Assembly (NCBI RefSeq): GCF_017094525.1 | Contig: NZ_CP064788.1 | Coordinates: 2,279,030-2,343,029 of the forward strand | DNA: 64,000 nt | Reading direction: 5' to 3' | Source: Halapricum desulfuricans | GTDB taxonomy: Archaea > Halobacteriota > Halobacteria > Halobacteriales > Haloarculaceae | In this document: positions 1-64,000 of the stretch, in pieces | How the letters are laid out: each line of letters starts with the position of its first letter | Position numbering within the stretch: the stretch's first letter is position 1 | The notes under the pieces: generated by a model | Told to the model about the DNA's origin: nothing | The model's input: the letters and a program-made list of their open reading frames with translations, nothing else | The model's database searches: none | Position numbers and translations under genes: made by a program

Positions 1-117
1 CACCAGGACATGCAGGGGTTCGCCCCGTACGTCGATCTGGCCGAGCAGTTCGGACTCGAGGTCGGCGAGACGCTGCACGTCACGCGCAACGGGAACATGA
101 TCCAGCTGGTCGAGTGA
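1..117 (+). CDS. C-terminal end of probable ribonuclease J (partial)
   Basis: The reading frame is open from base 1 and stops with TGA at 115-117, giving 38 C-terminal residues that end in [13 protein letters not shown]. The stretch [16 protein letters not shown] followed by [12 protein letters not shown] resembles the end of archaeal RNase J (beta-CASP exonuclease), a gene commonly found directly upstream of idsA in haloarchaea. The catalytic metallo-beta-lactamase part lies outside the window, so the assignment rests on the tail and the neighbour. The stop is one base before the idsA start, so the two are probably cotranscribed. Confidence 0.6.
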
Positions 118-118
118 G

Positions 119-1168
119 ATGAGCATGAGCGAGGGATCCGACACCGCGGCGGCGGTCACGCAGGCGATCGCGGCTCGGCGGGAACTCGTCAACGAAGCGA
201 TCCCCCACCAGCTTCCGGTCCAGGAGCCCGAACGACTCTACGAGGCGTCGCGGTACCTGCTGGACGCCGGCGGGAAGCGACTGCGGCCGACGGTACTGTT
301 GCTCGCGGCGGAAGCGATCGCGGACGTGGAACCCCTGCAGGCGGATTACCGGGAGTTTCCCGCACCCGAAGGCACAGTCGATATGATGGCCGCCGCGATC
401 AGCATCGAGACGATCCAGTCGTTCACGCTGATCCACGACGACATCATGGACGACGACGACATGCGTCGGGGCGTCCCGGCCGTCCACCGGGAGTACGACC
501 TCTCGACGGCGATCCTCGCGGGCGACACCCTCTACGCGAAGGCCTTCGAGCACATGCTCGAGACGGGGGCCGACCCCGAGCGGTCGGTCCGGGCGCTGTC
601 GGAGCTGGCGACGACGTGTACGAAGATCTGCGAGGGCCAGTCCTGCGATATCCAGTTCGAGGCGCGGACCGACGTGACGACCGACGAGTACCTCGGTATG
701 GTCGAGCTGAAGACCGCGGTCCTGTACGCGGCCGCGGCGTCGATCCCGGCGATCTTGCTGGGTGCGGACGACGCCGTGGACCCGCTCTATCAGTACGGGC
801 TCAACGTCGGCCGGGCGTTCCAGATCCAGGACGACCTGCTGGATCTGACCACCCCCTCCGAGAAACTGGGCAAACAGCGCGGGTCGGATCTCGTCGAGAA
901 CAAGCAGACGATCATCACGCTGCACGCCCGCCAGCAGGGCGTCGACGTGGACGACCTCGTGCCCGAAGACGAGGTGGAGGCGGTCGACGAGGCGACGATC
1001 GAACAGGCTGTCGAACGCCTCGAAGAAGCTGGCAGTATCGACTTCGCCCGCGAGCTGGCACACGACCTCATCGAAGACGGAAAGGACAGCCTTCGGGTCT
1101 TGCCCGCCAACGAGGCGCGCGGCCGACTGGACGACATCGCTGACTACCTGGTCGAACGCGAGTACTGA
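119..1168 (+). CDS. idsA: Geranylgeranyl/farnesyl diphosphate synthase
   Basis: A 349-residue trans-isoprenyl diphosphate synthase. It condenses isopentenyl diphosphate with allylic diphosphates to make the C20 chains of archaeal ether lipids. The first aspartate-rich motif DDIMD is at residues 107-111 and the second, DDLLD, at 238-242, so both Mg-diphosphate sites are intact. GGKRLRP near residue 51 is the conserved IPP-binding segment. The length is normal for the family. The ATG starts one base after the upstream stop codon, so translation is probably coupled. The exact chain length of the product cannot be read from the sequence. Confidence 0.95.
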   Translation: MSMSEGSDTAAAVTQAIAARRELVNEAIPHQLPVQEPERLYEASRYLLDAGGKRLRPTVLLLAAEAIADVEPLQADYREFPAPEGTVDMMAAAISIETIQSFTLIHDDIMDDDDMRRGVPAVHREYDLSTAILAGDTLYAKAFEHMLETGADPERSVRALSELATTCTKICEGQSCDIQFEARTDVTTDEYLGMVELKTAVLYAAAASIPAILLGADDAVDPLYQYGLNVGRAFQIQDDLLDLTTPSEKLGKQRGSDLVENKQTIITLHARQQGVDVDDLVPEDEVEAVDEATIEQAVERLEEAGSIDFARELAHDLIEDGKDSLRVLPANEARGRLDDIADYLVEREY

Positions 1169-1477
1169 TCAGCGATCCCCGTTGTCGGTCTCGATCTCGA
1201 ACATCGGCGGGAGGTCGCTGGTGTTCGTCGGCTCGAACGTCCTGGGTGCCCCTTTCCAGGCGGGACGCTGTCGAGTTGGCAGCTCCGCGCTAGATGCCGT
1301 GGGTGTGGTGCGATACTGGGTCGATTGCGGGTTCGTACTCATTGTGACGTGGTGGAACGCGACGGTTCGAAGGCGATGCTGGCCGGTCAAACAGGGCGTG
1401 CACCACGTACGAGAAGCGACTGCATCGTAGAACCGACAACGAGAGATGGGGTCATAAATATAACGGTTTTTAATTAA
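1169..1477. other. Gap with no well-supported gene
   Basis: This 309-bp gap lies between the convergent genes idsA and the M24 peptidase. A 57-codon minus-strand frame (start 1342, stop at 1169) and an overlapping 82-codon plus-strand frame are open, but neither resembles a known family. An AT-rich block around 1453-1476 (TAAATATAACGG followed by TTTTTAATTAA) could hold a promoter for the minus-strand frame. I see no convincing gene. Confidence 0.4.
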
Positions 1478-2647
1478 CTATTCGACGACCAGCGACACCG
1501 GATAGTCGGTCAGGTTCTCGTAGCCGTCGTCGGTGACGACGATCAGGTCCTCGATGCGGACGCCGCCGACCGCCGGGTCGTAGAGGCCGGGTTCGATCGT
1601 GATGACGTGGCCGGGTTCGAGTTCGCCGCCGTCGGGGCCGACGGAGGGTAGTTCGTGGACGTCGAGTCCGACCCCGTGGCCCGTGCTGTGGATGAATCCG
1701 GTTTCCGTGCCGGGGTCGTCTCGGAGCGTCGGCAGACCGGCGTCCTCGTAGACGTCACAGGCGGCGTCGTGGACGTCCGCGCCCGTCGCGCCCGGCTCGA
1801 CCGCCGCCAGCGCTTCGCGGTAGGCCCGCTCGGTCAGGTCGTACCACTCCCGGACCTGTTCGTCGGGTTCGCCGACACAGAACGTCCGGGTCATGTCGCC
1901 GTGGTACTTCGTGGTCTTGTCCTGGGGAAAGATGTCAATGATGATCGGCTCGTGCGGTCGGAGCGGTCCACTCCCACGGTCGTGCGGATCGGCCGCGTCG
2001 GCCCCGCAGGCGACGATCGTCTCGTCGAGCGCACAGCCGCGGCGCAGCAGCGTCACCTCGATCTCCTCTTTGAGTCGCTCGCTGGTCAGGACCTCGCCGT
2101 CGACGAGCAGTCGATCGCCATCGATCTCTGCCTGCCCGAGGAGGTCCTCGGCGGCCGCCATCGCGGCCTCGTTGGCGCGCTGTGCCGCCCGGACGTGGTC
2201 GATTTCCTCGTCGGTCTTGCTGGCGCGGACGGCGGTGACCGTCTGCTCGGCGTCGGCGACGACCTCGATTCCCTGCTTGCGGAGGCCGTCGGCCGTCTGG
2301 AGGGGAAAGCGCGGCGGGACGGCGACGGCCTCGACGTCGTAGGCGTCGAGAAACGCTGCGCGCGTCCGGTGAGCCGCCTCCCGGCGGCCGTCGGCCTCGA
2401 GGCGGTCGTCGTAACCGTAGTCGGTGAAGCGCTCGACGCTTGCGGCGCGGCTCTCGCGTTTCGCGCGGCCGAACTCCAGACTCCGGACGAAAAGCAGGTG
2501 CGTCGAACCGTCGTACAACGTGAGAAACGGGTCGGGCGCGTCGAACCCCGAGAGGTAGTACTGGTCGGCGTCGGTCGAGTCCGCGTCGATGAGGTAGCCG
2601 TCGGCGTCGAGCGCGTCGAGTCGCGCGTCCAGTTTCGAGAGGTCCAT
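1478..2647 (-). CDS. M24 family Xaa-Pro peptidase
   Basis: A 389-residue pita-bread-fold metallopeptidase of the Xaa-Pro dipeptidase/aminopeptidase type, which releases residues next to proline in the cytoplasm. All five dinuclear-metal ligands can be placed: D in IIIDIF, D in HGDMTRTF, H in STGHGVGLDVHE, E in ITIEPGLYD and E in VRIEDL. The N-terminal half (about residues 1-150) is the creatinase-like domain. I chose the ATG at 2647 (MDLSKLDARL) over the longer frame because the extra 18 residues are not family-like and the AGTAAAGG stretch around 2673 could hold the promoter. Confidence 0.9.
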   Translation of the reverse strand: MDLSKLDARLDALDADGYLIDADSTDADQYYLSGFDAPDPFLTLYDGSTHLLFVRSLEFGRAKRESRAASVERFTDYGYDDRLEADGRREAAHRTRAAFLDAYDVEAVAVPPRFPLQTADGLRKQGIEVVADAEQTVTAVRASKTDEEIDHVRAAQRANEAAMAAAEDLLGQAEIDGDRLLVDGEVLTSERLKEEIEVTLLRRGCALDETIVACGADAADPHDRGSGPLRPHEPIIIDIFPQDKTTKYHGDMTRTFCVGEPDEQVREWYDLTERAYREALAAVEPGATGADVHDAACDVYEDAGLPTLRDDPGTETGFIHSTGHGVGLDVHELPSVGPDGGELEPGHVITIEPGLYDPAVGGVRIEDLIVVTDDGYENLTDYPVSLVVE

Positions 2648-2747
2648 GCGGTCGAATGCGGCCGGCGCGAGTAAAGGAGTACCGACAACCGCCGGTCCCA
2701 AACGGTAACCGTCTCCCGTTCGTCCTTACTCTTGAGGGACAGTTCTC

Positions 2748-2984
2748 ATGGCAATCCTCGACTCGTTCGGCGCGTTAGTCAGTAGTATCGTCGCGGCACT
2801 GGTCATGCTGGTGTTCGCCATCCTCAGTTTCTTCGTGACGGTGTTCATCGTCGATGTCGGCGCGAGTCTCGCTGGCTACTCACCCAGTGGGGACTTCGTC
2901 GTACTGTCGGCGGCGCTTCTGTCGACGGGTGCGATCGTCGCCGGCGCGACGCCGATGTCGAGTCTTGGCGACGCTCAAGCGTAG
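2748..2984 (+). CDS. Small two-helix membrane protein
   Basis: A 78-residue protein. Residues about 8-40 form a long hydrophobic stretch (SSIVAALVMLVFAILSFFV and on), and a second hydrophobic segment is near 50-68. It has no motif I recognise; proteins of this size and profile are common in haloarchaea. It sits between the M24 peptidase and the tetR gene, convergent with tetR, and no role follows from that. The composition (GC-rich third positions, clean start) supports a real gene. Confidence 0.6.
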   Translation: MAILDSFGALVSSIVAALVMLVFAILSFFVTVFIVDVGASLAGYSPSGDFVVLSAALLSTGAIVAGATPMSSLGDAQA

Positions 2985-3005
2985 CTCCGGTCCGTTCGCT
3001 CGCGG

Positions 3006-3611
3006 TCAATCCACGAGCAGTCGCGCCTCGACGTAGGCGTCGAGTTCGGCACGGACGGCCGCGACCTGCGGGTCGTCGCTGGTCGCCCGCTCGGTCATGA
3101 TACCGCCGGCGATCGTGTGGATCGTCGCGGCCACCTGCTCGGGATCGACTCCCCGGAAGACCCCTTCCTCGATGCCGTCGGCGATGATATCGGCGAGCAC
3201 TCCCCGGAAGAAGCGATCGCTTCTCGTGAAGTGTTCGCGGTAGCGCTCGTCGTGGGCGGCCTGCGCGCGGAGTTCGACCAGCGCGCCGACGAAGCCCCGG
3301 TCCTGCTCGGCGAGGTCGGGCGCGGCGATCGCGTCGAGCCACCGGTCGAGCCGCTCGCGGGCGTCGCCGGACGCCTCGCGGTCCATCTCGGTCTCGTGGT
3401 CGTCGATCATCCGGGAGAGGAAGTCCACGAGCAGATCGTCTTTCCCGTCGTAGTGGTGATACAGCAGCGACTTGCTCTTGGGGAAGAACTCGTCGATTCG
3501 GTCGATCGTCAGCCCGGCGTAGCCGTACTCGACGAGCGCGTCGAACGTCGCCCGCATGATCGCAGTTCGGGTGTCCTCGGCGTCTTCGGGGAACGGGTTT
3601 CCGGCCGACAT
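3006..3611 (-). CDS. TetR/AcrR family transcriptional regulator
   Basis: A 201-residue TetR-type repressor. The N-terminal helix-turn-helix spans about residues 15-60 (ATFDALVEYGYAGLTIDRI, then KSKSLLYHHYDGKDDL), which is the conserved TetR DNA-binding segment. The C-terminal two thirds are the helical ligand-binding domain. The drug-type ABC exporter at 4091-5985 lies about 500 bp away, transcribed away from it, and carries a 22-bp palindrome of TetR-operator type in its promoter. That makes the exporter the most likely target. The inducer is unknown. Confidence 0.9.
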   Translation of the reverse strand: MSAGNPFPEDAEDTRTAIMRATFDALVEYGYAGLTIDRIDEFFPKSKSLLYHHYDGKDDLLVDFLSRMIDDHETEMDREASGDARERLDRWLDAIAAPDLAEQDRGFVGALVELRAQAAHDERYREHFTRSDRFFRGVLADIIADGIEEGVFRGVDPEQVAATIHTIAGGIMTERATSDDPQVAAVRAELDAYVEARLLVD

Positions 3612-3623
3612 GGTTGTCTGTTC

Positions 3624-4001
3624 TTACTCGCCCCCGTGAAGGTTGGTATCTTTCGGATCAGGCGTGGCACGTTCGAACGCGTCCGCGTTTCGCGCGGTCC
3701 ATTCGTCCAGAGACAGCGGCGATCGATCGAGTACCCGCCCGGCGTCTATCGCCGGCAGTATCGAGTCGCCGACTCTGGCGATCGCGAGCGGTCTGACGAG
3801 AAACATCGAATCGACGCCCTCGAAGGCCACCCCCCACGTCTCTGGTTTCTCGAAGTCGAACGCGACTGCCTCGACGCCGTCCCGGAACGGCCTATCAGGA
3901 TCGCGCGTGGCCGCCCTGACAGCCGCGTCGCGATCGGCGAGCCGCTCGACGACTCGCGAGCCGACCGTGCCCGTCGCTCCCGTGACCAGAACCGTCTCCA
4001 T
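3624..4001 (-). pseudogene. Internally deleted NmrA-like NAD(P)-binding protein
   Basis: This 125-codon frame opens with a normal Rossmann start (METVLVTGATGTVGSRVVERL, with the GATGTVG dinucleotide loop) and runs to about residue 88 (SILPAIDAG). It then jumps straight to a segment typical of the far C-terminus of NmrA-like proteins (GRVLDRSPLSLDEWTARNADAF). The family is usually about 270-290 residues, so roughly 150-160 internal residues appear to be missing, with the frame kept. The substrate-binding part is lost, so it is probably non-functional. It starts 90 bp from the ABC exporter gene and shares its intergenic promoter region. Confidence 0.7.
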
Positions 4002-4034
4002 AGCCGGACCAAGGGGTGCCGAGCACATAAGGGT

Positions 4035-4056
4035 ATTGAATGAATGTTCAATCAAT
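4035..4056. promoter_or_regulatory. 22-bp palindrome, probable TetR operator
   Basis: An imperfect palindrome: 18 of 22 positions match the reverse complement, with outer arms ATTGA/TCAAT and inner arms TGAA/TTCA. It directly precedes the TATA-like CTTTATCC (4059-4066) of the leaderless ABC exporter gene. Size, symmetry and placement fit a TetR-family site, presumably for the regulator at 3006-3611. Binding is inferred, not shown. Confidence 0.7.
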
Positions 4057-4090
4057 GACTTTATCCGAATGGCAGTCATGTCTTCGGGAC

Positions 4091-5131
4091 ATGAGCCACG
4101 AGACGGATCGCGCGATCGAGATGGACGGAGTCGAAGTCGTCTACGGCGACGGGACGAGAGCGGTCGACGGCGTCTCGCTGTCGGTTCCTCGCGGGGAGTT
4201 TTTCGGGTTTCTGGGACCCAACGGGGCCGGGAAGACGACAACGATCAAGACGCTGGCGACGCTGTTGCGGCCGACGTCGGGATCGATCCGGGTCAACGGG
4301 TTCGACGTCGAGGCCGACCCACAGCAGGTCCGGGAGACGATCGGGTACATGGCCCAGGAGACGAGCGTCATCACCGAGATGACGGCCCGCGAGAACCTGC
4401 GGTTCGCCTGCGACGCCTACGGCGTGCCCAGCGGCGAGCGCGACGACCGGATCGCGGAGTTGCTCGAGCTGGTCGATCTGGCCGACGTCGCGGACAAGCG
4501 AGCCGAGGGGTTCTCGGGCGGGATGAAGAAACGGCTCGACGCCGCGATGTCGCTGGTCCACCGCCCGTCGCTGGTCTTCCTGGACGAGCCGACCACCGGG
4601 CTGGACCCCAAAGCGCGCAACCGGCTGTGGGAGTACTTCGAGGCGATCAACGATCGGGGGACGACGATCTTCCTGACCACGCAGTACCTCGAAGAGGCCG
4701 ATCAGCTCTGTGGCCGACTCTCGGTCATTCTGGACGGCGAGATCGTCGCGGAGGGGTCGCCCGCGGATCTCAAGCGCGAGGTCGGCGGCGAGATCCTCGA
4801 CGTCGAGCTCGACGACGGCCCGGGCGCGAGAGAACGCGCCGCCGACCTCGTCCGCGAAGACGGGCTGTTCCCGGACGAGCCGGCCGTCGAGCGCACCGGT
4901 GACGGAATCTCGGTCACCTCGCGGGCGGCCCGCCAGCACGGTCCAGATCTGCTGGTCGCGCTCAGGGACGCGGGGATCACCGTCACCGGGTTCAACGTCC
5001 GCTCGCCCACGCTCGACGACGTGTTCCTCGCGATCACCGGCCAGCACGTCGAGGACGAGTCGTCGGACGCTCAGGCCAGCGAGGAGACACCACCGGAAGC
5101 GACCGCAGCGACGGACGGGGGGAGCCGATGA
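4091..5131 (+). CDS. DrrA-type ABC transporter ATP-binding protein
   Basis: A 346-residue ATPase of the daunorubicin-resistance (DrrA) export class. Walker A is GPNGAGKTTT, the signature is FSGGMKKR, Walker B is LVFLDEPTTGLD, and the switch region is TTQYLEEADQL, whose Q replaces the usual His as is typical of DrrA. The C-terminal about 100 residues form the usual extra domain of this class. I chose the ATG at 4091 because it is about 25-30 bases below a TATA-like box; the frame is open farther upstream but through the operator. It overlaps the permease gene by an ATGA. Confidence 0.92.
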   Translation: MSHETDRAIEMDGVEVVYGDGTRAVDGVSLSVPRGEFFGFLGPNGAGKTTTIKTLATLLRPTSGSIRVNGFDVEADPQQVRETIGYMAQETSVITEMTARENLRFACDAYGVPSGERDDRIAELLELVDLADVADKRAEGFSGGMKKRLDAAMSLVHRPSLVFLDEPTTGLDPKARNRLWEYFEAINDRGTTIFLTTQYLEEADQLCGRLSVILDGEIVAEGSPADLKREVGGEILDVELDDGPGARERAADLVREDGLFPDEPAVERTGDGISVTSRAARQHGPDLLVALRDAGITVTGFNVRSPTLDDVFLAITGQHVEDESSDAQASEETPPEATAATDGGSR

Positions 5132-5985
5132 GTACCGAGACGACCGACGCCGAGGTCGCTCGAACCTCGAACACGTTTCTCAGTGACGTCTGGACGAACT
5201 TCATGCGGTGGAACATCAACGCCGTTCGCAACCCCTTCGTCGTGGTCTCCTCGCTGTTGCAGCCGATCATCTTCCTGTTTCTGTTCACGCAGGTGTTCGG
5301 CAACGTCGCCGGCGAGGCCCTGTCGGGTCCGATCAGCTACGAGACCTACCTCGTGCCGGCGATCGTCGTCCAGATCGCGCTGATCGTCGCCTCGTCGTCC
5401 GGGATCGGGCTGGTCGACGACATCGAGAGCGGCGTCTTCCAGAAGACGCTGGTCACGCCGATGAGCCGGACCGCGGTCTTCGTGGGCAAGACCCTCTCGG
5501 AGCTGATCCGGATCGTCGTCCAGGTCGTGATCGTGCTCGGGTTGGGCGTGCTCCTCGGCGCGGAGATCTCGTCCGGACTGGGCGGCGCGCTGGCGATCGT
5601 CGGCGTCGCGGTCCTGTTCTCGCTGTGGTTTCTGGCGTTTTCGAACGTCGTCGCGCTGCTCACCCGCGATCAGGAGTCGACGATCATCGCCGCGAACATG
5701 ATCCAGTTGCCGCTGCTTTTCGTCTCCAGTGCCTTCCTGCCGGTGGACTCGATGCCCGAGTGGGTGCAGGTCGTCGCGACCTACAACCCGATCACCTACG
5801 GCGTCGACGCAGCGCGCGCCATCATGCTCGACGCCGACGTCATGACCGTCTGGAACGTCACGGCCTTCAGCGGGATCTGGAACACGCTCGTTCCCGCTCT
5901 CGGCGTGCTGCTCGTGCTCGATCTGGTCTTCGGCGCCGCCGCCGTGTACACGATCACTCGCGCGACGAGCGCGGACGTGAAGTAG
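5128..5985 (+). CDS. DrrB-type ABC-2 transporter permease
   Basis: A 285-residue integral membrane protein with six predicted hydrophobic segments, including VVVSSLLQPIIFLFLF near residue 35 and LVPALGVLLVLDLVFG near the C-terminus. The core pattern DDIESGVFQKTLVTPMSR is the ABC-2 permease signature region. It pairs with the ATPase just upstream, with a 4-bp start/stop overlap, to form an exporter of hydrophobic compounds. The substrate cannot be deduced. It is convergent with the VanZ-like gene, stop codons adjacent. Confidence 0.9.
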   Translation: MSTETTDAEVARTSNTFLSDVWTNFMRWNINAVRNPFVVVSSLLQPIIFLFLFTQVFGNVAGEALSGPISYETYLVPAIVVQIALIVASSSGIGLVDDIESGVFQKTLVTPMSRTAVFVGKTLSELIRIVVQVVIVLGLGVLLGAEISSGLGGALAIVGVAVLFSLWFLAFSNVVALLTRDQESTIIAANMIQLPLLFVSSAFLPVDSMPEWVQVVATYNPITYGVDAARAIMLDADVMTVWNVTAFSGIWNTLVPALGVLLVLDLVFGAAAVYTITRATSADVK

Positions 5986-6420
5986 CTACTCCGTCTCGCG
6001 GCTCGTGTATTGCCGGAGCGGAACGAACTCGAGCCGACGACTCAACAGATACCACGGCAACACGAGCGCCGCGCCGAACACGTTGGCGTAGGCGTCGAGC
6101 ACCGAAAAGTGCCGATCCGGCGTCAGCGACTGGCCGAACTCGATGCCGATGCCGTACAGCACCGTCGCGGCGACGACCGGAGCGGCCAGCCGGCCGGCGC
6201 GTCGCTCCCAGTCGGCGGTCGCGTATGCCAGCGCATACGCGAGCGCGCCGTACGCCAGGAAGTGGCGCCACTTGTCCAGCGGGACGATCGCGAGTCGTGC
6301 CCGGTCGAGCGCCGTCTCGGGCGGGATCGCAAGAACCGACCCGTAAAAGATGACTCCGGCCACGACGAGGACGGCCGCCCACCGGATCGGTGTCGGCAAC
6401 AGCGGAACGCGAACTGACAT
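5986..6420 (-). CDS. VanZ-like membrane protein
   Basis: A 144-residue protein with four hydrophobic segments and the VanZ-family landmarks DKWRHFLAYGALAYALAY and GIEFGQSLTPDRHFSVLDAYAN. The family has no firmly known reaction outside teicoplanin resistance; in archaea it is a conserved membrane protein. I chose the ATG at 6420 because the alternative nine codons upstream adds only a polar, non-family stretch. It diverges from the phosphohexomutase gene across about 120 bp. Confidence 0.8.
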   Translation of the reverse strand: MSVRVPLLPTPIRWAAVLVVAGVIFYGSVLAIPPETALDRARLAIVPLDKWRHFLAYGALAYALAYATADWERRAGRLAAPVVAATVLYGIGIEFGQSLTPDRHFSVLDAYANVFGAALVLPWYLLSRRLEFVPLRQYTSRETE

Positions 6421-6539
6421 GTCCGTTCGAGGACGGCCCGACGACAAATGTCGTCCGGTTTCCGGAGACGAGGTGGGTCCCGTCCCGGGCTCGAACCGTT
6501 AAGAGTAGCTTTTTCTCGCTGGCTCGCCGCGCCTCTGGC

Positions 6540-7874
6540 ATGTTCGGAACGAGCGGCGTCCGCGGCCCTGTCGGCGAGACGATCACTGCGGAGCTGGCGC
6601 TGTCGGTCGGTCGGGCCCTGGCGCTGGACAGCGAGCGAGTCGTCGTCGGGCGCGACCCGCGCGGGAGCGGGGAACTGCTGGCCGATGCGCTCGCTGCGGG
6701 GCTTCGAGAGTCGGGGACGGACGTGATCGACCTCGGCGTGGCCGCGACGCCGACCATCGCCCGTGCGGTCGCGTGGCTGGATGCCGATGCCGGCGTCGCA
6801 ATTACCGCCAGTCACAACCCCGCCACCGACAACGGGATCAAACTCTGGCAACCCACGGGCCAGGCGTTCGACGACGCCATGCAGGCGACGATCGCCGACC
6901 GCGTCGAGGCCGGCGAGACGGACCTTCGCCCGTGGGACGACCTCGGGACGATCGAGACGGCCGACCTGCGACGGCGACACGTCGACGCGATCGCCGACGC
7001 CGTCGAGATCGACGATCCGCCGTCGGTCGTGGTGGACCTGGGCAACGGGGCCGGCGCAGTCAGCGTCGAGGCGCTACAGGCGCTTGGCTGTGACGTCCAG
7101 ACGCTCAACGCCCAGCCCGACGGCTCGTTCCCGGGCCGTCCGAGCGAGCCGACCGCCGAGAACTGCGACGCCCTGACTCGACTCCTCGAGGCGAGTGACG
7201 CCGACCTCGGGATCGCACACGACGGCGACGCCGACCGAATGCGGGCGGTGACCGGCGACGGCGAGTTTATCCCTGGCGACGTACTCCTGGCGCTGCTCGC
7301 CCGCGAGGCGGCCGAACCAGGCCAGCGCGTCGCCGTCCCCGTCGACACGAGCATCGCCGTCGACGACCATCTGGCCGAGATCGACGTCTCGGTCACCCGA
7401 ACGCGAGTGGGTGACGTCTACGTCGCCGAGCGAGTCACCGAGTCCGAGGTAGCCTTCGGCGGCGAACCGTCGGGCGCATGGATCTGGCCGGAAGCGACGC
7501 TGTGTCCCGACGGGCCGCTGGCGGCCGCGAAACTCGCCGCGCTGGCCGCCGAGCGTCCGCTCGAGGCGCGCGTCGCTGACGTCGATACCTACCCGATCAG
7601 ACGCGAGAGCATCGAGGTCGCACAGAAGCGGGCAGTGATGGATCGCGTCGAAGCGACCGTCACGGAATCGTACGACGACGTGACGACGCTCGACGGCGTC
7701 CGGGTCTCGTTCGACGACGGGTGGTTTCTGATCAGGGCCAGCGGCACGCAGCCGCTCGTCCGGGTGACCGCGGAGGCCCGCGACGCCGAGCAGACCCGGG
7801 CGTATCTCTCGAGTGCGACCTCGCTGGTCGGGGATGCCAGAGACGAGACGACAGGCGAAAAGAGCCGCAGGTGA
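6540..7874 (+). CDS. glmM: Phosphohexomutase (phosphoglucosamine mutase type)
   Basis: A 444-residue alpha-D-phosphohexomutase. The catalytic phosphoserine loop is TASHNP, the metal loop is DGDADR, the sugar-binding loop is GGEPSG, and the phosphate-binding C-terminal segment is RASGTQPLVR, so all four domains are present. The N-terminus FGTSGVRG is typical of GlmM. With glmU and glmS 5-7 kb downstream it could supply glucosamine-1-phosphate for UDP-GlcNAc. Archaeal members can also act on glucose- or mannose-phosphates, so the substrate is likely, not proven. Start ATG at 6540; the frame is open upstream but crosses the vanZ promoter. Confidence 0.85.
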   Translation: MFGTSGVRGPVGETITAELALSVGRALALDSERVVVGRDPRGSGELLADALAAGLRESGTDVIDLGVAATPTIARAVAWLDADAGVAITASHNPATDNGIKLWQPTGQAFDDAMQATIADRVEAGETDLRPWDDLGTIETADLRRRHVDAIADAVEIDDPPSVVVDLGNGAGAVSVEALQALGCDVQTLNAQPDGSFPGRPSEPTAENCDALTRLLEASDADLGIAHDGDADRMRAVTGDGEFIPGDVLLALLAREAAEPGQRVAVPVDTSIAVDDHLAEIDVSVTRTRVGDVYVAERVTESEVAFGGEPSGAWIWPEATLCPDGPLAAAKLAALAAERPLEARVADVDTYPIRRESIEVAQKRAVMDRVEATVTESYDDVTTLDGVRVSFDDGWFLIRASGTQPLVRVTAEARDAEQTRAYLSSATSLVGDARDETTGEKSRR

Positions 7875-7885
7875 TCGGCGAGCGG

Positions 7886-8044
7886 TTATCCGCGACGCGT
7901 CGAGCGGGCTTCGCGAACGTCCGCACCGTCACGGATCTTGTCCTCACATTGCGGGCACACTCTCGGATTTTCGATCCCGTTCGGCGTGAAAACACGCGCG
8001 TAGGCTGCCGTTACAAATGAGCCACAGTTCTGGCATTCCGGCAT
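7886..8044 (-). CDS. Tiny zinc-finger protein (haloarchaeal conserved)
   Basis: A 52-residue protein starting MPECQNCGSFVTAAYARVF. It has two CxxC pairs, CQNC at 4-7 and CPQC at 30-33, which would bind one zinc ion, and it ends in a charged tail (EARSTRRG). Haloarchaeal genomes carry close relatives as a short conserved family of unknown role, probably in nucleic-acid or protein binding. It is convergent with the phosphohexomutase gene, 11 bp away. An AT-rich TATA-like stretch (CCAATAATTAAGG on the minus strand) lies about 28 bases above the start. Confidence 0.85.
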   Translation of the reverse strand: MPECQNCGSFVTAAYARVFTPNGIENPRVCPQCEDKIRDGADVREARSTRRG

Positions 8045-8141
8045 ACACCCTCTTGTTGGACTCGTCCACCTTAATTATTGGTGATGTGCCACCGCAAGGC
8101 ACGGATTGCCGGTTTGTTCTCGATTTCCGCTGCTATTCGGA

Positions 8142-8720
8142 TCAGAATGACGTATAAACAGTACCGTCCTGTGTAAGGTCAATCGTACCGTCGAACAGGT
8201 CGCGGTAGCCTTTGAGTACCTCCTCGTCGTGGACTCCCTCGGCGAGGTGGAACAGCCCCACGGCGTCGTATTCGACGAGCAGAGCGAGCAGGTCCTCGAC
8301 GGCCTCGCGGGCGCTGTCCTCGTCGGCGTAGTAGGCCATCTCGGTGACCGAATCGACCGAGATCCGGCGCTTGCCCTCGGTCTCTTCGAGGAACTGTCGG
8401 GTCTTTTCGACGACCTCCTCGAGGTTGTCCGGCGCAGTGACGTACCTGATGTGGTCGGCCTGGCGACGGGTGTAGCCTCGCTCGACCGACAGCGTGTCGA
8501 GGATCGTCGCCTTCGATTCGTCGACGGCGTAGTGTTCGAGTTTCTGCTCGACTTCCCGGGCGCTCGTCCGCGTCGAGACGATCAGCATGTGGTCGGTGTC
8601 GGTGCCGAGAAACTCCGTGTCGATCCGATCGGTCTCGCCGGTGCTCGGGTGGACGAGCAAAATCCCGGTCCCGCCCGGGATCGTCTCCGGCGCGTTCTCG
8701 ATCGCCAGCGTGTACTCCAT
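8142..8720 (-). CDS. RecA/KaiC-fold protein lacking a Walker A motif
   Basis: A 193-residue protein of the HTR-like/DUF7504 kind. The order of elements copies a KaiC/RadA ATPase core: IPGGTGILLVHPSTGETDR sits where the P-loop would be but lacks GKT/S, followed by MLIVSTRTSAREVEQKL and a SVDSVTEMAYYAD strand. It is therefore probably not an ATPase but may bind partners, as haloarchaeal relatives linked to signalling are thought to do. I chose the ATG at 8720 (MEYTLAIENAP) because the seven extra upstream residues are His-rich and not conserved-looking. Confidence 0.6.
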   Translation of the reverse strand: MEYTLAIENAPETIPGGTGILLVHPSTGETDRIDTEFLGTDTDHMLIVSTRTSAREVEQKLEHYAVDESKATILDTLSVERGYTRRQADHIRYVTAPDNLEEVVEKTRQFLEETEGKRRISVDSVTEMAYYADEDSAREAVEDLLALLVEYDAVGLFHLAEGVHDEEVLKGYRDLFDGTIDLTQDGTVYTSF

Positions 8721-8778
8721 GTGGCTGTGAAAGTGGTGCAAGCAGTCTTAATGCTGTCGGGAACGATCGAACGCGGAA

Positions 8779-9741
8779 CTAGTCGGCCGGCTCTTCCCCG
8801 CGTTCGCGGATGAGATCGCGGAGCTCGTCGGCGTCCTCGATCTCCTCCAGCTCCGATTCCTCGATCAGGGCCGTCCCGTCGACTGACGCGCGGGTCGCGC
8901 GCTCGACGACGTAGACCGGAGTCGTCCGGGTCACTTTCCCGACCGAGGACATGATCCGGGCGCGCTTCTCGGCGGTCTCGGTAAACTCCGAGTGGCCGGT
9001 CAGCATCTGCCGGCGACGGCGTTCGTCCTCGCTGATCGTCTTGAACGGCGCGCGCTCGGTGGGGTGGACGTCGAACCCGACGCGCGTGAGCACGGTGACG
9101 ATCGGTTCGTCTTCGGGATCGACGTCCGGGTCTTCCGGCGTCGGTTCGTCGTCGCGGACCTCGTCGGCCCCGTCGAGCACCTCGACCGGCGCGGTCAGCG
9201 GCGCGTCGAACAGCTCTTCGAGTTTGGCCGCGACATCGACGCTGGCGTCCATGCCGTCCTCGTATTTCGAGACGGTCCGCCGCGAGACCCCGAGTTCCTT
9301 GGCGAGTTTGCCGAGGCTCCACTCGCGGTCCTGACGGGCGTCTTCGAGGATCTCGCTGTCGATATTGACGTACAGTCCGCCCGGGGCGGCGTAGATCAGC
9401 GGCGGCACGTCTTCGAGGAACAGGTCCATCGCGGTGTCCGGCGAGAGAACGGGGACGCCGTGACGGAAGTAGACCACGCCGGGCTTGAGGTCCTCGTCGC
9501 GGGTGCGCAACCCGATGACGAGCGGCGTCGCCTCGAGGTACTCCCCGAGCCGACGCATCTCCGCGCCGGTCCGGCCGTCGAAGGCGTCGATGTTCCCCAG
9601 GATCTTCACCAGTACGGTATCCCGCCCGCGCCGGCCGGCGATGTCGAAACTCTTCGGACGGATCGCACACCGGTCGCTGACGAGGAATCCCGCGTCCTCT
9701 AACATCGCAATAACGTTCTCGACCAGTGCGGATCTGGACAT
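8779..9741 (-). CDS. Archaeal XRE-type HTH transcriptional regulator
   Basis: A 320-residue protein of the archaeal 'putative HTH-type transcriptional regulatory protein' family. The N-terminal about 125 residues form a nuclease-like alpha/beta domain ([20 protein letters not shown]). The HTH is at about 140-165 ([21 protein letters not shown]). A long C-terminal half contains acidic linkers. The full family length is present. Targets are unknown. It starts about 150 bp from the end of the psiE-like gene, same strand. Confidence 0.8.
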
Positions 9742-9867
9742 CTCTTGCTCGACCTAGACGTAAGTAGTTCACCGCATATATGGTTTGCGGCGGGCGTACA
9801 AGCGACGTATTGCGGTTTTGGCTATGCGTGCCCCCATGATTGATATAGAAGTGCACCTCGATCGAAA

Positions 9868-9890
9868 CACGGCCGAACGGGCAGGCCGTG
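9868..9890 (-). terminator. Hairpin after the PsiE-like gene
   Basis: A 7-bp perfect stem (CACGGCC/GGCCGTG) with a 9-nt loop starts two bases past the stop of the gene at 9892-10344. Read on the minus strand it is followed by a short GTTTCG. It could be a 3' end signal, though the U-tract is weak. Confidence 0.45.
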
Positions 9891-9891
9891 A

Positions 9892-10344
9892 TCACTGGCG
9901 ATCGATGACGAGCAGCACGCCAAGACCGAGCAGGAGCACGGTGTAGGCGACCGCGGCGGCGAGTGCGTCGCCGGTCGTCGGGTACTCGCTGGCCCGGAAG
10001 ACGATCGCTTTCCGGACCATCGCGATCACGCCGGTGTAGATGACAAGCCGGACGATTTCGGCCGTGTCGCTCTTTCTCGTGTACGCGATCACCGTCTGGT
10101 AGACTTCGACGATAATGAGCAACAGCAGTCCCGTGTCGATGAAGCTGATGACGACGCGCGGATCGGTGATCGATCCCGACAGGACGGCCTCGCCGATCTG
10201 GAGGATGAGATCGCCGACCCCGATGGCGAACAGGCCGGCGAACACGGCCGCGGCGACCAGTTCGACGTACGTGACGAACTGTTCGGTGACGCGGGCGACG
10301 GGGTTGTCGGAACGGATTTCCTCGGGGTCGTCCGCGTCTACCAT
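9892..10344 (-). CDS. PsiE-like (phosphate-starvation-inducible) membrane protein
   Basis: A 150-residue membrane protein with four hydrophobic segments (about 25-45, 65-85, 95-110 and 128-146) and the PsiE-family pattern VVISFIDTGLLLLIIVEVYQ plus RLVIYTGVIAMVRKAIVF. In bacteria PsiE responds to phosphate starvation; its function is unknown. I chose the ATG at 10344 because the much longer open frame upstream runs antisense to tiaS. A TATA-like GTTATTTAC on the minus strand lies about 30 bases above. It has no CATAGYAG element like the pst promoters. Confidence 0.8.
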   Translation of the reverse strand: MVDADDPEEIRSDNPVARVTEQFVTYVELVAAAVFAGLFAIGVGDLILQIGEAVLSGSITDPRVVISFIDTGLLLLIIVEVYQTVIAYTRKSDTAEIVRLVIYTGVIAMVRKAIVFRASEYPTTGDALAAAVAYTVLLLGLGVLLVIDRQ

Positions 10345-10449
10345 GTACACGCACCGATTAGGAATGGATCTGTAAATAACTAGGGACGACACGAAATCGG
10401 TTGGTGGCACAGCGATCAGTATTAGTGCCACAGTCGAGTACGACCGACC

Positions 10450-11715
10450 GTGACTGTCGTCGGTCTGGACGATACCGACTCCCGAACGCGGGGAATGTGT
10501 ACGACGTACGTCGCCGCCCGGCTCGCCGAGCGACTGCGATCGGGCGGCGACGCCGTCGAGCGGACGGTACTCGTTCGGCTGAACCCCGCGATCGAGCACA
10601 AGACGCGGGGTAACGCCGCGCTGGCGGTCCATACCGACGCTGACCCGGATCGCGCACTCGAAGCTGTCAATGCGGAGATCGGACTGGCCGAAACCGACGA
10701 TCCGCGGACCAATCCGGGCGCCGTCGTCGCCGGGACCAATCCGGACGCCGTGCCCGGGGCTGTAGCCGAGTTTGCCCGCGCAGCGATCCGGACGCGTCAC
10801 GACATCGCGGACGCCCGCGAACTGATCGAGCGCCACGACTTCGCCACGCTGTCGCGCGGGAACGGTCGCGGGCTGATCGGCGCGCTGGCGGTGGTCGGGG
10901 CCTGGCGCGCGTTCGGAGAGTGGACCTACGAGTCGATCAGCTACCGCGAGCGCGACCGGTGGGGGACCGAACGCGAGGTCGACCGTGAGTCGGTGTTCGC
11001 GGCCGCCGACGACGCCTACCCCGACGCCTGGGACACCGTCGATCGAGTCGAGGGACAGGCTGTCTGTGTCCCGCATACGCCGTGTCCGATCCTCTACGGA
11101 ATCCGGGGCGACGACCCGAAGGTCGTCGAGTCGGTGGCCGACCGTATCGAGAGCGAACCGGTCGCACGCCGTCGGCTGTTCGTGACCAACCAGGGGACCG
11201 ATGCCCATCTCGCGCCGGCGACGATCGAAGAAGCGACAGACGGACGCGCCTACTGTGTCGACGGGACGGTCGTCGACGGGCCGGAGACCCGTCCCGGCGG
11301 GCACGTGTTCCTGACGATCGGTGACGGCGAACAGCGACTGGAGTGTGCCGCCTTCGAGCCGACCAAGCGTTTCCGCGACCGGGTGCGCGCGCTCAGAACC
11401 GGCGACGAACTGACGGTCTGTGGTGAAGTCAGCGACGGGACGCTCAAACTCGAGAAGTTCGCTGTGCGCGATCTCCGCAAGACCGAACTGACGACGCCGG
11501 ACTGTCCGGAGTGTGGTCGATCGATGGAGAGCGCCGGTCGGGGACAGGGCTATCGGTGTCGAGAATGCGGGACGAGCGCCGACGGGAAAGTCCGGCGGCC
11601 GATCGACCGCGATCTTGAGGTCGGGTGGTACGAGGTCCCGCCGGTTGCGAGACGACACATTGCGAAGCCGCTGGTCCGAGGCGGATTCGACGGGCCCGTC
11701 CATCCTGAGCGGTGA
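10450..11715 (+). CDS. tiaS: tRNA(Ile2) 2-agmatinylcytidine synthetase TiaS
   Basis: A 421-residue enzyme that attaches agmatine to C34 of the CAU-anticodon tRNA-Ile so that it reads AUA. The start TVVGLDDTDSRTRGMCTTYVAA is the TiaS signature with the catalytic DDTD. The middle holds the family's kinase-like core, then an OB-fold (residues about 265-340), then a zinc ribbon, CPEC and CREC, near residue 355. The length is normal. The start is GTG at 10450. It is divergent from the psiE-like gene. Confidence 0.95.
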   Translation: MTVVGLDDTDSRTRGMCTTYVAARLAERLRSGGDAVERTVLVRLNPAIEHKTRGNAALAVHTDADPDRALEAVNAEIGLAETDDPRTNPGAVVAGTNPDAVPGAVAEFARAAIRTRHDIADARELIERHDFATLSRGNGRGLIGALAVVGAWRAFGEWTYESISYRERDRWGTEREVDRESVFAAADDAYPDAWDTVDRVEGQAVCVPHTPCPILYGIRGDDPKVVESVADRIESEPVARRRLFVTNQGTDAHLAPATIEEATDGRAYCVDGTVVDGPETRPGGHVFLTIGDGEQRLECAAFEPTKRFRDRVRALRTGDELTVCGEVSDGTLKLEKFAVRDLRKTELTTPDCPECGRSMESAGRGQGYRCRECGTSADGKVRRPIDRDLEVGWYEVPPVARRHIAKPLVRGGFDGPVHPER

Positions 11716-11846
11716 GCATACGTGCCGACGGCGCGTTTCAGTATCGGGACCGCCAGCCTGCGACCGATTCGGAAGCCTTTTATTCCTCTCGGCGGTTTCT
11801 CCAAACGCGAACTGACGAACGCCCGACCGACGGGCAACCGATATGC

Positions 11847-11917
11847 GCGCTGGTGGTGTAGTGGTATCACAGGACCCTGCCACGGTCCTAACCCGAGTTC
11901 AAATCTCGGCCAGCGCA
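11847..11917 (+). tRNA. tRNA-Gly (anticodon GCC)
   Basis: A 71-nt cloverleaf. The acceptor stem is GCGCTGG paired with CCAGCGC, with discriminator A. The D-stem is GTG/CAC. The anticodon stem GGACC/GGTCC encloses loop CTGCCAC with anticodon GCC. The T-stem CCGAG/CTCGG encloses TTCAAAT. There is no intron and CCA is not encoded. The downstream hairpin at 11923-11946 may mark the transcript end. Confidence 0.97.
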
Positions 11918-11922
11918 CTTCT

Positions 11923-11946
11923 GTCGCTCGCAAACTCGCGAGCGAC
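11923..11946 (+). terminator. 9-bp hairpin after tRNA-Gly
   Basis: A perfect inverted repeat, GTCGCTCGC/GCGAGCGAC, with a 6-nt loop starts six bases past the tRNA. It could be a processing or termination signal; no T-run follows. Confidence 0.4.
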
Positions 11947-11996
11947 GCATGCGGCATCGAGATTTGAGCAGACGAGTCACAGCCGAGACTTCCTAG

Positions 11997-12215
11997 TCAC
12001 TCCCCGGGGCGGCTGGGGTCGTTCGGGCCGACGATGTCCAGTGGACGGAGCCACAGCGCCCAGACGAGCAGGACGCCAGCGCCGTAGCCCCCGTACCAGA
12101 TCACCGTGCCGAGCGTCCCGTAGCCGATCTGGGTCAGCGCGTACTTGGCGAGCCCGGGGACGAGGACGATCGCGACCAGGAGCAACCCACCTGTCACGAG
12201 CTGTGATCGGTCCAT
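11997..12215 (-). CDS. Small membrane protein, unknown function
   Basis: A 72-residue protein with two hydrophobic segments: residues about 7-25 (LVTGGLLLVAIVLVPGLAKY) and 38-57 (VIWYGGYGAGVLLVWALWL). It ends in a polar tail, DIVGPNDPSRPGE. No family is recognised. It diverges from glmU across about 90 bp. Confidence 0.6.
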   Translation of the reverse strand: MDRSQLVTGGLLLVAIVLVPGLAKYALTQIGYGTLGTVIWYGGYGAGVLLVWALWLRPLDIVGPNDPSRPGE

Positions 12216-12307
12216 CGACTTCCGTTCGGACCCGGACGAACTTGTATCTTCGTCACGGTCACCCGACAGTCCGGAATGTTAAGGGGACGCGTCTCTGTTG
12301 GACCAGT

Positions 12308-13498
12308 ATGGTCGATACCGCCGTCGTGCTGGCCGCCGGCGAAGGGACGCGGTTGCGGCCGCTCACGCGCAACCGCCCCAAGCCGATGCTGCCCGCTGCG
12401 AACCGTCCGATCCTCGAGCACGTACTCGACGCGCTCGTCGATGCGGGAGCGAGACAGATCGTCATCGTCGTCGGGTACAAGCGCGACCGCGTGCAGGATC
12501 ACTTCGGGCCGACGTATCGTGACGTTCCGATCACCTACGCCCGCCAGGACAAGCAACTCGGGACGGGTCACGCGCTGTTGCAGGCACGCGAACACGTCGA
12601 GGGATCGATGCTCGTCGTCAACGGGGACGGTCTCATCGACGCGACGCTCGTTGAGGACGTCTGTGCCGCCTTCGATCGCGGGGACGGCGAGCCGACGCTG
12701 GCGGTACTGGAGGGGCCGGACGCCCGCCAGTACGGGGCAGTCACTCTCCAGGGGGAGTTCATTCAGGAGATCATCGAGAAACCGCAGACCGACGAGTACC
12801 GGTTGATCAACGCCGGTATCTACGCCTTCGACGACGACATCTTCGAGGCAGTCGACGAGACGCCCCGAACGGACGGCGAACTCGCACTGACGGACACGCT
12901 GGCGCGCGAACTCGAACGGCGACGAGTCCGGGGCGTCGAGACCGACGGCCTGTGGGTCGACGCCTCCTATCCGTGGGACCTGCTCGTCGTCGCGTCGGAG
13001 ACTCTCAGGCACGGACTGGCTGACGAACCCGAACGCGACGATCGCGTCTGGGTCGACGAGACGGCGATCGTCCACGAGGACGCGACGCTCCAGCCGCCGG
13101 TCGTGATCGGCCCGGACTGTGAGATCGGTCCCGGTGCCGTCGTCGGCCCCCACAGCGCGCTCGGGCGCAACGTCACGATCGGTGCGAACGCGACAGTCTC
13201 GAACACCGTGCTGGACGTGGACACGCGCGTCGAAGTCGGCTCGACGCTGCTGGATACGGTCACCGGCCAGAACGTCCGACTCGGTCCGGGGTCCGTCGTC
13301 TCCGGCGGCCCGGCCGACGTCCGGGTCGGCAACGAAATCTTCGAGGACGAGACACTGGGGGCCGTGATCGCGGACCGGGTCAGAGCCGAGGGTAACGTCG
13401 GGTTCGCGCCCGGATCACTCGTCGGACCGAACGCCCATCTCGACACCGGCGTGACGGTCGACGGACAGGTTCGCGAGAGCGTGGAGGTGCGTCGCTGA
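12308..13498 (+). CDS. glmU: Bifunctional sugar-1-phosphate nucleotidylyl/acetyltransferase (GlmU type)
   Basis: A 396-residue protein. The N-terminal nucleotidyltransferase domain (1-230) has the LAAGEGTRLRPLT signature and the KPMLP lysine. The C-terminal part (260-396) is a left-handed beta-helix of hexapeptide repeats (VVIGPDCEIGPGAVVGPHSA and on). Archaeal proteins of this layout acetylate glucosamine-1-phosphate and transfer UMP to give UDP-GlcNAc; some act on glucose-1-phosphate instead. It overlaps glmS by one base, which strongly supports the GlcNAc role. The ATG at 12308 was preferred to the long upstream frame, which runs through the tRNA gene. Confidence 0.88.
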   Translation: MVDTAVVLAAGEGTRLRPLTRNRPKPMLPAANRPILEHVLDALVDAGARQIVIVVGYKRDRVQDHFGPTYRDVPITYARQDKQLGTGHALLQAREHVEGSMLVVNGDGLIDATLVEDVCAAFDRGDGEPTLAVLEGPDARQYGAVTLQGEFIQEIIEKPQTDEYRLINAGIYAFDDDIFEAVDETPRTDGELALTDTLARELERRRVRGVETDGLWVDASYPWDLLVVASETLRHGLADEPERDDRVWVDETAIVHEDATLQPPVVIGPDCEIGPGAVVGPHSALGRNVTIGANATVSNTVLDVDTRVEVGSTLLDTVTGQNVRLGPGSVVSGGPADVRVGNEIFEDETLGAVIADRVRAEGNVGFAPGSLVGPNAHLDTGVTVDGQVRESVEVRR

Positions 13499-15324
13499 TG
13501 TGCGGGATCATCGGTGCCGTCGGTCGCGACGACGACACGCTTGACGTGCTCGTCCACGGGCTCTCGAAACTCGAATACCGCGGGTACGACTCCGCAGGCG
13601 TGGCGCTGGCCGACGAGTCGGTCGACATCTGCAAGCAGGCCGGCGAGATCGACGAGCTTCGGGCTGCACTGGAGGGGCGATCGATCGGCGGCAGCGTCGG
13701 GATCGGGCACACGCGCTGGAGTACGCACGGCCCGCCGACCGACGAGAACGCCCATCCCCATCAGGACTGCTCGGGCGACGTCGCAGTCGTCCACAACGGG
13801 ATCATCGAGAACTACCAGCAACTCCGCGACGAACTGGTCTCGGCGGGCCACACGTTCCGGTCAGATACGGACACCGAAGTGGTTCCACACCTCGTCGAGG
13901 AACAGCTTCGGGGCGGTGCCGACCCCGAGGCCGCGGTCAGAGCGGCCCTCGACCGACTCGAGGGGAGCTACGCCGTCGCGGTCGTGATCGCCGGCGTCGA
14001 GCGGATCTTCGCGGCGCGCAACGACTCGCCGCTGGTACTCGGTCTCGACGACGAGGCGGCCGCCTCGGACGGTGGCGAGCAGCGAGGCAGTGCCTACTAC
14101 CTGGCGAGCGACGTGCCCGCGTTCCGCGACCACACGGACCGGGTCGTCTACCTCGACGACGGCGAGTTCGCGGTGCTCGGGGCCGACGGCTGGCGCGTCA
14201 CGACGCTCGCGGGCGAACCCGTCGAGAAGCGGGTCGACACCGTCGACTGGGATCCCGAGGAGACGGGCAAGAGCGGCTACGACCACTACATGCTCAAGGA
14301 GATTCACGAACAGCCTCGGTCGCTCCGGCAGAGCCTCTCCGAACGGGTCGACGAACTCGGCGGCTCGGTCGACGTCGGCGAGCTTGCGGACCTCAACCCG
14401 CGGGGCGTCCAGTTTGTCGCCTGTGGAACCTCCTACCACGCGGCACTGTACGGTGCAGAGCTGTTCCGACAGGCCGGGATCCCCGCACAGGCGTTCAGGG
14501 CCAGCGAATTCGCCACCTCGCCGCCGCCGATCGGCGACGCGCTCGTGATCGGCGTCACCCAGAGCGGGGAGACCGCCGACACGCTCTCGGCGCTCCGGGA
14601 GGCACAGCGTCGTGGCGCGCGCACGCTGGGCGTGACCAACGTCGTCGGCTCGACCGTGGCCCGGGAGTCCGACCACGTCTTCTACATCCGTGCCGGCCCG
14701 GAGATCGGAGTCGCCGCGACCAAGACGTTCGCCTCGCAGCTGGCCTCGCTGAACCTGCTCGCGCTGGGCATGACCAGCACCGACGGCGCTCGCGAGATTA
14801 TCAGCGCGCTGCGGGACCTCCCGGGTCAGGTACAGGAAGTGCTCGACGCATCGGCCGCCCGCGAAGTCGCCGAGACCTACGTGGAATCGGACGCGTACTT
14901 CTTCATCGGGCGCGAGCTGAACTACCCGGTCGCGCTGGAAGGCGCGCTGAAGCTGAAAGAGATCACGTACAAACACGCCGAGGGCTTCGCCGCGGGCGAA
15001 CTCAAACACGGCCCGCTCGCGCTGGTGACCGACCAGACGCCCGTGTTCGCGATGGTCACCGGTGACGGCGAACTGGCCCAAAAGACCATCGGCAACGTCA
15101 AAGAGATCGAAGCCCGCAACGCGCCGGTGGTCGCGGTCACTGACGGCCAGAGCGACGTCGAACGATACGCCGACCACGTCCTGCGAATTCCCGAGACTCA
15201 TCCGCGGACAGCGGCGGTCCTTTCGAACGTCCAGTTGCAACTCGTCGCCTACCACACGGCGGCACTGCTGAACCGATCGATCGACAAGCCGCGCAACCTG
15301 GCAAAGAGCGTCACTGTCGAGTAG
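13498..15324 (+). CDS. glmS: Glutamine--fructose-6-phosphate aminotransferase
   Basis: A 608-residue enzyme that makes glucosamine-6-phosphate from fructose-6-phosphate and glutamine. The N-terminal glutaminase domain begins MCGIIGAVG with Cys1 as nucleophile. The isomerase half has two SIS domains (VACGTSYHAALYGAELFRQ and SDAYFFIGRELNYPVALEG) and the C-terminal KPRNLAKSVTVE. The length matches E. coli GlmS. It overlaps the glmU stop by one base, so the two form one transcript. Confidence 0.97.
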   Translation: MCGIIGAVGRDDDTLDVLVHGLSKLEYRGYDSAGVALADESVDICKQAGEIDELRAALEGRSIGGSVGIGHTRWSTHGPPTDENAHPHQDCSGDVAVVHNGIIENYQQLRDELVSAGHTFRSDTDTEVVPHLVEEQLRGGADPEAAVRAALDRLEGSYAVAVVIAGVERIFAARNDSPLVLGLDDEAAASDGGEQRGSAYYLASDVPAFRDHTDRVVYLDDGEFAVLGADGWRVTTLAGEPVEKRVDTVDWDPEETGKSGYDHYMLKEIHEQPRSLRQSLSERVDELGGSVDVGELADLNPRGVQFVACGTSYHAALYGAELFRQAGIPAQAFRASEFATSPPPIGDALVIGVTQSGETADTLSALREAQRRGARTLGVTNVVGSTVARESDHVFYIRAGPEIGVAATKTFASQLASLNLLALGMTSTDGAREIISALRDLPGQVQEVLDASAAREVAETYVESDAYFFIGRELNYPVALEGALKLKEITYKHAEGFAAGELKHGPLALVTDQTPVFAMVTGDGELAQKTIGNVKEIEARNAPVVAVTDGQSDVERYADHVLRIPETHPRTAAVLSNVQLQLVAYHTAALLNRSIDKPRNLAKSVTVE

Positions 15325-15337
15325 GCAGTTCGCCGCG

Positions 15338-15513
15338 TCACACCTCAAAGACGAACGTCCCGTTTCGCTGGACGGGTTCGCCGTCGACTTCGATCCGGGA
15401 CGCCTCGCTCATGTCGACGATCATGTCCATGTGAATGGCCGAGTCGTTGCGCTCGCTGTCCTCGCCGACGGTCTCCTCGTAGGCCCGTCCGAGCGCGAGA
15501 TGGGCCGCGCGGG
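15338..15513 (-). pseudogene. C-terminal remnant of an M29 aminopeptidase
   Basis: Read on the minus strand this stretch encodes AHLALGRAYEETVGED, NDSAIHMDMIVDM and a final QRNGTFVFEV followed by TGA. That is the C-terminal tail of haloarchaeal M29 (aminopeptidase T-type) peptidases, including a metal-site H. The frame has no upstream start and similarity ends at about 15513, so about 85-90% of the gene is gone. It lies in the glmS-CNNM gap. Confidence 0.65.
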
Positions 15514-15620
15514 TCGATGAACACCGGCACGTCGTCGGGGATGGTCATGAAAGGGCGGGCGGGGACGATCCGTGCGAGACCGCCGCGTTTCTTGTGTCTA
15601 GGAGACCAACGACGCCGGCG

Positions 15621-15740
15621 ATGACCGAGCCAGTGATGTGTCCCGAGTGTGGATGGACAGGCACCGAGGCCGAGCTCGAACACGCCGACGGCGTCGAACA
15701 GTGTCCGGTCTGCGATACGAATATCGAGTTCGTCGAGTGA
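15621..15740 (+). CDS. Tiny zinc-ribbon protein
   Basis: A 39-residue protein, MTEPVMCPECGWTGTEAEL and on, with CPEC at 7-10 and CPVC at 28-31, an acidic body and the ending IEFVE. Small single zinc ribbons like this are numerous in haloarchaea and usually of unknown role. It follows the M29 remnant and precedes the CNNM-type gene. Confidence 0.75.
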   Translation: MTEPVMCPECGWTGTEAELEHADGVEQCPVCDTNIEFVE

Positions 15741-15798
15741 AATATTCTGGTGAAATCGCTCCGTTATCACGACATACTTTCTTCTTCACGCAATAGGC

Positions 15799-17187
15799 AT
15801 GGGTATGTGGTCACCCCTGCTCACAGCGGCATCGGAAGCTACCTTCCTGCAGTACACCGTACCAGTCGTCGGCGTCGAACTGGGACAGACGACAGTCACC
15901 GTGATCGGTATCGGTCTGATCCTGCTGCTCCTGATGGGGTCGGGGTTCTTCTCGTCGTCGGAGATCGCGCTGTTCTCCCTGCCGTCCCATCAGATCGACG
16001 CGATGGTCGAACAGGGGCTGCTCGGGGCGAATGCGGTCAAAACCCTCAAAGAAGACCCGCACCGCTTGCTCGTGACGATCCTCGTGGGGAACAACATGGT
16101 CAACATCACGATGTCCTCGGTCTCGACGACCATCGTCGGCTTCTACTTCGACGCTGGAACCGCGGTCATCGTCTCGTCGCTCGGGATTACGTCGATGGTC
16201 CTCGTCTTCGGCGAGACCGCGCCGAAGTCCTACGCCGTCGAGAACACCGAATTGCACGCACGGCGCGTCGCCCGGGGACTGAAGGTCGTCGAGAAAGTAC
16301 TGTGGCCGCTCATCACCCTGTTCTACCATCTGACGTCGGTCGTGAACAGGATCGTCGGTGGCAGTAGTCCATCCATCGAATCGACGTACGTCAGCCGTGA
16401 GGAGATCCGTAATATGATCAAGACGGGCGAACGCGATGGAGTCCTCGACGAGGAGGAACGTCAGATACTCCAGCGGACGCTGCGATTCACCGACGCCACC
16501 GCCAAAGAAGTGATGACGCCCCGCCTCGACATGGCCACGGTCGCCAAAGACGCGAGCGTCGAGGAGGCGATCAAAAGCTGTATCCAGTCCGGTCACGCCC
16601 GGCTGCCGGTCTACGCGGACTCGCTGGACAACGTGGTCGGCATCTTCGACATTCGCGACCTCGATGCGTCCGACTACGACGACTTCGCGGACCTCGAGGT
16701 GGCGGACGTCCTCAACCCGACGCTCCACGTCCCCGAATCCAAGAACGTCGACGACCTCCTCACGGAGATGCGCGAAAACCGGATGCACATGGTCGTCGTC
16801 ATCGACGAGTTCGGCGCCACCGAGGGCCTCGTCACGCTGGAGGACGTGCTCGAAGAGATCGTCGGCGAGATACTGACCGGTGACGAGGAGCACCCGATCG
16901 AGTTCGTCGACGACGATGCCGTCCTGGTGGACGGTTCGGTCAACATCCACGAGGTCAACGAGGCCCTCGACATCGTCCTCCCGGAAGGCGAGGAGTTCGA
17001 GACCATCGCGGGCTTCATGTTCAACCGGGTGGGCCGCCTCGTCGAGCAAGGCGAGGAGTTCGACTACGAGAACGTGACGCTGCGGGCCGAAGAGGTGGAG
17101 GACACGCGCATCCGGAAAGTCCGGATACTCGTCGACCGCGACACCGTCGAGCCGGAATCACCGACCGACGAAGGCGAACTCGAGTGA
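15799..17187 (+). CDS. CNNM/CorC-type (DUF21-CBS) membrane protein
   Basis: A 462-residue protein. The DUF21 transmembrane domain (about 25-190; FFSSSEIALFSLP, HRLLVTILVGNNMVNI, VFGETAPKSYA) is followed by a CBS pair (about 205-335; EVMTPRLDM, MVVVIDEFGATEGLVTLEDVLEEIVGEI) and a C-terminal CorC_HlyC domain (about 350-435). This layout belongs to magnesium/divalent cation transporters of the CNNM/CorB family. The ion is inferred from the family. The last about 20 residues are a polar acidic tail. Confidence 0.88.
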   Translation: MGMWSPLLTAASEATFLQYTVPVVGVELGQTTVTVIGIGLILLLLMGSGFFSSSEIALFSLPSHQIDAMVEQGLLGANAVKTLKEDPHRLLVTILVGNNMVNITMSSVSTTIVGFYFDAGTAVIVSSLGITSMVLVFGETAPKSYAVENTELHARRVARGLKVVEKVLWPLITLFYHLTSVVNRIVGGSSPSIESTYVSREEIRNMIKTGERDGVLDEEERQILQRTLRFTDATAKEVMTPRLDMATVAKDASVEEAIKSCIQSGHARLPVYADSLDNVVGIFDIRDLDASDYDDFADLEVADVLNPTLHVPESKNVDDLLTEMRENRMHMVVVIDEFGATEGLVTLEDVLEEIVGEILTGDEEHPIEFVDDDAVLVDGSVNIHEVNEALDIVLPEGEEFETIAGFMFNRVGRLVEQGEEFDYENVTLRAEEVEDTRIRKVRILVDRDTVEPESPTDEGELE

Positions 17188-17224
17188 TCGACCAGGCTAC
17201 ACCAACGGGTGCGAAACCGATCGT

Positions 17225-17620
17225 TCAGATGTCTTCTTCGATAATCTCGCCGACAGCGAAGTTGGACTTGACTTCCGAGATCTCGACCTTGACGCGGTCG
17301 CCGACCTCGGCACCGGGTACGATGATGACGTAGCCGCGCTCGACGCGGGCGATCCCGTCGCCCTGTTTGCCGAGGTCCTCGATCTCGACGTACCGGATCT
17401 CTCCGTTCTCGACCGGCGGCTGGGGCTCCGAGGGAGTGCTACCGCTCGCCGACTCGGTTTCCTCGTCGTCTTCGCCGGCGATCAACGCGACGCGGTAGGT
17501 CCCGTCCGGGTCGACCGAACCGGTCTCGATCTCGCGACGCGGTACTTCGATCACGTATCGGTCGTCCTCGGCTGATACGTCCGCACTGAACAGACACAGG
17601 AGTTTATCTGAGATCTCCAA
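17225..17620 (-). CDS. TRAM domain protein
   Basis: A 131-residue protein. The C-terminal half (about 72-131) is a TRAM beta-barrel: RYVEIEDLGKQGDGIARVERGYVIIVPGAEVGDRVKVEI. The N-terminal half is an acidic strand-rich segment with a Ser/Glu-rich linker. TRAM proteins bind RNA; in archaea small ones are suspected RNA chaperones. It is convergent with the CNNM-type gene. Confidence 0.85.
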   Translation of the reverse strand: MEISDKLLCLFSADVSAEDDRYVIEVPRREIETGSVDPDGTYRVALIAGEDDEETESASGSTPSEPQPPVENGEIRYVEIEDLGKQGDGIARVERGYVIIVPGAEVGDRVKVEISEVKSNFAVGEIIEEDI

Positions 17621-17683
17621 GGGTAAACCACCGTTCGGGTGATTGGCCCCCTTGATTAAGAAACTGCCGGCAGATACGAACCG

Positions 17684-18388
17684 TCACTGTCGCGTGTCAG
17701 TCGCTCGGTCGCCGGGTTCGTAGGCCGTCCCGTCGATCCGCTTCGGCCCTTCCGAGTCGTAGACGACGACGTCGTCGCTGTCGACCGGGACGTACCGGTC
17801 TCTGACGGCGATGGCCTCCTCGAGCTCCCGGATCGCTCGTTCCTTGAGCGTCTCCGCGAGCGCCTCGGCGTCCGCCCGGGGGATGTCGCGTCCGAGCCCC
17901 TCACACTCGTGTGCCTGAACCGGTCCGCGACTGTCGACGACGTCGCCCATCGGCTGGTTCGTGCCGCCGAGTGCAACGCTGAACGGGTAGGTCTGACAGA
18001 TCAGTGGTCGGTCCTCGTGGACGGTGCACGTCCCGGTCCCGTTTTCCTCCCGGTAGAAGGTGCAGTCGCCGCAGTCGTCGGTCTGTAGGGCCCACTCGAA
18101 CGTTTCGCCCTCGAGGCCGTCCTCGCCGTCGGTCAGGCCGTACGGCATCGGTCGGGCGACGTCCCGGAAGTCGTACGCGCCTGCCTGCAGCCGGCGGATC
18201 TCGTCGGGAAACACCGTCGCCGTATGTGGCTCGACCGATTCGGGGTCTGTCCGTTCGCCATCGGGCACTTCCGCCGTACAGCAGCCGCCACAGCGCGTAC
18301 ACTCGAAGCCGATCGACTCGATCGCGTCGGCCAGCACGTCCACGTCGAGCTCCCGCGCGCGGGCCAGTTCGGCCTCGAGACTCTCCAT
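17684..18388 (-). CDS. YkgJ-family cysteine cluster protein
   Basis: A 234-residue protein with the family cysteine pattern CTRCGGCC near residue 32, CGDC around 105, then TCTVHEDRPLICQTYPF. Such clusters probably bind zinc or an Fe-S centre; the function is unknown. I chose the ATG at 18388 (MESLEAELARARELD) because the longer frame adds a cysteine-bearing stretch not typical of the family. The gene is followed by a TRAM gene on the same strand. Confidence 0.85.
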   Translation of the reverse strand: MESLEAELARARELDVDVLADAIESIGFECTRCGGCCTAEVPDGERTDPESVEPHTATVFPDEIRRLQAGAYDFRDVARPMPYGLTDGEDGLEGETFEWALQTDDCGDCTFYREENGTGTCTVHEDRPLICQTYPFSVALGGTNQPMGDVVDSRGPVQAHECEGLGRDIPRADAEALAETLKERAIRELEEAIAVRDRYVPVDSDDVVVYDSEGPKRIDGTAYEPGDRATDTRQ

Positions 18389-18436
18389 GTCGAAAGCGAG
18401 CGCATCGGCGCACAAAAGCATCGCGCTGGACGCCGC

Positions 18437-18715
18437 CTACCGCTGATCGGAGAGGAAGTACACCTGCTTGCGGGCGTCCCGGAAGCTGTACCGCGAGCCG
18501 ACGAGGTCGGCCTCGTCGAGGCGGTTCAGCGCGTATCGAACCGTGCGGTCTGGCAACAGCGACTGCTCGGCGAGTTCGCCCTGCGAGAGCGGGCGGCTCC
18601 CCTCCAGTACCTTCGCGACGAGCTTCGCGCTCGGCGGGAGCTCCTTGAGTCGGTCGCGGACGGCGCTGTCGGCAAAACTCAGTTCGGGCTGGACCCCTTC
18701 GGTAGTCGTACTCAT
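18437..18715 (-). CDS. Winged-helix (MarR-like) DNA-binding protein
   Basis: A 92-residue single-domain regulator. The wHTH spans about residues 28-88: PSAKLVAKVLEGSRPLSQGELAEQSLLPDRTVRYALNRLDEADLV, then a wing SRYSFRDARKQVYFL. Haloarchaea carry one conserved copy of this type near the origin-linked or housekeeping genes; targets are unknown. Start ATG at 18715. The AT-rich block at 18745-18795, with CTATATAAGGTATATTAG, probably holds its promoter and that of the divergent methyltransferase region. Confidence 0.8.
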   Translation of the reverse strand: MSTTTEGVQPELSFADSAVRDRLKELPPSAKLVAKVLEGSRPLSQGELAEQSLLPDRTVRYALNRLDEADLVGSRYSFRDARKQVYFLSDQR

Positions 18716-18947
18716 ACCCGCCACTCGGCGACCACCGGTGGTAAAACTTGTCTATATGTGTGTGGAAAGAATACTATCTATATAAGGTATATTAGTGTCA
18801 TGGCCCGGAACGGACGCAGGCTGCTGCGAGGTGGGTCGTCCGGGTGGCCATGGCAGTCGCGGGATCGGCCGCGGCAGAGGGGAGCCGTCGACACGGCAGT
18901 CCGTATCAGTATCGTTTTATTCCTACGCCGAGGACAATCCGGATACC

Positions 18948-19652
18948 GTGAAAGGACAGGAGTGGTACCAGGCCGACGACATCGCCGAGGAGTACGAGGA
19001 GAAGCGCTTCTCGCGCGGTGGCCGCCTGATCGACCGGCGGGAGAAACAGGCCGTGCTGGACGCGATCGGACCGGTCGAGGACAGCGAGATCCTGGAGATC
19101 GCCTGCGGGACCGGCCGGTTCACCGTCATGCTGGCCGAGCGCGGGGCGGACATCGTCGGACTGGACATCTCGGGGCCGATGTTGAAGCAGGGCCGCAAGA
19201 AGGCCCGGGCCGCCGGCGTCGCCGATCACCTGGAGTTCATGCGCGGCGACGCGGGTCGCCTGCCGTTCCCCGACGATCACTTCGACGCCGTCATCGCGAT
19301 GCGGTTTTTCCACCTCGCCGACACGCCTGCGGCGTTTCTGCGAGAGATGCGCCGTGTCTCGCGTGATGTGGTCTTTTTCGATACGTTCAACCGGTTCTCG
19401 ACGCGGTCGATCTACAACTGGGCGCTCCCGATGGGATCGCGACTGTACTCGCGGTGGGAAGTCGATCGACTGCTCGAGGAGGTCGGACTGGAACTGGTCG
19501 GCGACGAACACGATTTCGTCCTGCCATACGGCTTCTACCGGCAGATCCCCAACAGTACCGCGTCGGCGTTCCGCAAGATCGACACCACGCTGGGCTCGCT
19601 GCCGTTCGGCGATCGGCTTGCCTCCGTCTCTTACTGGACGTGTGACGTCTAG
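18948..19652 (+). CDS. SAM-dependent methyltransferase (UbiE/class I)
   Basis: A 234-residue class I methyltransferase. Motif I is LEIACGTGRFTVMLAERGADIVGLDIS, motif II is the PFPDDHFDAVIAMRFFHLAD segment, and FLREMRRVSRDVVFFDTF follows. The substrate is unknown; similarity is to the UbiE/COQ5-like group. I chose the GTG at 18948 because TTTTAT at 18914-18919 lies the right distance above it for leaderless transcription. The frame is open farther up to 18795 but with unlikely composition. Confidence 0.82.
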   Translation: MKGQEWYQADDIAEEYEEKRFSRGGRLIDRREKQAVLDAIGPVEDSEILEIACGTGRFTVMLAERGADIVGLDISGPMLKQGRKKARAAGVADHLEFMRGDAGRLPFPDDHFDAVIAMRFFHLADTPAAFLREMRRVSRDVVFFDTFNRFSTRSIYNWALPMGSRLYSRWEVDRLLEEVGLELVGDEHDFVLPYGFYRQIPNSTASAFRKIDTTLGSLPFGDRLASVSYWTCDV

Positions 19653-19798
19653 GCGCGATCGTCGCCCCGCGTCGGAACGGATCCCTTTTGAGCCGCGGCG
19701 CGAAGGACGTCATGTCGTGCTTGTGGCGATAACGAACGGTTTCGCCCACTGAGAGTGAGTACTGTAACGATTTCTGGTGAAAAACTGCGTTTGAGTAC

Positions 19799-21064
19799 CT
19801 ATCGTTCGGGAAGCTTCCACGCTTGCTCAAGATCGACGAGTTCGTCGGGATCCGGAAGCGTATTCGCGGGTTGCTCGACGATATCCATGATTTCTGCCGC
19901 TCGGAACACGCGGTTTTGTTCGTTACCGGTAATCTCTTCGACGACGCCATCGGCTTCGAGTTCGCCTACGGCATTGTTGGCAGTCTGGTAAACGACGCCG
20001 ATCCGCTCACTCGCCTCTCGGACCGTGAAGTAAGGGTCTTCGAACAGTGCGAGCGACAACCGACGGACTGACTTCGCTGTGTCGGTGTAGCGCCGCTCGT
20101 ACTCCTGACGCGTGTCTACGAGCAGTCTCGCCCGGACAAATGCCTCTTCGGCCTGCTCACGGATGCCCCGTAAAAAGAACTGTAGCCACTCGTCCCACGC
20201 GCCCTCTTCACTGACGGCCAGCAGTCGGTCGGCGTACTCCGTCCGATAGCGTTCGATGTACGAACTCAGATAGAGCATCGGATAGTGAAGCAGTCCACTC
20301 GAGACGAGCATGAGGACGACGAGCAGTCGACCGACTCGTCCGTTGCCGTCCTTGAAAGGGTGTATCGTCTCGAATTGGTAGTGTGCGACCGCGATATCGA
20401 TCAGGGTTGGCCAGTGGGAACCCCGCTGGATGAATCGTTCGAGATCGTCCATCAACCGCGGTACTGAATCCGGCTTCGGCGGGACGAATCGGATCTGTTT
20501 CCCGAGAGTCTGGGAGGCTTGCTCCTCGATGACAGCGTACCCCGGACGGAACTCACCTGGGAGTGGGTCTTCGCCTTTCGAACGACCTCTGATCAGTAGT
20601 TGTTCGTGGAGGGACGTGACGAGTTCCGTCGTGATACTTTCCCGTTCGACACCTGCGGTCTGGAGGAACGAAATCGCATCGTCGAGCGCTCTGATGTAGT
20701 TCCGCGCCTCCCTGACATCGGCCTCGTGATCGCTTTCGACCGTCTGTCGGATCTCCAGTTCGTCCACATCGTAGCGATAGAGATCGGAGACGGTGACGGC
20801 AGTGCCCTCGACTTGCGAGGACTGTTCGGCCTCCTTGTACACGAACGAACTGAACACGGCACCGGGGTTGTCGACTTCACTTCCGAGCCCTTCGAGCCGT
20901 CCGAGCGCCCACATCGCTCTCGATACCTCATCGATGACGGCATCTGTAAGTTCCAACGACGGCGGAAGCTTGTCCGGGAAATATGCCTTCGGGAGCGGTT
21001 CGTCAGCCCGGAGTGGCATGTACTGGCCGGGCGCGTCTGCGGGAAGGTCCGATCCGTCTCTCAT
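19799..21064 (-). CDS. Fic family protein with C-terminal winged helix
   Basis: A 421-residue Fic enzyme. It transfers AMP (or another phospho-group) to a target hydroxyl. The Fic motif HPFKDGNGR is at 235-243, with all catalytic residues present. The N-terminal inhibitory motif SSQVEG (82-87) fits the (S/T)xxxE(G/N) pattern of self-inhibited class II Fic proteins. Residues about 350-405 form a wHTH (LFEDPYFTVREASERIGVVYQTANNAVGELEADGVV), suggesting DNA binding or self-regulation. No antitoxin gene is adjacent. The upstream 60 bp holds three ATTGAAT boxes. Confidence 0.92.
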   Translation of the reverse strand: MRDGSDLPADAPGQYMPLRADEPLPKAYFPDKLPPSLELTDAVIDEVSRAMWALGRLEGLGSEVDNPGAVFSSFVYKEAEQSSQVEGTAVTVSDLYRYDVDELEIRQTVESDHEADVREARNYIRALDDAISFLQTAGVERESITTELVTSLHEQLLIRGRSKGEDPLPGEFRPGYAVIEEQASQTLGKQIRFVPPKPDSVPRLMDDLERFIQRGSHWPTLIDIAVAHYQFETIHPFKDGNGRVGRLLVVLMLVSSGLLHYPMLYLSSYIERYRTEYADRLLAVSEEGAWDEWLQFFLRGIREQAEEAFVRARLLVDTRQEYERRYTDTAKSVRRLSLALFEDPYFTVREASERIGVVYQTANNAVGELEADGVVEEITGNEQNRVFRAAEIMDIVEQPANTLPDPDELVDLEQAWKLPER

Positions 21065-21406
21065 TACCAGTCAGTAGTCGACCCTCGATTAAAAAACTCA
21101 GCAAAAATATTGAATTGGATGGGAGAGAAACTGCTACAATAGGAGAATTCAATCGAGTAGTATAATTGAATAGCGATCAGCCAATCGCACTGCTTTTGGC
21201 TTCGACACGGCAGAAGACTGTGCACTCCAACAAACGAGTTTTTACACGACGACCGTCTTACTCGAAGACGGTGGCGATGACGAGCAGTTACCCCCACCGA
21301 GCCCCGTGTGACGACCCCTTCTCACCGAGCCACCTTCGATCTGTCACCGATTCGACGCCGAACGGCGGACAGAGTTATTACCGACTCACCGAAATAGCCG
21401 TGGCAC
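21065..21406. promoter_or_regulatory. AT-rich divergent promoter region with ATTGAAT boxes
   Basis: This 342-bp gap lies between fic (minus) and the gene at 21407 (plus). TTTTTTAAT on the minus strand at 21088-21097 is the likely fic TATA element. ATTGAATT at 21109-21116, AATTCAAT at 21146-21153 and ATTGAAT at 21165-21171 form a direct/inverted set above it, a candidate operator. GTTATTACC near 21372 fits as the TATA box of the plus-strand gene. Short frames inside look spurious. Confidence 0.5.
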
Positions 21407-22585
21407 ATGCCGCGACCGGATCGGAGGACTGTCGCGACGGTCGTCGTGGCCGTGCTCGTGATGACACTCTCGGGAACGCCCTTTCGGCTCCTCGGCGCGG
21501 CCGGCGAGTTCGTCGGGGCACAGTGGCACGGGGTGCGCCTCGAAGCGCCCGAGTGGCTGCTTCTCGGGGCGGCCCTCGCGGTCTTTGCCCTCGTATCGCT
21601 GTTGCTTCTGGCCGGACTCGTTCGCCTGCTCACCTCGGTCGGTGTCGTCGGCTCCCGGGTCGCGAGCGCGGTCAAGCGGCTCCGACCCGATTCGCCTTCG
21701 ACGGCGGGGCTGGCGTTCATGATCGCGTCCGTCGCGGTGCTGTTCGTCGGACTCGCGGTCGTGCTGCCGTGGTTCGGCGCGGCACTGACCGAGGACACGG
21801 GCATGGCGGGCATCGTCGAGGACATCCGAGAAGGCGAGGTCAACACCGAGATCGAAGACCGCTTCGTGGGAGACACGGTCGAGCGTGGCAACGGGACCGA
21901 GAGTCCTCGCGGTCAGTCGCTGGCAGACACAGACGGTGACGGACTCGCGGACGAGTGGGAGCGGGCCGGACGGACGCCGGACGGGGCCCCGCTCCAGGAC
22001 GCCGACCCCGAACGGCTGGACCTGTACGTCCAACTCGAGTACGGCGACGGGGTCTCGCGACTCAGCGACGCCGAACGGGAGCAACTACGGTCTGTCTGGG
22101 CATCCATGCCGATCGAGAACCCCGACGGATCGAGCGGGATCTCGCTTCACATCGTCGATAGCGGCGACCACGGCGGGGACCTCGATCGGTCTGTGTCGAT
22201 CACCGACGACACCGACGTCGGGCAGTTCTACACGAGAGAGCGGCTGGGCGATCGCTCCTGCACGTACCGGCAGGTCACGCTGGGCACCGCCGGCGAGGAA
22301 GGACCGATCGGCTACGCCGAGACGCCCGGCTACGCGTCAGTCGTCGACGGGACCCGATTCGCGGACTACGAGGGGAACGTCTCGCTGCGCGTCGCGACGA
22401 TCACGCACGTCCTCTTGCACAACGTCGTCGGCGAGATAGAGGGGCGAGCCCACAGCGACGGTGGCTGGCTTGATTACCCCGCGCCGGAGCACGAACGACT
22501 TACCGACCCCGTCGCTGAGCGGCTCGAGACCGACGGTTTCGTCGTCTTGTCCGCGGACGCCAAGCGGTGCGGCGAAAAGCCGTAG
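21407..22585 (+). CDS. Membrane-anchored protein with calcium-type repeat and degenerate zincin-like segment
   Basis: A 392-residue protein. It has three hydrophobic segments (about 10-28, 45-70 and 103-125), then a long exported-looking part. DTDGDGLADEWE near residue 175 is a thrombospondin-3/EF-like calcium motif. Near residue 333, HVLLHNVVGEIEG followed by HSDGGWL resembles the metal site of haloarchaeal secreted metalloprotease-like proteins, but the expected HE pair is HN, so catalysis is doubtful. The function is unknown. A TATA-like box is about 30 bases above the ATG. Confidence 0.6.
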   Translation: MPRPDRRTVATVVVAVLVMTLSGTPFRLLGAAGEFVGAQWHGVRLEAPEWLLLGAALAVFALVSLLLLAGLVRLLTSVGVVGSRVASAVKRLRPDSPSTAGLAFMIASVAVLFVGLAVVLPWFGAALTEDTGMAGIVEDIREGEVNTEIEDRFVGDTVERGNGTESPRGQSLADTDGDGLADEWERAGRTPDGAPLQDADPERLDLYVQLEYGDGVSRLSDAEREQLRSVWASMPIENPDGSSGISLHIVDSGDHGGDLDRSVSITDDTDVGQFYTRERLGDRSCTYRQVTLGTAGEEGPIGYAETPGYASVVDGTRFADYEGNVSLRVATITHVLLHNVVGEIEGRAHSDGGWLDYPAPEHERLTDPVAERLETDGFVVLSADAKRCGEKP

Positions 22586-22656
22586 TCGAAACCGGCACGT
22601 AACGGGCGGCGTGAAGCCGCAAGCGTTTACTTCTGTCCCGCGTAACCGCAGATACG

Positions 22657-23094
22657 ATGCCGGACTGTCCACTCGCGGACGACTGCCCCGAATTCACCGA
22701 GCGTATCTCCGGGATGGGGTGTCAACACTACGGTGACCGCGGCGGCGCCGAGTGGTGCAACCACTACAACCAGCCGATCGAAGACCTGCAGTCCAAGCCA
22801 GTCACCGTCGGCGAAGAGGTCGTCGTCGACGTCGAAGACATCCACGAGAGCGGTGCCGGCGTCGGCCGGACCGACGACGGGTTCATCGTCCTCGTCGACG
22901 GTATCCTGCCCGACGCCCGCGCTCGCGTGAAGATCACGAACGTCCATTCGAACCACGCGAAGGCCAGAGAACTCGAGCGGCTGCCGATGGACGACCAGCC
23001 CGACTCGGACACAGACGCGGAGAGCGACAGTCCGGAATCCGAACAGGACGAGGGACCGCGACTGGGCAGTCGAGACAACTTCTGGGGGAGCTAG
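22657..23094 (+). CDS. TRAM domain protein with N-terminal cysteine motif
   Basis: A 145-residue protein. The N-terminal about 45 residues hold C4, C10, C22 and C34 (PDCPLADDCPEF, GMGCQHYG, EWCNHY), a probable metal site. TRAM follows at about 47-110 (VTVGEEVVVDVEDIHESGAGVGRTDDGFIVLVDGI), then a Glu/Asp-rich tail to the end. It is an RNA-binding candidate. It precedes the Tfx-type gene by 8 bp, probably one transcript. Confidence 0.85.
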   Translation: MPDCPLADDCPEFTERISGMGCQHYGDRGGAEWCNHYNQPIEDLQSKPVTVGEEVVVDVEDIHESGAGVGRTDDGFIVLVDGILPDARARVKITNVHSNHAKARELERLPMDDQPDSDTDAESDSPESEQDEGPRLGSRDNFWGS

Positions 23095-23102
23095 GCCCAA
23101 CC

Positions 23103-23573
23103 GTGACCGAGCCCGACGCAGACGCGATCCTCGACCGTGCGGGATTCGACCCCGAAGAGTCGATTCTGACCCGCCGGCAGGCCGAGGTACTGGCGCTGCG
23201 CGAGCGGGGGCTCACCCAGTCGGAGATCGCCGACCGGTTCGGGACCTCGCGAGCGAACGTCGCGAGCATCGAATCGAGCGCACGCGAGAACGTCCGCAAG
23301 GCCCGGGACACGGTTGCCGTTGCGGAAGCGCTCACCTCGCCCGTTCAGGTTGAGGTCGGAGCCGGAGCCGACCTCTACGACGTCCCCACAGACGTGTTCG
23401 ACGCCTGTGACGACGCCGATGTCAAGGTCCCGCACACGGCTCCCGAACTGCTCAACACGATCGCGGAGGAGGCCGGCGACGCCGTGGTCGGTCGACAGGT
23501 CCGGACAGACTTGCTCGTCTGTGTCGGGGCCGACGGATCGGTTCGGGTCCGGCGTCAGACGACAGACGAGTGA
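23103..23573 (+). CDS. Tfx family DNA-binding protein
   Basis: A 156-residue archaeal Tfx-type regulator. A LuxR-like HTH is at about 17-65 (LTRRQAEVLALRERGLTQSEIADRFGTSRANVASIE). The C-terminal domain (about 75-150) is the Tfx-specific part (PVQVEVGAGADLYDVPTDVFDACD). Methanogen Tfx binds a formylmethanofuran dehydrogenase promoter; haloarchaeal members have unknown targets. I chose the GTG at 23103, just after the stop of the TRAM gene. It is convergent with the next gene, 6 bp apart. Confidence 0.88.
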   Translation: MTEPDADAILDRAGFDPEESILTRRQAEVLALRERGLTQSEIADRFGTSRANVASIESSARENVRKARDTVAVAEALTSPVQVEVGAGADLYDVPTDVFDACDDADVKVPHTAPELLNTIAEEAGDAVVGRQVRTDLLVCVGADGSVRVRRQTTDE

Positions 23574-23579
23574 AAACAG

Positions 23580-24377
23580 CTACAACTCAGCGACGGCCGC
23601 CCCGCAGTCTTCACAGGCCAGGACGGGTTGGTCCGGGCTTTCGTGGACGGACCCCGACCCGCCACAGCAGTCCCGGCACGTCGTCTCGCTCACGGGGCCG
23701 CCACAGACTGGACAGGTCCGCAGGAAGGTTCGAAGGGGCTGGGTGGCGAGCGGCCGCGTTTCTGCGGGCAAGTCCCACTCCGCGAGCGTCTCGACCGCGG
23801 CGGTTTCGGCGATCGCGACGCTGGGACGCAGCCAGACGTCCCGACCGCCGGCCAGGAGCACGTGGTCGTTGTGGAGTTGCGCTTCGATATCCGCCGGAGA
23901 CGCGGCTTCGATCCGGTCGAGAAACGCCGACTCGTCGGCGCTCCGCAACGTCGCCATGCGATCGGTCCAGGCCTCACGGAAGGCGTCGTTCAGGAACAGC
24001 TGTTCGCCGTCGTCCTCGACGACGCCCGCGACGACGAGCGATTCGAGGACCGCCTGCGGATCCGCCTCCGCAGCGTCGTCGCCCGCGTCGGAAAGCGTGT
24101 CGGTTTCGCGCAGCGGATCAGTGTGTCCGAAATCGAACGGGAGCGGTTCGACGAGACGCGGAGCGAACCGCGGCGTTCCGGGTACGACATAGCCACGGAG
24201 CGCGAGCGCGACGAGCCCGACGGCGACGACGACGGCGGCCGCGAGTGCGCTCCAGACCGCGACCGCAACTCCGGCCACGGCGATGATGCCGAGATTAACG
24301 ACGGTACACGGTCGACAGCGGTTCTCGCCGGTGTACTCGGGCTGCCGTAGTCTATCGAGAAGCGTGAATTCACTCAT
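23580..24377 (-). CDS. Membrane protein with C-terminal zinc ribbons
   Basis: A 265-residue protein. Two hydrophobic segments (about 27-65) follow a short N-terminus with CRPC. The middle is soluble and acidic. The C-terminus holds CPVC and CRDCC (near 220-236) and a final CEDCG, so one or two zinc ribbons. It is probably a conserved haloarchaeal family of unknown role. The next gene on the minus strand ends 6 bp above its start. Confidence 0.65.
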   Translation of the reverse strand: MSEFTLLDRLRQPEYTGENRCRPCTVVNLGIIAVAGVAVAVWSALAAAVVVAVGLVALALRGYVVPGTPRFAPRLVEPLPFDFGHTDPLRETDTLSDAGDDAAEADPQAVLESLVVAGVVEDDGEQLFLNDAFREAWTDRMATLRSADESAFLDRIEAASPADIEAQLHNDHVLLAGGRDVWLRPSVAIAETAAVETLAEWDLPAETRPLATQPLRTFLRTCPVCGGPVSETTCRDCCGGSGSVHESPDQPVLACEDCGAAVAEL

Positions 24378-24383
24378 ATGTAA

Positions 24384-24809
24384 TCACAGCCGTTGTGCGG
24401 GTTTATTTACTGGTTCGCCGTGCACGGCGTGGTAGACGGTGGGAAACGCCGCCAGACCGACGACCTGAACGACGCCGCCAAGGGGCGTGAGCAGGAGCAT
24501 GTCGGTAGCGTTGGCCACGTAACCGACGCCCATCGACGCGAGGAAGAACACCACGCTGAAATACGCCACGCGCAGCGGTGCTGAGAACAACTCCGAGCGC
24601 CGCGGCCACTCGCCGACCGACGGTGAGCCCTCTCTGAACGCCCCGAGAGCGACGCTCCCCGCGGCGATCGCGGTCAACCCGGCCAGCGGGACCGCGTCGG
24701 GATACAGCGCCTGGGCGAAGACGACGACGGCGAAGCTCGGCGTCGAGAGGACTGAAAGCTCCGCGCCGCCGAAAAAAGTTCGTTCGAGCCACTCGCGAGT
24801 ACCTGCCAT
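24384..24809 (-). CDS. Four-helix membrane protein, unknown function
   Basis: A 141-residue protein with four hydrophobic segments (about 22-38, 42-58, 78-98 and 105-125) and a short polar C-terminus, EPVNKPAQRL. No motif is recognised. It is the first gene of a two-gene minus-strand unit with the zinc-ribbon membrane protein. Confidence 0.6.
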   Translation of the reverse strand: MAGTREWLERTFFGGAELSVLSTPSFAVVVFAQALYPDAVPLAGLTAIAAGSVALGAFREGSPSVGEWPRRSELFSAPLRVAYFSVVFFLASMGVGYVANATDMLLLTPLGGVVQVVGLAAFPTVYHAVHGEPVNKPAQRL

Positions 24810-25113
24810 GCTACCACGCGCTCCACGGAGCGCGTACGACTGCTGTCTCTGTCACGGTTGCCAGCCCCTTGACGAGCCAGTGGTTTAACTCTTGCAGGGT
24901 CGGCCCAGACAGCGCGTGCCCGTCCCGCGCGACGCGTCACGCCACACGAAATTATATGGTATTGGATGAAAAATAGTTAAATTGGAGCGTCGTCACGGCG
25001 ATCGGCCGTTCGTTCGTGGGCCGCACCAGCTGTTGCTGGGCCGGTATCGACCCCACGTATAACTATGATTAACAAAACAACTATATAGGAGGTACTCAAT
25101 AACAACACCTGTA
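24810..25113. promoter_or_regulatory. Divergent intergenic region with sugar-operon promoter
   Basis: The 304-bp gap is AT-rich from 24950 onward. CTATATAG at 25081-25088 sits about 26-33 bases above the ATG at 25114 and is the likely TATA box of the sugar transporter operon. GGTACTCAATAAC just below it may be part of a regulator site, but I cannot define a full TrmB motif. No gene is seen. Confidence 0.55.
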
Positions 25114-26565
25114 ATGAACGGTAGTTCAGACAGCGGTGAGCGATCCGGAGTATCGCGACGGCGGTTCATCGAAGCGACCGGCGCGGCAGGCGTCGCAATG
25201 ACGCTCGCGGGCTGTGGCGGTGGCGGCGGCGGCGAGAACGAGGTCGTGATCACTGCCGATCAGGAGTACAAAGACGCGGAAGACTCGGTCGTTGACGCGC
25301 TGTACGACGCCGGACTCAGCGAGGATATCGACGTCACGATCCGGGCGGGTGACTTCGAGTCGGGCGAGCGCCAGACCCAGTTCGTCTCGGCGCTGGACGC
25401 CGGTCGGGGCGATCCGGACGTGTTCATGATGGACTCGGGGTGGACGATCCCGTTCATCGTCCGCGACCAGCTGGTCAACCTGAGCGACGAGATGTCTCAG
25501 GACACGCTTGATTACGTCCAGAACGACTACCTGAGCTCGGCGGTCCAGACGGCGAGCGACCCCGAGACGGGGGACCTCTACGGCCTCCCGCTGTTCCCCG
25601 ACTACCCGGTGATGCACTACCGGAAGGACCTCGTCGAGGATGCGGGCTACGATCCCGAGGGTGAGAACTGGGCGACCGAGCCGATGACCTGGCAGCGCTT
25701 CTCGGAGATCGCCGCCGACGTCTGGGACCAGAACGAGGACGAACTCGAGTACGGCTTCACCACACAGGCCGACGAGTACGTCGGGCTGGCCTGCTGTACG
25801 TTCAGCGAGACCATGACCTCGTGGGGCGGCGCGTACTTCGGTGACCACGACAACCTCTTCGGCCCGATCGGCGACCGACCGATCACGGTCAACGAGGAAC
25901 CGGTCCACAACACGATCCGGATGATGCGGTCGTTCGCCGAGGGCCCGGACGCCACGAACGCCCACCCGGATTACCAGAAGATCACGAACACGGACATCTT
26001 CGGGATGACCGAAGAGGACGCACGTAGTCCGTTCACGGGCGGCGATGCCGCCTTCATGCGCAACTGGCCGTACGCGATCGCGTCAACGTTCGGTGACGAC
26101 GAATCCCCGGTCGACGAGAGCATGTACGGGACGATGCCGCTGCCCTACGCCGTCGAAGAGGGCGAGGGCAACTACGAGGGCACCGGCGGATCGAGCCACG
26201 CGCTCGGCGGCTGGCACCTCACGATCAACCCCAACACCGAGCAGCAGGATCAGGCCGTTCAGGTACTGGAGGCCTTTGCCAACGAGGACGTGATGCTGAC
26301 CATTCTGGAGGACGTCGGCAACCTGCCGCCGGACCCGGCCGTCACCGAGAGTGCGAACCCCGACAACGTCGGTCCGATCGGGAACTTCCTCGATACGATG
26401 GCCGTCGCAGCCGAGAACACGGTCGCGCGCCCGGTGACGGCAGTGTACCCCGACCAGGAACCGCTCATCGCCGAAGAGGTCCACGCCGGGTACCGCAACG
26501 AGAAGTCCCCCGAGAAGGCCATGTCAGATCTTGAGGGACGTCTCGAAGGCACCGAAGAGTACTAA
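25114..26565 (+). CDS. Sugar ABC transporter substrate-binding lipoprotein
   Basis: A 483-residue extracellular binding protein of the MalE/family 1 type. The N-terminus has a Tat motif SRRRFIEATG (14-23), a hydrophobic core, and a lipobox ending in LAGC with C34 as lipid-anchored Cys, then a glycine run. The mature part shows the family pattern GDPDVFMMDSGWTIPFI and YGLPLFPDYPVMHYRKDLV. It is the first gene of an operon with two permeases and an ATPase. A di- or oligosaccharide such as maltose/trehalose is plausible but not shown. Confidence 0.9.
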   Translation: MNGSSDSGERSGVSRRRFIEATGAAGVAMTLAGCGGGGGGENEVVITADQEYKDAEDSVVDALYDAGLSEDIDVTIRAGDFESGERQTQFVSALDAGRGDPDVFMMDSGWTIPFIVRDQLVNLSDEMSQDTLDYVQNDYLSSAVQTASDPETGDLYGLPLFPDYPVMHYRKDLVEDAGYDPEGENWATEPMTWQRFSEIAADVWDQNEDELEYGFTTQADEYVGLACCTFSETMTSWGGAYFGDHDNLFGPIGDRPITVNEEPVHNTIRMMRSFAEGPDATNAHPDYQKITNTDIFGMTEEDARSPFTGGDAAFMRNWPYAIASTFGDDESPVDESMYGTMPLPYAVEEGEGNYEGTGGSSHALGGWHLTINPNTEQQDQAVQVLEAFANEDVMLTILEDVGNLPPDPAVTESANPDNVGPIGNFLDTMAVAAENTVARPVTAVYPDQEPLIAEEVHAGYRNEKSPEKAMSDLEGRLEGTEEY

Positions 26566-26582
26566 ACCAGGGTGTCTGAACT

Positions 26583-27560
26583 GTGAGTTCAGAGACTGAA
26601 GAGGCGAGCACACCGCTGCTCATGCGGCCGCTCAACTGGCTCGAGACCAGGGGCGACGCGGTGTTCGCGTACGTGCTGTTAGCCCCTGCGTTCCTCCTGC
26701 TGGCGGTCGTCGCGTTCTTCCCGCTGGTACGGACGTTCCAGTTCTCGCTGCGGGCGGACGCGATTCGCTCCGCCGAACCGTTCGGGGAGTTCATCGGGTT
26801 CGGCCACTACCAGGATCTGCTGACCGGCAATGCGTCGTTACCACAGCAGTTCCTGGACCTCTCGATGGAGACGCCGATCCTCCAGCAGGCGCTGTTCGTC
26901 ACGCTCGCGTTTGCGATCATCAGCGTGCTGTTCGAGACGCTGATCGGGTTCGGGCAGGCGCTGATCCTCGATCAGGAGTTCCGCGGTCGACGCTGGGTTC
27001 GCGTCGCGATCATCATCCCCTACGCGATCCCGATCGTCATCCAGGCGATGATCTTCTACCTGATATTCAGCCCGCAGATCGGGTTCGGGACGGAGTTCTT
27101 GAATTCGATCGGCGTGTTTGAATCGAATCCGCTGCAGAACACGAGCAATTCGTTCATCATTGTGCTCGTCGCAGACATCTGGAAGACCTCGGCGTTCATG
27201 GCCCTGCTCATCCTGGCAGGGCTGCAGAGTATCGACCGCCAGCTGTACGACGTCGCGAAAGTCACGGGCGCGTCGCCGTGGCAGCGGTTCAAGTACATCA
27301 CGATGCCGCTGATCGCGTCGCCGCTGCTGGTCGCAATGTTGTTCCGTACGATGGACGCGATGCGCATTTACGGGCTGATCGACGCGACAGCCGGCTGTCA
27401 GACCGTTCCATCGATGAGTTGTCTGGTCATCACGGCACTCAATCAAACCCGACGGTGGGGCTCTGCCTCGGCCGTCGCGTTCCTGACGGCGATCACGATC
27501 GGGCTGGTCGTGATCGTCTATCTGATCGGCTTGCGTGACTCGGAGGCTGGTGTGACATGA
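26583..27560 (+). CDS. Sugar ABC transporter permease (MalF type)
   Basis: A 325-residue permease with six membrane segments. The EAA-type loop is at about 215-240 (QLYDVAKVTGASPWQRFKYITMPLI). The start is GTG at 26583, 17 bases after the binding-protein stop, with GGTG just above. It overlaps the next permease by 4 bp. It forms the membrane channel with the MalG-type partner. Confidence 0.93.
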   Translation: MSSETEEASTPLLMRPLNWLETRGDAVFAYVLLAPAFLLLAVVAFFPLVRTFQFSLRADAIRSAEPFGEFIGFGHYQDLLTGNASLPQQFLDLSMETPILQQALFVTLAFAIISVLFETLIGFGQALILDQEFRGRRWVRVAIIIPYAIPIVIQAMIFYLIFSPQIGFGTEFLNSIGVFESNPLQNTSNSFIIVLVADIWKTSAFMALLILAGLQSIDRQLYDVAKVTGASPWQRFKYITMPLIASPLLVAMLFRTMDAMRIYGLIDATAGCQTVPSMSCLVITALNQTRRWGSASAVAFLTAITIGLVVIVYLIGLRDSEAGVT

Positions 27561-28546
27561 GCGAGGAAGAACCCGAACATCCGGACATCGCAGCACAGGA
27601 GCAGTCCGAAGAGCCCGACCTCGACCGCGGCGTCGTCGAGGCCTGGGCCGCCAAGATGATCTCCAACCCGGACCGCGCCTACAAGGCAGCGTTCTACATC
27701 GCGACGATTTTCTTCCTCGTGACGACGCTGTACCCGTTCTTCTGGCTGCTCATGGTGGCGATCACCCCGGCCGGAAGTCTCGGCGACGTCGGCGCGTTCA
27801 CGCCGGGCGGATTCGATCCGAGCTCGTTCATCGAAATATTCGGGCCACTGTCCGACCAGTACAACATCAACTTCCACCGGTACGTCTTCAACAGCTTCCT
27901 GATCGCGTCGGTCGCGACAGTGCTCACGCTGTTCGTCGCGAGCCTGGCCGGGTACGTGTTCGGTCGGCTCCGGTTCCGCGGGAAGACGCCGCTGCTGTTG
28001 ATTGTGCTGATCGTGTCGTTCTTCCCGCCGGCGGCCTTCTTCGTGCCGCTGAACCGGCTGTTCAACACGAACTTCGACGTGCTGCGCCCGCTGCTCGCGG
28101 ACGGGTCGCTGTTCAACACACCCTTCGCGATCATCATCCCGGTGTCAGCGCTGTATCTGCCGCTGTCGATTTTCATCCTGATGACGTTCTACTCCCAGAT
28201 CCCGGACGGGCTCGAGGACGCAGCCAGAGTCGAGGGGACGACCCGCCTCGGCGCGCTCTTCCGGGTCATCGTGCCCCTGTCGGCTCCAGGTGTCGCGACC
28301 GCTGGCGTGTTGACGTTCATCACCGTCTACAACGAGTATTTCTTCTCGTCGCTGATGACGGACGGCAGGCCGGAGATGTGGGCCCCGATGCTCGAAGGTG
28401 TCCTCGCATTCCGGGGACAGTACGAGATCCTGTACAACCTCATGGCGGCAGCGAGCATCGTGGCCGTGTTGCCAGTGGCGATACTGGTCATCGTCGCACA
28501 GGAAAAGATCGTCAGCGGACTCACCCAAGGAGCACTCAAGGAGTGA
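27557..28546 (+). CDS. Sugar ABC transporter permease (MalG type)
   Basis: A 329-residue permease. A polar acidic N-terminus of about 45 residues precedes six membrane segments. The EAA loop reads GLEDAARVEGTTRLGALFRVIVPL near residue 215. The ATG overlaps the previous stop (ATGA). The pair forms the translocation pore of the sugar importer. Confidence 0.93.
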   Translation: MSEEEPEHPDIAAQEQSEEPDLDRGVVEAWAAKMISNPDRAYKAAFYIATIFFLVTTLYPFFWLLMVAITPAGSLGDVGAFTPGGFDPSSFIEIFGPLSDQYNINFHRYVFNSFLIASVATVLTLFVASLAGYVFGRLRFRGKTPLLLIVLIVSFFPPAAFFVPLNRLFNTNFDVLRPLLADGSLFNTPFAIIIPVSALYLPLSIFILMTFYSQIPDGLEDAARVEGTTRLGALFRVIVPLSAPGVATAGVLTFITVYNEYFFSSLMTDGRPEMWAPMLEGVLAFRGQYEILYNLMAAASIVAVLPVAILVIVAQEKIVSGLTQGALKE

Positions 28547-28552
28547 TATCGA

Positions 28553-29680
28553 ATGGCATCAGTCACACTAGATAGCATCACGAAGGCGTACGGAGACGAG
28601 ATCGCAGTCGAAGACATGAATCTCGAAGTACGGGACGGCGAGTTTCTGACGCTCGTCGGCCCGTCGGGTTGCGGGAAGTCGACAACGATGGAGACGATTG
28701 CCGGACTGACCCAGCCGACGGAAGGAACAGTCTACATCGGCGACCGTGACGTCACTAATCTGCCGCCGAAGAACCGCGGGGTCGCGATGGTCTTCCAGAA
28801 CATCGCGCTGTTCCCGCACATGGACGTCTACGACAACATCTCCTTCGGGCTCCGGCTGCGCAAGTACGATCAGGACGAGATCGAGAAGCGCGTCGATCGC
28901 GCCGCGGAAATCGTCCAGCTGGAGGGAATGCTGGACCGAATGCCCGAAGAGATGTCCGGCGGACAGCGACAGCGTGTCGCGATCGCCCGTGCAATCGTTC
29001 GACAGCCGGACGTGTTCCTGATGGACGAGCCGCTGGCGAATCTGGACGCCGAACTGCGCATCCACATGCGCACCCAACTCCAGCGGCTGCATCGCGAACT
29101 GGACACGACGGTGATCTACGTCACCCACGACCAGGCCCAGGCGATGACGATGTCCGACCGCATTGCGGTCATCGACAACGGCCACTTACAGCAGGTCGAT
29201 CCACCGCTGACCTGTTACAACGCGCCGGACAACCTGTTCGTCGCCAGCTTCATCGGGTCACCCTCGATGAATTTCTTCCACGGCTCGGTGACCGACGACG
29301 GGTTCGATTCAGAGTTCATCGACCTCGGGTTCGACCCGGAAGAGGTCGGAGCGACACCCGGGAAAGATGCGACGCTCGGGATCCGGCCCGAAGACGTGTA
29401 TCTGAAGCGTGATAGCGAAGAGGCGACCGTCCCTTCGGACACGATCAAGGCACACATAGACGTTCTCGAGCCGATGGGTGACGAAGTGTTCACCTATCTG
29501 CTGCTGGAGGAGGACGTCGAAACTAGCGCCGAAGGCCGCGGTGAAGGCCAGTTGCTACTCAGCCTCGATCCGCAGACCGACGTCGAAGAAGGTCAGGACG
29601 TTGAGGTCGTCTTCGATCGTCACGAGGCCCACCTCTTCGACTCGGCGTCCGAAGAGGCGATCGCCCACAGTCTCGCCTGA
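28553..29680 (+). CDS. Sugar ABC transporter ATP-binding protein (MalK/UgpC type)
   Basis: A 375-residue ATPase. Walker A is GPSGCGKST, the signature is MSGGQRQRVAIAR, Walker B is VFLMDEPLANLD, and the H-loop is THDQ. The C-terminal about 130 residues (GIRPEDVYL and on) are the MalK-type OB/TOBE regulatory domain. It starts 6 bp after the MalG-type stop. It completes the importer encoded from 25114. Confidence 0.95.
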   Translation: MASVTLDSITKAYGDEIAVEDMNLEVRDGEFLTLVGPSGCGKSTTMETIAGLTQPTEGTVYIGDRDVTNLPPKNRGVAMVFQNIALFPHMDVYDNISFGLRLRKYDQDEIEKRVDRAAEIVQLEGMLDRMPEEMSGGQRQRVAIARAIVRQPDVFLMDEPLANLDAELRIHMRTQLQRLHRELDTTVIYVTHDQAQAMTMSDRIAVIDNGHLQQVDPPLTCYNAPDNLFVASFIGSPSMNFFHGSVTDDGFDSEFIDLGFDPEEVGATPGKDATLGIRPEDVYLKRDSEEATVPSDTIKAHIDVLEPMGDEVFTYLLLEEDVETSAEGRGEGQLLLSLDPQTDVEEGQDVEVVFDRHEAHLFDSASEEAIAHSLA

Positions 29681-29901
29681 TCGCCGGACCGATTTTCCGG
29701 TGCGGTCGGCCAACGTGGCCGATTCGGAGCGGGCTACAGCAGCTGTCTCCGCTCCCGCCTTCCGCACGAACGCCCGAGCGGAGCGAGCGATCGGTATCTG
29801 CCTGCTGTCACTGCAGTCTCGGGAGAGGTGCGCCCCGCCTGTCGTCGCTTGCGGGCCGTCGGACCGCCACATTCCGATATCAAACCGAGCGTGATCGACA
29901 C

Positions 29902-30948
29902 GTGAACGAATCAGAACTCGAAGCCAGCCTCGAGACCGCGGGATTCGCCCCATATCAGGCCAGCGCGTACGTCGCGCTGCTGGAACTGGGAGCAGCGACA
30001 GTGCCGGAAATCGCGGAAAAAAGCGGTGTCCCCGACTCCCGGATATACGACGTGTTGCGCTCGCTCGAGTCAGAGGGATACGTCGAGGTATACGAACAGG
30101 AGTCGCTGCAGGCACGGGTGTACGACCACGAGCGGCTGCAAGAACAACTCCGGGAGCGAGCCGAACTGTTCTCCGACGCACGCGAAGAGATCGAGCGACG
30201 CTGGGAAGAGCCACCGATGGAGGAGACCGTCGTCAACGCCGTGACGCGTTTCGAGACGGTAGTCGAGAGCGCGGCCGACGCCATCGCAACGGCCGACACG
30301 CAGGTACAGCTCTCAGTGGGTCTCGAGCAGTATCGCGAACTCCGACCGGCACTGCGGACTGCCCGGGAGAACGGAGCAAGCGTCTATCTCGTAATCTCGA
30401 CGCCGGACAGCGAGGCGCTTCCGGACCCGGAATCGGTCGCGGCCGTCTGTACGGAGGCGCGGCATCGAGAACTGCCGTCGCCGTTCGTGGCGATCGTCGA
30501 CCGATCAAAGGTGTACTTCGCCCCGCATACCGATTCGGCGAACGAGTATGGACTGATCGTCGACGACCGAACGCACGCCTACGTCCTGCACTGGTTTTTC
30601 CTGACGAACCAGTGGACCGTCTGGGATTCGATCGCCTCGAGCGGGCAGGCGAACGGAGAGTACATCGACGTTCGATATCTCGTCGATGACCTCGAACCGC
30701 TGCTCGAGAACGGCAAAAGGGTCCGCGTACACGTCGACGGGGCCGATACCGACTCCGGCCAGCGACGATCTGTCGAAGGGGTCGTCCGCGACGTCGTCTA
30801 CGAGAACGACGGTGCCGGCCCGACCGCGCGCGGCGGCCGCGTCACGCTCGAACTGGACACGGACGCCGGGACGGTCGAGGTCGGCGGATGGGGGGCGCTG
30901 GTCGAAGACATCGAGGCGCACCGGCTCCGAGTGGAGTCGGTCACGTGA
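29902..30948 (+). CDS. TrmB family sugar-sensing regulator
   Basis: A 348-residue regulator. The N-terminal TrmB wHTH is at about 8-75 (GFAPYQASAYVALLELGAATVPEIAEKSGVP, then SRIYDVLRSLESEGYVEV). A coiled-coil linker (about 75-105) and a large TrmB effector domain (about 110-345) follow. TrmB proteins repress or activate sugar transport and metabolic genes on sugar binding. It lies 221 bp below the sugar transporter operon, same strand, so that operon is its likely target. The start is GTG at 29902. Confidence 0.9.
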   Translation: MNESELEASLETAGFAPYQASAYVALLELGAATVPEIAEKSGVPDSRIYDVLRSLESEGYVEVYEQESLQARVYDHERLQEQLRERAELFSDAREEIERRWEEPPMEETVVNAVTRFETVVESAADAIATADTQVQLSVGLEQYRELRPALRTARENGASVYLVISTPDSEALPDPESVAAVCTEARHRELPSPFVAIVDRSKVYFAPHTDSANEYGLIVDDRTHAYVLHWFFLTNQWTVWDSIASSGQANGEYIDVRYLVDDLEPLLENGKRVRVHVDGADTDSGQRRSVEGVVRDVVYENDGAGPTARGGRVTLELDTDAGTVEVGGWGALVEDIEAHRLRVESVT

Positions 30949-30960
30949 GCACGACGCCGG

Positions 30961-31092
30961 CTACGGTTCGCCGACCGGCACGCGCTCGCCGCGTTTGTCG
31001 CGGACCCAGACGTAGTCACACGACTCGAGGCGGAACGTGGTCTCGCCGTCGAAAGACGCCCTCCGGTATCGAGCACTGCCGGAGTCGCGCCG
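30961..31092 (-). other. 43-codon start-less frame after a TAG stop
   Basis: This frame directly continues the gene at 31093-31626 past its TAG. It encodes 43 residues including FDGETTFRLESCDYVWVRDK and then RGERVPVGEP, before another TAG. The composition looks like a real small haloarchaeal protein, but the frame holds no ATG or usable GTG/TTG start before the conserved-looking part. It may be a fragment of a decayed gene, or a C-terminal extension reached by readthrough. The function is unknown. Confidence 0.4.
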
Positions 31093-31626
31093 CTAGTGTT
31101 CCGGCTCTTCGGCAGGGGCGAGCATGTCGTCGATCGTCAGAATGAGGCTGTTGCCCGTGTCGTCCTTTCCGTCGATCGTCCCGACGATCTGGAGTTTCGA
31201 CAGTGGCGTCGGCCCGACGGTGACCGTGTCCCCTTCATTGAACTCGCTGATCGAGCCCCGGAGCTTGATCTCCGCGCGACACTTTTCGGGGTGGTGGACG
31301 CTGGTCAGGTTGATCGCCTCGACGTTCGAGTGTTCGACTCGTTCGCCCATGTGGAACAGGGGTACCTCGGCCGGTTGGTCCATCTCCTGGATCTGCAACG
31401 CGTCGTAGGCGTTGGCCGTCGGCTTGTACCCCCCTTTCGGCCCCGGTACCCCCTCGACCAGCTGGAGCGCTTTGAGACTCTGCATCTGGTTTCGGATCGT
31501 CCCCGGGTTCCGGTCGACCTTCTCCGCGATCTCCTCCCCTTTGACCGCGCTCTCGCGCTCGCGGTAGAGATTGACGAGCTCCTGAAGGATGTTCTTTTGA
31601 CTCGGTGTCAGTTCAATTGATGACAT
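31093..31626 (-). CDS. Winged-helix transcriptional regulator (haloarchaeal Rrf2-like)
   Basis: A 177-residue protein. The wHTH is at about 5-75 (LTPSQKNILQELVNLY, VKGEEIAEKVDRNPGTIRNQ, LVEGVPGPKGGYKPT). The C-terminal domain has strands such as DTVTVGPTPLSKLQIVGTI. Conserved haloarchaeal regulators of this type have unproven targets. I chose the ATG at 31626 (MSSIELTPSQ), with TTTAAG on the minus strand about 25 bases above fitting a leaderless promoter. The longer upstream frame crosses the 80-bp repeat and is not coding-like. Confidence 0.78.
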   Translation of the reverse strand: MSSIELTPSQKNILQELVNLYRERESAVKGEEIAEKVDRNPGTIRNQMQSLKALQLVEGVPGPKGGYKPTANAYDALQIQEMDQPAEVPLFHMGERVEHSNVEAINLTSVHHPEKCRAEIKLRGSISEFNEGDTVTVGPTPLSKLQIVGTIDGKDDTGNSLILTIDDMLAPAEEPEH

Positions 31627-31828
31627 TACCGGTTTTTCGTTATAATACGACTTAAATTCCCCGGTGGAGCGGCCGTCTCCCGGCTTTGAATGGTCCCCTG
31701 ACTCTCCAGTTCGGCCGTTTGCTGATCGCTGGACTCGCCGCTGTCGCTGCCCTGCTGGGCTTCGGATCCGACACCCGCCGACGATGAGACACAGGCCGGT
31801 CAGTATCGGGAACCTCCTCGGGGAGCTC
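31627..31828. promoter_or_regulatory. Promoter region of the wHTH gene
   Basis: This is the first 202 bp of a 453-bp gap that the repeat at 31829-31908 splits. AT-rich bases at 31629-31655 hold the minus-strand promoter elements of the gene at 31093-31626. The rest is GC-rich with only short frames on either strand and no recognisable gene. Confidence 0.4.
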
Positions 31829-31908
31829 ATACTGGTGGCGATACGTTCGTAACGATATCCGGCACACCGGCGTACCAGATCAGTTCGAAATGGTATCGCC
31901 ACCAGTAT
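31829..31908. repeat. 80-bp terminal-inverted-repeat element, copy 1
   Basis: Begins ATACTGGTGGCGATAC and ends with its exact 16-bp complement, GTATCGCCACCAGTAT. A second copy of the same length is at 32625-32704, about 82% identical, with the ends most conserved. The interior has no coding capacity. It resembles a small non-autonomous mobile element (MITE-like). I see no clear target duplication. Confidence 0.75.
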
Positions 31909-32079
31909 CACGACCGAAATGAAACTATCCGGCGACGCCGTCCCGCGTGCGAACGTATCGCCGTCCGCGACGGCAGTCAGGGTGACAGGTCCCGCCGCTG
32001 GCAGAACAGGTACGGCCGGCGACGTGCCATCGACGACAATCCACACCCGTTAAGTTCGGTCGCCACGACGCCGCCGCTA
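31909..32079. other. Gap between repeat copy 1 and carS
   Basis: 171 bp without a convincing gene. CCGTTAAGTTCGG at 32048-32060 is about 25 bases above the carS ATG and could be its TATA region. A minus-strand frame here (starting at 32046) is open but runs through the repeat and is rejected. Confidence 0.4.
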
Positions 32080-32625
32080 ATGGACGTCATCGAGACAGTC
32101 GTCGTCGCGTTCTGGGCGATGCTACCCGCGTACGTGCCGAACAACGCGGCCGTCCTGTTCGGCGGCGGTCGACCGATCGACGGCGGGCGGACGTGGGGTG
32201 ACAGTCGCCTGCTCGGGGACGGCAAGACCTGGCGCGGGACCGCCGGCGGGACCGCGACCGGCGTCGCGCTGGCGCTCGGATTGAACGCCGTCCGACCGAC
32301 GGCGACGGACGCGCTCGCCGTCTCCGTTCCCGAGTTCCCGATCGTCGCGGCCGTCACGCTCGCGGCCGGGGCAATGGTCGGCGACGTCACCGCCTCGTTC
32401 GTCAAGCGCCGCAGCGGCCGCGAACGCGGTGCGGCCTTCCCGGGGCTCGACCAGCTGGACTTCGTCGTCGGCGCGCTTGTCCCGACCGCAATCCTCGCAC
32501 CCAGTTGGTTCGGAAAGACGTTCACTGTGCCCGTGCTCGCGGTCGTGCTCGTGATCACGCCGCTGTTGCACGTCGGGACGAACGTCGTCGCCTACTATCT
32601 GGGGCTGAAAGACGAGCCGTGGTGA
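32080..32625 (+). CDS. carS: CDP-archaeol synthase
   Basis: A 181-residue membrane enzyme that activates unsaturated archaetidic acid with CTP, giving the CDP-lipid for archaeal phospholipid headgroups. It has four to five hydrophobic segments. Family motifs are [27 protein letters not shown] (the conserved DGKTWRG-type loop), and [16 protein letters not shown] with the D/D pair. The end, [10 protein letters not shown], is normal. The final base of its TGA is also the first base of repeat copy 2, so the element sits directly against the gene. Confidence 0.93.
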
Positions 32626-32704
32626 TACTGGTGGCGATACGTTCGTGAAGATATTCGGCACGTCGTCGTGCCAACTGGTTTTGAAATGGTATCGCCACCG
32701 GTAT
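32625..32704. repeat. 80-bp terminal-inverted-repeat element, copy 2
   Basis: The same length and ends as copy 1: the left 16 bp are identical and the right end is GTATCGCCACCGGTAT (one change). The first 22 bp are identical between copies, as are AAATGG and most of the right terminus. It begins on the last base of the carS stop and lies 43 bp above the hemC ATG, so it may affect carS termination or hemC expression. Confidence 0.75.
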
Positions 32705-32747
32705 GAGACTGGAGGGCTTTTCACCCCCGACCGCCGAGAGACAGACA

Positions 32748-33851
32748 ATGAGCTCTCGCGACAGTACGCTCCGGCTTGCGACACGTGGTTCTGATCTCGC
32801 GCTTCGACAGGCGGCCACGGTGGCAGAGACGCTGGAAGGGCGGCGACAGTCAGTCGAACTGATCGAGGTCGAGACGACCGGCGACCAGATCCGCGACGAA
32901 TTGATCCACCGGCTGGGCAAGACGGGCGCGTTCGTCCGCGCGCTCGACGAGCGGGTGCTCGACGGCGAGGCCGACGCCGCCGTCCACTCGCTGAAGGACG
33001 TCCCGACCGAGGGCGGCGAGGAGACGGTCGTCGCGGGCGTCCCCGAGCGCGGTCCGGCGGGCGACGTGCTGGTGACGCCCGGCGGGAAGGCCCTCGAGGA
33101 ACTCCCCGAGAGCGCGACTGTCGGCACGTCCAGCCTCCGGCGCGAAGCGCAGTTGCACGCCGAGCGACCGGACCTGAACGTGGAACCGCTCCGCGGGAAC
33201 GTCGACACGCGGATCGAGAAGTTGCTGGCCCCGACGCTCCAGCGCGAACACGCCGACCGGAGCGACGCCGAAAGCGAGCGCAAGGAGCGAGCGGACGACG
33301 AGGACTACGAACACCCCTACGATCGGACGGTCGAGGAGTGGTTCGACGACCTGGCCGAGATCGAGCGTCGCGCGCTCGAACGCGACGTGGAAGTCGAGTA
33401 CGACGCGATCGTGCTGGCGGCCGCGGGGCTGGAGCGACTCGGTCTGGATCACCACGTCTCGACGGTCGAACTCGATACCGACCGGTTCGTTCCCGCGCCC
33501 GGACAGGGAGCCATCGCGGTCACCGCGCCGGACGGCGAGACCGCCGAGCGGATCAACGGGGCGATCGACCATCCGCCGACGCGAGTCGCGACGACCGTCG
33601 AGCGGACCGTGCTGGCGACGCTGGGTGGCGGCTGTATCGCGCCGATCGGCGTCCACGCGAGGGTCCAGGGCAGTACCGTCCGGACCACGGCGCGGGTACT
33701 GGCACGGGACGGAAACGAGGAAGTCGCGGCCACGCGCGACCTGCCGATCCACCGCCATCCCGACGCCGCCCGGGAGTTCGCCGAGGACCTCCGCGAGCAG
33801 GGAGCGGCCGAACTGATAGAGCGGGCCGTCGCGGAGGCAACGGACGAATGA
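32748..33851 (+). CDS. hemC: Hydroxymethylbilane synthase (porphobilinogen deaminase)
   Basis: A 367-residue enzyme that joins four porphobilinogens into hydroxymethylbilane. RLATRGSDLALRQA opens domain 1; HSLKDVPTE is the active-site loop; the dipyrromethane-cofactor Cys is in TLGGGCIAPIG. It is about 50 residues longer than bacterial HemC because of an acidic insert around residues 165-210 (RSDAESERKERADDEDYEH), as seen in haloarchaea. I chose the ATG at 32748; an earlier ATG at 32703 lies inside repeat copy 2. It overlaps hemD by 4 bp. Confidence 0.95.
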   Translation: MSSRDSTLRLATRGSDLALRQAATVAETLEGRRQSVELIEVETTGDQIRDELIHRLGKTGAFVRALDERVLDGEADAAVHSLKDVPTEGGEETVVAGVPERGPAGDVLVTPGGKALEELPESATVGTSSLRREAQLHAERPDLNVEPLRGNVDTRIEKLLAPTLQREHADRSDAESERKERADDEDYEHPYDRTVEEWFDDLAEIERRALERDVEVEYDAIVLAAAGLERLGLDHHVSTVELDTDRFVPAPGQGAIAVTAPDGETAERINGAIDHPPTRVATTVERTVLATLGGGCIAPIGVHARVQGSTVRTTARVLARDGNEEVAATRDLPIHRHPDAAREFAEDLREQGAAELIERAVAEATDE

Positions 33852-34585
33852 CGGCGAGCCCGCGCGTGGCCGTCTTCCGCCCCGACGATCAGCGCCTCGA
33901 GACGGCTGTCGAGTTGCTGGAATCGCTCGGCGCGACGCCGGTCGCGGATCCGATGCTCGCGGTCGAGCCCGCCGGGTCGACGCCGCGCTTGGACGCCGAC
34001 GCCGTCGTCTTCACGAGCACGACCGGCGTCGATCTCGTCGCCGACGCCGGCTGGACGCCCGGCGACGCGACCGTCTGTGCGATCGGCGAGACGACGGCCG
34101 ACGCGCTCCGGGACGCGGGGTTCGACGTCGATGTCGTCCCCGAGACCTACACGTCGGCGGGTCTCGTCGAGGCACTCGCCGGCGAGGTCGAGGGCGCGCG
34201 CGTCGAACTCGCGCGCAGCGACCACGGGAGTGCCGTGCTCGTCGACGGGCTGTTCGATGCCGGCGCGTACGTCCACGAGACCGTCCTCTACCGGCTGGTC
34301 CGGCCGGACGACGCCGGTGACTCGATCGAGTTGGCGGCCGCGGGAGACCTCGACGCCGCGCTGTTTACCTCGTCGCTGACGGTCGAACACTTCCTGGAGG
34401 CAGCGACCGAGCGGGGCGTCCGTGAGGCGGCGATCGACGGGCTGAACGAGGCCGTCATCGGGGCGATCGGCCCGCCGACCGAGCGGACCGCCGAGTCGAA
34501 CGGGATCGGCGTCGATGTCGTGCCCGAGACGGCGGACTTCGACCGACTGAGTCGCGCGACCCTTGCGCGGCTCCGGTCGAAATAG
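33848..34585 (+). CDS. hemD: Uroporphyrinogen-III synthase
   Basis: A 245-residue HemD that cyclises hydroxymethylbilane with ring-D inversion. The family is poorly conserved, but VVFTSTTGVDLV, ARSDHGSAVLVDGL, ALFTSSLTVEHFL and AVIGAIGPPTERTAESNG match its fold pattern. It overlaps hemC by ATGA, so it is translationally coupled. It feeds heme, siroheme and cobalamin synthesis. Confidence 0.93.
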   Translation: MTASPRVAVFRPDDQRLETAVELLESLGATPVADPMLAVEPAGSTPRLDADAVVFTSTTGVDLVADAGWTPGDATVCAIGETTADALRDAGFDVDVVPETYTSAGLVEALAGEVEGARVELARSDHGSAVLVDGLFDAGAYVHETVLYRLVRPDDAGDSIELAAAGDLDAALFTSSLTVEHFLEAATERGVREAAIDGLNEAVIGAIGPPTERTAESNGIGVDVVPETADFDRLSRATLARLRSK

Positions 34586-34627
34586 CTGGGGACGGTATTT
34601 TTGTTCCGGAGGGGACTCAAGGACGGT

Positions 34628-34828
34628 ATGGGACGTTTGCGAACGGTACGCGATCGGCTCGCCGGTTCGCCGGTCGCGCTGGCCGCGACAGTGATCGTCG
34701 TGCTGGGGGCGCTTGCGGCGCTGCTCGTCAGCCAGATCGGCCTGCCGCCGCGAGAGGCGCTCTTCCCGACGGGAGTCGCCGTGGCTGTGCTTGCACTGGC
34801 TGTATACGACTGGTACGCGCGCCGGTAG
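34628..34828 (+). CDS. Small membrane protein
   Basis: A 66-residue protein with two hydrophobic segments (about 15-35 and 43-60) and the ending VYDWYARR. There is no motif. It lies 42 bp below hemD on the same strand. I chose the ATG at 34628, with TATTTTTG about 35 bases above. Confidence 0.55.
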   Translation: MGRLRTVRDRLAGSPVALAATVIVVLGALAALLVSQIGLPPREALFPTGVAVAVLALAVYDWYARR

Positions 34829-34905
34829 GATCTCGACAGACCGATATGTGTCGCCCACGCAATGTCGATACGAACACGGCGACCGACCACGGTCGCACCT
34901 GAACT

Positions 34906-36171
34906 ATGCATGTCGGTGTAATCGGCGCAGGGATCTCCGGTCTGGCAACGGCACACGAACTCCGCGAGCGCGGCGTGACCGTCGATGTCTTCGAGGCGGA
35001 CGACGAGCCGGGCGGAATCGTCCGGTCGCGCCGGGTTGACGGACACGTCCTCGATCTCGGCCCGCAGCGGTTGCGCGGCTCGAAACTGATCGAGGAGTGG
35101 ATCGACGAGTTCGGCCTCCGCGAGCAGCGCTTCGAGGGCCACGATGACCAGCCGCTGTTCGTCCTCCGGGACGGGAAATTGCGGGTCGCACCGCTGTCGA
35201 TCCACGAGGCGATCACAACCGATCTCATCTCCTGGCCCGGAAAGGCCCGGATCCTGGCCGAACCGCTGACCGGCCCGCCGCGACCGGACGAAACTGTCGC
35301 GGACTTCTTCGCCCGGAAGTTCGGCAACGAGGCCGAGCGGACGCTGTTTTCACCGCTGTATACGGGACTATACGGCGCGCACGCCGACGAGATGCTCGTC
35401 CGGCACTCGGTCGGCAAGGCGCTGCGAAAGCGCGGGATCGACCGCTCGATCCTGCTCGCGGTCGCCCGGAAACTCCTCGAGGGCGTCGACATCCCGCCGA
35501 TCGTCTCGCTGGAAGACGGGCTCCAGACGCTCCCGAAAGCGATCGCCGACCGCTACGCCGAGTCGATCCACCTCGAGACGCCCGTCGAAGCCGTCTATGA
35601 GGACGGCAACGACTTCGATATCGTGACCGCCGACGGGTCGACGGCCGTCGACCGGGTTGTCGTCACGACGCCCGCGCCGATCACGGCCGACCTGCTCGAA
35701 CCGCTGGACGGGGACCTCGCGGACGTCCTCAGCGGGCTGACGTACAACCCGCTTGCTATCGTCCACCTCGAATCGAACTACGGCCGGGAGGGACACGGCT
35801 GTCAGATCCTCGACGGCGAGGGCTACGAGACGCTCGGGCTGACCTGGAACGCGAGCATGCTCGACCGGGACGGCGTGTTCACGGTGTATCTCGGCGGGTC
35901 GCGCTCGCCCGAACTCCTCGAGGAAAGCGACGACCGGCTCGGCGAGCTGGCCGCCGAGGAGTTCGAGTCGATAACCGGCTTCTCGGCGCGGCCGTCGCAC
36001 GTCGCGCGCTGGCGGCCGGGAATGCCCGCCTACGACGCGAGCTGGAACGATCTCGATCACGTTTCGTTCCCGGACGGCGTCCACGTCTGTGCGACCTACA
36101 CTGAACGGGCCGGGATTCCGGGACGGCTCCGGGACGCGAAACGGACGGCAGAAGCGATCGCCGGCGAGTGA
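34906..36171 (+). CDS. HemG/HemY-like protoporphyrinogen (coproporphyrinogen) oxidase
   Basis: A 421-residue FAD amine-oxidase-fold protein. The FAD-binding start GVIGAGISGLATAHELRERG leads to the second Gly motif DEPGGIVRSRR, and the end GVHVCATYTERAGIPGRLRDAKRTAEAIAG carries the C-terminal FAD motif. Similarity and its place below hemCD suggest a late tetrapyrrole oxidation. Whether it acts on coproporphyrinogen or protoporphyrinogen, or on another substrate, cannot be decided here. Confidence 0.8.
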   Translation: MHVGVIGAGISGLATAHELRERGVTVDVFEADDEPGGIVRSRRVDGHVLDLGPQRLRGSKLIEEWIDEFGLREQRFEGHDDQPLFVLRDGKLRVAPLSIHEAITTDLISWPGKARILAEPLTGPPRPDETVADFFARKFGNEAERTLFSPLYTGLYGAHADEMLVRHSVGKALRKRGIDRSILLAVARKLLEGVDIPPIVSLEDGLQTLPKAIADRYAESIHLETPVEAVYEDGNDFDIVTADGSTAVDRVVVTTPAPITADLLEPLDGDLADVLSGLTYNPLAIVHLESNYGREGHGCQILDGEGYETLGLTWNASMLDRDGVFTVYLGGSRSPELLEESDDRLGELAAEEFESITGFSARPSHVARWRPGMPAYDASWNDLDHVSFPDGVHVCATYTERAGIPGRLRDAKRTAEAIAGE

Positions 36172-36210
36172 CCGACGAAAGAGCTGACTCGACGACGCGA
36201 CTCGCGCCGA

Positions 36211-36684
36211 TCAGGCGTCCGGGCCGGTCCACTCCGCCAGCGTCGTGCTGCTGGTCGCCGCGGACCCTTCCCAGGTGAGTTTGATCGTCGCTTCGCTGAA
36301 GTCGACGTTGACGCTTGAGCCAACTGGTAGCGTACTATTCGACACCTCGATGACGCTACCGGCGCTCAGCTCCGATTGGGTCACGATGGTCGATACCTTG
36401 TGGCGTTCGTTGGCGTCTGATACATTCGCGCCGTTGACGACGATCGTCAGCTTCGAGGTATCGAGGCTGTCGCCCGACTCGTGGGTGAACGTGACCGTAT
36501 CCGAACTGCCGTCCGAGTAATCCGTCTCGAAGGCGGCCGTCGGCGGCGTAGATGTTCCCGTCTCGTCTCCGAACTGGAGGAAAAAGACAGCCGCCGTCGA
36601 CGCGAGTAAGACCGTGATTGCGACCATCAGGATGACCCCGATGACTGGCGATACTGCCGTGTCGTCCGTCCGAAATTCGTGCAT
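36211..36684 (-). CDS. Archaeal type IV pilin (DUF1628/PilA-like)
   Basis: A 157-residue pilin. The short N-terminus ends at TDDTA before VSPVIGVILMVAITVLLAS, the archaeal class III signal and H-domain cleaved by PibD. One membrane segment (about 11-33) is followed by a Ser/Thr-rich exported beta domain. It lacks the multiple Tyr or sugar sites of flagellins. It would assemble into adhesion pili. I chose the ATG at 36684; an AT-rich promoter region (GGATTTAAGTATAACC on the minus strand) lies about 120 bases above, so a leader may exist. Confidence 0.9.
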   Translation of the reverse strand: MHEFRTDDTAVSPVIGVILMVAITVLLASTAAVFFLQFGDETGTSTPPTAAFETDYSDGSSDTVTFTHESGDSLDTSKLTIVVNGANVSDANERHKVSTIVTQSELSAGSVIEVSNSTLPVGSSVNVDFSEATIKLTWEGSAATSSTTLAEWTGPDA

Positions 36685-36837
36685 GGTTGCTCCCCCTGTG
36701 GTTGCACGAACCCGGTGTCGCACGGTGCCGACGGATCGCCACACCGGTCCATCGTCGTGCGAACCCCACCTGGTGCGTGCGTACCTATATCTTTCAGATG
36801 GTTATACTTAAATCCATCTAAAAACTGTTACGCCGAG

Positions 36838-38208
36838 CTAGTACTTCGGCTCCGCCCCGGTCGTCTCGTAGACCCGATCGAGGAGCGCGTCCCGGTCCTG
36901 TTGCCAGGTCTCGAACCCGTCCGGATTCGAGGGATAGGACTCGTAGTGGTCGAGCACGTCGTCGGCGAGGCGTTTCGTCCGGTAGAGGTCGTAAATCGTG
37001 CCCCAGTGGCCCGCGCTTTTGAGCAGGGTCTTGATCTTCAGCCAGAGGCCGAGGTCGGCCGATCCGGAGTACAGCGCCTCGGAGAGTTTCTCCATCGGAA
37101 TAGACGCGAGCAGGGCCGTGAGGTCATCGACGTCGTACGCCGTGACGAAGATGTTGTAGACGTCCAGCGCGGCGTAGCGCCCGCCGAAGTGATCCATCAC
37201 GCGCTCGTTGTACTCCCACAGCGCCGACTCGGAGACGTCGTCTCTCCCGATCGCTTCGATCGCCTGATCGGCGGCGTACTTGCCGGCGTAGGCCGCTCCG
37301 GCGATGCCGCCGCCGGTCGTCGGGTTGACGTGCCCGGCGGCGTCGCCGACGGCGATATATCCCGGTGCGACCGCCGAATCGTACGGTCGCCGGGTCGGCA
37401 GCGCCGCGCCGAGTTTGTCCTCGACGGTCGCGTTCTCGAACTCGGGCCGGGTGCGAATGTCCTCACGGAGTGACTCGACCAGTTGCATCGGCTCCTCGTT
37501 CATCTGGAACCCCAGCCCGACGTTGATCTCCGTCGGCGTGCGCGGGAAGTACCACAGGTAGCCGGCGGCCCGCTCGGTCGGCTTGAACACCAGCGCGTCG
37601 TCGTACTCGACGGGTTCGTCGACGTGGATGATCTCCCGATAGGCCGAACAGAACTGCGAGTACCGGACGTTCGTGTCGAAGGTCGCATCGCCGAAGTCGG
37701 CCTTGTCCTGCAACAGCGAGAGCGCGCCCGCGGCGTCGACGACGACCTCGCTCTCGTAGGTGACCTCCCTGCCGTTGCGTTTCGCCTCGAGGCCGGTTAT
37801 CCGACCCGTCTCGTCCTGGCGAACGTCGTTGATGACCGTCTCGTAGTGGAACTCCGCCCCGGCGTGCTCGGCTCCCTCGATGATCCGCTTGCCGTACTCA
37901 AGGCGATCGATGACGGCCAGTTCGCCGGGCACGGGGATGTCGACGGCCGTGTTCTGGGTCGGCAACTCGAAGCGGCCGTGATCGACGGCTGTGTTCGTGA
38001 ACGCGGGTTCGATCCGGGACTTCGGGATCGGCTCCGGGAACGCGCTGGCCCCCTTCAGTGCGTCACCGCAGGCGATATGACCCGCTTCTTCCTCGTCCTT
38101 TCGCTCGACGACGACGACGTCGAGCCCCTCGTTGGCCACCGTCGCGGCCGCGTAACAGCCGGCCGTCCCGGCACCCGCGACGACGACGTCGTACTCGTGG
38201 GTGGGCAT
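36838..38208 (-). CDS. Geranylgeranyl reductase family flavoprotein
   Basis: A 456-residue FAD protein of the geranylgeranyl reductase family, which saturates isoprenoid chains of archaeal lipids. The dinucleotide site is VVVAGAGTAGCYAAATVANEGLD; IACGDALKG is the PxxYxWxFP-family loop region; YLWYFPRTPTEINVGLGF is the conserved YxWxFP motif; GYIAVGDAAGHVNPTTGGGI is the FAD phosphate site. The full length is present. The start at 38208 (MPTHEYDVVV) is preferred over one five codons up. The exact substrate (digeranylgeranyl-glycerolipid or other) is not certain. Confidence 0.9.
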   Translation of the reverse strand: MPTHEYDVVVAGAGTAGCYAAATVANEGLDVVVVERKDEEEAGHIACGDALKGASAFPEPIPKSRIEPAFTNTAVDHGRFELPTQNTAVDIPVPGELAVIDRLEYGKRIIEGAEHAGAEFHYETVINDVRQDETGRITGLEAKRNGREVTYESEVVVDAAGALSLLQDKADFGDATFDTNVRYSQFCSAYREIIHVDEPVEYDDALVFKPTERAAGYLWYFPRTPTEINVGLGFQMNEEPMQLVESLREDIRTRPEFENATVEDKLGAALPTRRPYDSAVAPGYIAVGDAAGHVNPTTGGGIAGAAYAGKYAADQAIEAIGRDDVSESALWEYNERVMDHFGGRYAALDVYNIFVTAYDVDDLTALLASIPMEKLSEALYSGSADLGLWLKIKTLLKSAGHWGTIYDLYRTKRLADDVLDHYESYPSNPDGFETWQQDRDALLDRVYETTGAEPKY

Positions 38209-38342
38209 GGGTGTCCTCACGGCCGGACGAACAAAACACTTTACTCACTGGACGACTCCCGTCATCCCGGATCTCGGGCACCTCGATACTGTCGGCTGTG
38301 CGTTTGTGGAGATTTTCGGCGAGCCGAGAGTTCGCCGAACTG

Positions 38343-38442
38343 ATGGGGATTAGCGTAGAAACCCATAGATTTCGCCCGGGAACGATGATCCGGTCACCCG
38401 ATCGGAGTGAGAGTCGCTCCGATCGGCGCCACTGATCCCTAT
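38343..38442 (+). ncRNA. 100-nt structured element, copy A (unknown family)
   Basis: Read on the plus strand, bases 1-11 (ATGGGGATTAG) pair with the last 11 (CTGATCCCTAT) using two G-U pairs. A 10-bp hairpin CCGATCGGAG/CTCCGATCGG with a 9-nt loop sits at 38398-38426. Bases 29-40 form a small UUC/GAA hairpin. It aligns without gaps to copy B (54353-54452, minus strand) at about 72 of 100 positions. It lies between two minus-strand genes but in the opposite orientation. Either an RNA gene or a small mobile repeat. Confidence 0.6.
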
Positions 38443-38514
38443 GAGTCAGCCGATGGTACGACACCGGGTCATGTACTGCCACGGGGTAGACCCCGGTCGA
38501 TTCGTGACCTCGCC

Positions 38515-39519
38515 CTAGCTCGGCCGCGGAGCCGCTTTCTGCAGCGCGCTCTCGGCGATATTGGACCCGTAGTCGGCCGTCCGGGACAGCGAGTCGACGA
38601 CCAGCCCGAGCAGCTGGGCGCTCTGTGGGTCGTCCTGCTCGCGAATGAGGTTGTCCACCTCGCGGCTCCGGTCGTCGACCTCCCGGACCATCGCCCTGGC
38701 CTCGTTGGCCATGCGCGTCGCCTCGTCAGGGTCGTCCTCGAACACGGCGTCCATCGCCAGTTTCGGGACTTCGATGGCCCCCTCTTTGAGACCGAGCAGT
38801 GCGTCCGCTTCCTCGTCGGTGACATCGCCGACTTCGCCGGCGATCCGGGCGATCTTCGTCGCGTGGTCCGCGATCCGCTCGAGCTGGCGGGCCGCCGACT
38901 GGTAATCAAAGACCGTCTCGCGAGGGAAGCCGATGTCGTTCGCCGCAGTCGGGTTCCGGAGTACCGTCCGGAACACCCGAGAAACCATGTACCACAATCG
39001 GTCGACGTCGTCGTCGCGTTCCATCACGTCGTCGGCGAGTTCGTCGTCGTTCTCGACCAGCGCCTCGACGGCGTCGGACAGCATCGTCAGCGAGACGAGT
39101 CGCATGCGCGTGATCGCGTTGTGCACCGACAGTTCCGAGGAGTCGAGCAGGTCCTGCAGGACGACCCGTTCGCCGGTCTCCTCGATGACTTCCAGCCCCA
39201 CCAGTCCCTGCGTGGCGTCGCGGATGACCCGACGCTGTGCGGCGGTGATGCGCTGGGCCTCCAGCGTGATAATATCGAACCCGCTGACGTACATCGTCAT
39301 CACCGCCCGCGTGAGGTCGTGATCTTCCTCCAGACCGGTGATGTCGAGGGTCCCCTCTGTCCGATCGACGTCGTCTTTCGGCGAGAGCAACAGCAGGTCC
39401 TTCTCGGAGTGAAACTCCACGATGGATCCCGCGCTGACGTCGTTGTCGGTCGCCCACTCCTTGGGGAGCGAGACGGTGTAGGTCGAACCGCCCGTCACCT
39501 GGACTTTTCGGGTCTCCAT
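38515..39519 (-). CDS. AbrB-PhoU fusion regulator, pst-linked
   Basis: A 334-residue protein. The N-terminal SpoVT/AbrB swapped-hairpin domain (1-45: METRKVQVTGGSTYTVSLPKEWA) is followed by two PhoU three-helix repeats (about 100-210 and 225-330), with HNAITRMRLVSLTML and ARQLERIADHATKIARIAGE matching PhoU. It probably binds DNA and senses Pst/phosphate status. It diverges from pstS1 across a 367-bp AT-rich region and carries CATAGTAG above its own TATA, shared with both pst promoters. Confidence 0.88.
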   Translation of the reverse strand: METRKVQVTGGSTYTVSLPKEWATDNDVSAGSIVEFHSEKDLLLLSPKDDVDRTEGTLDITGLEEDHDLTRAVMTMYVSGFDIITLEAQRITAAQRRVIRDATQGLVGLEVIEETGERVVLQDLLDSSELSVHNAITRMRLVSLTMLSDAVEALVENDDELADDVMERDDDVDRLWYMVSRVFRTVLRNPTAANDIGFPRETVFDYQSAARQLERIADHATKIARIAGEVGDVTDEEADALLGLKEGAIEVPKLAMDAVFEDDPDEATRMANEARAMVREVDDRSREVDNLIREQDDPQSAQLLGLVVDSLSRTADYGSNIAESALQKAAPRPS

Positions 39520-39561
39520 ATCCTGACTGGGAATCCGTCGAACTAATAGATTGTGGAATAT

Positions 39562-39586
39562 CTATGTAGTATTTCCGTCTACTATG
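39562..39586 (-). promoter_or_regulatory. CATAGTAG element above the AbrB-PhoU gene
   Basis: On the minus strand CATAGTAG (39586-39579) and the related CTACATAG (39569-39562) precede the likely TATA (TATTAG, about 39541-39546) of the gene at 38515-39519. The same octamer lies just above the TATA boxes of both pst operons. It is a candidate phosphate-responsive box. Confidence 0.55.
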
Positions 39587-39845
39587 TATATAGTGATTAG
39601 TTCGGATAGTTTCACATCCCTCGACTGCTATAGTGTAACATAGCACTACGTTTATATACGTAGAACGCGGTGGCCCGGCTATCAGGAACAGCACGGTCCG
39701 GGCTTTCGCTTTCCGTTCGCAAGCCACCGGCTGTCGCAGATCTCCGCGCGGAGAAACCCGACTGATCATACCGGTATTGCCAGATATGTACGTTACTGTA
39801 TCCCATACGGGCCCTACTATATAGAATTGAACTATCTATATTACT
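39587..39845. other. AT-rich divergent region upstream of pst operon 1
   Basis: Several TATA-like runs occur (CTATATACATAG, GTTTATATACG near 39651, ACTATATAG near 39817). Short minus-strand frames here look spurious. I see no gene. Confidence 0.4.
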
Positions 39846-39860
39846 CATAGCAGGGTATTT
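39846..39860 (+). promoter_or_regulatory. Pho-type promoter of pst operon 1
   Basis: CATAGCAGGGTATTT ends 26 bases before the pstS1 ATG. The TATTT part serves as the TATA box and CATAGCAG lies directly above it. It matches the pst operon 2 promoter at 13 of 15 bases. Confidence 0.65.
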
Positions 39861-39886
39861 GCCTATTTCAGGATTTGACTCACGTG

Positions 39887-41008
39887 ATGTCACGCAAAGA
39901 CGCGGGCGACGTGACGCGGCGCAAGTTCCTGATCGGTTCCGGCGCGGCCGGCGCGATCGCGCTCGCCGGGTGTTCGTCGGGTTCCAGTGACGGCAATGGC
40001 AACGGTAACGGAAACGGCAATGGCAACGGAAACGGCAACGGCAACGGCAATGGCGGCGGAAGCGATATGGACACCTCGACGCTGAAGGCCGACGGGTCCT
40101 CGACGGTGTACCCAATCGCGAACGACGCGAGCCGGCTGTGGAACGGCAATCCGCCGGCCGACGACGAGGAGTACTGGGGTCCCGGTCAGTACGACATCGA
40201 CACGGACATGCACCTCGCCGATTACTGGGCGAGCAAGTTCGGGTACGAACCGACCGGCGAGCGCAGCGTCCCGCCGTTCGGAACCCAGATCGCGCTCAGT
40301 CACTCCGGGACCGGCGTCGAAGCGGTCATCAACGAGCGCGTCGACATCGGCGATGCCAGCTCGACCGCCGAATCGATTCTGGGCAGCGACGCCGAGGAAC
40401 TCGATTCCATCGTCGATCACGTGGTCGGCGTCGACGGCCAGCCGATCGTCGTCAGCCGGGAGATCGCCGACGCGGGCGTCGAGCAGATCACCGGCGACGA
40501 ACTCCGCGCGATCTACAAACAGGAGATCACCAACTGGAGCGAGGTCGGTGGCCCGGACAAGGAGATCTACGCCATCGGTCGCTCCGAGGACTCCGGTACC
40601 GACACCGCGTTCCGCGCGAACCTCTACGGCGACCCCGACGCGCCGATCGATCCCGATACCCGGAAAGGGCAGAACCAGCAGGTCAGGACGCTCGTCGAGC
40701 AGAACGACAACGCGATCGCGTACATCGCACTCGCCTTCGTCGAACCCGACGGCGCGACACCGCCGATCGACCTCGAACTCGACGGCACCGTCTACAGTTA
40801 CGGCGAGAACCTCGGTGCCAAGGGCTACCCGCTCAGCCGTGACCTACACATGTACACCTGGGAGGGGACCTCGGAGAAGGAAGCCGCGTTCCTCAATATG
40901 ATCCTCTCGGAGTTCGGCCAGACCCGGTTCGTCGAGCCGAACAACTACTTCAAGATCCCGCCCGCGCGCCGCGAAGAGGAACGCGCGAAGCTCCCTGATC
41001 AGGTCTAA
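39887..41008 (+). CDS. pstS: Phosphate-binding lipoprotein PstS (operon 1)
   Basis: A 373-residue extracellular phosphate-binding protein. The Tat motif TRRKFLIGSG is followed by a lipobox ending LAGC with C29. A 22-residue Gly-Asn run (about 36-57) forms a linker to the mature domain. Phosphate-site segments DGSSTVYPI, SHSGTGVEAV and RSEDSGTDTAFR are present. I chose the ATG at 39887 because it lies the right distance below the TATA box; TTG and GTG codons just upstream are weaker. It is the first gene of operon 1. Confidence 0.95.
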   Translation: MSRKDAGDVTRRKFLIGSGAAGAIALAGCSSGSSDGNGNGNGNGNGNGNGNGNGNGGGSDMDTSTLKADGSSTVYPIANDASRLWNGNPPADDEEYWGPGQYDIDTDMHLADYWASKFGYEPTGERSVPPFGTQIALSHSGTGVEAVINERVDIGDASSTAESILGSDAEELDSIVDHVVGVDGQPIVVSREIADAGVEQITGDELRAIYKQEITNWSEVGGPDKEIYAIGRSEDSGTDTAFRANLYGDPDAPIDPDTRKGQNQQVRTLVEQNDNAIAYIALAFVEPDGATPPIDLELDGTVYSYGENLGAKGYPLSRDLHMYTWEGTSEKEAAFLNMILSEFGQTRFVEPNNYFKIPPARREEERAKLPDQV

Positions 41009-41072
41009 GAGGGTATTCTTCGGGATTTATGCAGGATTCGAAATCTGAGCGCGTTGCTTCGGGCACACAACG

Positions 41073-42191
41073 ATGACAGCCGACTATCGATCGCCGAATG
41101 CAGTGGTCGCCGTCCTCCGGTGGATCGACGAGCGTGGCCGCTCGCTTCACCGGTCGTGGGAGGGGCTGGACTGGTTCAGTCGCCTGCTGGCCGTCGGACA
41201 GCTGGTGCTGGTCGTCGCTTCTTTCGTCGGGTTTCTCCTCCAGTCGGTCTGGACGCCGCTTTTCGTGGTGGCGTTTCTGCTCGCGTTCGGCCTCGGATGG
41301 GCCGTCCGACAGGCACTGACCGCCAAGGTCGTGACGTTCCTGATGACGGTCTCGGCGCTGGTCACGCTTGGACTGATAGCGGTGTTTCTCGTGCTGGAGT
41401 CGATCCCGGCCTTCCGGACGGCCGGGCTGGACCTCGTCAATCCCTTCGGTGAGAACGCGTGGGCCGCGAGCCAGAGCCAGTACTCGCTCGTTCCGATGAT
41501 CTGGGGGACCGTCCTCACGACGATCGTCGCGGTCGCGGTCGCCGGACCGCTCGGGATCGCGGGCGCACTGTTCATCAGCGAGATCGCCCCCGGATGGCTC
41601 CGCGACGTCGTCAAGCCGGCCGTCGAGATCCTCGCCGGCATCCCGTCGATCGTCTACGGGTTCATCGGGTTCACGATCATCAACCCCTACATCACGGATC
41701 GCCTCTCGGTCAATCCCGGCGCGCTGTTCGCGATCGGCGTCGTCATCGGGTTCATGGCGCTGCCGACGGTCATCTCGGTCGCGGAGGACGCGCTGGACGC
41801 AGTGCCGTCATCGATGAAAGACGGGGCGCTCGCCGTCGGTGCGACCGACTGGCAGACGATGCAGAGCGTGACCGTTCCGGCGGCGTTCTCCGGCGTGTCA
41901 GCGGCGGTCTTGCTTGGCATCGGTCGGGCGATGGGCGAGACGATGGCCGCGACGGTGATGATCTCACACAGCCGTCGGCTCCCCGAACCGACCGGCTACA
42001 ACGTCTTCGACAGCACGGAGACACTGACGACGTTCATCGCCAGCAGCTACGGCCACGTCACGCCCGGTGAGACGTTCTGGAGCGCGCTGTTCGCCGCCGG
42101 TGTCGTCCTGCTGGTCATCGTCACCGGACTCGGTATCGCCTCACAACTGGTCGAGATGCGAATGCAACGGAAACTACAGGGCAACCAATGA
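41073..42191 (+). CDS. pstC: Phosphate ABC transporter permease PstC (operon 1)
   Basis: A 372-residue permease with about seven to eight hydrophobic segments. The PstC core has VPMIWGTVLTTIVAVAVAGPLGIAGALFISEIAP and the EAA loop VAEDALDAVPSSMKDGALAVGATDWQTM. The N-terminal about 75 residues include an extra membrane pair not in the E. coli protein. It overlaps pstA by 4 bp. Confidence 0.95.
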   Translation: MTADYRSPNAVVAVLRWIDERGRSLHRSWEGLDWFSRLLAVGQLVLVVASFVGFLLQSVWTPLFVVAFLLAFGLGWAVRQALTAKVVTFLMTVSALVTLGLIAVFLVLESIPAFRTAGLDLVNPFGENAWAASQSQYSLVPMIWGTVLTTIVAVAVAGPLGIAGALFISEIAPGWLRDVVKPAVEILAGIPSIVYGFIGFTIINPYITDRLSVNPGALFAIGVVIGFMALPTVISVAEDALDAVPSSMKDGALAVGATDWQTMQSVTVPAAFSGVSAAVLLGIGRAMGETMAATVMISHSRRLPEPTGYNVFDSTETLTTFIASSYGHVTPGETFWSALFAAGVVLLVIVTGLGIASQLVEMRMQRKLQGNQ

Positions 42192-44350
42192 GCGACGCAT
42201 ATCGGAGACGACTCGTCGATACGGGTTCGACGGGGTACGACCGCATCGCCGCCGGAACTGTCGGAGCCGCGTTTCTCCTCTTCGCCGCGGCCGTGGGCAC
42301 GTTCTTCGGCTGGGTTCCGACCGGCGAAGCGGGGCTGACGTCGTTCGGCATCGCCCTGCTCGGTCTCGGACTGGTCACCGCCGCGCTCGGGGTCGCGTCG
42401 TACCGGCTTGACGTTGCGACGACGCCCAGCGAGTCGCCAGGGCTCGTCGCCGGGGCCGTTCTCGCGCTGCTCTGGCTGTCGACGGCGGGCGCTGTCGCCG
42501 GCGGGACGCTCGGGACGGTCGGCTGGGTGCCGGCGATAGTCGTCGGTGTCGGGATCGGATACGCGACGCTCGCGTCGCCAGAGGACCTCGGCTCGACGCT
42601 TCCCGTCGGGGCCTTCCTCGTGTTGGTCGGGGCACTCGTCGCTGCCGGCGTGCTCGGTCCCGAATGGGCGTGGGAATCGTCGGCGTTCGCAGCGACGTTC
42701 CCAGCCGACGTCGTCGTCCCGCTGTTGGCGCTTCTGGGCAGTCTGCTCGCGGGCTGGACCGCCGGGAAGGCGTACGGCGGCTTCGGCGCGCGCGGCCGGC
42801 AGCACGGCGCGTTTCTGCTCGTCTCGCTGGTCGTCTTCCTCGTCATGGGCGTGCTCGCGTTCCTGCTGCTCTACGTGGCCGAACGCGGTATCGGTACGGC
42901 CGTCGAGAACCTCACAGTCAGCGCCGGAACGTTGCTTCTCTTGGTCGCGCTCCCGCTGTTCGTCTCGGTCCGGCGGGGGCGTCGTGGCCTCGGATCCGCG
43001 TCCGGAGTCACGCTCGTCGCGGTGTACCTGTGGCTCGCACTCGCGGGAACGTTCACGCTCGTGGCCGGGGCCCTCGGGTACGCCGTCGTAACCGGGGACG
43101 CGGTCACGACGGGGACGACGACGATCCAGCCGACGGCGGCCGTCGGCGCGCTACCGGCCGCCCTGGTTAGCGGACTCGCGCTGCTGGCCGTCAGGCAGGT
43201 GAAGCCGTGGCGTCCGTCCGACCGGCGGGCGCGGACGCTCAAGCGCGCCGGCGTTGTTCTCACAGTCGCGCTTGCGGCGGGCGTCCTCGTCGAGCTCTTC
43301 GTTGCGCCCATTGCCGTAGCAGGGGTCTCAGTGTTTGGGACGTTCGCCGTCGCCGTCTGCGCTCTGAGCGGCGCGGCCATCGCCGCGAGACTAGGCACGC
43401 GGCTTCGGGACAGTCCCTCGCCGGCCTCGCTCCCGCCGCTCGAAGCGAGCACGAAGCTGTTCCTCTGGGGAGTGCTGGCCGTGTCTCTGCACGTGCTCGT
43501 CACTGGCACCTCGATCGGAACCCAGACCGCGGGACTGGTCGCCAGCGGGACCATCGACTGGCCGTTCGTCATGAACCCGACCCAGGGGCTCGGGATCCAG
43601 CGCGGGGTCATGCCGGCGCTGATCGGGACCGTCTGGATCGTCATCGGCGCGGTCGTCTTCGCCGTCCCGATCGCGGTCGGCGCCGCCGTGTTCCTGACCG
43701 AGTACGCCGAGGACAGCCTCTTCACCAAGGGGGTCGACGTGGCCACGAACGGCCTCTGGAGCACGCCGAGCATCGTCTTCGGGCTGTTCGGGCTGGCGTT
43801 TATCGTCCCCCGCTTTGGCAACAGCGGGTCGATCTTCGCCTCGCAGCTCGTTCTCGGGTTCATGCTGCTCCCGCTCGTGCTGGTCACGAGCCGGGAAGCG
43901 ATGCAGAGCGTGCCCGACGAGTACCGCGACGCCAGCGCCGCGCTGGGCGTCAGCAAGTGGGACACGATCAGAGAGGTCGTCATCCCCGCCTCGATGCCGG
44001 GGATCATCACCGGCGTCATCCTGGGGGTCGGCCGAATCGCCGGCGAAACGGCACCGCTGTTGCTCGTGTTGAACGGTCCGGTCGCCCCGACGGACACGCC
44101 GGCCGTCCTCTCGAGTTTCGAGGTCGGCCTGACGGCCCAGCCACCGTTCGTGCACGTGACCAATCCCGCGCTGCTCGAGTCGGCGAGCGCGCTCCCTTAT
44201 CAGCTGTACGCGATCATCACGGCCGGCGTGCTCGACGACATGGCGTTCGGCTGGGCGACGGCGTTCGTGTTGCTCGGCGTCGTCCTGTCGTTTTTTGCCG
44301 TAGCCGTCGCGTCGCGGCGCTACTTCCGGAGGAAACTACACCATGACTGA
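42188..44350 (+). CDS. pstA: Phosphate ABC transporter permease PstA with large N-terminal extension (operon 1)
   Basis: A 720-residue protein. Only the last about 290 residues (from about 430) are the normal PstA core, with EAA loop [29 protein letters not shown]. The first 430 residues hold about ten extra hydrophobic segments with no family I know. The motif [12 protein letters not shown] near residue 197 also occurs before the core of PstA2 (542 residues), so the extension seems related but longer here. It overlaps pstB by 8 bp. Confidence 0.92.
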
Positions 44351-45248
44351 GACGACGATCGCATCCGAACGCGGCACAGACACCGAAATCGAGACGACGA
44401 AAGGCGAGAGCACCGAACGCACGCGCGAGGAGTGGACCGACTACGAGTCCGCCGGCGAGACCGTCCTGTCGGTCTCCGACCTGAACGTCTACTACGGGGA
44501 CGAACACGCACTGAAAGACGTCTCGATGGATATCCCCGAGCAGAGTGTCACGGCGCTGATCGGCCCCTCAGGCTGTGGGAAATCGACGTTCCTGCGGTCG
44601 CTCAATCGGATGAACGACCGCATCAAGAGCGCTCGTGTCGAAGGAACCGTCGAGTTCGATGGGCAGGACATCTATCAGGACGGCGCCGACCTCGTCGAGC
44701 TTCGCAAGCGGATCGGGATGGTGTTTCAGTCACCGAACCCGTTCCCCAAGTCGATTCGCGAGAACGTCGCGTACGGTCCTCGAAAACACGGGGACATCAA
44801 CCGCGGACTGACGGCCCGCCTGCTCGGCCGCGACGAAAAGGACGCGGAAGACCGGCTCGTCGAGCGCACGCTGAAACAGGCGGCCCTGTGGGATGAGGTC
44901 AGCGATCGGCTGAAAGACAACGCGCTCGGGCTCTCGGGCGGCCAGCAACAACGGCTCTGTATCGCCCGGTGTCTGGCCGTCGATCCCGAAGTGATCCTGA
45001 TGGACGAACCGGCGAGCGCACTCGACCCGATCGCAACCTCGAAGATCGAGGACCTCATCGAGGAGCTCGCTGAGGAGTACACCGTCGTCGTCGTCACGCA
45101 CAACATGCAACAGGCTGCCCGAATCTCCGATCAGACTGCCGTGTTCCTCACCGGCGGCGAACTCGTCGAGTACGACGACACCGAGAAGATCTTCGAGAGC
45201 CCCGAGAGCCAGCGCGTCGAGGACTACATCACCGGCAAGTTCGGGTAG
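44343..45248 (+). CDS. pstB: Phosphate ABC transporter ATPase PstB (operon 1)
   Basis: A 301-residue ATPase. An acidic N-terminal extension of about 40 residues precedes the PstB core. Walker A is GPSGCGKST, followed by [10 protein letters not shown]; the signature is [13 protein letters not shown]; Walker B is [12 protein letters not shown]; the H-loop is [12 protein letters not shown]. Its last 101 bases before the penultimate codon end are identical to pstB2. It energises PstSCA phosphate import. Confidence 0.96.
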
Positions 45249-45250
45249 GG

Positions 45251-45931
45251 ATGTCCGAGCCGTCGCTTTCCGAGCGACCGGCGTCGCTCAGAGACGACGT
45301 CGTCGCGTTCGGGGACTCCGTCCACAACCAGCTCCGGCGAGCGCTGTCGGCGCTGGACACGCTCGATCCGGAACTCGCCCGGACGGTCGTCGACGGCGAC
45401 AGGCTCGTCAACGAGCGATACCTCGACCTCGAACGCGACTGCATCGAGGTGCTCGCGCTGCACCAGCCCGTCGCCAGCGACCTCCGGACGGTCGTCGCCG
45501 CGTTCAAGATCCTCACCGATCTCGAGCGGATCGCCGATCTGGCGGCGAACCTCGCGTCGCTGGTCGAGCCGCTGATGGCCGAGATCCGGGACGACGCGTT
45601 CGCCGCCGTCCGACTGGTCAAGATCGGTGAACTGGCCTCCGAGATGGTCATCGACGCGCTGTACGCCTTTGAGACCGGAGACGCCGAGCTCTGTCGGACT
45701 GTCGTCGACCGCGATGGATCGCTCAACGATCGCTGTCAGGACGCGATGGACACGGTCGTTCGACAGCTGCTGGATCCGACCGAGACGGCCCCGTTCGCTA
45801 GCGTCGCGCCCGACGTCCTCCAGCGGGTGCTCGTCCTCGTGCGCGATCTCGAACGGATCGGCGACCATGCCGCCAACGTCGCGGCCAGGTCCTACTACGC
45901 CTTCGAGGCCGACGACGCGCTGCTGCGGTGA
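45251..45931 (+). CDS. phoU: PhoU phosphate-signalling protein (operon 1)
   Basis: A 226-residue protein with two PhoU helical repeats, each with the RIADLAAN/RIGDHAANVA metal-binding signature (near 95 and 205). It starts two bases after the pstB stop. It presumably restrains PstSCAB when phosphate is ample. It lacks the AbrB domain of the two fusions. Confidence 0.93.
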   Translation: MSEPSLSERPASLRDDVVAFGDSVHNQLRRALSALDTLDPELARTVVDGDRLVNERYLDLERDCIEVLALHQPVASDLRTVVAAFKILTDLERIADLAANLASLVEPLMAEIRDDAFAAVRLVKIGELASEMVIDALYAFETGDAELCRTVVDRDGSLNDRCQDAMDTVVRQLLDPTETAPFASVAPDVLQRVLVLVRDLERIGDHAANVAARSYYAFEADDALLR

Positions 45932-46162
45932 CTGCGGGGAGACGACGTCGCACTGTCGGCTGCAATTTCGTGGAGATCGTTCGGCACTTCGGGCACCGAG
46001 ATGGGAGAGTTGACTACGTACTATTGGGTAGTATGCAGCCCTCCGGAGACGGGTTCTCCCGGAAGCGAGCGTTCATCGGGCGTCTCGGCGTCGCCAGCCT
46101 GAACGCCGTGATACTGCCGCTGTGGCAGGGGGTATATATCCCTATATAGACAACATAGTAAT

Positions 46163-46177
46163 CATAGTAGGATATTT
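46163..46177 (+). promoter_or_regulatory. Pho-type promoter of pst operon 2
   Basis: CATAGTAGGATATTT ends 21 bases before the ATG of pstS2. A second CATAGTA lies ten bases higher (46154-46160), giving a direct repeat. Thirteen of 15 bases match the operon 1 promoter. Confidence 0.65.
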
Positions 46178-46198
46178 AGCCGGTGTCGGGGTTAGCAG

Positions 46199-47284
46199 AT
46201 GGTAATGTGGGATTCCTCTGTAAGCCGGCGTGCCGTACTGGCAGGGTCTGCCGGAGTCGCAGCATCGTTTGTGAGCGGTTGTATCACGACGAGTGCAACG
46301 CCCCCGGGGCAGGACCGTCAGCAGGGAGCCGGACAATCGGATACGCTCCTGAAAACCGGCGGGTCGTCGACAGTGTATCCCATCGTGAAGCTGGCGGCGT
46401 CACACTGGAACGGCAATTATCCGGCGTCGGATCTCGAATACTGGGGTCCGAGCCAGTACGATATTACGACGAGCAAGCGCCTCGCAAACTACTGGGCGAG
46501 CTATTACGGGCTCGACAAAGAGGATCAAAGGACGCCGCCGTTCAACGTTTCCGTCAGTCTGAGCCACTCCGGAACAGGGCTGGAGAACCTGAAGGCGGGC
46601 CGGATTTCGATCGGTAACGCAAGCGCCTCCGTCTCGGCGGAGTTCCCGGAGATGTCCCAGGAGGAGCTCGACAAGTTCGAGAACCACGTGGTCGGCGTCG
46701 ACGCCCAGCCGATCGTCGTCAGCAAGGAGATCTACGAGTCCGGTGTCACCCGGCTGAGTGCCGAACAGCTGAGGCAGATCTACACCGGCGAGATCGACGA
46801 CTGGAGACAGATCGACGGGTACAGCGGCGAGAGCAAATCCATTCAGGCGATCGGCCGGACGCCCGGATCCGGGACGGACACGTCGTTCCGGAAGAACCTC
46901 TTCGGGGATCCGGATACGCCGATTCCGGGAGCCGACCAGCGGAAGGGACAGAACCAGCAGGTGAAAAACATCATCTCGAACTCCGACAACGCGATCGGCT
47001 ACATGGCGCTCGGGTTCGTCGATGACTCCATCGAGACGCTTTCGCTCGCGTTCGACGGGAAAGAGTTCGTCCCGGGTGAGAACCTGTCAGACCCGGACTA
47101 CCCGCTGTCGCGCGACCTCCACTGTTACACCTACGACGGAACCTCGAAAACGGAAGCCGCGTTCCTCAGGATGATCATCAGCGACTTCGGTCAGGAGAAG
47201 TTCGTCAGGGCCTCGAACTACTCGGCGCTGACCGACGAACGACAGCAAAACCAGATGGACGTGTTACCCGATCCAGAACAATGA
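46199..47284 (+). CDS. pstS: Phosphate-binding lipoprotein PstS (operon 2)
   Basis: A 361-residue protein. VSRRAVLAGS is a Tat motif and the lipobox ends FVSGC with C28. No Gly-Asn linker, unlike PstS1; instead a short Gln/Pro-rich one. Phosphate-site segments are GGSSTVYPI, SHSGTGLENL and RTPGSGTDTSFR. The ATG at 46199 lies the right distance below the TATA box. It overlaps pstC2 by 4 bp. Confidence 0.95.
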   Translation: MVMWDSSVSRRAVLAGSAGVAASFVSGCITTSATPPGQDRQQGAGQSDTLLKTGGSSTVYPIVKLAASHWNGNYPASDLEYWGPSQYDITTSKRLANYWASYYGLDKEDQRTPPFNVSVSLSHSGTGLENLKAGRISIGNASASVSAEFPEMSQEELDKFENHVVGVDAQPIVVSKEIYESGVTRLSAEQLRQIYTGEIDDWRQIDGYSGESKSIQAIGRTPGSGTDTSFRKNLFGDPDTPIPGADQRKGQNQQVKNIISNSDNAIGYMALGFVDDSIETLSLAFDGKEFVPGENLSDPDYPLSRDLHCYTYDGTSKTEAAFLRMIISDFGQEKFVRASNYSALTDERQQNQMDVLPDPEQ

Positions 47285-48324
47285 CATCGCTGCAGAGGTT
47301 TGCCTCGGTCGACCCGGGGGAGCAAGCGATCAGCGCGGTCGCTGGGAGCCTCGTCTTTCTGGCGTTCGTATCAGTGTTTGCGCTTCCGCAGGCGACGATT
47401 TACCTTCTCGGCGGCTTCGTCGCCGTGACCGCGTACGGGTGGGTCACTGACCGCGAACAGACGGCGAAGTTCCTGTTTCTGTTGATGACAGTCTCGACGG
47501 TTCTCATCCTGGGACTGATCACGATCTATCTGCTCGTCGAGTCGGTCCCCGCGTTCAGTACGGTCGGGCTCGACCTCTTCGTTCAGACCCAGTGGTCGTC
47601 CGGCGAACAGGTGTACACGCTCGTGCCGATGATCTGGGGGACGTTCGTCACGACGATCATCGCGATGTTCGTGGCCGGGCCGCTGGGCCTCGCTGGCGCG
47701 ATATTCCTCAGCGAAATCGCGCCGGGCTGGGCGCGTGAGATAACCAAGCCGGCGATCGAGGTCATGGCGGGGATCCCGTCGATCGTCTACGGCTTTCTCG
47801 GCTACATCGTCTTCAGCAAGTTTCTCACGCGTGAGGCGACCCTCCAGTTACCGCAACTGGGAAGCCTCTTCGCCGTCGGAATCGTCATCGGACTGATGGC
47901 GCTGCCGACGGTCGTCTCGGTCGCTGAAGACGCGTTGACGGCCGTTCCCGATTCGATGCGGGACGGCTCGCACGCGCTGGGCGTGACCGACTGGCAGACG
48001 ACGAACTCGGTCACGCTCCCCGCGGCGTTCTCCGGCGTCTCGGCGGCTGTCATCCTCGGCGTCGGGCGGGTCGTCGGGGAGACGATGGCCGCCACGGTGA
48101 TCCTTGCGAACGTGACGCGGCTCCCGGATCCGCTGACTGACGTCTTCGGAAACACGATCACGCTCACCAGCCTCATCGCGAACCAGCACGGGACCGCCAG
48201 CGGACTCCAGCTGTCGGTGCTGTTCGCGGCCGGTGTCGTCCTGTTCATCACCGTCATCTCGCTGAGTATCGGCTCGCAGTATATCGAGGCGCGCATGCAG
48301 CGCAAGCTCGGAGGGAAACAATGA
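47281..48324 (+). CDS. pstC: Phosphate ABC transporter permease PstC (operon 2)
   Basis: A 347-residue permease with the same layout as PstC1 but a shorter N-terminus. The core has VPMIWGTFVTTIIAMFVAGPLGLAGAIFLSEIAPG and the EAA loop VAEDALTAVPDSMRDGSHALGVTDW. It overlaps its neighbours by 4 bp on each side. Confidence 0.95.
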   Translation: MTSLQRFASVDPGEQAISAVAGSLVFLAFVSVFALPQATIYLLGGFVAVTAYGWVTDREQTAKFLFLLMTVSTVLILGLITIYLLVESVPAFSTVGLDLFVQTQWSSGEQVYTLVPMIWGTFVTTIIAMFVAGPLGLAGAIFLSEIAPGWAREITKPAIEVMAGIPSIVYGFLGYIVFSKFLTREATLQLPQLGSLFAVGIVIGLMALPTVVSVAEDALTAVPDSMRDGSHALGVTDWQTTNSVTLPAAFSGVSAAVILGVGRVVGETMAATVILANVTRLPDPLTDVFGNTITLTSLIANQHGTASGLQLSVLFAAGVVLFITVISLSIGSQYIEARMQRKLGGKQ

Positions 48325-49949
48325 GCACGGACGTCAGAACGACCTCGCTCGTCGAAGTCGGATCGTCCTCGCGAGAACTGATCGGTGGTGCAGTCGTCGG
48401 AGCGGCAGTGCTGACCGTCGTCGTCGGGTTTCTCAGCGCTGCGATGGTCGTCCCGGCCACGTCGTCGCTGCTCGGGCTCGAAGTCAGCACGTTGATCGGG
48501 GCGCTGCTGGTCGCGTCCGGCCTCGGACTCCTCGCGGCCGGCATCGGATCGGTTCAGGGGACCATCGAGGCCGACCCGACGTACACGCCCGGTATCCCGA
48601 CGGCTGTCACCTACGGATTCGTGTGGGCGATCGCGGCCGGAATCGTCTCGCTCGTCGTGTTCGATTTCGGCGCGCTCTGGCCGCTGGCCGCACTCTCTGT
48701 CGCCGTCGCAGTCGGGATCGGGACGGTGCTCACCCGCGAGGATCTCGGGGTCACGGTCCCGGCGAGCGCGTTCCTCCTCGCGTCCGGCGGAAGCGTTCTC
48801 CTCGGGGTGCTCACCCCCGGCGTCCAGTGGCAGCCCCCGGGCCTGTCGGCGACAGTCACCGGAACCGTGTCGATCCCGGTCGTCGCGATCGTCGGCGGAC
48901 TGCTCGCAGTCTGGTCCGGTGCCAGAGCGTACGGCGGCTTCGGCGCTCGCGGCAGGCAAAACGGCGCGCACGCACTGATCGGGGCCAACGCCATCGCGAT
49001 GATCTCGTTGCTCGTGGTGATCGTGGCGTTCATCGCGGTCAAGGGGTTCGGACCGCTGACAGAGGGAATCAAGTACGGGTTCTACCCCGGGTTCTATCAC
49101 TGGTTCCATTTCCACGTCCCGATCGTCGATACGTACGTCATCGTCCGCGGGCCCGAGATCTGGTTCTACTGGCCGTTCGTCATGGAGCCGTTCCATCAGC
49201 TGGGCTCGCTGCAGAGCGGCGTGCTGCCGGCGATCGTCGGGACCTTCTGGCTCGTGCTCGGGGCAGTGGTGTTCGCGGTCCCGCTCGGCATCGGTGCCGC
49301 CGTGTTCCTCACGGAGTACGCCGAGCAAGGCCGGTTCACGCAGCTCGTCGAGGTCTCTACGAACGGCCTGTGGAGCACGCCGAGTATCGTCTACGGGCTG
49401 TTCGGGCTCGCGTTCCTGGTACCGCGTATCGGCAACGGCCGCTCGATCGTCGCCGGCCAGCTGGTTCTCGGGTTCATGCTCCTGCCGCTGGTCGTTATCA
49501 CGAGTCGGGAAGCGCTACAGAGCGTCCCTGACGAGTACCGCGATGCCAGCGCCGCGCTCGGTGTCAGCAAGTGGCAGACGATCAGAAGCGTCGTCGTTCC
49601 CGCCGCGATGCCCGGCGTCATCACCGGGGTCATCCTCGGCGTCGGCCGGATCGCCGGCGAAACGGCACCGATCCTGCTCGTCACCTCGAGCGACCCGTTC
49701 GAAGACACCGTACCGGACGTCCTCGGCTCGTTCGAACTCACTATGGCGCCGCCCTTCGTGACGAACGAGGCGCTAATGGAAGCATCGAGCGCGCTCCCCT
49801 ACCAGCTGTACGGGCTTATTTCGGCCGGCCTCGGCGACAACCTCGACTTCGCGTGGGGGACCGCACTGGTCCTGCTGATCGTCGTTCTTGGGTTCTACGC
49901 GATCGGTATCGCATCGCGAGTGTACTTCCGACGGAAACTCAACCAATGA
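48321..49949 (+). CDS. pstA: Phosphate ABC transporter permease PstA with N-terminal extension (operon 2)
   Basis: A 542-residue protein. The PstA core occupies about residues 270-542 with EAA loop [29 protein letters not shown]. The N-terminal about 200 residues hold six to seven extra hydrophobic segments and the [13 protein letters not shown] motif shared with PstA1. It overlaps pstB2 by 4 bp. Confidence 0.93.
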
Positions 49950-50866
49950 GCGATTCACAAGCCACACACGAAACAGAGAGCACAGGCATCGAGACGAGCA
50001 CATCCAGTACGACGACGGCTGGCGAAACCGACGAACGGATCGACGACAGCTGGCTCGAGTACGAGTTCGAGGGAGAGCCGAAGCTCTCGGTGCAGAACCT
50101 CGATGTTTACTACGGCGACGAACACGCGCTGAAGGACGTCTCGATGGACATCCCCGAGCAGAGCGTGACGGCGCTCATTGGCCCTTCGGGCTGTGGGAAA
50201 TCGACATTCCTGCGGTCGCTCAACCGGATGAACGACCGGATCAAGAGCGCTCGCGTCGAGGGGACCGTCGAACTCGACGGCCGGGATATCTACCAGGACG
50301 GGACGAACCTCGTCGAATTGCGCAAGCGCGTCGGAATGGTGTTTCAGTCGCCGAATCCCTTCCCGAAGTCGATCAAGGACAACGTCTCTTACGGTCCACG
50401 CAAACACGGGGACATCAACACCGGGTTGCTCGCCAGTCTGCTGGGCAAAGACGAATCGGACAAGGAAGCGGAACTCGTCGAACGCTCGCTCACGCAGGCA
50501 GCGCTGTGGGACGAAGTCAGCGATCGGCTAGACGACAACGCGCTCGGACTCTCGGGCGGTCAGCAACAGCGGCTCTGCATCGCCCGGGCGCTGGCGACCG
50601 ATCCGGAGGTGCTGCTGATGGACGAACCGGCGAGCGCGCTCGACCCCATCGCCACCTCGAAGATCGAGGACCTCATCGAGGAACTCGCCGAGGAGTACAC
50701 CGTCGTCGTCGTCACCCACAACATGCAGCAGGCCGCTCGCATCTCCGATCAGACCGCCGTCTTCCTCACCGGCGGCGAACTCGTCGAGTACGACGACACC
50801 GAGAAGATCTTCGAGAGCCCCGAGAGCCAGCGCGTCGAGGACTACATCACCGGCAAGTTCGGCTAG
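49946..50866 (+). CDS. pstB: Phosphate ABC transporter ATPase PstB (operon 2)
   Basis: A 306-residue ATPase. The acidic Ser/Thr-rich N-terminal extension (about 45 residues) differs from that of PstB1, while the catalytic core is nearly the same: [45 protein letters not shown]. The final part is identical in protein to PstB1. Confidence 0.96.
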
Positions 50867-50940
50867 TCGTTTCCGCGCGGGCCACGCAGGTTCGACAGTA
50901 AGACTAACGTAGCCCAATCTACCACACAGCATACGAACAA

Positions 50941-51621
50941 ATGCCACGAGAATCCTATCAAGAGAAACTCGACGCCCTCCGCGAGGACGTCCTCTACATG
51001 AGCGAGGTCGTCCTCGATCGCGTCCGGATGGGCCAGGAAGCGCTCCAGCAGAAAGACGAACAGCTCGCACAGGACGTCATCGACAACGACTACGAGATCA
51101 ACCAGCTGTATCTCGATCTCGAACAGGACTGCGTGAACCTCCTCGCGCTCCAGCAGCCGGTCGCCGGCGACCTGCGCTTCATCGCCGCCTCGTTCAAGAT
51201 CATCACCGACCTCGAACGGATCGCCGACCTCGCGACGAACCTCGGCGAGTACACGCTCGAAGCCGACCGTGACGTCTTCCCTGAGGTCGACGCCCAGGAG
51301 ATCGGCGATGCGGTCGTCGAGATGGTTGAAGACGCGATGGACGCCTACGCCGAAGAGGACGTCGACGCCTGTTTCGAGATCGCCGAGCGCGACGACGAGG
51401 TCGACGCGATGTGTGCCGACGCCTCCGATACCGTCATGCGCGATCTGATCGAGCGCGAGGCGACCACGGCGGCCGACGACGAGGACATCGAGCAACTGAT
51501 GACCGACGTTTCGCGACTGCTGTTGACGATCCGCGACCTCGAACGGATCGGCGATCACGCGGTCAACATCGCCGCCCGGACGCTGTACATGGTCGAGAAC
51601 GACGACGAACTCATCTACTGA
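50941..51621 (+). CDS. phoU: PhoU phosphate-signalling protein (operon 2)
   Basis: A 226-residue protein with two PhoU repeats carrying RIADLATNLGEY and RIGDHAVNIAART. It is closer to typical archaeal PhoU than the operon 1 copy. A 74-bp gap separates it from pstB2, so it may have its own start signal (CGACAGTAAGACTAACG above). Confidence 0.94.
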   Translation: MPRESYQEKLDALREDVLYMSEVVLDRVRMGQEALQQKDEQLAQDVIDNDYEINQLYLDLEQDCVNLLALQQPVAGDLRFIAASFKIITDLERIADLATNLGEYTLEADRDVFPEVDAQEIGDAVVEMVEDAMDAYAEEDVDACFEIAERDDEVDAMCADASDTVMRDLIEREATTAADDEDIEQLMTDVSRLLLTIRDLERIGDHAVNIAARTLYMVENDDELIY

Positions 51622-51674
51622 CGCCGTCCGGTCCTCCACTCGCCCGATAACGGCACCCGCAAGTCACGTGTCTG

Positions 51675-53501
51675 TTACTCGCGAGTCGCGCGTGTGCGTT
51701 CGTCGTCGGCGATGGCCTCGGTCTCCTCGACGGCGGTCGTCAGCGAGACGTTGAGCCAGGCCATCGAGACCAGGCCGCCGGCGAGCGTCACCAGGTTCTT
51801 GACGGCGTGATCGACGACAGCGATGCTGATCGCGAGCGGTCCCGAGAGCGGCGTCAGGCCGACGACGATGATCGCGAAGGCCCCCTCGTAGAGGCCAAGA
51901 CCGGCCGGCGTCAGCGGCAACACCTTCGCGAGGTTACCGACGCTGACCGCGAAAAAGGCGACGCCGACCAGAAACGGCGTGAGTTCGACGCCGAAGGCCG
52001 CCAGCACGACCACCGCTGTGAGCACGTCGATCGTCCAGACGAGCAGGCTGGTCGTGCCGACCAGCGCGAACGCGCGCCGGTCGCTGGCGACCGTCTGGAC
52101 GTCCCCCGCGAACCGCTCGATCACGCCGGCGACGTAGTCGGCGTAGCTGTCGTTGCTGAGCCGCGAGACGGCCCCACGGACGTAGTTGCGGTCGCTTCGG
52201 GCGCTGAGAACGATCCCGAGCGTCACGGCGATCGCGGCCGCGCCGACGCCCGCGGCGACGACCATCGCCGTCCGACCGGCCTGCTCCTGACCGCCGGCCA
52301 GTTCCGTCCCGGCGATGGCCGTCTGGAGTTCCGCCGGCGACATCGTGACGACCATCCCCAGCACGACGACACCGGCCAGGAAGGCGATCGTCAGCAGGTC
52401 GAAGACGCGCTCGATCGCCAGCGAGGCGAACCCCGACGGGTACGGCACCGACCGGCGGGCCTTCATCACGTAGGCGCGGACGGCGTCGCCCAGTCTGGCG
52501 GGAAAGACCAGATTGCCGGTCTGACTGATGAAGATCGCCCCCGTCAGAAACGCCGGGTCCGACCGATAGCCCAGCCGTTCGAGGATGTCACGATAGCGCG
52601 TCCCCCGAAGCGGCCAAGAGCAGAGGTACACGAGCACCGATGCGCCGACCACAAGCAGGTCGGCCTGTCGCATGTTGGCCCACACCTCGCCGGGGTCGAG
52701 ATACGTCGTCATTAACACCAGCGCGAGCGCGACCAGTCCCGTCCCGACGGCGACGTTCACCCGGCGGTCGAGGCGCGGACTGACCGACACCTGCCAGAAG
52801 GTGCGGACGATCTGGCTACCCATTCCGAAGACGTCCCGGACGAGGTCGACCTTTGAATCGCCTTTCGGCGTCCACTCGACGGGGAACTCCCTGACCTCGT
52901 AGCCGGCGCGCTGGGCGTGGACCAGCACCTCGGTGTCCCAGAACCAGTGGCTGTCCTCGACGTCTTCCAGCACGTCGAACAGCACCTCCCGGTCGAAGGC
53001 CTTGAAGCCACACTGGTGGTCTTGCAGTTCCGAGCGCAACAGCAGTTGCACGAGCACGTTGAACCCCCGGCTCGGGATCCCGCGCTTGGCGGGCCGATCC
53101 GCCGTGTTGCCGGGGATCCACCGCGATCCGGTCGCGAACTCGTAGCCCTCGCTGCGGACGCTCTCGATCAACTCCTCAAGATGGGACATGTCCGTCGCGA
53201 GATCCGTATCGAAGTACGCCAGCGTCTCGCCGCGGGCCTGCCGGAAGGCGTACTCCAGCGCGCCGCCCCGGCCGAGGCGCTGGTCGCTGTGGACGTGGCG
53301 CACGCGCTCGTCTTCGTCGGCCAGCCGGGACGCGATCTCGGGCGTGCGGTCCGCACAGCCGTCCTCGGCGACGATCACCTCGAACGCGCCGGCAGGCAGA
53401 AACTCCTCCAGCGTCGCGAGCGTGACCTCGACGGTCCGCTCGATCGTGTCCGCCTCGTTGTAGGCGGGCAGGACGACGCTCACTTCGACCGCACGATTCA
53501 T
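51675..53501 (-). CDS. AglD-like glycosyltransferase/flippase-like fusion
   Basis: A 608-residue protein. The N-terminal GT2 domain (about 1-240) has VVLPAYNEADTIERTVEVT, EDGCADRT and the DTD metal motif in YFDTDLATDM, with dolichyl-phosphate sugar transferase features. The C-terminal part (about 255-590) is a UPF0104/flippase-like domain of about eight hydrophobic segments. The same layout is found in Haloferax AglD, which loads the last mannose on dolichol phosphate for S-layer N-glycosylation. The donor sugar here is not known. Confidence 0.88.
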   Translation of the reverse strand: MNRAVEVSVVLPAYNEADTIERTVEVTLATLEEFLPAGAFEVIVAEDGCADRTPEIASRLADEDERVRHVHSDQRLGRGGALEYAFRQARGETLAYFDTDLATDMSHLEELIESVRSEGYEFATGSRWIPGNTADRPAKRGIPSRGFNVLVQLLLRSELQDHQCGFKAFDREVLFDVLEDVEDSHWFWDTEVLVHAQRAGYEVREFPVEWTPKGDSKVDLVRDVFGMGSQIVRTFWQVSVSPRLDRRVNVAVGTGLVALALVLMTTYLDPGEVWANMRQADLLVVGASVLVYLCSWPLRGTRYRDILERLGYRSDPAFLTGAIFISQTGNLVFPARLGDAVRAYVMKARRSVPYPSGFASLAIERVFDLLTIAFLAGVVVLGMVVTMSPAELQTAIAGTELAGGQEQAGRTAMVVAAGVGAAAIAVTLGIVLSARSDRNYVRGAVSRLSNDSYADYVAGVIERFAGDVQTVASDRRAFALVGTTSLLVWTIDVLTAVVVLAAFGVELTPFLVGVAFFAVSVGNLAKVLPLTPAGLGLYEGAFAIIVVGLTPLSGPLAISIAVVDHAVKNLVTLAGGLVSMAWLNVSLTTAVEETEAIADDERTRATRE

Positions 53502-53561
53502 TATGCGTCTCTATCGGTCACGGCCGACAAGAACCTTCTGGTGGCCGCCGAGATGGCCGCG

Positions 53562-53951
53562 CTAGCCGAGTTCGTGGCCGTCCTCGCGTGCCAGCCCTTC
53601 GAGGACGTACTCCGCGGCGGTCCGGGTGGTCGCGAGCGGCGTGTCGTGGACGTCACAGATCCGCAGCAGCGCCGAGATATCGGGTTCGTGGGGCTGGGCG
53701 GTCAGCGGGTCCCGCAGGAAAACGATGCCGTCGATCCGGTCGTTGGCGGCCTCGGCCCCGATCTCCATATCGCCGCCGAGCGGGCCGGACTGCTTGCGCT
53801 CGACCTCCAGTCCCGTCGCCTCGGCGATCCGCTGGCCCGTCGTACCGGTACAGACGATGTCCACGGTCGAAAGATACGACTGATAGCTCTCGGCGAAGTC
53901 GATCATTTCGGGCTTCTCGTCGTCGTGTGCGATCAGCGCGATGCGCGTCAT
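53562..53951 (-). CDS. mgsA: Methylglyoxal synthase
   Basis: A 129-residue enzyme converting dihydroxyacetone phosphate to methylglyoxal. IALIAHDDEKPEMIDFA opens the fold; VCTGTTGQRIAEATGLEVER and SGPLGGDMEIGA hold the phosphate site and catalytic Asp. FLRDPLTAQPHEPD matches the family. I chose the ATG at 53951 because the added upstream codons read as non-coding. It lies between aglD-like and HalOD1 genes on the same strand, each with a gap of about 50-60 bp. Confidence 0.93.
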   Translation of the reverse strand: MTRIALIAHDDEKPEMIDFAESYQSYLSTVDIVCTGTTGQRIAEATGLEVERKQSGPLGGDMEIGAEAANDRIDGIVFLRDPLTAQPHEPDISALLRICDVHDTPLATTRTAAEYVLEGLAREDGHELG

Positions 53952-54002
53952 AGTTCTCCCTCTCGGCGCATCGTGAAACAACTTTCGCGGATCGCCGGTG
54001 CG

Positions 54003-54284
54003 CTATTCGTCAGTGATCTCGACCGCCCCGTCCCGGTCGACGGTGACGCTCCAGCCGCCGATCGAGAACGTCACCGGAGACTGTCGGTCGCCGGTCAGCA
54101 CGGCCCGCAGCGTCTCGAAGTCGACGTGTTCTTCGAGCGGTTCGACCTCGTCGACCTCGAGGTCGCTCTCGGCGACAATCGCGTCGGTGATCACGTCCGA
54201 AGCCGGTTCCGGAGCGACCCACGCCGCTGCGTCGTCCGCGTCGCCGTCTTCCTCGCGAACGATGTACGGCTCGTCTGCGCTCAT
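54003..54284 (-). CDS. HalOD1-domain protein
   Basis: A 93-residue haloarchaeal output-domain (HalOD1) protein: SDVITDAIVAESDLEVDEVEPLEEHVDFETLRAVL, then strands VTFSIGGWSVTVDRDGAVEI. HalOD1 occurs at the ends of haloarchaeal sensor proteins and as free-standing genes; its role is unknown. Element B lies just above its start. Confidence 0.82.
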   Translation of the reverse strand: MSADEPYIVREEDGDADDAAAWVAPEPASDVITDAIVAESDLEVDEVEPLEEHVDFETLRAVLTGDRQSPVTFSIGGWSVTVDRDGAVEITDE

Positions 54285-54352
54285 ACCTGTCCCTACCCCG
54301 TGCTCGATATATAGTGTCCCCGAGCGGTTTCAGTCTCAGAAAGAGCCTACTC

Positions 54353-54452
54353 AGAGGGATTATCGTAGCCGGTCGGAGGCATTCTCACTCCGACCGGGTG
54401 GCAGAGTTCGATTCCACGGGAGAACTCTACGGGTTTCTACGATAATCCCTCT
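54353..54452 (-). ncRNA. 100-nt structured element, copy B (unknown family)
   Basis: On the minus strand a 16-bp perfect closing stem (AGAGGGATTATCGTAG with its complement) holds a three-way junction: AGAGTTC/GAACTCT (7 bp) and CCGGTCGGAG/CTCCGACCGG (10 bp, 9-nt loop). It aligns gap-free with copy A. It starts four bases after the feoC-like stop on the minus strand and ends 68 bases above the HalOD1 start. Confidence 0.6.
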
Positions 54453-54455
54453 CAA

Positions 54456-54749
54456 TCATTCGTCGCCGGTCGCTTCGGACGGCGTCTCGCCGTCGGCCGC
54501 GAGCAGCGACTGCCCGTCTCTCGAGACGACGTACTGGGCCGGCACGTCGCCGGCCATCGAACACGATCCGCCGACCGGACAGCGATCACAGGCGGTCCCC
54601 GAGCAGTCGATCCGCGTCAGGTGACCGCGCCGGCGCATCTCCTCGATCATCGCCTCGATCGCGTCGGGCCGGCGGTCGACGGCGTCGGCGATCCGCTCGG
54701 GCGTCTCGCCGCTCTCGAGGCGAGCGAGGACGTCCTCGTAGAGGCTCAT
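54456..54749 (-). CDS. FeoC-like winged-helix protein with cysteine cluster
   Basis: A 97-residue protein. A short wHTH (about 1-48: DVLARLESGETPERIADAVDRRPDAIEAMIEEMRRRG) is followed by four cysteines, CSGTACDRCPVGGSC, the FeoC-type cluster that may bind Fe-S or zinc. It is the last gene of the feo operon, overlapping the one before by ATGA. It may control FeoB stability or transcription. Confidence 0.75.
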   Translation of the reverse strand: MSLYEDVLARLESGETPERIADAVDRRPDAIEAMIEEMRRRGHLTRIDCSGTACDRCPVGGSCSMAGDVPAQYVVSRDGQSLLAADGETPSEATGDE

Positions 54750-55240
54750 GGCTGATCCCGGTCGCCGCCGGCGTGCGGTTCGTCGTCCTGTCCGTTGGCC
54801 GTCCGACGGTCGGCGCTCTCGCCGTCGAGATACCGCAGCGCGATCGCGGTGAACGGCACCGCGAGCAGCGACGGTCGGTAGGGGGGTTCGAACGCCGCCG
54901 CGACGTCGCCGGGAGGGGCGATCCAGACCCCCGATCCGCCCGCGATCGCGCCGAGGAGCGTCCCCAGCAGGTCCGTCCCGGCGACGATCCACAGCATCGC
55001 GCTCGCCATGACGACGAGCGCCTGATTGGGCCGGGCCGCGAGCCCGCCGCGCGCGGCGGCGAGGTAGAACCCGCCGGCCGAGAGCAACACGATCGACCGC
55101 CAGAGGACGTATGTTCCCGTCAGCGTCACGAACGGTATCGACTCGCCGATCTCGAGCCCGAACGCGCCGCCGAGTGCGCCGACGCCGGCCAGTCCGACTG
55201 CGATACCGAGGATCGCGACGTAGAGTTCGTCCCGGCGCAT
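54746..55240 (-). CDS. Membrane protein in the feo operon
   Basis: A 164-residue protein with four hydrophobic segments (about 8-28, 38-60, 70-95 and 115-130), then a polar charged tail (RRTANGQDDEPHAGGDRDQP). It is not recognised. It sits between feoB (stop adjacent to its ATG) and the FeoC-like gene, so it is probably an accessory of ferrous iron uptake. Confidence 0.6.
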   Translation of the reverse strand: MRRDELYVAILGIAVGLAGVGALGGAFGLEIGESIPFVTLTGTYVLWRSIVLLSAGGFYLAAARGGLAARPNQALVVMASAMLWIVAGTDLLGTLLGAIAGGSGVWIAPPGDVAAAFEPPYRPSLLAVPFTAIALRYLDGESADRRTANGQDDEPHAGGDRDQP

Positions 55241-57055
55241 TCAGGCCACCCCCAGTACGGTCCCGATCACGCGCAACAGTCCGCCCCAGACGAACAGGAC
55301 GGTCACCAGCGTCGCCAGCGCGCCGCCGAGCACGCGCACGACGCCGCCGCCGGTCCGTCCCTCCTTGATCAGCATCGCGAAGGTCGCCACGCAGGGGAAG
55401 TAGATGCTCACCATCACGACCGACGTGACGAGCTGGAAGGAACTCATCGAGACGGCGCTCAGCTGTGCGACCGCCAGGTCCTTGCGCATGAACCCCGCGA
55501 TCAGCGCCGGGACGGTGTCGGCTGGCACGCCGAACCACCCGACGAGCAACGGTTCCAGCATCCCCGAGAGCCAGCCGATCGCACCGCCCAGATACAGCAC
55601 GTTGACGACCGCGACGCCCAGCAACACGAACGGGATCGCGGTCGTCATGAACCCGCGCAGACGAAGCGAGAGCTTGGTCGCGACGTTGTCCAGACGCGGC
55701 CGTCGCATCGGCGGGATGTCGATAGCGATATCGGGCGTCTCGCCCGGGACGATACGGTTCAGCACGGCCCCGAACACGAAGAAGCCGGCCAGCAGATACA
55801 GCAGGATGTAGCCGGTGTACTGGGGGAGCAACGACAGCATCACGCCCAGTTGCGCCCCGCAGGGGATGAACACCGAGAGCAGCGTCATGGCGATGAACCG
55901 CTGTTTCTCCGTCTGAAGGGTTCGGGTCGCGGCGACGCCGGGGACGTTACAGCCGAAGGACAGCACCATCGGGACGATGGCGAACCCGCTGAGGCCGATC
56001 CGGTCGAACAGCGCGTCGACCAGCACCGCGAGCCGGGCCATGTAGCCTGAATCCTCAAGTATCGCGAGCAGGAAGTACAGCGCGAGGATCGCCGGGAGGA
56101 CGACCCCGATCGCGACGAACAGTCCGCTCGTGAGCATCCCCCACGAGGAGACCGCGCGCTGAGCGCCGGGATCGCCGACCAGCAGGAAGTACACCCACGA
56201 CCCCTCCATCGGGAACGCCTCCTGAATCCACGGGAGCCAGTAGTTGTCGAACAGCGGGACGAAATACCCGTCAGTGAAGAAACCGGCCACGGCAGTGAAA
56301 AACGACCACATGCCGTACAGCACCGCGACCGCGAACGGCAGTCCGGTCAGCGGCGAGACCGCCAGCCGCCCGATGTGCTCCGAGAGCGACGGCTCGCTGT
56401 CCCGATAGGTGACCGCGCGCTCGACGATCGCGTCGACGAGGTCCCACCGGCGTGCGGACGCGTCGGTCTGCGGTCCCGTCTCCGATCGGACGAGGTCGGC
56501 CGACGAGTCGGCCTGACGGATATCGGTCCGCGCTCGGCCGGAGACCGATTCCAGCGAGGTCTCGCGCGGTTCGGTGAGCGCGCTCCGAAGCGAGTCGAGG
56601 CCGACGCCTTCGGTCGCGACCGTCGGTACGACCGGGACGCCGAGCAGCGATTCGAGCGTCTCGACGTCGATGTCGACGCCCTGGCTCGCGGCCTCGTCCC
56701 ACATGTTCAGCGCGACGACGGCCGGATGGCCCCGATCGAGCACCGAAAGCAGCAGGTTCAGTCCGCGCTCGATCCGCGTCGAATCGAGCACACAGACGAC
56801 CGGCGCGTCCGGGTACTCCTCGAGCAACTCCACGGCGACGGCCTCGGCCTCGTCGGTCGGGCTCAGCGAAAAGGTCCCCGGCACGTCGAGCACGTCGACG
56901 GTCCGGTCCCCCAGATTGAGTTCGCTTTCGGTGTACTCGACGGTCGTTCCGGGGTAGTTCGACTCGCTGATGTTCGTTCCGGCGAGCCGATTGAACAGTG
57001 CGCTCTTGCCGACGTTCGGGTGACCGACCAGCAGGACTGGCGACCGCTTGGTCAT
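55241..57055 (-). CDS. feoB: Ferrous iron transporter FeoB
   Basis: A 604-residue transporter. The N-terminal G domain has GHPNVGKS (11-18), DVPGTF and NMWD (a variant NKxD). The membrane part carries FeoB gate repeats, with MVLSFGCNVPGVAATR and FIPCGAQLGVMLSLLPQY. It is shorter than E. coli FeoB (773) mainly in loops. It overlaps feoA by 4 bp. Confidence 0.96.
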   Translation of the reverse strand: MTKRSPVLLVGHPNVGKSALFNRLAGTNISESNYPGTTVEYTESELNLGDRTVDVLDVPGTFSLSPTDEAEAVAVELLEEYPDAPVVCVLDSTRIERGLNLLLSVLDRGHPAVVALNMWDEAASQGVDIDVETLESLLGVPVVPTVATEGVGLDSLRSALTEPRETSLESVSGRARTDIRQADSSADLVRSETGPQTDASARRWDLVDAIVERAVTYRDSEPSLSEHIGRLAVSPLTGLPFAVAVLYGMWSFFTAVAGFFTDGYFVPLFDNYWLPWIQEAFPMEGSWVYFLLVGDPGAQRAVSSWGMLTSGLFVAIGVVLPAILALYFLLAILEDSGYMARLAVLVDALFDRIGLSGFAIVPMVLSFGCNVPGVAATRTLQTEKQRFIAMTLLSVFIPCGAQLGVMLSLLPQYTGYILLYLLAGFFVFGAVLNRIVPGETPDIAIDIPPMRRPRLDNVATKLSLRLRGFMTTAIPFVLLGVAVVNVLYLGGAIGWLSGMLEPLLVGWFGVPADTVPALIAGFMRKDLAVAQLSAVSMSSFQLVTSVVMVSIYFPCVATFAMLIKEGRTGGGVVRVLGGALATLVTVLFVWGGLLRVIGTVLGVA

Positions 57056-57354
57056 TCTTCAGTGGCGACTTCGAGGTCCCGGGCCTGGGACCGACTCAGC
57101 GAGACAGTCGACCGACCGACCGAGACGACGACGGGACCACCGAAGGGGTGTTTCGTGTGGACTTCAATGGTCTTGCCCGGTCGAACGCCCATCGACCGGA
57201 GGCACTCCCTGTCGACGTCCTCGATCATGGCACACTCGCCGCATTCGAGATCGTCCAGCCGACAGCGCTTGCACCGTCGCTTGCGGCGACGCTTGCGCCG
57301 TCGCTTTCCCTGCCGGTTCGATCGACCGCCGCCAGCGTCCGATTGTCCCGTCAT
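57052..57354 (-). CDS. feoA: FeoA with basic Cys-rich N-terminal extension
   Basis: A 100-residue protein. The C-terminal about 65 residues are FeoA (SH3-like: LDDLECGECAMIEDV, LRSMGVRPGKTIEV). The N-terminus carries GKRRRKRRRKRRCKRC, 13 basic residues out of 16, which is striking in an acidic proteome. CKRC plus CGEC forms a possible metal site. The start at 57354 lies three bases below a DtxR-type box; there is no later start before the FeoA fold. Confidence 0.85.
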   Translation of the reverse strand: MTGQSDAGGGRSNRQGKRRRKRRRKRRCKRCRLDDLECGECAMIEDVDRECLRSMGVRPGKTIEVHTKHPFGGPVVVSVGRSTVSLSRSQARDLEVATEE

Positions 57355-57357
57355 CAG

Positions 57358-57371
57358 TTAGGCACACCTAA
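57358..57371. promoter_or_regulatory. DtxR/IdeR-type iron box
   Basis: TTAGGCACACCTAA, 5-bp arms TTAGG/CCTAA, lies three bases above the feoA start, at the expected transcription start. It fits the archaeal DtxR-family operator, so feo is probably repressed when iron is plentiful. Confidence 0.7.
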
Positions 57372-57436
57372 TTTCGGCGTGCCAAAACCTCCGTCGCAGA
57401 TACAGGTAAATGTTGCGGATTCGTCCCACGCTCATC

Positions 57437-57457
57437 ACGGAAATCTTCTATTTCCGT
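57437..57457. repeat. 8-bp inverted repeat with 5-bp spacer
   Basis: ACGGAAAT and ATTTCCGT are perfect complements around CTTCT. It lies between the divergent feoA and the AbrB-PhoU gene and could be an operator. Nothing else supports a specific role. Confidence 0.45.
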
Positions 57458-57566
57458 ACGACCCCGAGGCACTCGGCCTGCTCCGCCTGTAGACATGGAT
57501 TGACGAATGCCCAAATATGGTGATGTATGCACAAGGTTAAGGTACGCTGCAAATCATAAAGGGGAT

Positions 57567-58616
57567 ATGGAAACCCGAAAAGTGCAGCGACTGGGGCCAT
57601 CGACGCTGGCGATGACCCTGCCGGCGGAGTGGACCACCAATCAGGGCGTCGAGAAGGGCGACGAGGTCTCGTTGCGGATCGGTGACAAGGGGACACTGAC
57701 GGTGCTGCCGGAGTCGGTCCAGTCGGAGGAATCGGAGGCCGTCATCCACGCGGCCGATCTGGACGCCGACAGTCTGGAACGTGCGATCGTCGCTCAGTAC
57801 GTGCTGGGGAGGCGGATCATCCACGTCGACGCCGGGGAGGGAGAGACGCTGGCCAGCGAGCACATCAACGCCGTCTACAACGCCGAGACGCAACTGATGG
57901 GGCTGGGCGTCATCGAAGAGACCCCGGATCGGATCGCGATCCGGTGTTCGGTCGACGCGGAGGACTTCACGCTCGACAACCTCATCGAGCGCCTCGAATC
58001 GACCGGATCGACGATGCGAAACGAGGGGATCAAAGCGCTGGCACACAGCAATCCCGACCTCGCACAGCGTGCGCTGAACCGGGAGCGGCAGGCGAACAAG
58101 ATCTTCGTGCTCATGCTTCGGCTGATCTTCACCGCCTACCAGAACCCGAATCTCGCGCGAGCCGTCGGACTGGAGGACGGATTCCCGCTGATCGGGTACC
58201 GGTCGATCGCGAAGAACCTCGAGTTGACGGCCGACAACGCCGAGGACATCGCCGAGATCGCGATGGAAGCCGAAGACCACACGCTGCAGGTCGACTCCTC
58301 GACCATGAAGCGGATCCGGGATTTCACCGACCAGGTCAACGAGATGACCGAACAGGCCGCCCACGCGGCGGTCGAACGCGACTACAACGCCGCCATCGAG
58401 GTCCGAAAGCAGTACGCCGAAGTCGAGGACTGCGTGCAGGACATCCTCGCCGACCTGCCGGAGATGAGCAATACGGATCTCCTCGAAATACGAGAAGTGC
58501 TCGTCAGCCTCCAGCAGACAGCCGAATACGCCGTACGGAACGCCGAGATCGCGACGAACCTCGCGCTCAACGAGGAGAGCGAACACACGACGATCAGGAC
58601 GCCAACCGATGAGTAG
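57567..58616 (+). CDS. AbrB-PhoU fusion regulator, feo-linked
   Basis: A 349-residue protein. The SpoVT/AbrB domain (1-48: METRKVQRLGPSTLAMTLPAEW) is followed by two PhoU repeats (KNLELTADNAEDIAEIAME and SLQQTAEYAVRNAEIATNLA). It is a paralogue of the gene at 38515. The start at 57567 is preferred because MPKYGDV upstream lacks family similarity and GTTAAGG about 28 bases above fits a leaderless promoter. It diverges from feoA. Confidence 0.87.
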   Translation: METRKVQRLGPSTLAMTLPAEWTTNQGVEKGDEVSLRIGDKGTLTVLPESVQSEESEAVIHAADLDADSLERAIVAQYVLGRRIIHVDAGEGETLASEHINAVYNAETQLMGLGVIEETPDRIAIRCSVDAEDFTLDNLIERLESTGSTMRNEGIKALAHSNPDLAQRALNRERQANKIFVLMLRLIFTAYQNPNLARAVGLEDGFPLIGYRSIAKNLELTADNAEDIAEIAMEAEDHTLQVDSSTMKRIRDFTDQVNEMTEQAAHAAVERDYNAAIEVRKQYAEVEDCVQDILADLPEMSNTDLLEIREVLVSLQQTAEYAVRNAEIATNLALNEESEHTTIRTPTDE

Positions 58617-58657
58617 TCGGGAGGAGCTTTTTTGATGTTGCCACAGGACACTCGGAC

Positions 58658-59389
58658 GTGAACTGGAAGTACTGGATCCGAAATAGCTTCGTCACCGGCC
58701 TGATACTGGTCGCGCCGCTGGTCGTTACGATCGTCGCGTTGCGGTTCTCGTTCGGGTGGCTGACCGGCTTCGTGGAACCGTTCGTCACCACGATGGACCT
58801 CACGCGGTTCACCGGCGAGAGCGAGTTCCTGGCGAAATTACTTGCGGTAATGCTGATGCTCGTGTTAATCTGGCTCGCCGGGTTTCTGGCCCAGTGGGGT
58901 ATCACCGGTAGTTTCTTCGGCGGTCTCGACCGGGCGATCGGCCTCATTCCGATGGTACGGGTCATCTACACCGGCGTTCAGGGGGTGGCAAACTCGCTGG
59001 TCGAGCCGACCGATCGCTACAAGAGCGTCGTGCTCGTCGAATACCCCCGCGACGGCGTCTACGCGCTCGGGTTCATCACGTCCGAGAGCCCGGATCCGGT
59101 ACAGACCGCGATCGGGACCGCCTATAACGTCTATCTCCCGAACAGTCCGAACCCGACGAACGGCCATCTCGCGCTCGTCCCGGCGTCGGAAGTCCACGAA
59201 CTCGACATCTCGGTCCGGCGCGGCATCCGCCTGATGGTCACGACCGGCATCGCGGAGACGAGAGACGAACTGGAAGAACTCGATGTGGACATCAGCGACG
59301 CCGTCGAGACAGCGACCGCGCCGAGTCACGTGCCCGGCGAGGACGACGCGTCCGGCGAAAACAACACACCCGACCGAAACGACGCGTAG
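58658..59389 (+). CDS. DUF502 family membrane protein
   Basis: A 243-residue protein with two membrane segments (about 12-32 and 60-85), followed by the conserved DUF502 block (IGLIPMVRVIYTGVQGVANSL, KSVVLVEYPRDGVYALGF). The C-terminal about 40 residues are acidic. The function is unknown; plant members (LCV/COV1) affect vascular patterning. The start is GTG at 58658, 30 bases below a T-rich TATA-like box. Confidence 0.9.
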   Translation: MNWKYWIRNSFVTGLILVAPLVVTIVALRFSFGWLTGFVEPFVTTMDLTRFTGESEFLAKLLAVMLMLVLIWLAGFLAQWGITGSFFGGLDRAIGLIPMVRVIYTGVQGVANSLVEPTDRYKSVVLVEYPRDGVYALGFITSESPDPVQTAIGTAYNVYLPNSPNPTNGHLALVPASEVHELDISVRRGIRLMVTTGIAETRDELEELDVDISDAVETATAPSHVPGEDDASGENNTPDRNDA

Positions 59390-59425
59390 CGCGAACCAGC
59401 AGTCACAGACGGGACGTCACGGCGG

Positions 59426-60241
59426 TCACACTGGATACGTCTCCGCCAGTGCGTCCAGCGCCTCGTGGTGCTCGCTCGTGTGGGGGGCAGTCAGCGGCGA
59501 GACACTGACCTTGCCGTCGACGACGGCTTGTCGATCGGTCCCGTTCTCGTGAGGCAGATCCCCGTCGGCCATCCGCTCCCAGATCCGGTCGTACAGCTGG
59601 ATCTCGGCCCCGTCGCGAACGGCGTCCATCTGATAGACGCGTGACGGCTCCGTGATCGCGAGCGGCGCGTGCTCGCCGTCGTCGAGCGGCCCGTACTCCC
59701 CGCTGGCCATCGGCGCGTTGACGTTCAGGTAATCGGCAGATTCGAAGACACCGGCCCCGAGCGCGTGGTCCGCGAGGTATGCGGCTGCTCTCGTCGCCTC
59801 ACCGTAGGCGTCGTACTCCGATCTCACCGCCTCGGAGGAGACGTCCTCTCGGACGGGGACATACATTGAGACGGCGATCGCCGGCACGTCGAAGAAGGCT
59901 GCCTCGACGGCCGCGCTGACCGTCCCGGATCGGCCGAGGACGTACGCGCCGAGGTTCGCGCCGTCGTTACAGCCGGATACCACGAGATCGACATCCGGCA
60001 CCAGCGATTCCACACCGGCGACGACGCAATCCGCTGGCGTGCCCGTGACTGCGTACCCGAGTTCGTGGTCGGTGACCGTGACCGAGTTCGATAGCGCACG
60101 CCCGACGGCGCTCTGGTCGCTGTCAGGTGCGACCGCGATTACCTCCCCGACATCCGTCAGCGCGTCGTAGAGAGCCCGGAACCCGGTAGTTTCGATCCCG
60201 TCGTCGTTCGTCAGCAAGATCGTCGGCTCGCCGTCGTCCAT
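59426..60241 (-). CDS. surE: 5'/3'-nucleotidase SurE
   Basis: A 271-residue phosphatase acting on nucleoside monophosphates. ILLTNDDGIETTGFRAL opens with the paired metal-binding Asp; APDSDQSAVGRALS and VVSGCNDGANLGAYVLGRSGTVSAAVEAAF complete the SurE core. It is convergent with DUF502 and not obviously linked to neighbours. Confidence 0.94.
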   Translation of the reverse strand: MDDGEPTILLTNDDGIETTGFRALYDALTDVGEVIAVAPDSDQSAVGRALSNSVTVTDHELGYAVTGTPADCVVAGVESLVPDVDLVVSGCNDGANLGAYVLGRSGTVSAAVEAAFFDVPAIAVSMYVPVREDVSSEAVRSEYDAYGEATRAAAYLADHALGAGVFESADYLNVNAPMASGEYGPLDDGEHAPLAITEPSRVYQMDAVRDGAEIQLYDRIWERMADGDLPHENGTDRQAVVDGKVSVSPLTAPHTSEHHEALDALAETYPV

Positions 60242-60352
60242 GGCTACACTCCGGGCGGATTCAGCAAAAGCCCACCGCTCGACGAAGTCGATGCCCCGCC
60301 GTTATTGTCGTGCCGAGTGCGATCACACGACACGCGGATCAGACCCGCTCCA

Positions 60353-61123
60353 TCACCGGCCGAGCGACGCTCGGAGGGACATCTCTCTGTCGCGCCAGAA
60401 CCCGATCAGGTACCCACCGACGAGCCCACACAGGAGACTGTACGCCAGCGCAAACACGACCGTCTGGACGAGACTCGGGGCGACCATAATTGCGCCGTCC
60501 GCCAGTTCGCGACCGACGAGGACGGTTCCGGCCATTGCGGCCGCGGTGTAGCCGGCCGAGAGCCCGATCGCCGGCAGTACGGCCTCGTGTATCGAAGCGG
60601 TCTCACCGAGCGTGAGAGCGGCAAGCACTGCGCCGGCGGCGACGAGCGCGACAACCGGAAGGAGATAGTACAGCAGTTCCGGTTTCTCCTGGGCGTGCTG
60701 GATCGGCTGCTGGATCCGACCGAGATCGATCTGGTAGATCAGGTCGGGGTTGACTTCGCCGGGGATCGACAGGACCTGCGGGCGCTCCGTGTCGATGATC
60801 ACCGTCTCGTTTTCCCGCATATTCGAAAAGTCGATCGTCCCGTTGACCTCGGACAGGTAGTCCCCATCGATGATCGAGACGCTGTTCGTGAGCGTGCGGA
60901 CGTCCAGCGCCACGTTGTGGGCGGCGTAGAAGACCCGACCGATCTCCGAGAGGACGTCCTGAACCGCCGCGCCTTCCGGGGGACCGTCGGGAACCAGTAC
61001 GACGACGACCATCGCGAGATAGCCCGCGACGAACGTCAGCGCGCCGCCCAGAACACCGGCCAGCCAGTTGTAGCTCGTGATCCGGGGGTCGAACAACGGC
61101 TCGTCTTCCGACGGGTCGTCCAT
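60353..61123 (-). CDS. Haloarchaeal multi-pass membrane protein
   Basis: A 256-residue protein with about five hydrophobic segments (about 22-45, 150-172, 180-198, 205-222 and 228-245) and an external loop of about 100 residues between the first two. There is no catalytic motif. I chose the ATG at 61123. The function is unknown. Confidence 0.6.
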   Translation of the reverse strand: MDDPSEDEPLFDPRITSYNWLAGVLGGALTFVAGYLAMVVVVLVPDGPPEGAAVQDVLSEIGRVFYAAHNVALDVRTLTNSVSIIDGDYLSEVNGTIDFSNMRENETVIIDTERPQVLSIPGEVNPDLIYQIDLGRIQQPIQHAQEKPELLYYLLPVVALVAAGAVLAALTLGETASIHEAVLPAIGLSAGYTAAAMAGTVLVGRELADGAIMVAPSLVQTVVFALAYSLLCGLVGGYLIGFWRDREMSLRASLGR

Positions 61124-61215
61124 GGGTGTCTCAACACACCTCGAACGGGACAAAAAACGTTCCGGTGGGGCGGATACTGCGCCGTTGACGACACGTCCGA
61201 GAATCAGTAAGCTAA

Positions 61216-62574
<1,359 letters not shown>

Positions 62575-63222
62575 TTTCCGCGCTGTATCCGCTATGATCG
62601 CGGTCGCTCGCTCCGGTCCGGTCGGCGTCGAGGTCGTCGAGCGCCCACCGGACGATCCGGGCCTGGACGAGTCGCTGTGGGCCGACAGCCTCACCGCGCT
62701 GGACGGCGTCGATCGCGGCGGCGGCGTCGGCACGCATCTCCGTCTCAAGGGGCCGGTGGTCGGGTTCGTCCCGAACGTCGTTCAGCAGGGCTTCGAAGTC
62801 CTCCCGGAGGTCGAAACTCGCCCGCGCAGCGTTGCACCGCGAGAGCGGGAGCACGCCGACCTCCAAGACGAGTTCTTCGACGAGTTCCCAGTCGTTCTCA
62901 CAGAGATACAGCGAGACTTCACCGACGATATCCTGCCAGGCGATGGGGTCGCTGTGCTTGCACAGCTGGAGCGCCCGCGGCGGGATGTCGATCCGGGCGG
63001 TCGTCTCCGGCTCCCCGCACAGACAGCAGGGCTTCTCCCTCTTGCCGGTGTACATTCGTCGGTTTTCGGGACTGGAACGGCTTGTATTGTTCGCCCGGGA
63101 TCTCGAGACGGTTGACGGCCGAAACAAGGGTATCGTCGCCGACGGGACGAGGGCCGTCGCCGAACCGTGATCGCTCGGACCGAGTAACAACGGTTTTGTC
63201 GCCCCCGGCGGCTACCACCTGT

Positions 63223-64000
63223 ATGAACGTCGACGAGCGACTCGAGTTGGCGACCCGCCACACCCAGGAGGTCGTCACCGAAGAGGAGTTGCGGACGCTG
63301 CTGGACGAACGCGACGAACCGCGGGCCTACATCGGCTACGCCCCGACCGGCGAGATGCACATCGGACACTTCACGACGATGCGCAAACTCGCCGACTTCC
63401 TCGATGCGGGGCTGGACGTGACGGTCCTGATCGCCGATCTGCACGCCCACCTCGACGACGAGAAGAGCCCGTTCGATCTGCTCGAGGCGCGCGCGGCGTA
63501 CTACGAGGAGACGATCCGAGCGATGATCGACGCCGCCGGAGCCGATCCCGAGGGCGTTGCGTTCGTCCGCGGCCGCGAGTTCGAACTCGACGAGGAGTAC
63601 TCGCTGGAGCTGCTTCGGATGGCCGCCGAGACGACGATCTCGCGCGCCCAGCGCGCCGCAAGCGAGGTCGTCCGCGAGTCCGACTCGCCGAAACTCGGCG
63701 GGCTGCTGTACCCGCTGATGCAGACGCTCGACGTGGACGCGCTGGACGCCGACATCGCCTACGGCGGGGTCGACCAGCGCGGCATCTACATGCTCTCCCG
63801 CGAGATCCTGCCCGACCACGGCGGCGACGCGCCGATCTGTCTGTTCGCCCCGCTGCTGTCGGGGCTCTCGGGCGGGAAGATGAGCGCCTCCGAGGAGGCC
63901 TCGAAGGTCAACCTCAACGACTCGCCCGAGGCGGTCGCCGAGAAACTGAACGACGCCTACTGCCCGATGGGCGAACGCGAGGACAACGGCGTCCTGGAGT
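63223..64000 (+). CDS. tyrS: Tyrosyl-tRNA synthetase (5' part, cut by window end)
   Basis: 259 complete codons of a class I synthetase remain open at the window end. HIGH is at 46-49 (GEMHIGHF) and KMSAS lies in SGGKMSAS near residue 225. The VLIADLHAHLDDEK and YPLMQTLDVDALDADIAYGGVDQR segments match archaeal TyrRS rather than TrpRS. The start is ATG at 63223, with GGTTTTGT about 30 bases above. The C-terminal about 80 residues are missing. Confidence 0.93.
   Translation, partial: MNVDERLELATRHTQEVVTEEELRTLLDERDEPRAYIGYAPTGEMHIGHFTTMRKLADFLDAGLDVTVLIADLHAHLDDEKSPFDLLEARAAYYEETIRAMIDAAGADPEGVAFVRGREFELDEEYSLELLRMAAETTISRAQRAASEVVRESDSPKLGGLLYPLMQTLDVDALDADIAYGGVDQRGIYMLSREILPDHGGDAPICLFAPLLSGLSGGKMSASEEASKVNLNDSPEAVAEKLNDAYCPMGEREDNGVLE

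Follow-up and report, generated by a model that had tools for sequence, protein, structure and literature searches.

A family of MITE-like elements of about 99 bp in Halapricum and other Halobacteriales

Two similar 100-nt sequences in a 64-kb window of the Halapricum desulfuricans genome (the whole stretch of DNA analyzed here) had initially been annotated with two readings, a structured RNA family or a mobile repeat. Our main finding is that both are very probably non-autonomous DNA elements of the cut-and-paste type (MITEs), about 99 bp long. Target duplications, empty sites, a nested insertion and bursts of copies all speak for the mobile repeat; the structured RNA is not supported. By comparison of sequences, we show that the family has moved, where its borders lie and that it duplicates its target.

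Two copies in the window and their relatives in Halapricum

Both sequences are present as described, at 38343-38442 on the plus strand (copy A) and 54353-54452 on the minus strand (copy B), and they align without gaps at 72/100 identical positions. The two blocks reported as invariant, CGTAGAAACCC (positions 12-22) and CGGAGTGAGA (61-70), are the same in A and B. This similarity is not a matter of chance, since the runner-up 100-mer of the window shares only 46/100 identities with copy A; BLAST aligns 95 bases of A and B at 77% identity, with a genome-wide E of 1.8e-12. The similarity of the 100-nt unit therefore stands, but its borders do not: when all copies are printed with their flanks, the element runs from TAGGGATTAGCGTAG to CTACGCTAATCCCTA, each end lying one base inside the 100-nt unit. 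The features are as follows.

38287..38318, plus strand: cut-off copy end from a second MITE family of 78 bp (TACTGTCGGCTGT...), adjoining copy A
38341..38343, no strand: TGA, left half of the target duplication flanking copy A
38344..38441, plus strand: MITE copy A, 98 bp, bounded by terminal inverted repeats (TIRs) and by identical flanking 3-bp TGA; eight related places in the genome
38344..38358, plus strand: left TIR of copy A (TGGGGATTAGCGTAG), from a 22-copy alignment
38398..38426, plus strand: inner hairpin of copy A, a predicted fold, characteristic of the copies in Halapricum, several of which have lost it
38427..38441, minus strand: right TIR of copy A, degenerate, ending in CACTGATCCCTA, from the 22-copy alignment
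38442..38444, no strand: TGA, right half of the target duplication flanking copy A
54351..54353, no strand: TCA (plus strand), target duplication flanking copy B
54354..54451, minus strand: MITE copy B, 98 bp; same site occupied in the sister genome G001 (L030)
54369..54397, minus strand: inner hairpin of copy B, a predicted fold
54452..54454, no strand: TCA (plus strand), target duplication flanking copy B
63081..63095, minus strand: empty site of the G001 copy L019, clean, with one triplet (target triplet 63086-63088)

All neighboring genes are on the minus strand, so that copy A is antisense and copy B sense to them. Copy A is flanked by a gene for a FAD-dependent geranylgeranyl-reductase-like protein and by a PhoU-domain gene. 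On either side of copy B are a HalOD1-domain gene and a FeoC-like gene (Pfam match slightly below cut-off), the latter downstream of feoB. Read on its own strand, the duplicated target is TGA for both copies.

Eight clear places of the family, full or partial, lie on the single contig of the host genome (2.89 Mb), and among close relatives there are nine places in G001, seven in Halapricum hydrolyticum (G002), and one each in G003 and G005. They sit at unrelated loci and in both orientations. The unit is 97-99 bp long, and copies across genera measure 97-101 bp, with a subgroup of 108-109 bp; like MITEs in general, it is short and has no coding capacity. Its 15-bp terminal inverted repeats read TAGGGATTA(G/T)CGTAG...CTACG(C/A)TAATCCCTA, and 94.5% of the TIR cells are paired in 40 divergent copies, as expected of a MITE.

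A third short inverted-repeat family (TAGTGACCGTTGTAAG...) often adjoins the 99-bp copies, for example in the flanks of L007, L021, L015 and L013, and one locus (L068, G003:C1:2712958) is an apparent chimera in which the ends of the 99-bp family surround a core of the third family.

Target duplication and insertion history

An identical triplet flanks 15/22 full Halapricum copies; 20,000 permutations of the right flanks gave 4.8 on average and never more than 13. In other genera the proportion is 54/67 elements (permuted mean 21.3, maximum 34, with 20,000 permutations), and the triplet is mostly TGA or TCA. In these 67 elements the triplet is usually preceded by C and followed by G, hence a target of CTSAG. 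No four-base duplication was present in either set (22 Halapricum and 67 other-genera copies): the target-site duplication has the fixed length, here 3 bp, that characterizes MITEs.

The family also displays insertion polymorphism. The joined flanks of the G001 copy L019 match the window as a single piece (62868-63304), and the junction, which reads GGCGAAC-AGT-[element]-AGT-ACAAG in G001, is GGCGAAC-AAT-ACAAG in the window; the same site is also empty in H. hydrolyticum. Copy L004 of the host genome is missing in G005, its ends being decayed with no clean duplication left. Another MITE, carrying its own TGA duplication, is nested in the family copy L024. Copy B occupies the same position in G001, which means that its insertion predates the split from that genome. 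As for copy A, no clear empty-site ortholog was found among the relatives, because its neighborhood is rearranged there, and for L013, L020 and L064, whose empty sites were sought across distant species, the intergenic DNA is too diverged to align.

These observations bear on the possibility that the repeats spread by recombination or replication slippage, as REP-like or SMR-like sequences that make no target duplication. The lack of a transposase partner (see below) would fit such a process, and so would the precedent of the SMRs of Haloquadratum, TIR elements of about 110 bp whose mobilization is unknown (PMC3119063). Most copies, however, have precise 3-bp duplications, and the empty site keeps a single target triplet; we consider this explanation highly improbable.

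Spread across the order and the RNA reading

The exact 15-mer TAGGGATTAKCGTAG occurs in 11/146 genomes of the taxonomic family, and in 35/392 genomes drawn from the Halobacteriales, representing 18/95 genera; the reversed pattern gave 0 matches in these 392 genomes. Most matches form inverted pairs with a spacing of 98-101 bp, or of 108-109 bp in one family. Besides the ends, the extracted elements share a left motif nAGTTCATAGnTTYCC, a middle GAACCGAGACACnGnGTC and a right CCTCCGGTTGG. Viral contigs contained no exact TIR pair, and a phage collection gave no match.

Core identity is 0.50 between genomes and 0.74 within them, reaching 0.97 in G245 and 0.95 in G415. The nearest neighbor of a copy is in its own genome for 40/65 copies (permuted maximum 13). 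As read from sequence identity, this pattern indicates repeated local bursts within genomes. Besides the missing partner transposon and the lack of a clear empty-site ortholog for copy A, one further feature counts against the MITE explanation: the core is homologous and of near-constant length across the order, a conservation beyond what a passive filler needs.

Could the stems be those of a non-coding structured RNA, acting in cis or in trans and under selection at the RNA level? Copies A and B do fold strongly (-42.8 kcal/mol, z = -3.3, and -57.8 kcal/mol, z = -8.5, respectively), and the alignment of 22 Halapricum copies (A2) has a 37-pair fold that is formed in 89% of the cells, lies above all shuffles and includes compensated changes. 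The compensated changes named in the initial annotation are also real. These, however, like most of those in A2, are in the column pairs 10/91 and 59/82, which split two subfamilies of 10/22 sequences each, so that they possibly record single events. Across A3, an alignment of 40 copies from outside Halapricum, not one pair of the end stem has changed in both partners, while 33 cells are broken; each end is thus kept as a sequence, in the manner of a protein-binding site. Once the ends are removed, the cores have a mean z of -1.66 in Halapricum, but of +0.43 in 67 other copies, and no common fold of the whole alignment was found; the covariation expected of a structured RNA throughout the order is therefore lacking. 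Nor does Rfam recognize a structured RNA family, as only a tRNA matches in the window.

The inner hairpin has been lost, between two CCGATCGG palindromes, in the Halapricum copies L004, L007, L019, L021, L025 and L028, and such short copies are consistent with deletion by slippage. Judged by their flanks, L014 (G005) and L028 (G001) are one insertion, and inspection by eye shows that the hairpin is kept in the former and lost in the latter. The hairpins arise from the inverted repeats and from an inner palindrome specific to Halapricum, and they are not evidence for an RNA. Since the end stem is uncompensated, the cores outside Halapricum fold no better than shuffled sequences and no common fold was found, an RNA role for the family appears unlikely; with mobility demonstrated by target duplications and empty sites, selection on RNA stems has in our opinion very little chance of being the explanation.

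A narrower alternative is that an element, still mobile in origin, has been co-opted locally; downstream of the feo genes, for example, it might terminate transcription or act as a hairpin that stabilizes the mRNA. Copy B comes immediately after the stop codon of the FeoC-like gene, its fold is very strong, and two species retain it at one and the same site. Against this, no T-run terminator pattern was found for copy A, and one old insertion would be expected in two related species even without function. Such a local role for a single copy is conceivable, but we hold it to be unlikely.

Transposase and relation to known elements

A transposase supplied in trans would most likely recognize the 15-bp terminal inverted repeats; the element would then be inserted at CTSAG-like sites, and repair of staggered cuts would leave the 3-bp duplication. 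The enzyme, its chemistry and any present activity we infer. In five copy-rich genomes, the listed places include no two ends, at up to two mismatches, that enclose a gene at a distance of 0.5-3 kb from each other. The transposons of the genomes and transposase groups examined, which are not an exhaustive set, include no autonomous element sharing these ends. Several candidate parents were rejected. ISH8-type (IS4) elements have different ends (CATCCGTCTTTAGCTAAG), as do those of ISH3 type (ends near CAGT...GTACTTCCCAA), and the ends also differ in the multi-copy DDE_Tnp_1 transposons of four copy-rich genomes, compared as pairs with comparable copies. L161 and L211, unpaired TIR matches that might have marked an autonomous element, turned out to be part of another dispersed repeat, about 95 bp long, which has neither a transposase nor a second inverted end.

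This haloarchaeal repeat (TAGGRATTAGCGTMGATCCTCATACTTTCCAG...GTGCAAGACTTAGAGGAT...TCAGCA), seen at L161, L211, L268, L269, L270, L272-L274 and L277, shares its first 13-15 bases with the MITE end, lacks the second inverted end and is present on several megaplasmids.

The family whose cut-off end adjoins copy A is a second Halapricum MITE family, 77-78 bp long with TACTGCCGGCTGTA ends. It is present in about 45 near-identical copies in the host genome (L308-L327 labelled), and must thus have been recently active. Its inverted ends start with TA, and a 3-bp TNA duplication accompanies 19/20 copies examined, so that an enzyme with such a habit was lately active in this genome. The two families are alike in having inverted ends that start with TA and a 3-bp duplication, but differ in the sequences of ends and core. 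The ISH8-type IS4 transposon L182 (G000:C1:2844057-2845547) is not the parent of the 78-bp family: it has ends of its own (CATCCGTCTTTAGC...) and is inserted inside a MITE copy, where it imitates an autonomous parent.

Known haloarchaeal MITEs, such as ISH2 (moved by ISH8), MITEHsal and the HqIRS of Haloquadratum, are short, with TIRs, a target duplication and no transposase of their own (PMC3119063, PMC10264941). The 99-bp family resembles them in all these respects. Known families, however, usually come with a partner transposon whose ends are related, and none was found here; of the structural attributes of MITEs, ends shared with an autonomous transposon are the one not seen among the genomes and transposase groups searched. 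It further differs in its 15-bp ends conserved throughout the order, its 3-bp duplication and its length of only about 99 bp. In size and in the lack of a partner it resembles SMR-A of Haloquadratum walsbyi (HqIRS42, 43 and 55), a repeat of about 110 bp in many copies, with prominent inverted ends unlike those of known transposons (PMC3119063). SMR-A is reported to insert into PATE/IS605 palindromes without target duplication (PMC3119063), and this description sets it apart from the 99-bp family, whose 3-bp duplications arise at CTSAG sites of ordinary intergenic DNA.

We tentatively propose, as a scenario that could well prove wrong, that the family is an ancient MITE lineage of near-constant length and homologous core across the Halobacteriales, with no autonomous partner left. 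It would be moved by a transposase encoded away from such ends, possibly domesticated or host-encoded, that also serves other TA-ended families with 3-bp duplications in the same genomes. The end sequence is absent from the literature searched, where no paper connects Halapricum with MITEs, although it may have been named previously in ISfinder or in the Haloquadratum supplement (PMC3119063).

The 99-bp family is an additional MITE family, distributed across many haloarchaeal genera and unannotated in the records examined. Its analysis explains away a tempting call of a new RNA, as the pairing ends and the palindromes that a mobile element carries mimic RNA covariation when only two copies or one genus are compared. 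The missing transposase is now a concrete, testable problem, tied to the question of what mobilizes the short, parentless repeats of Haloquadratum.
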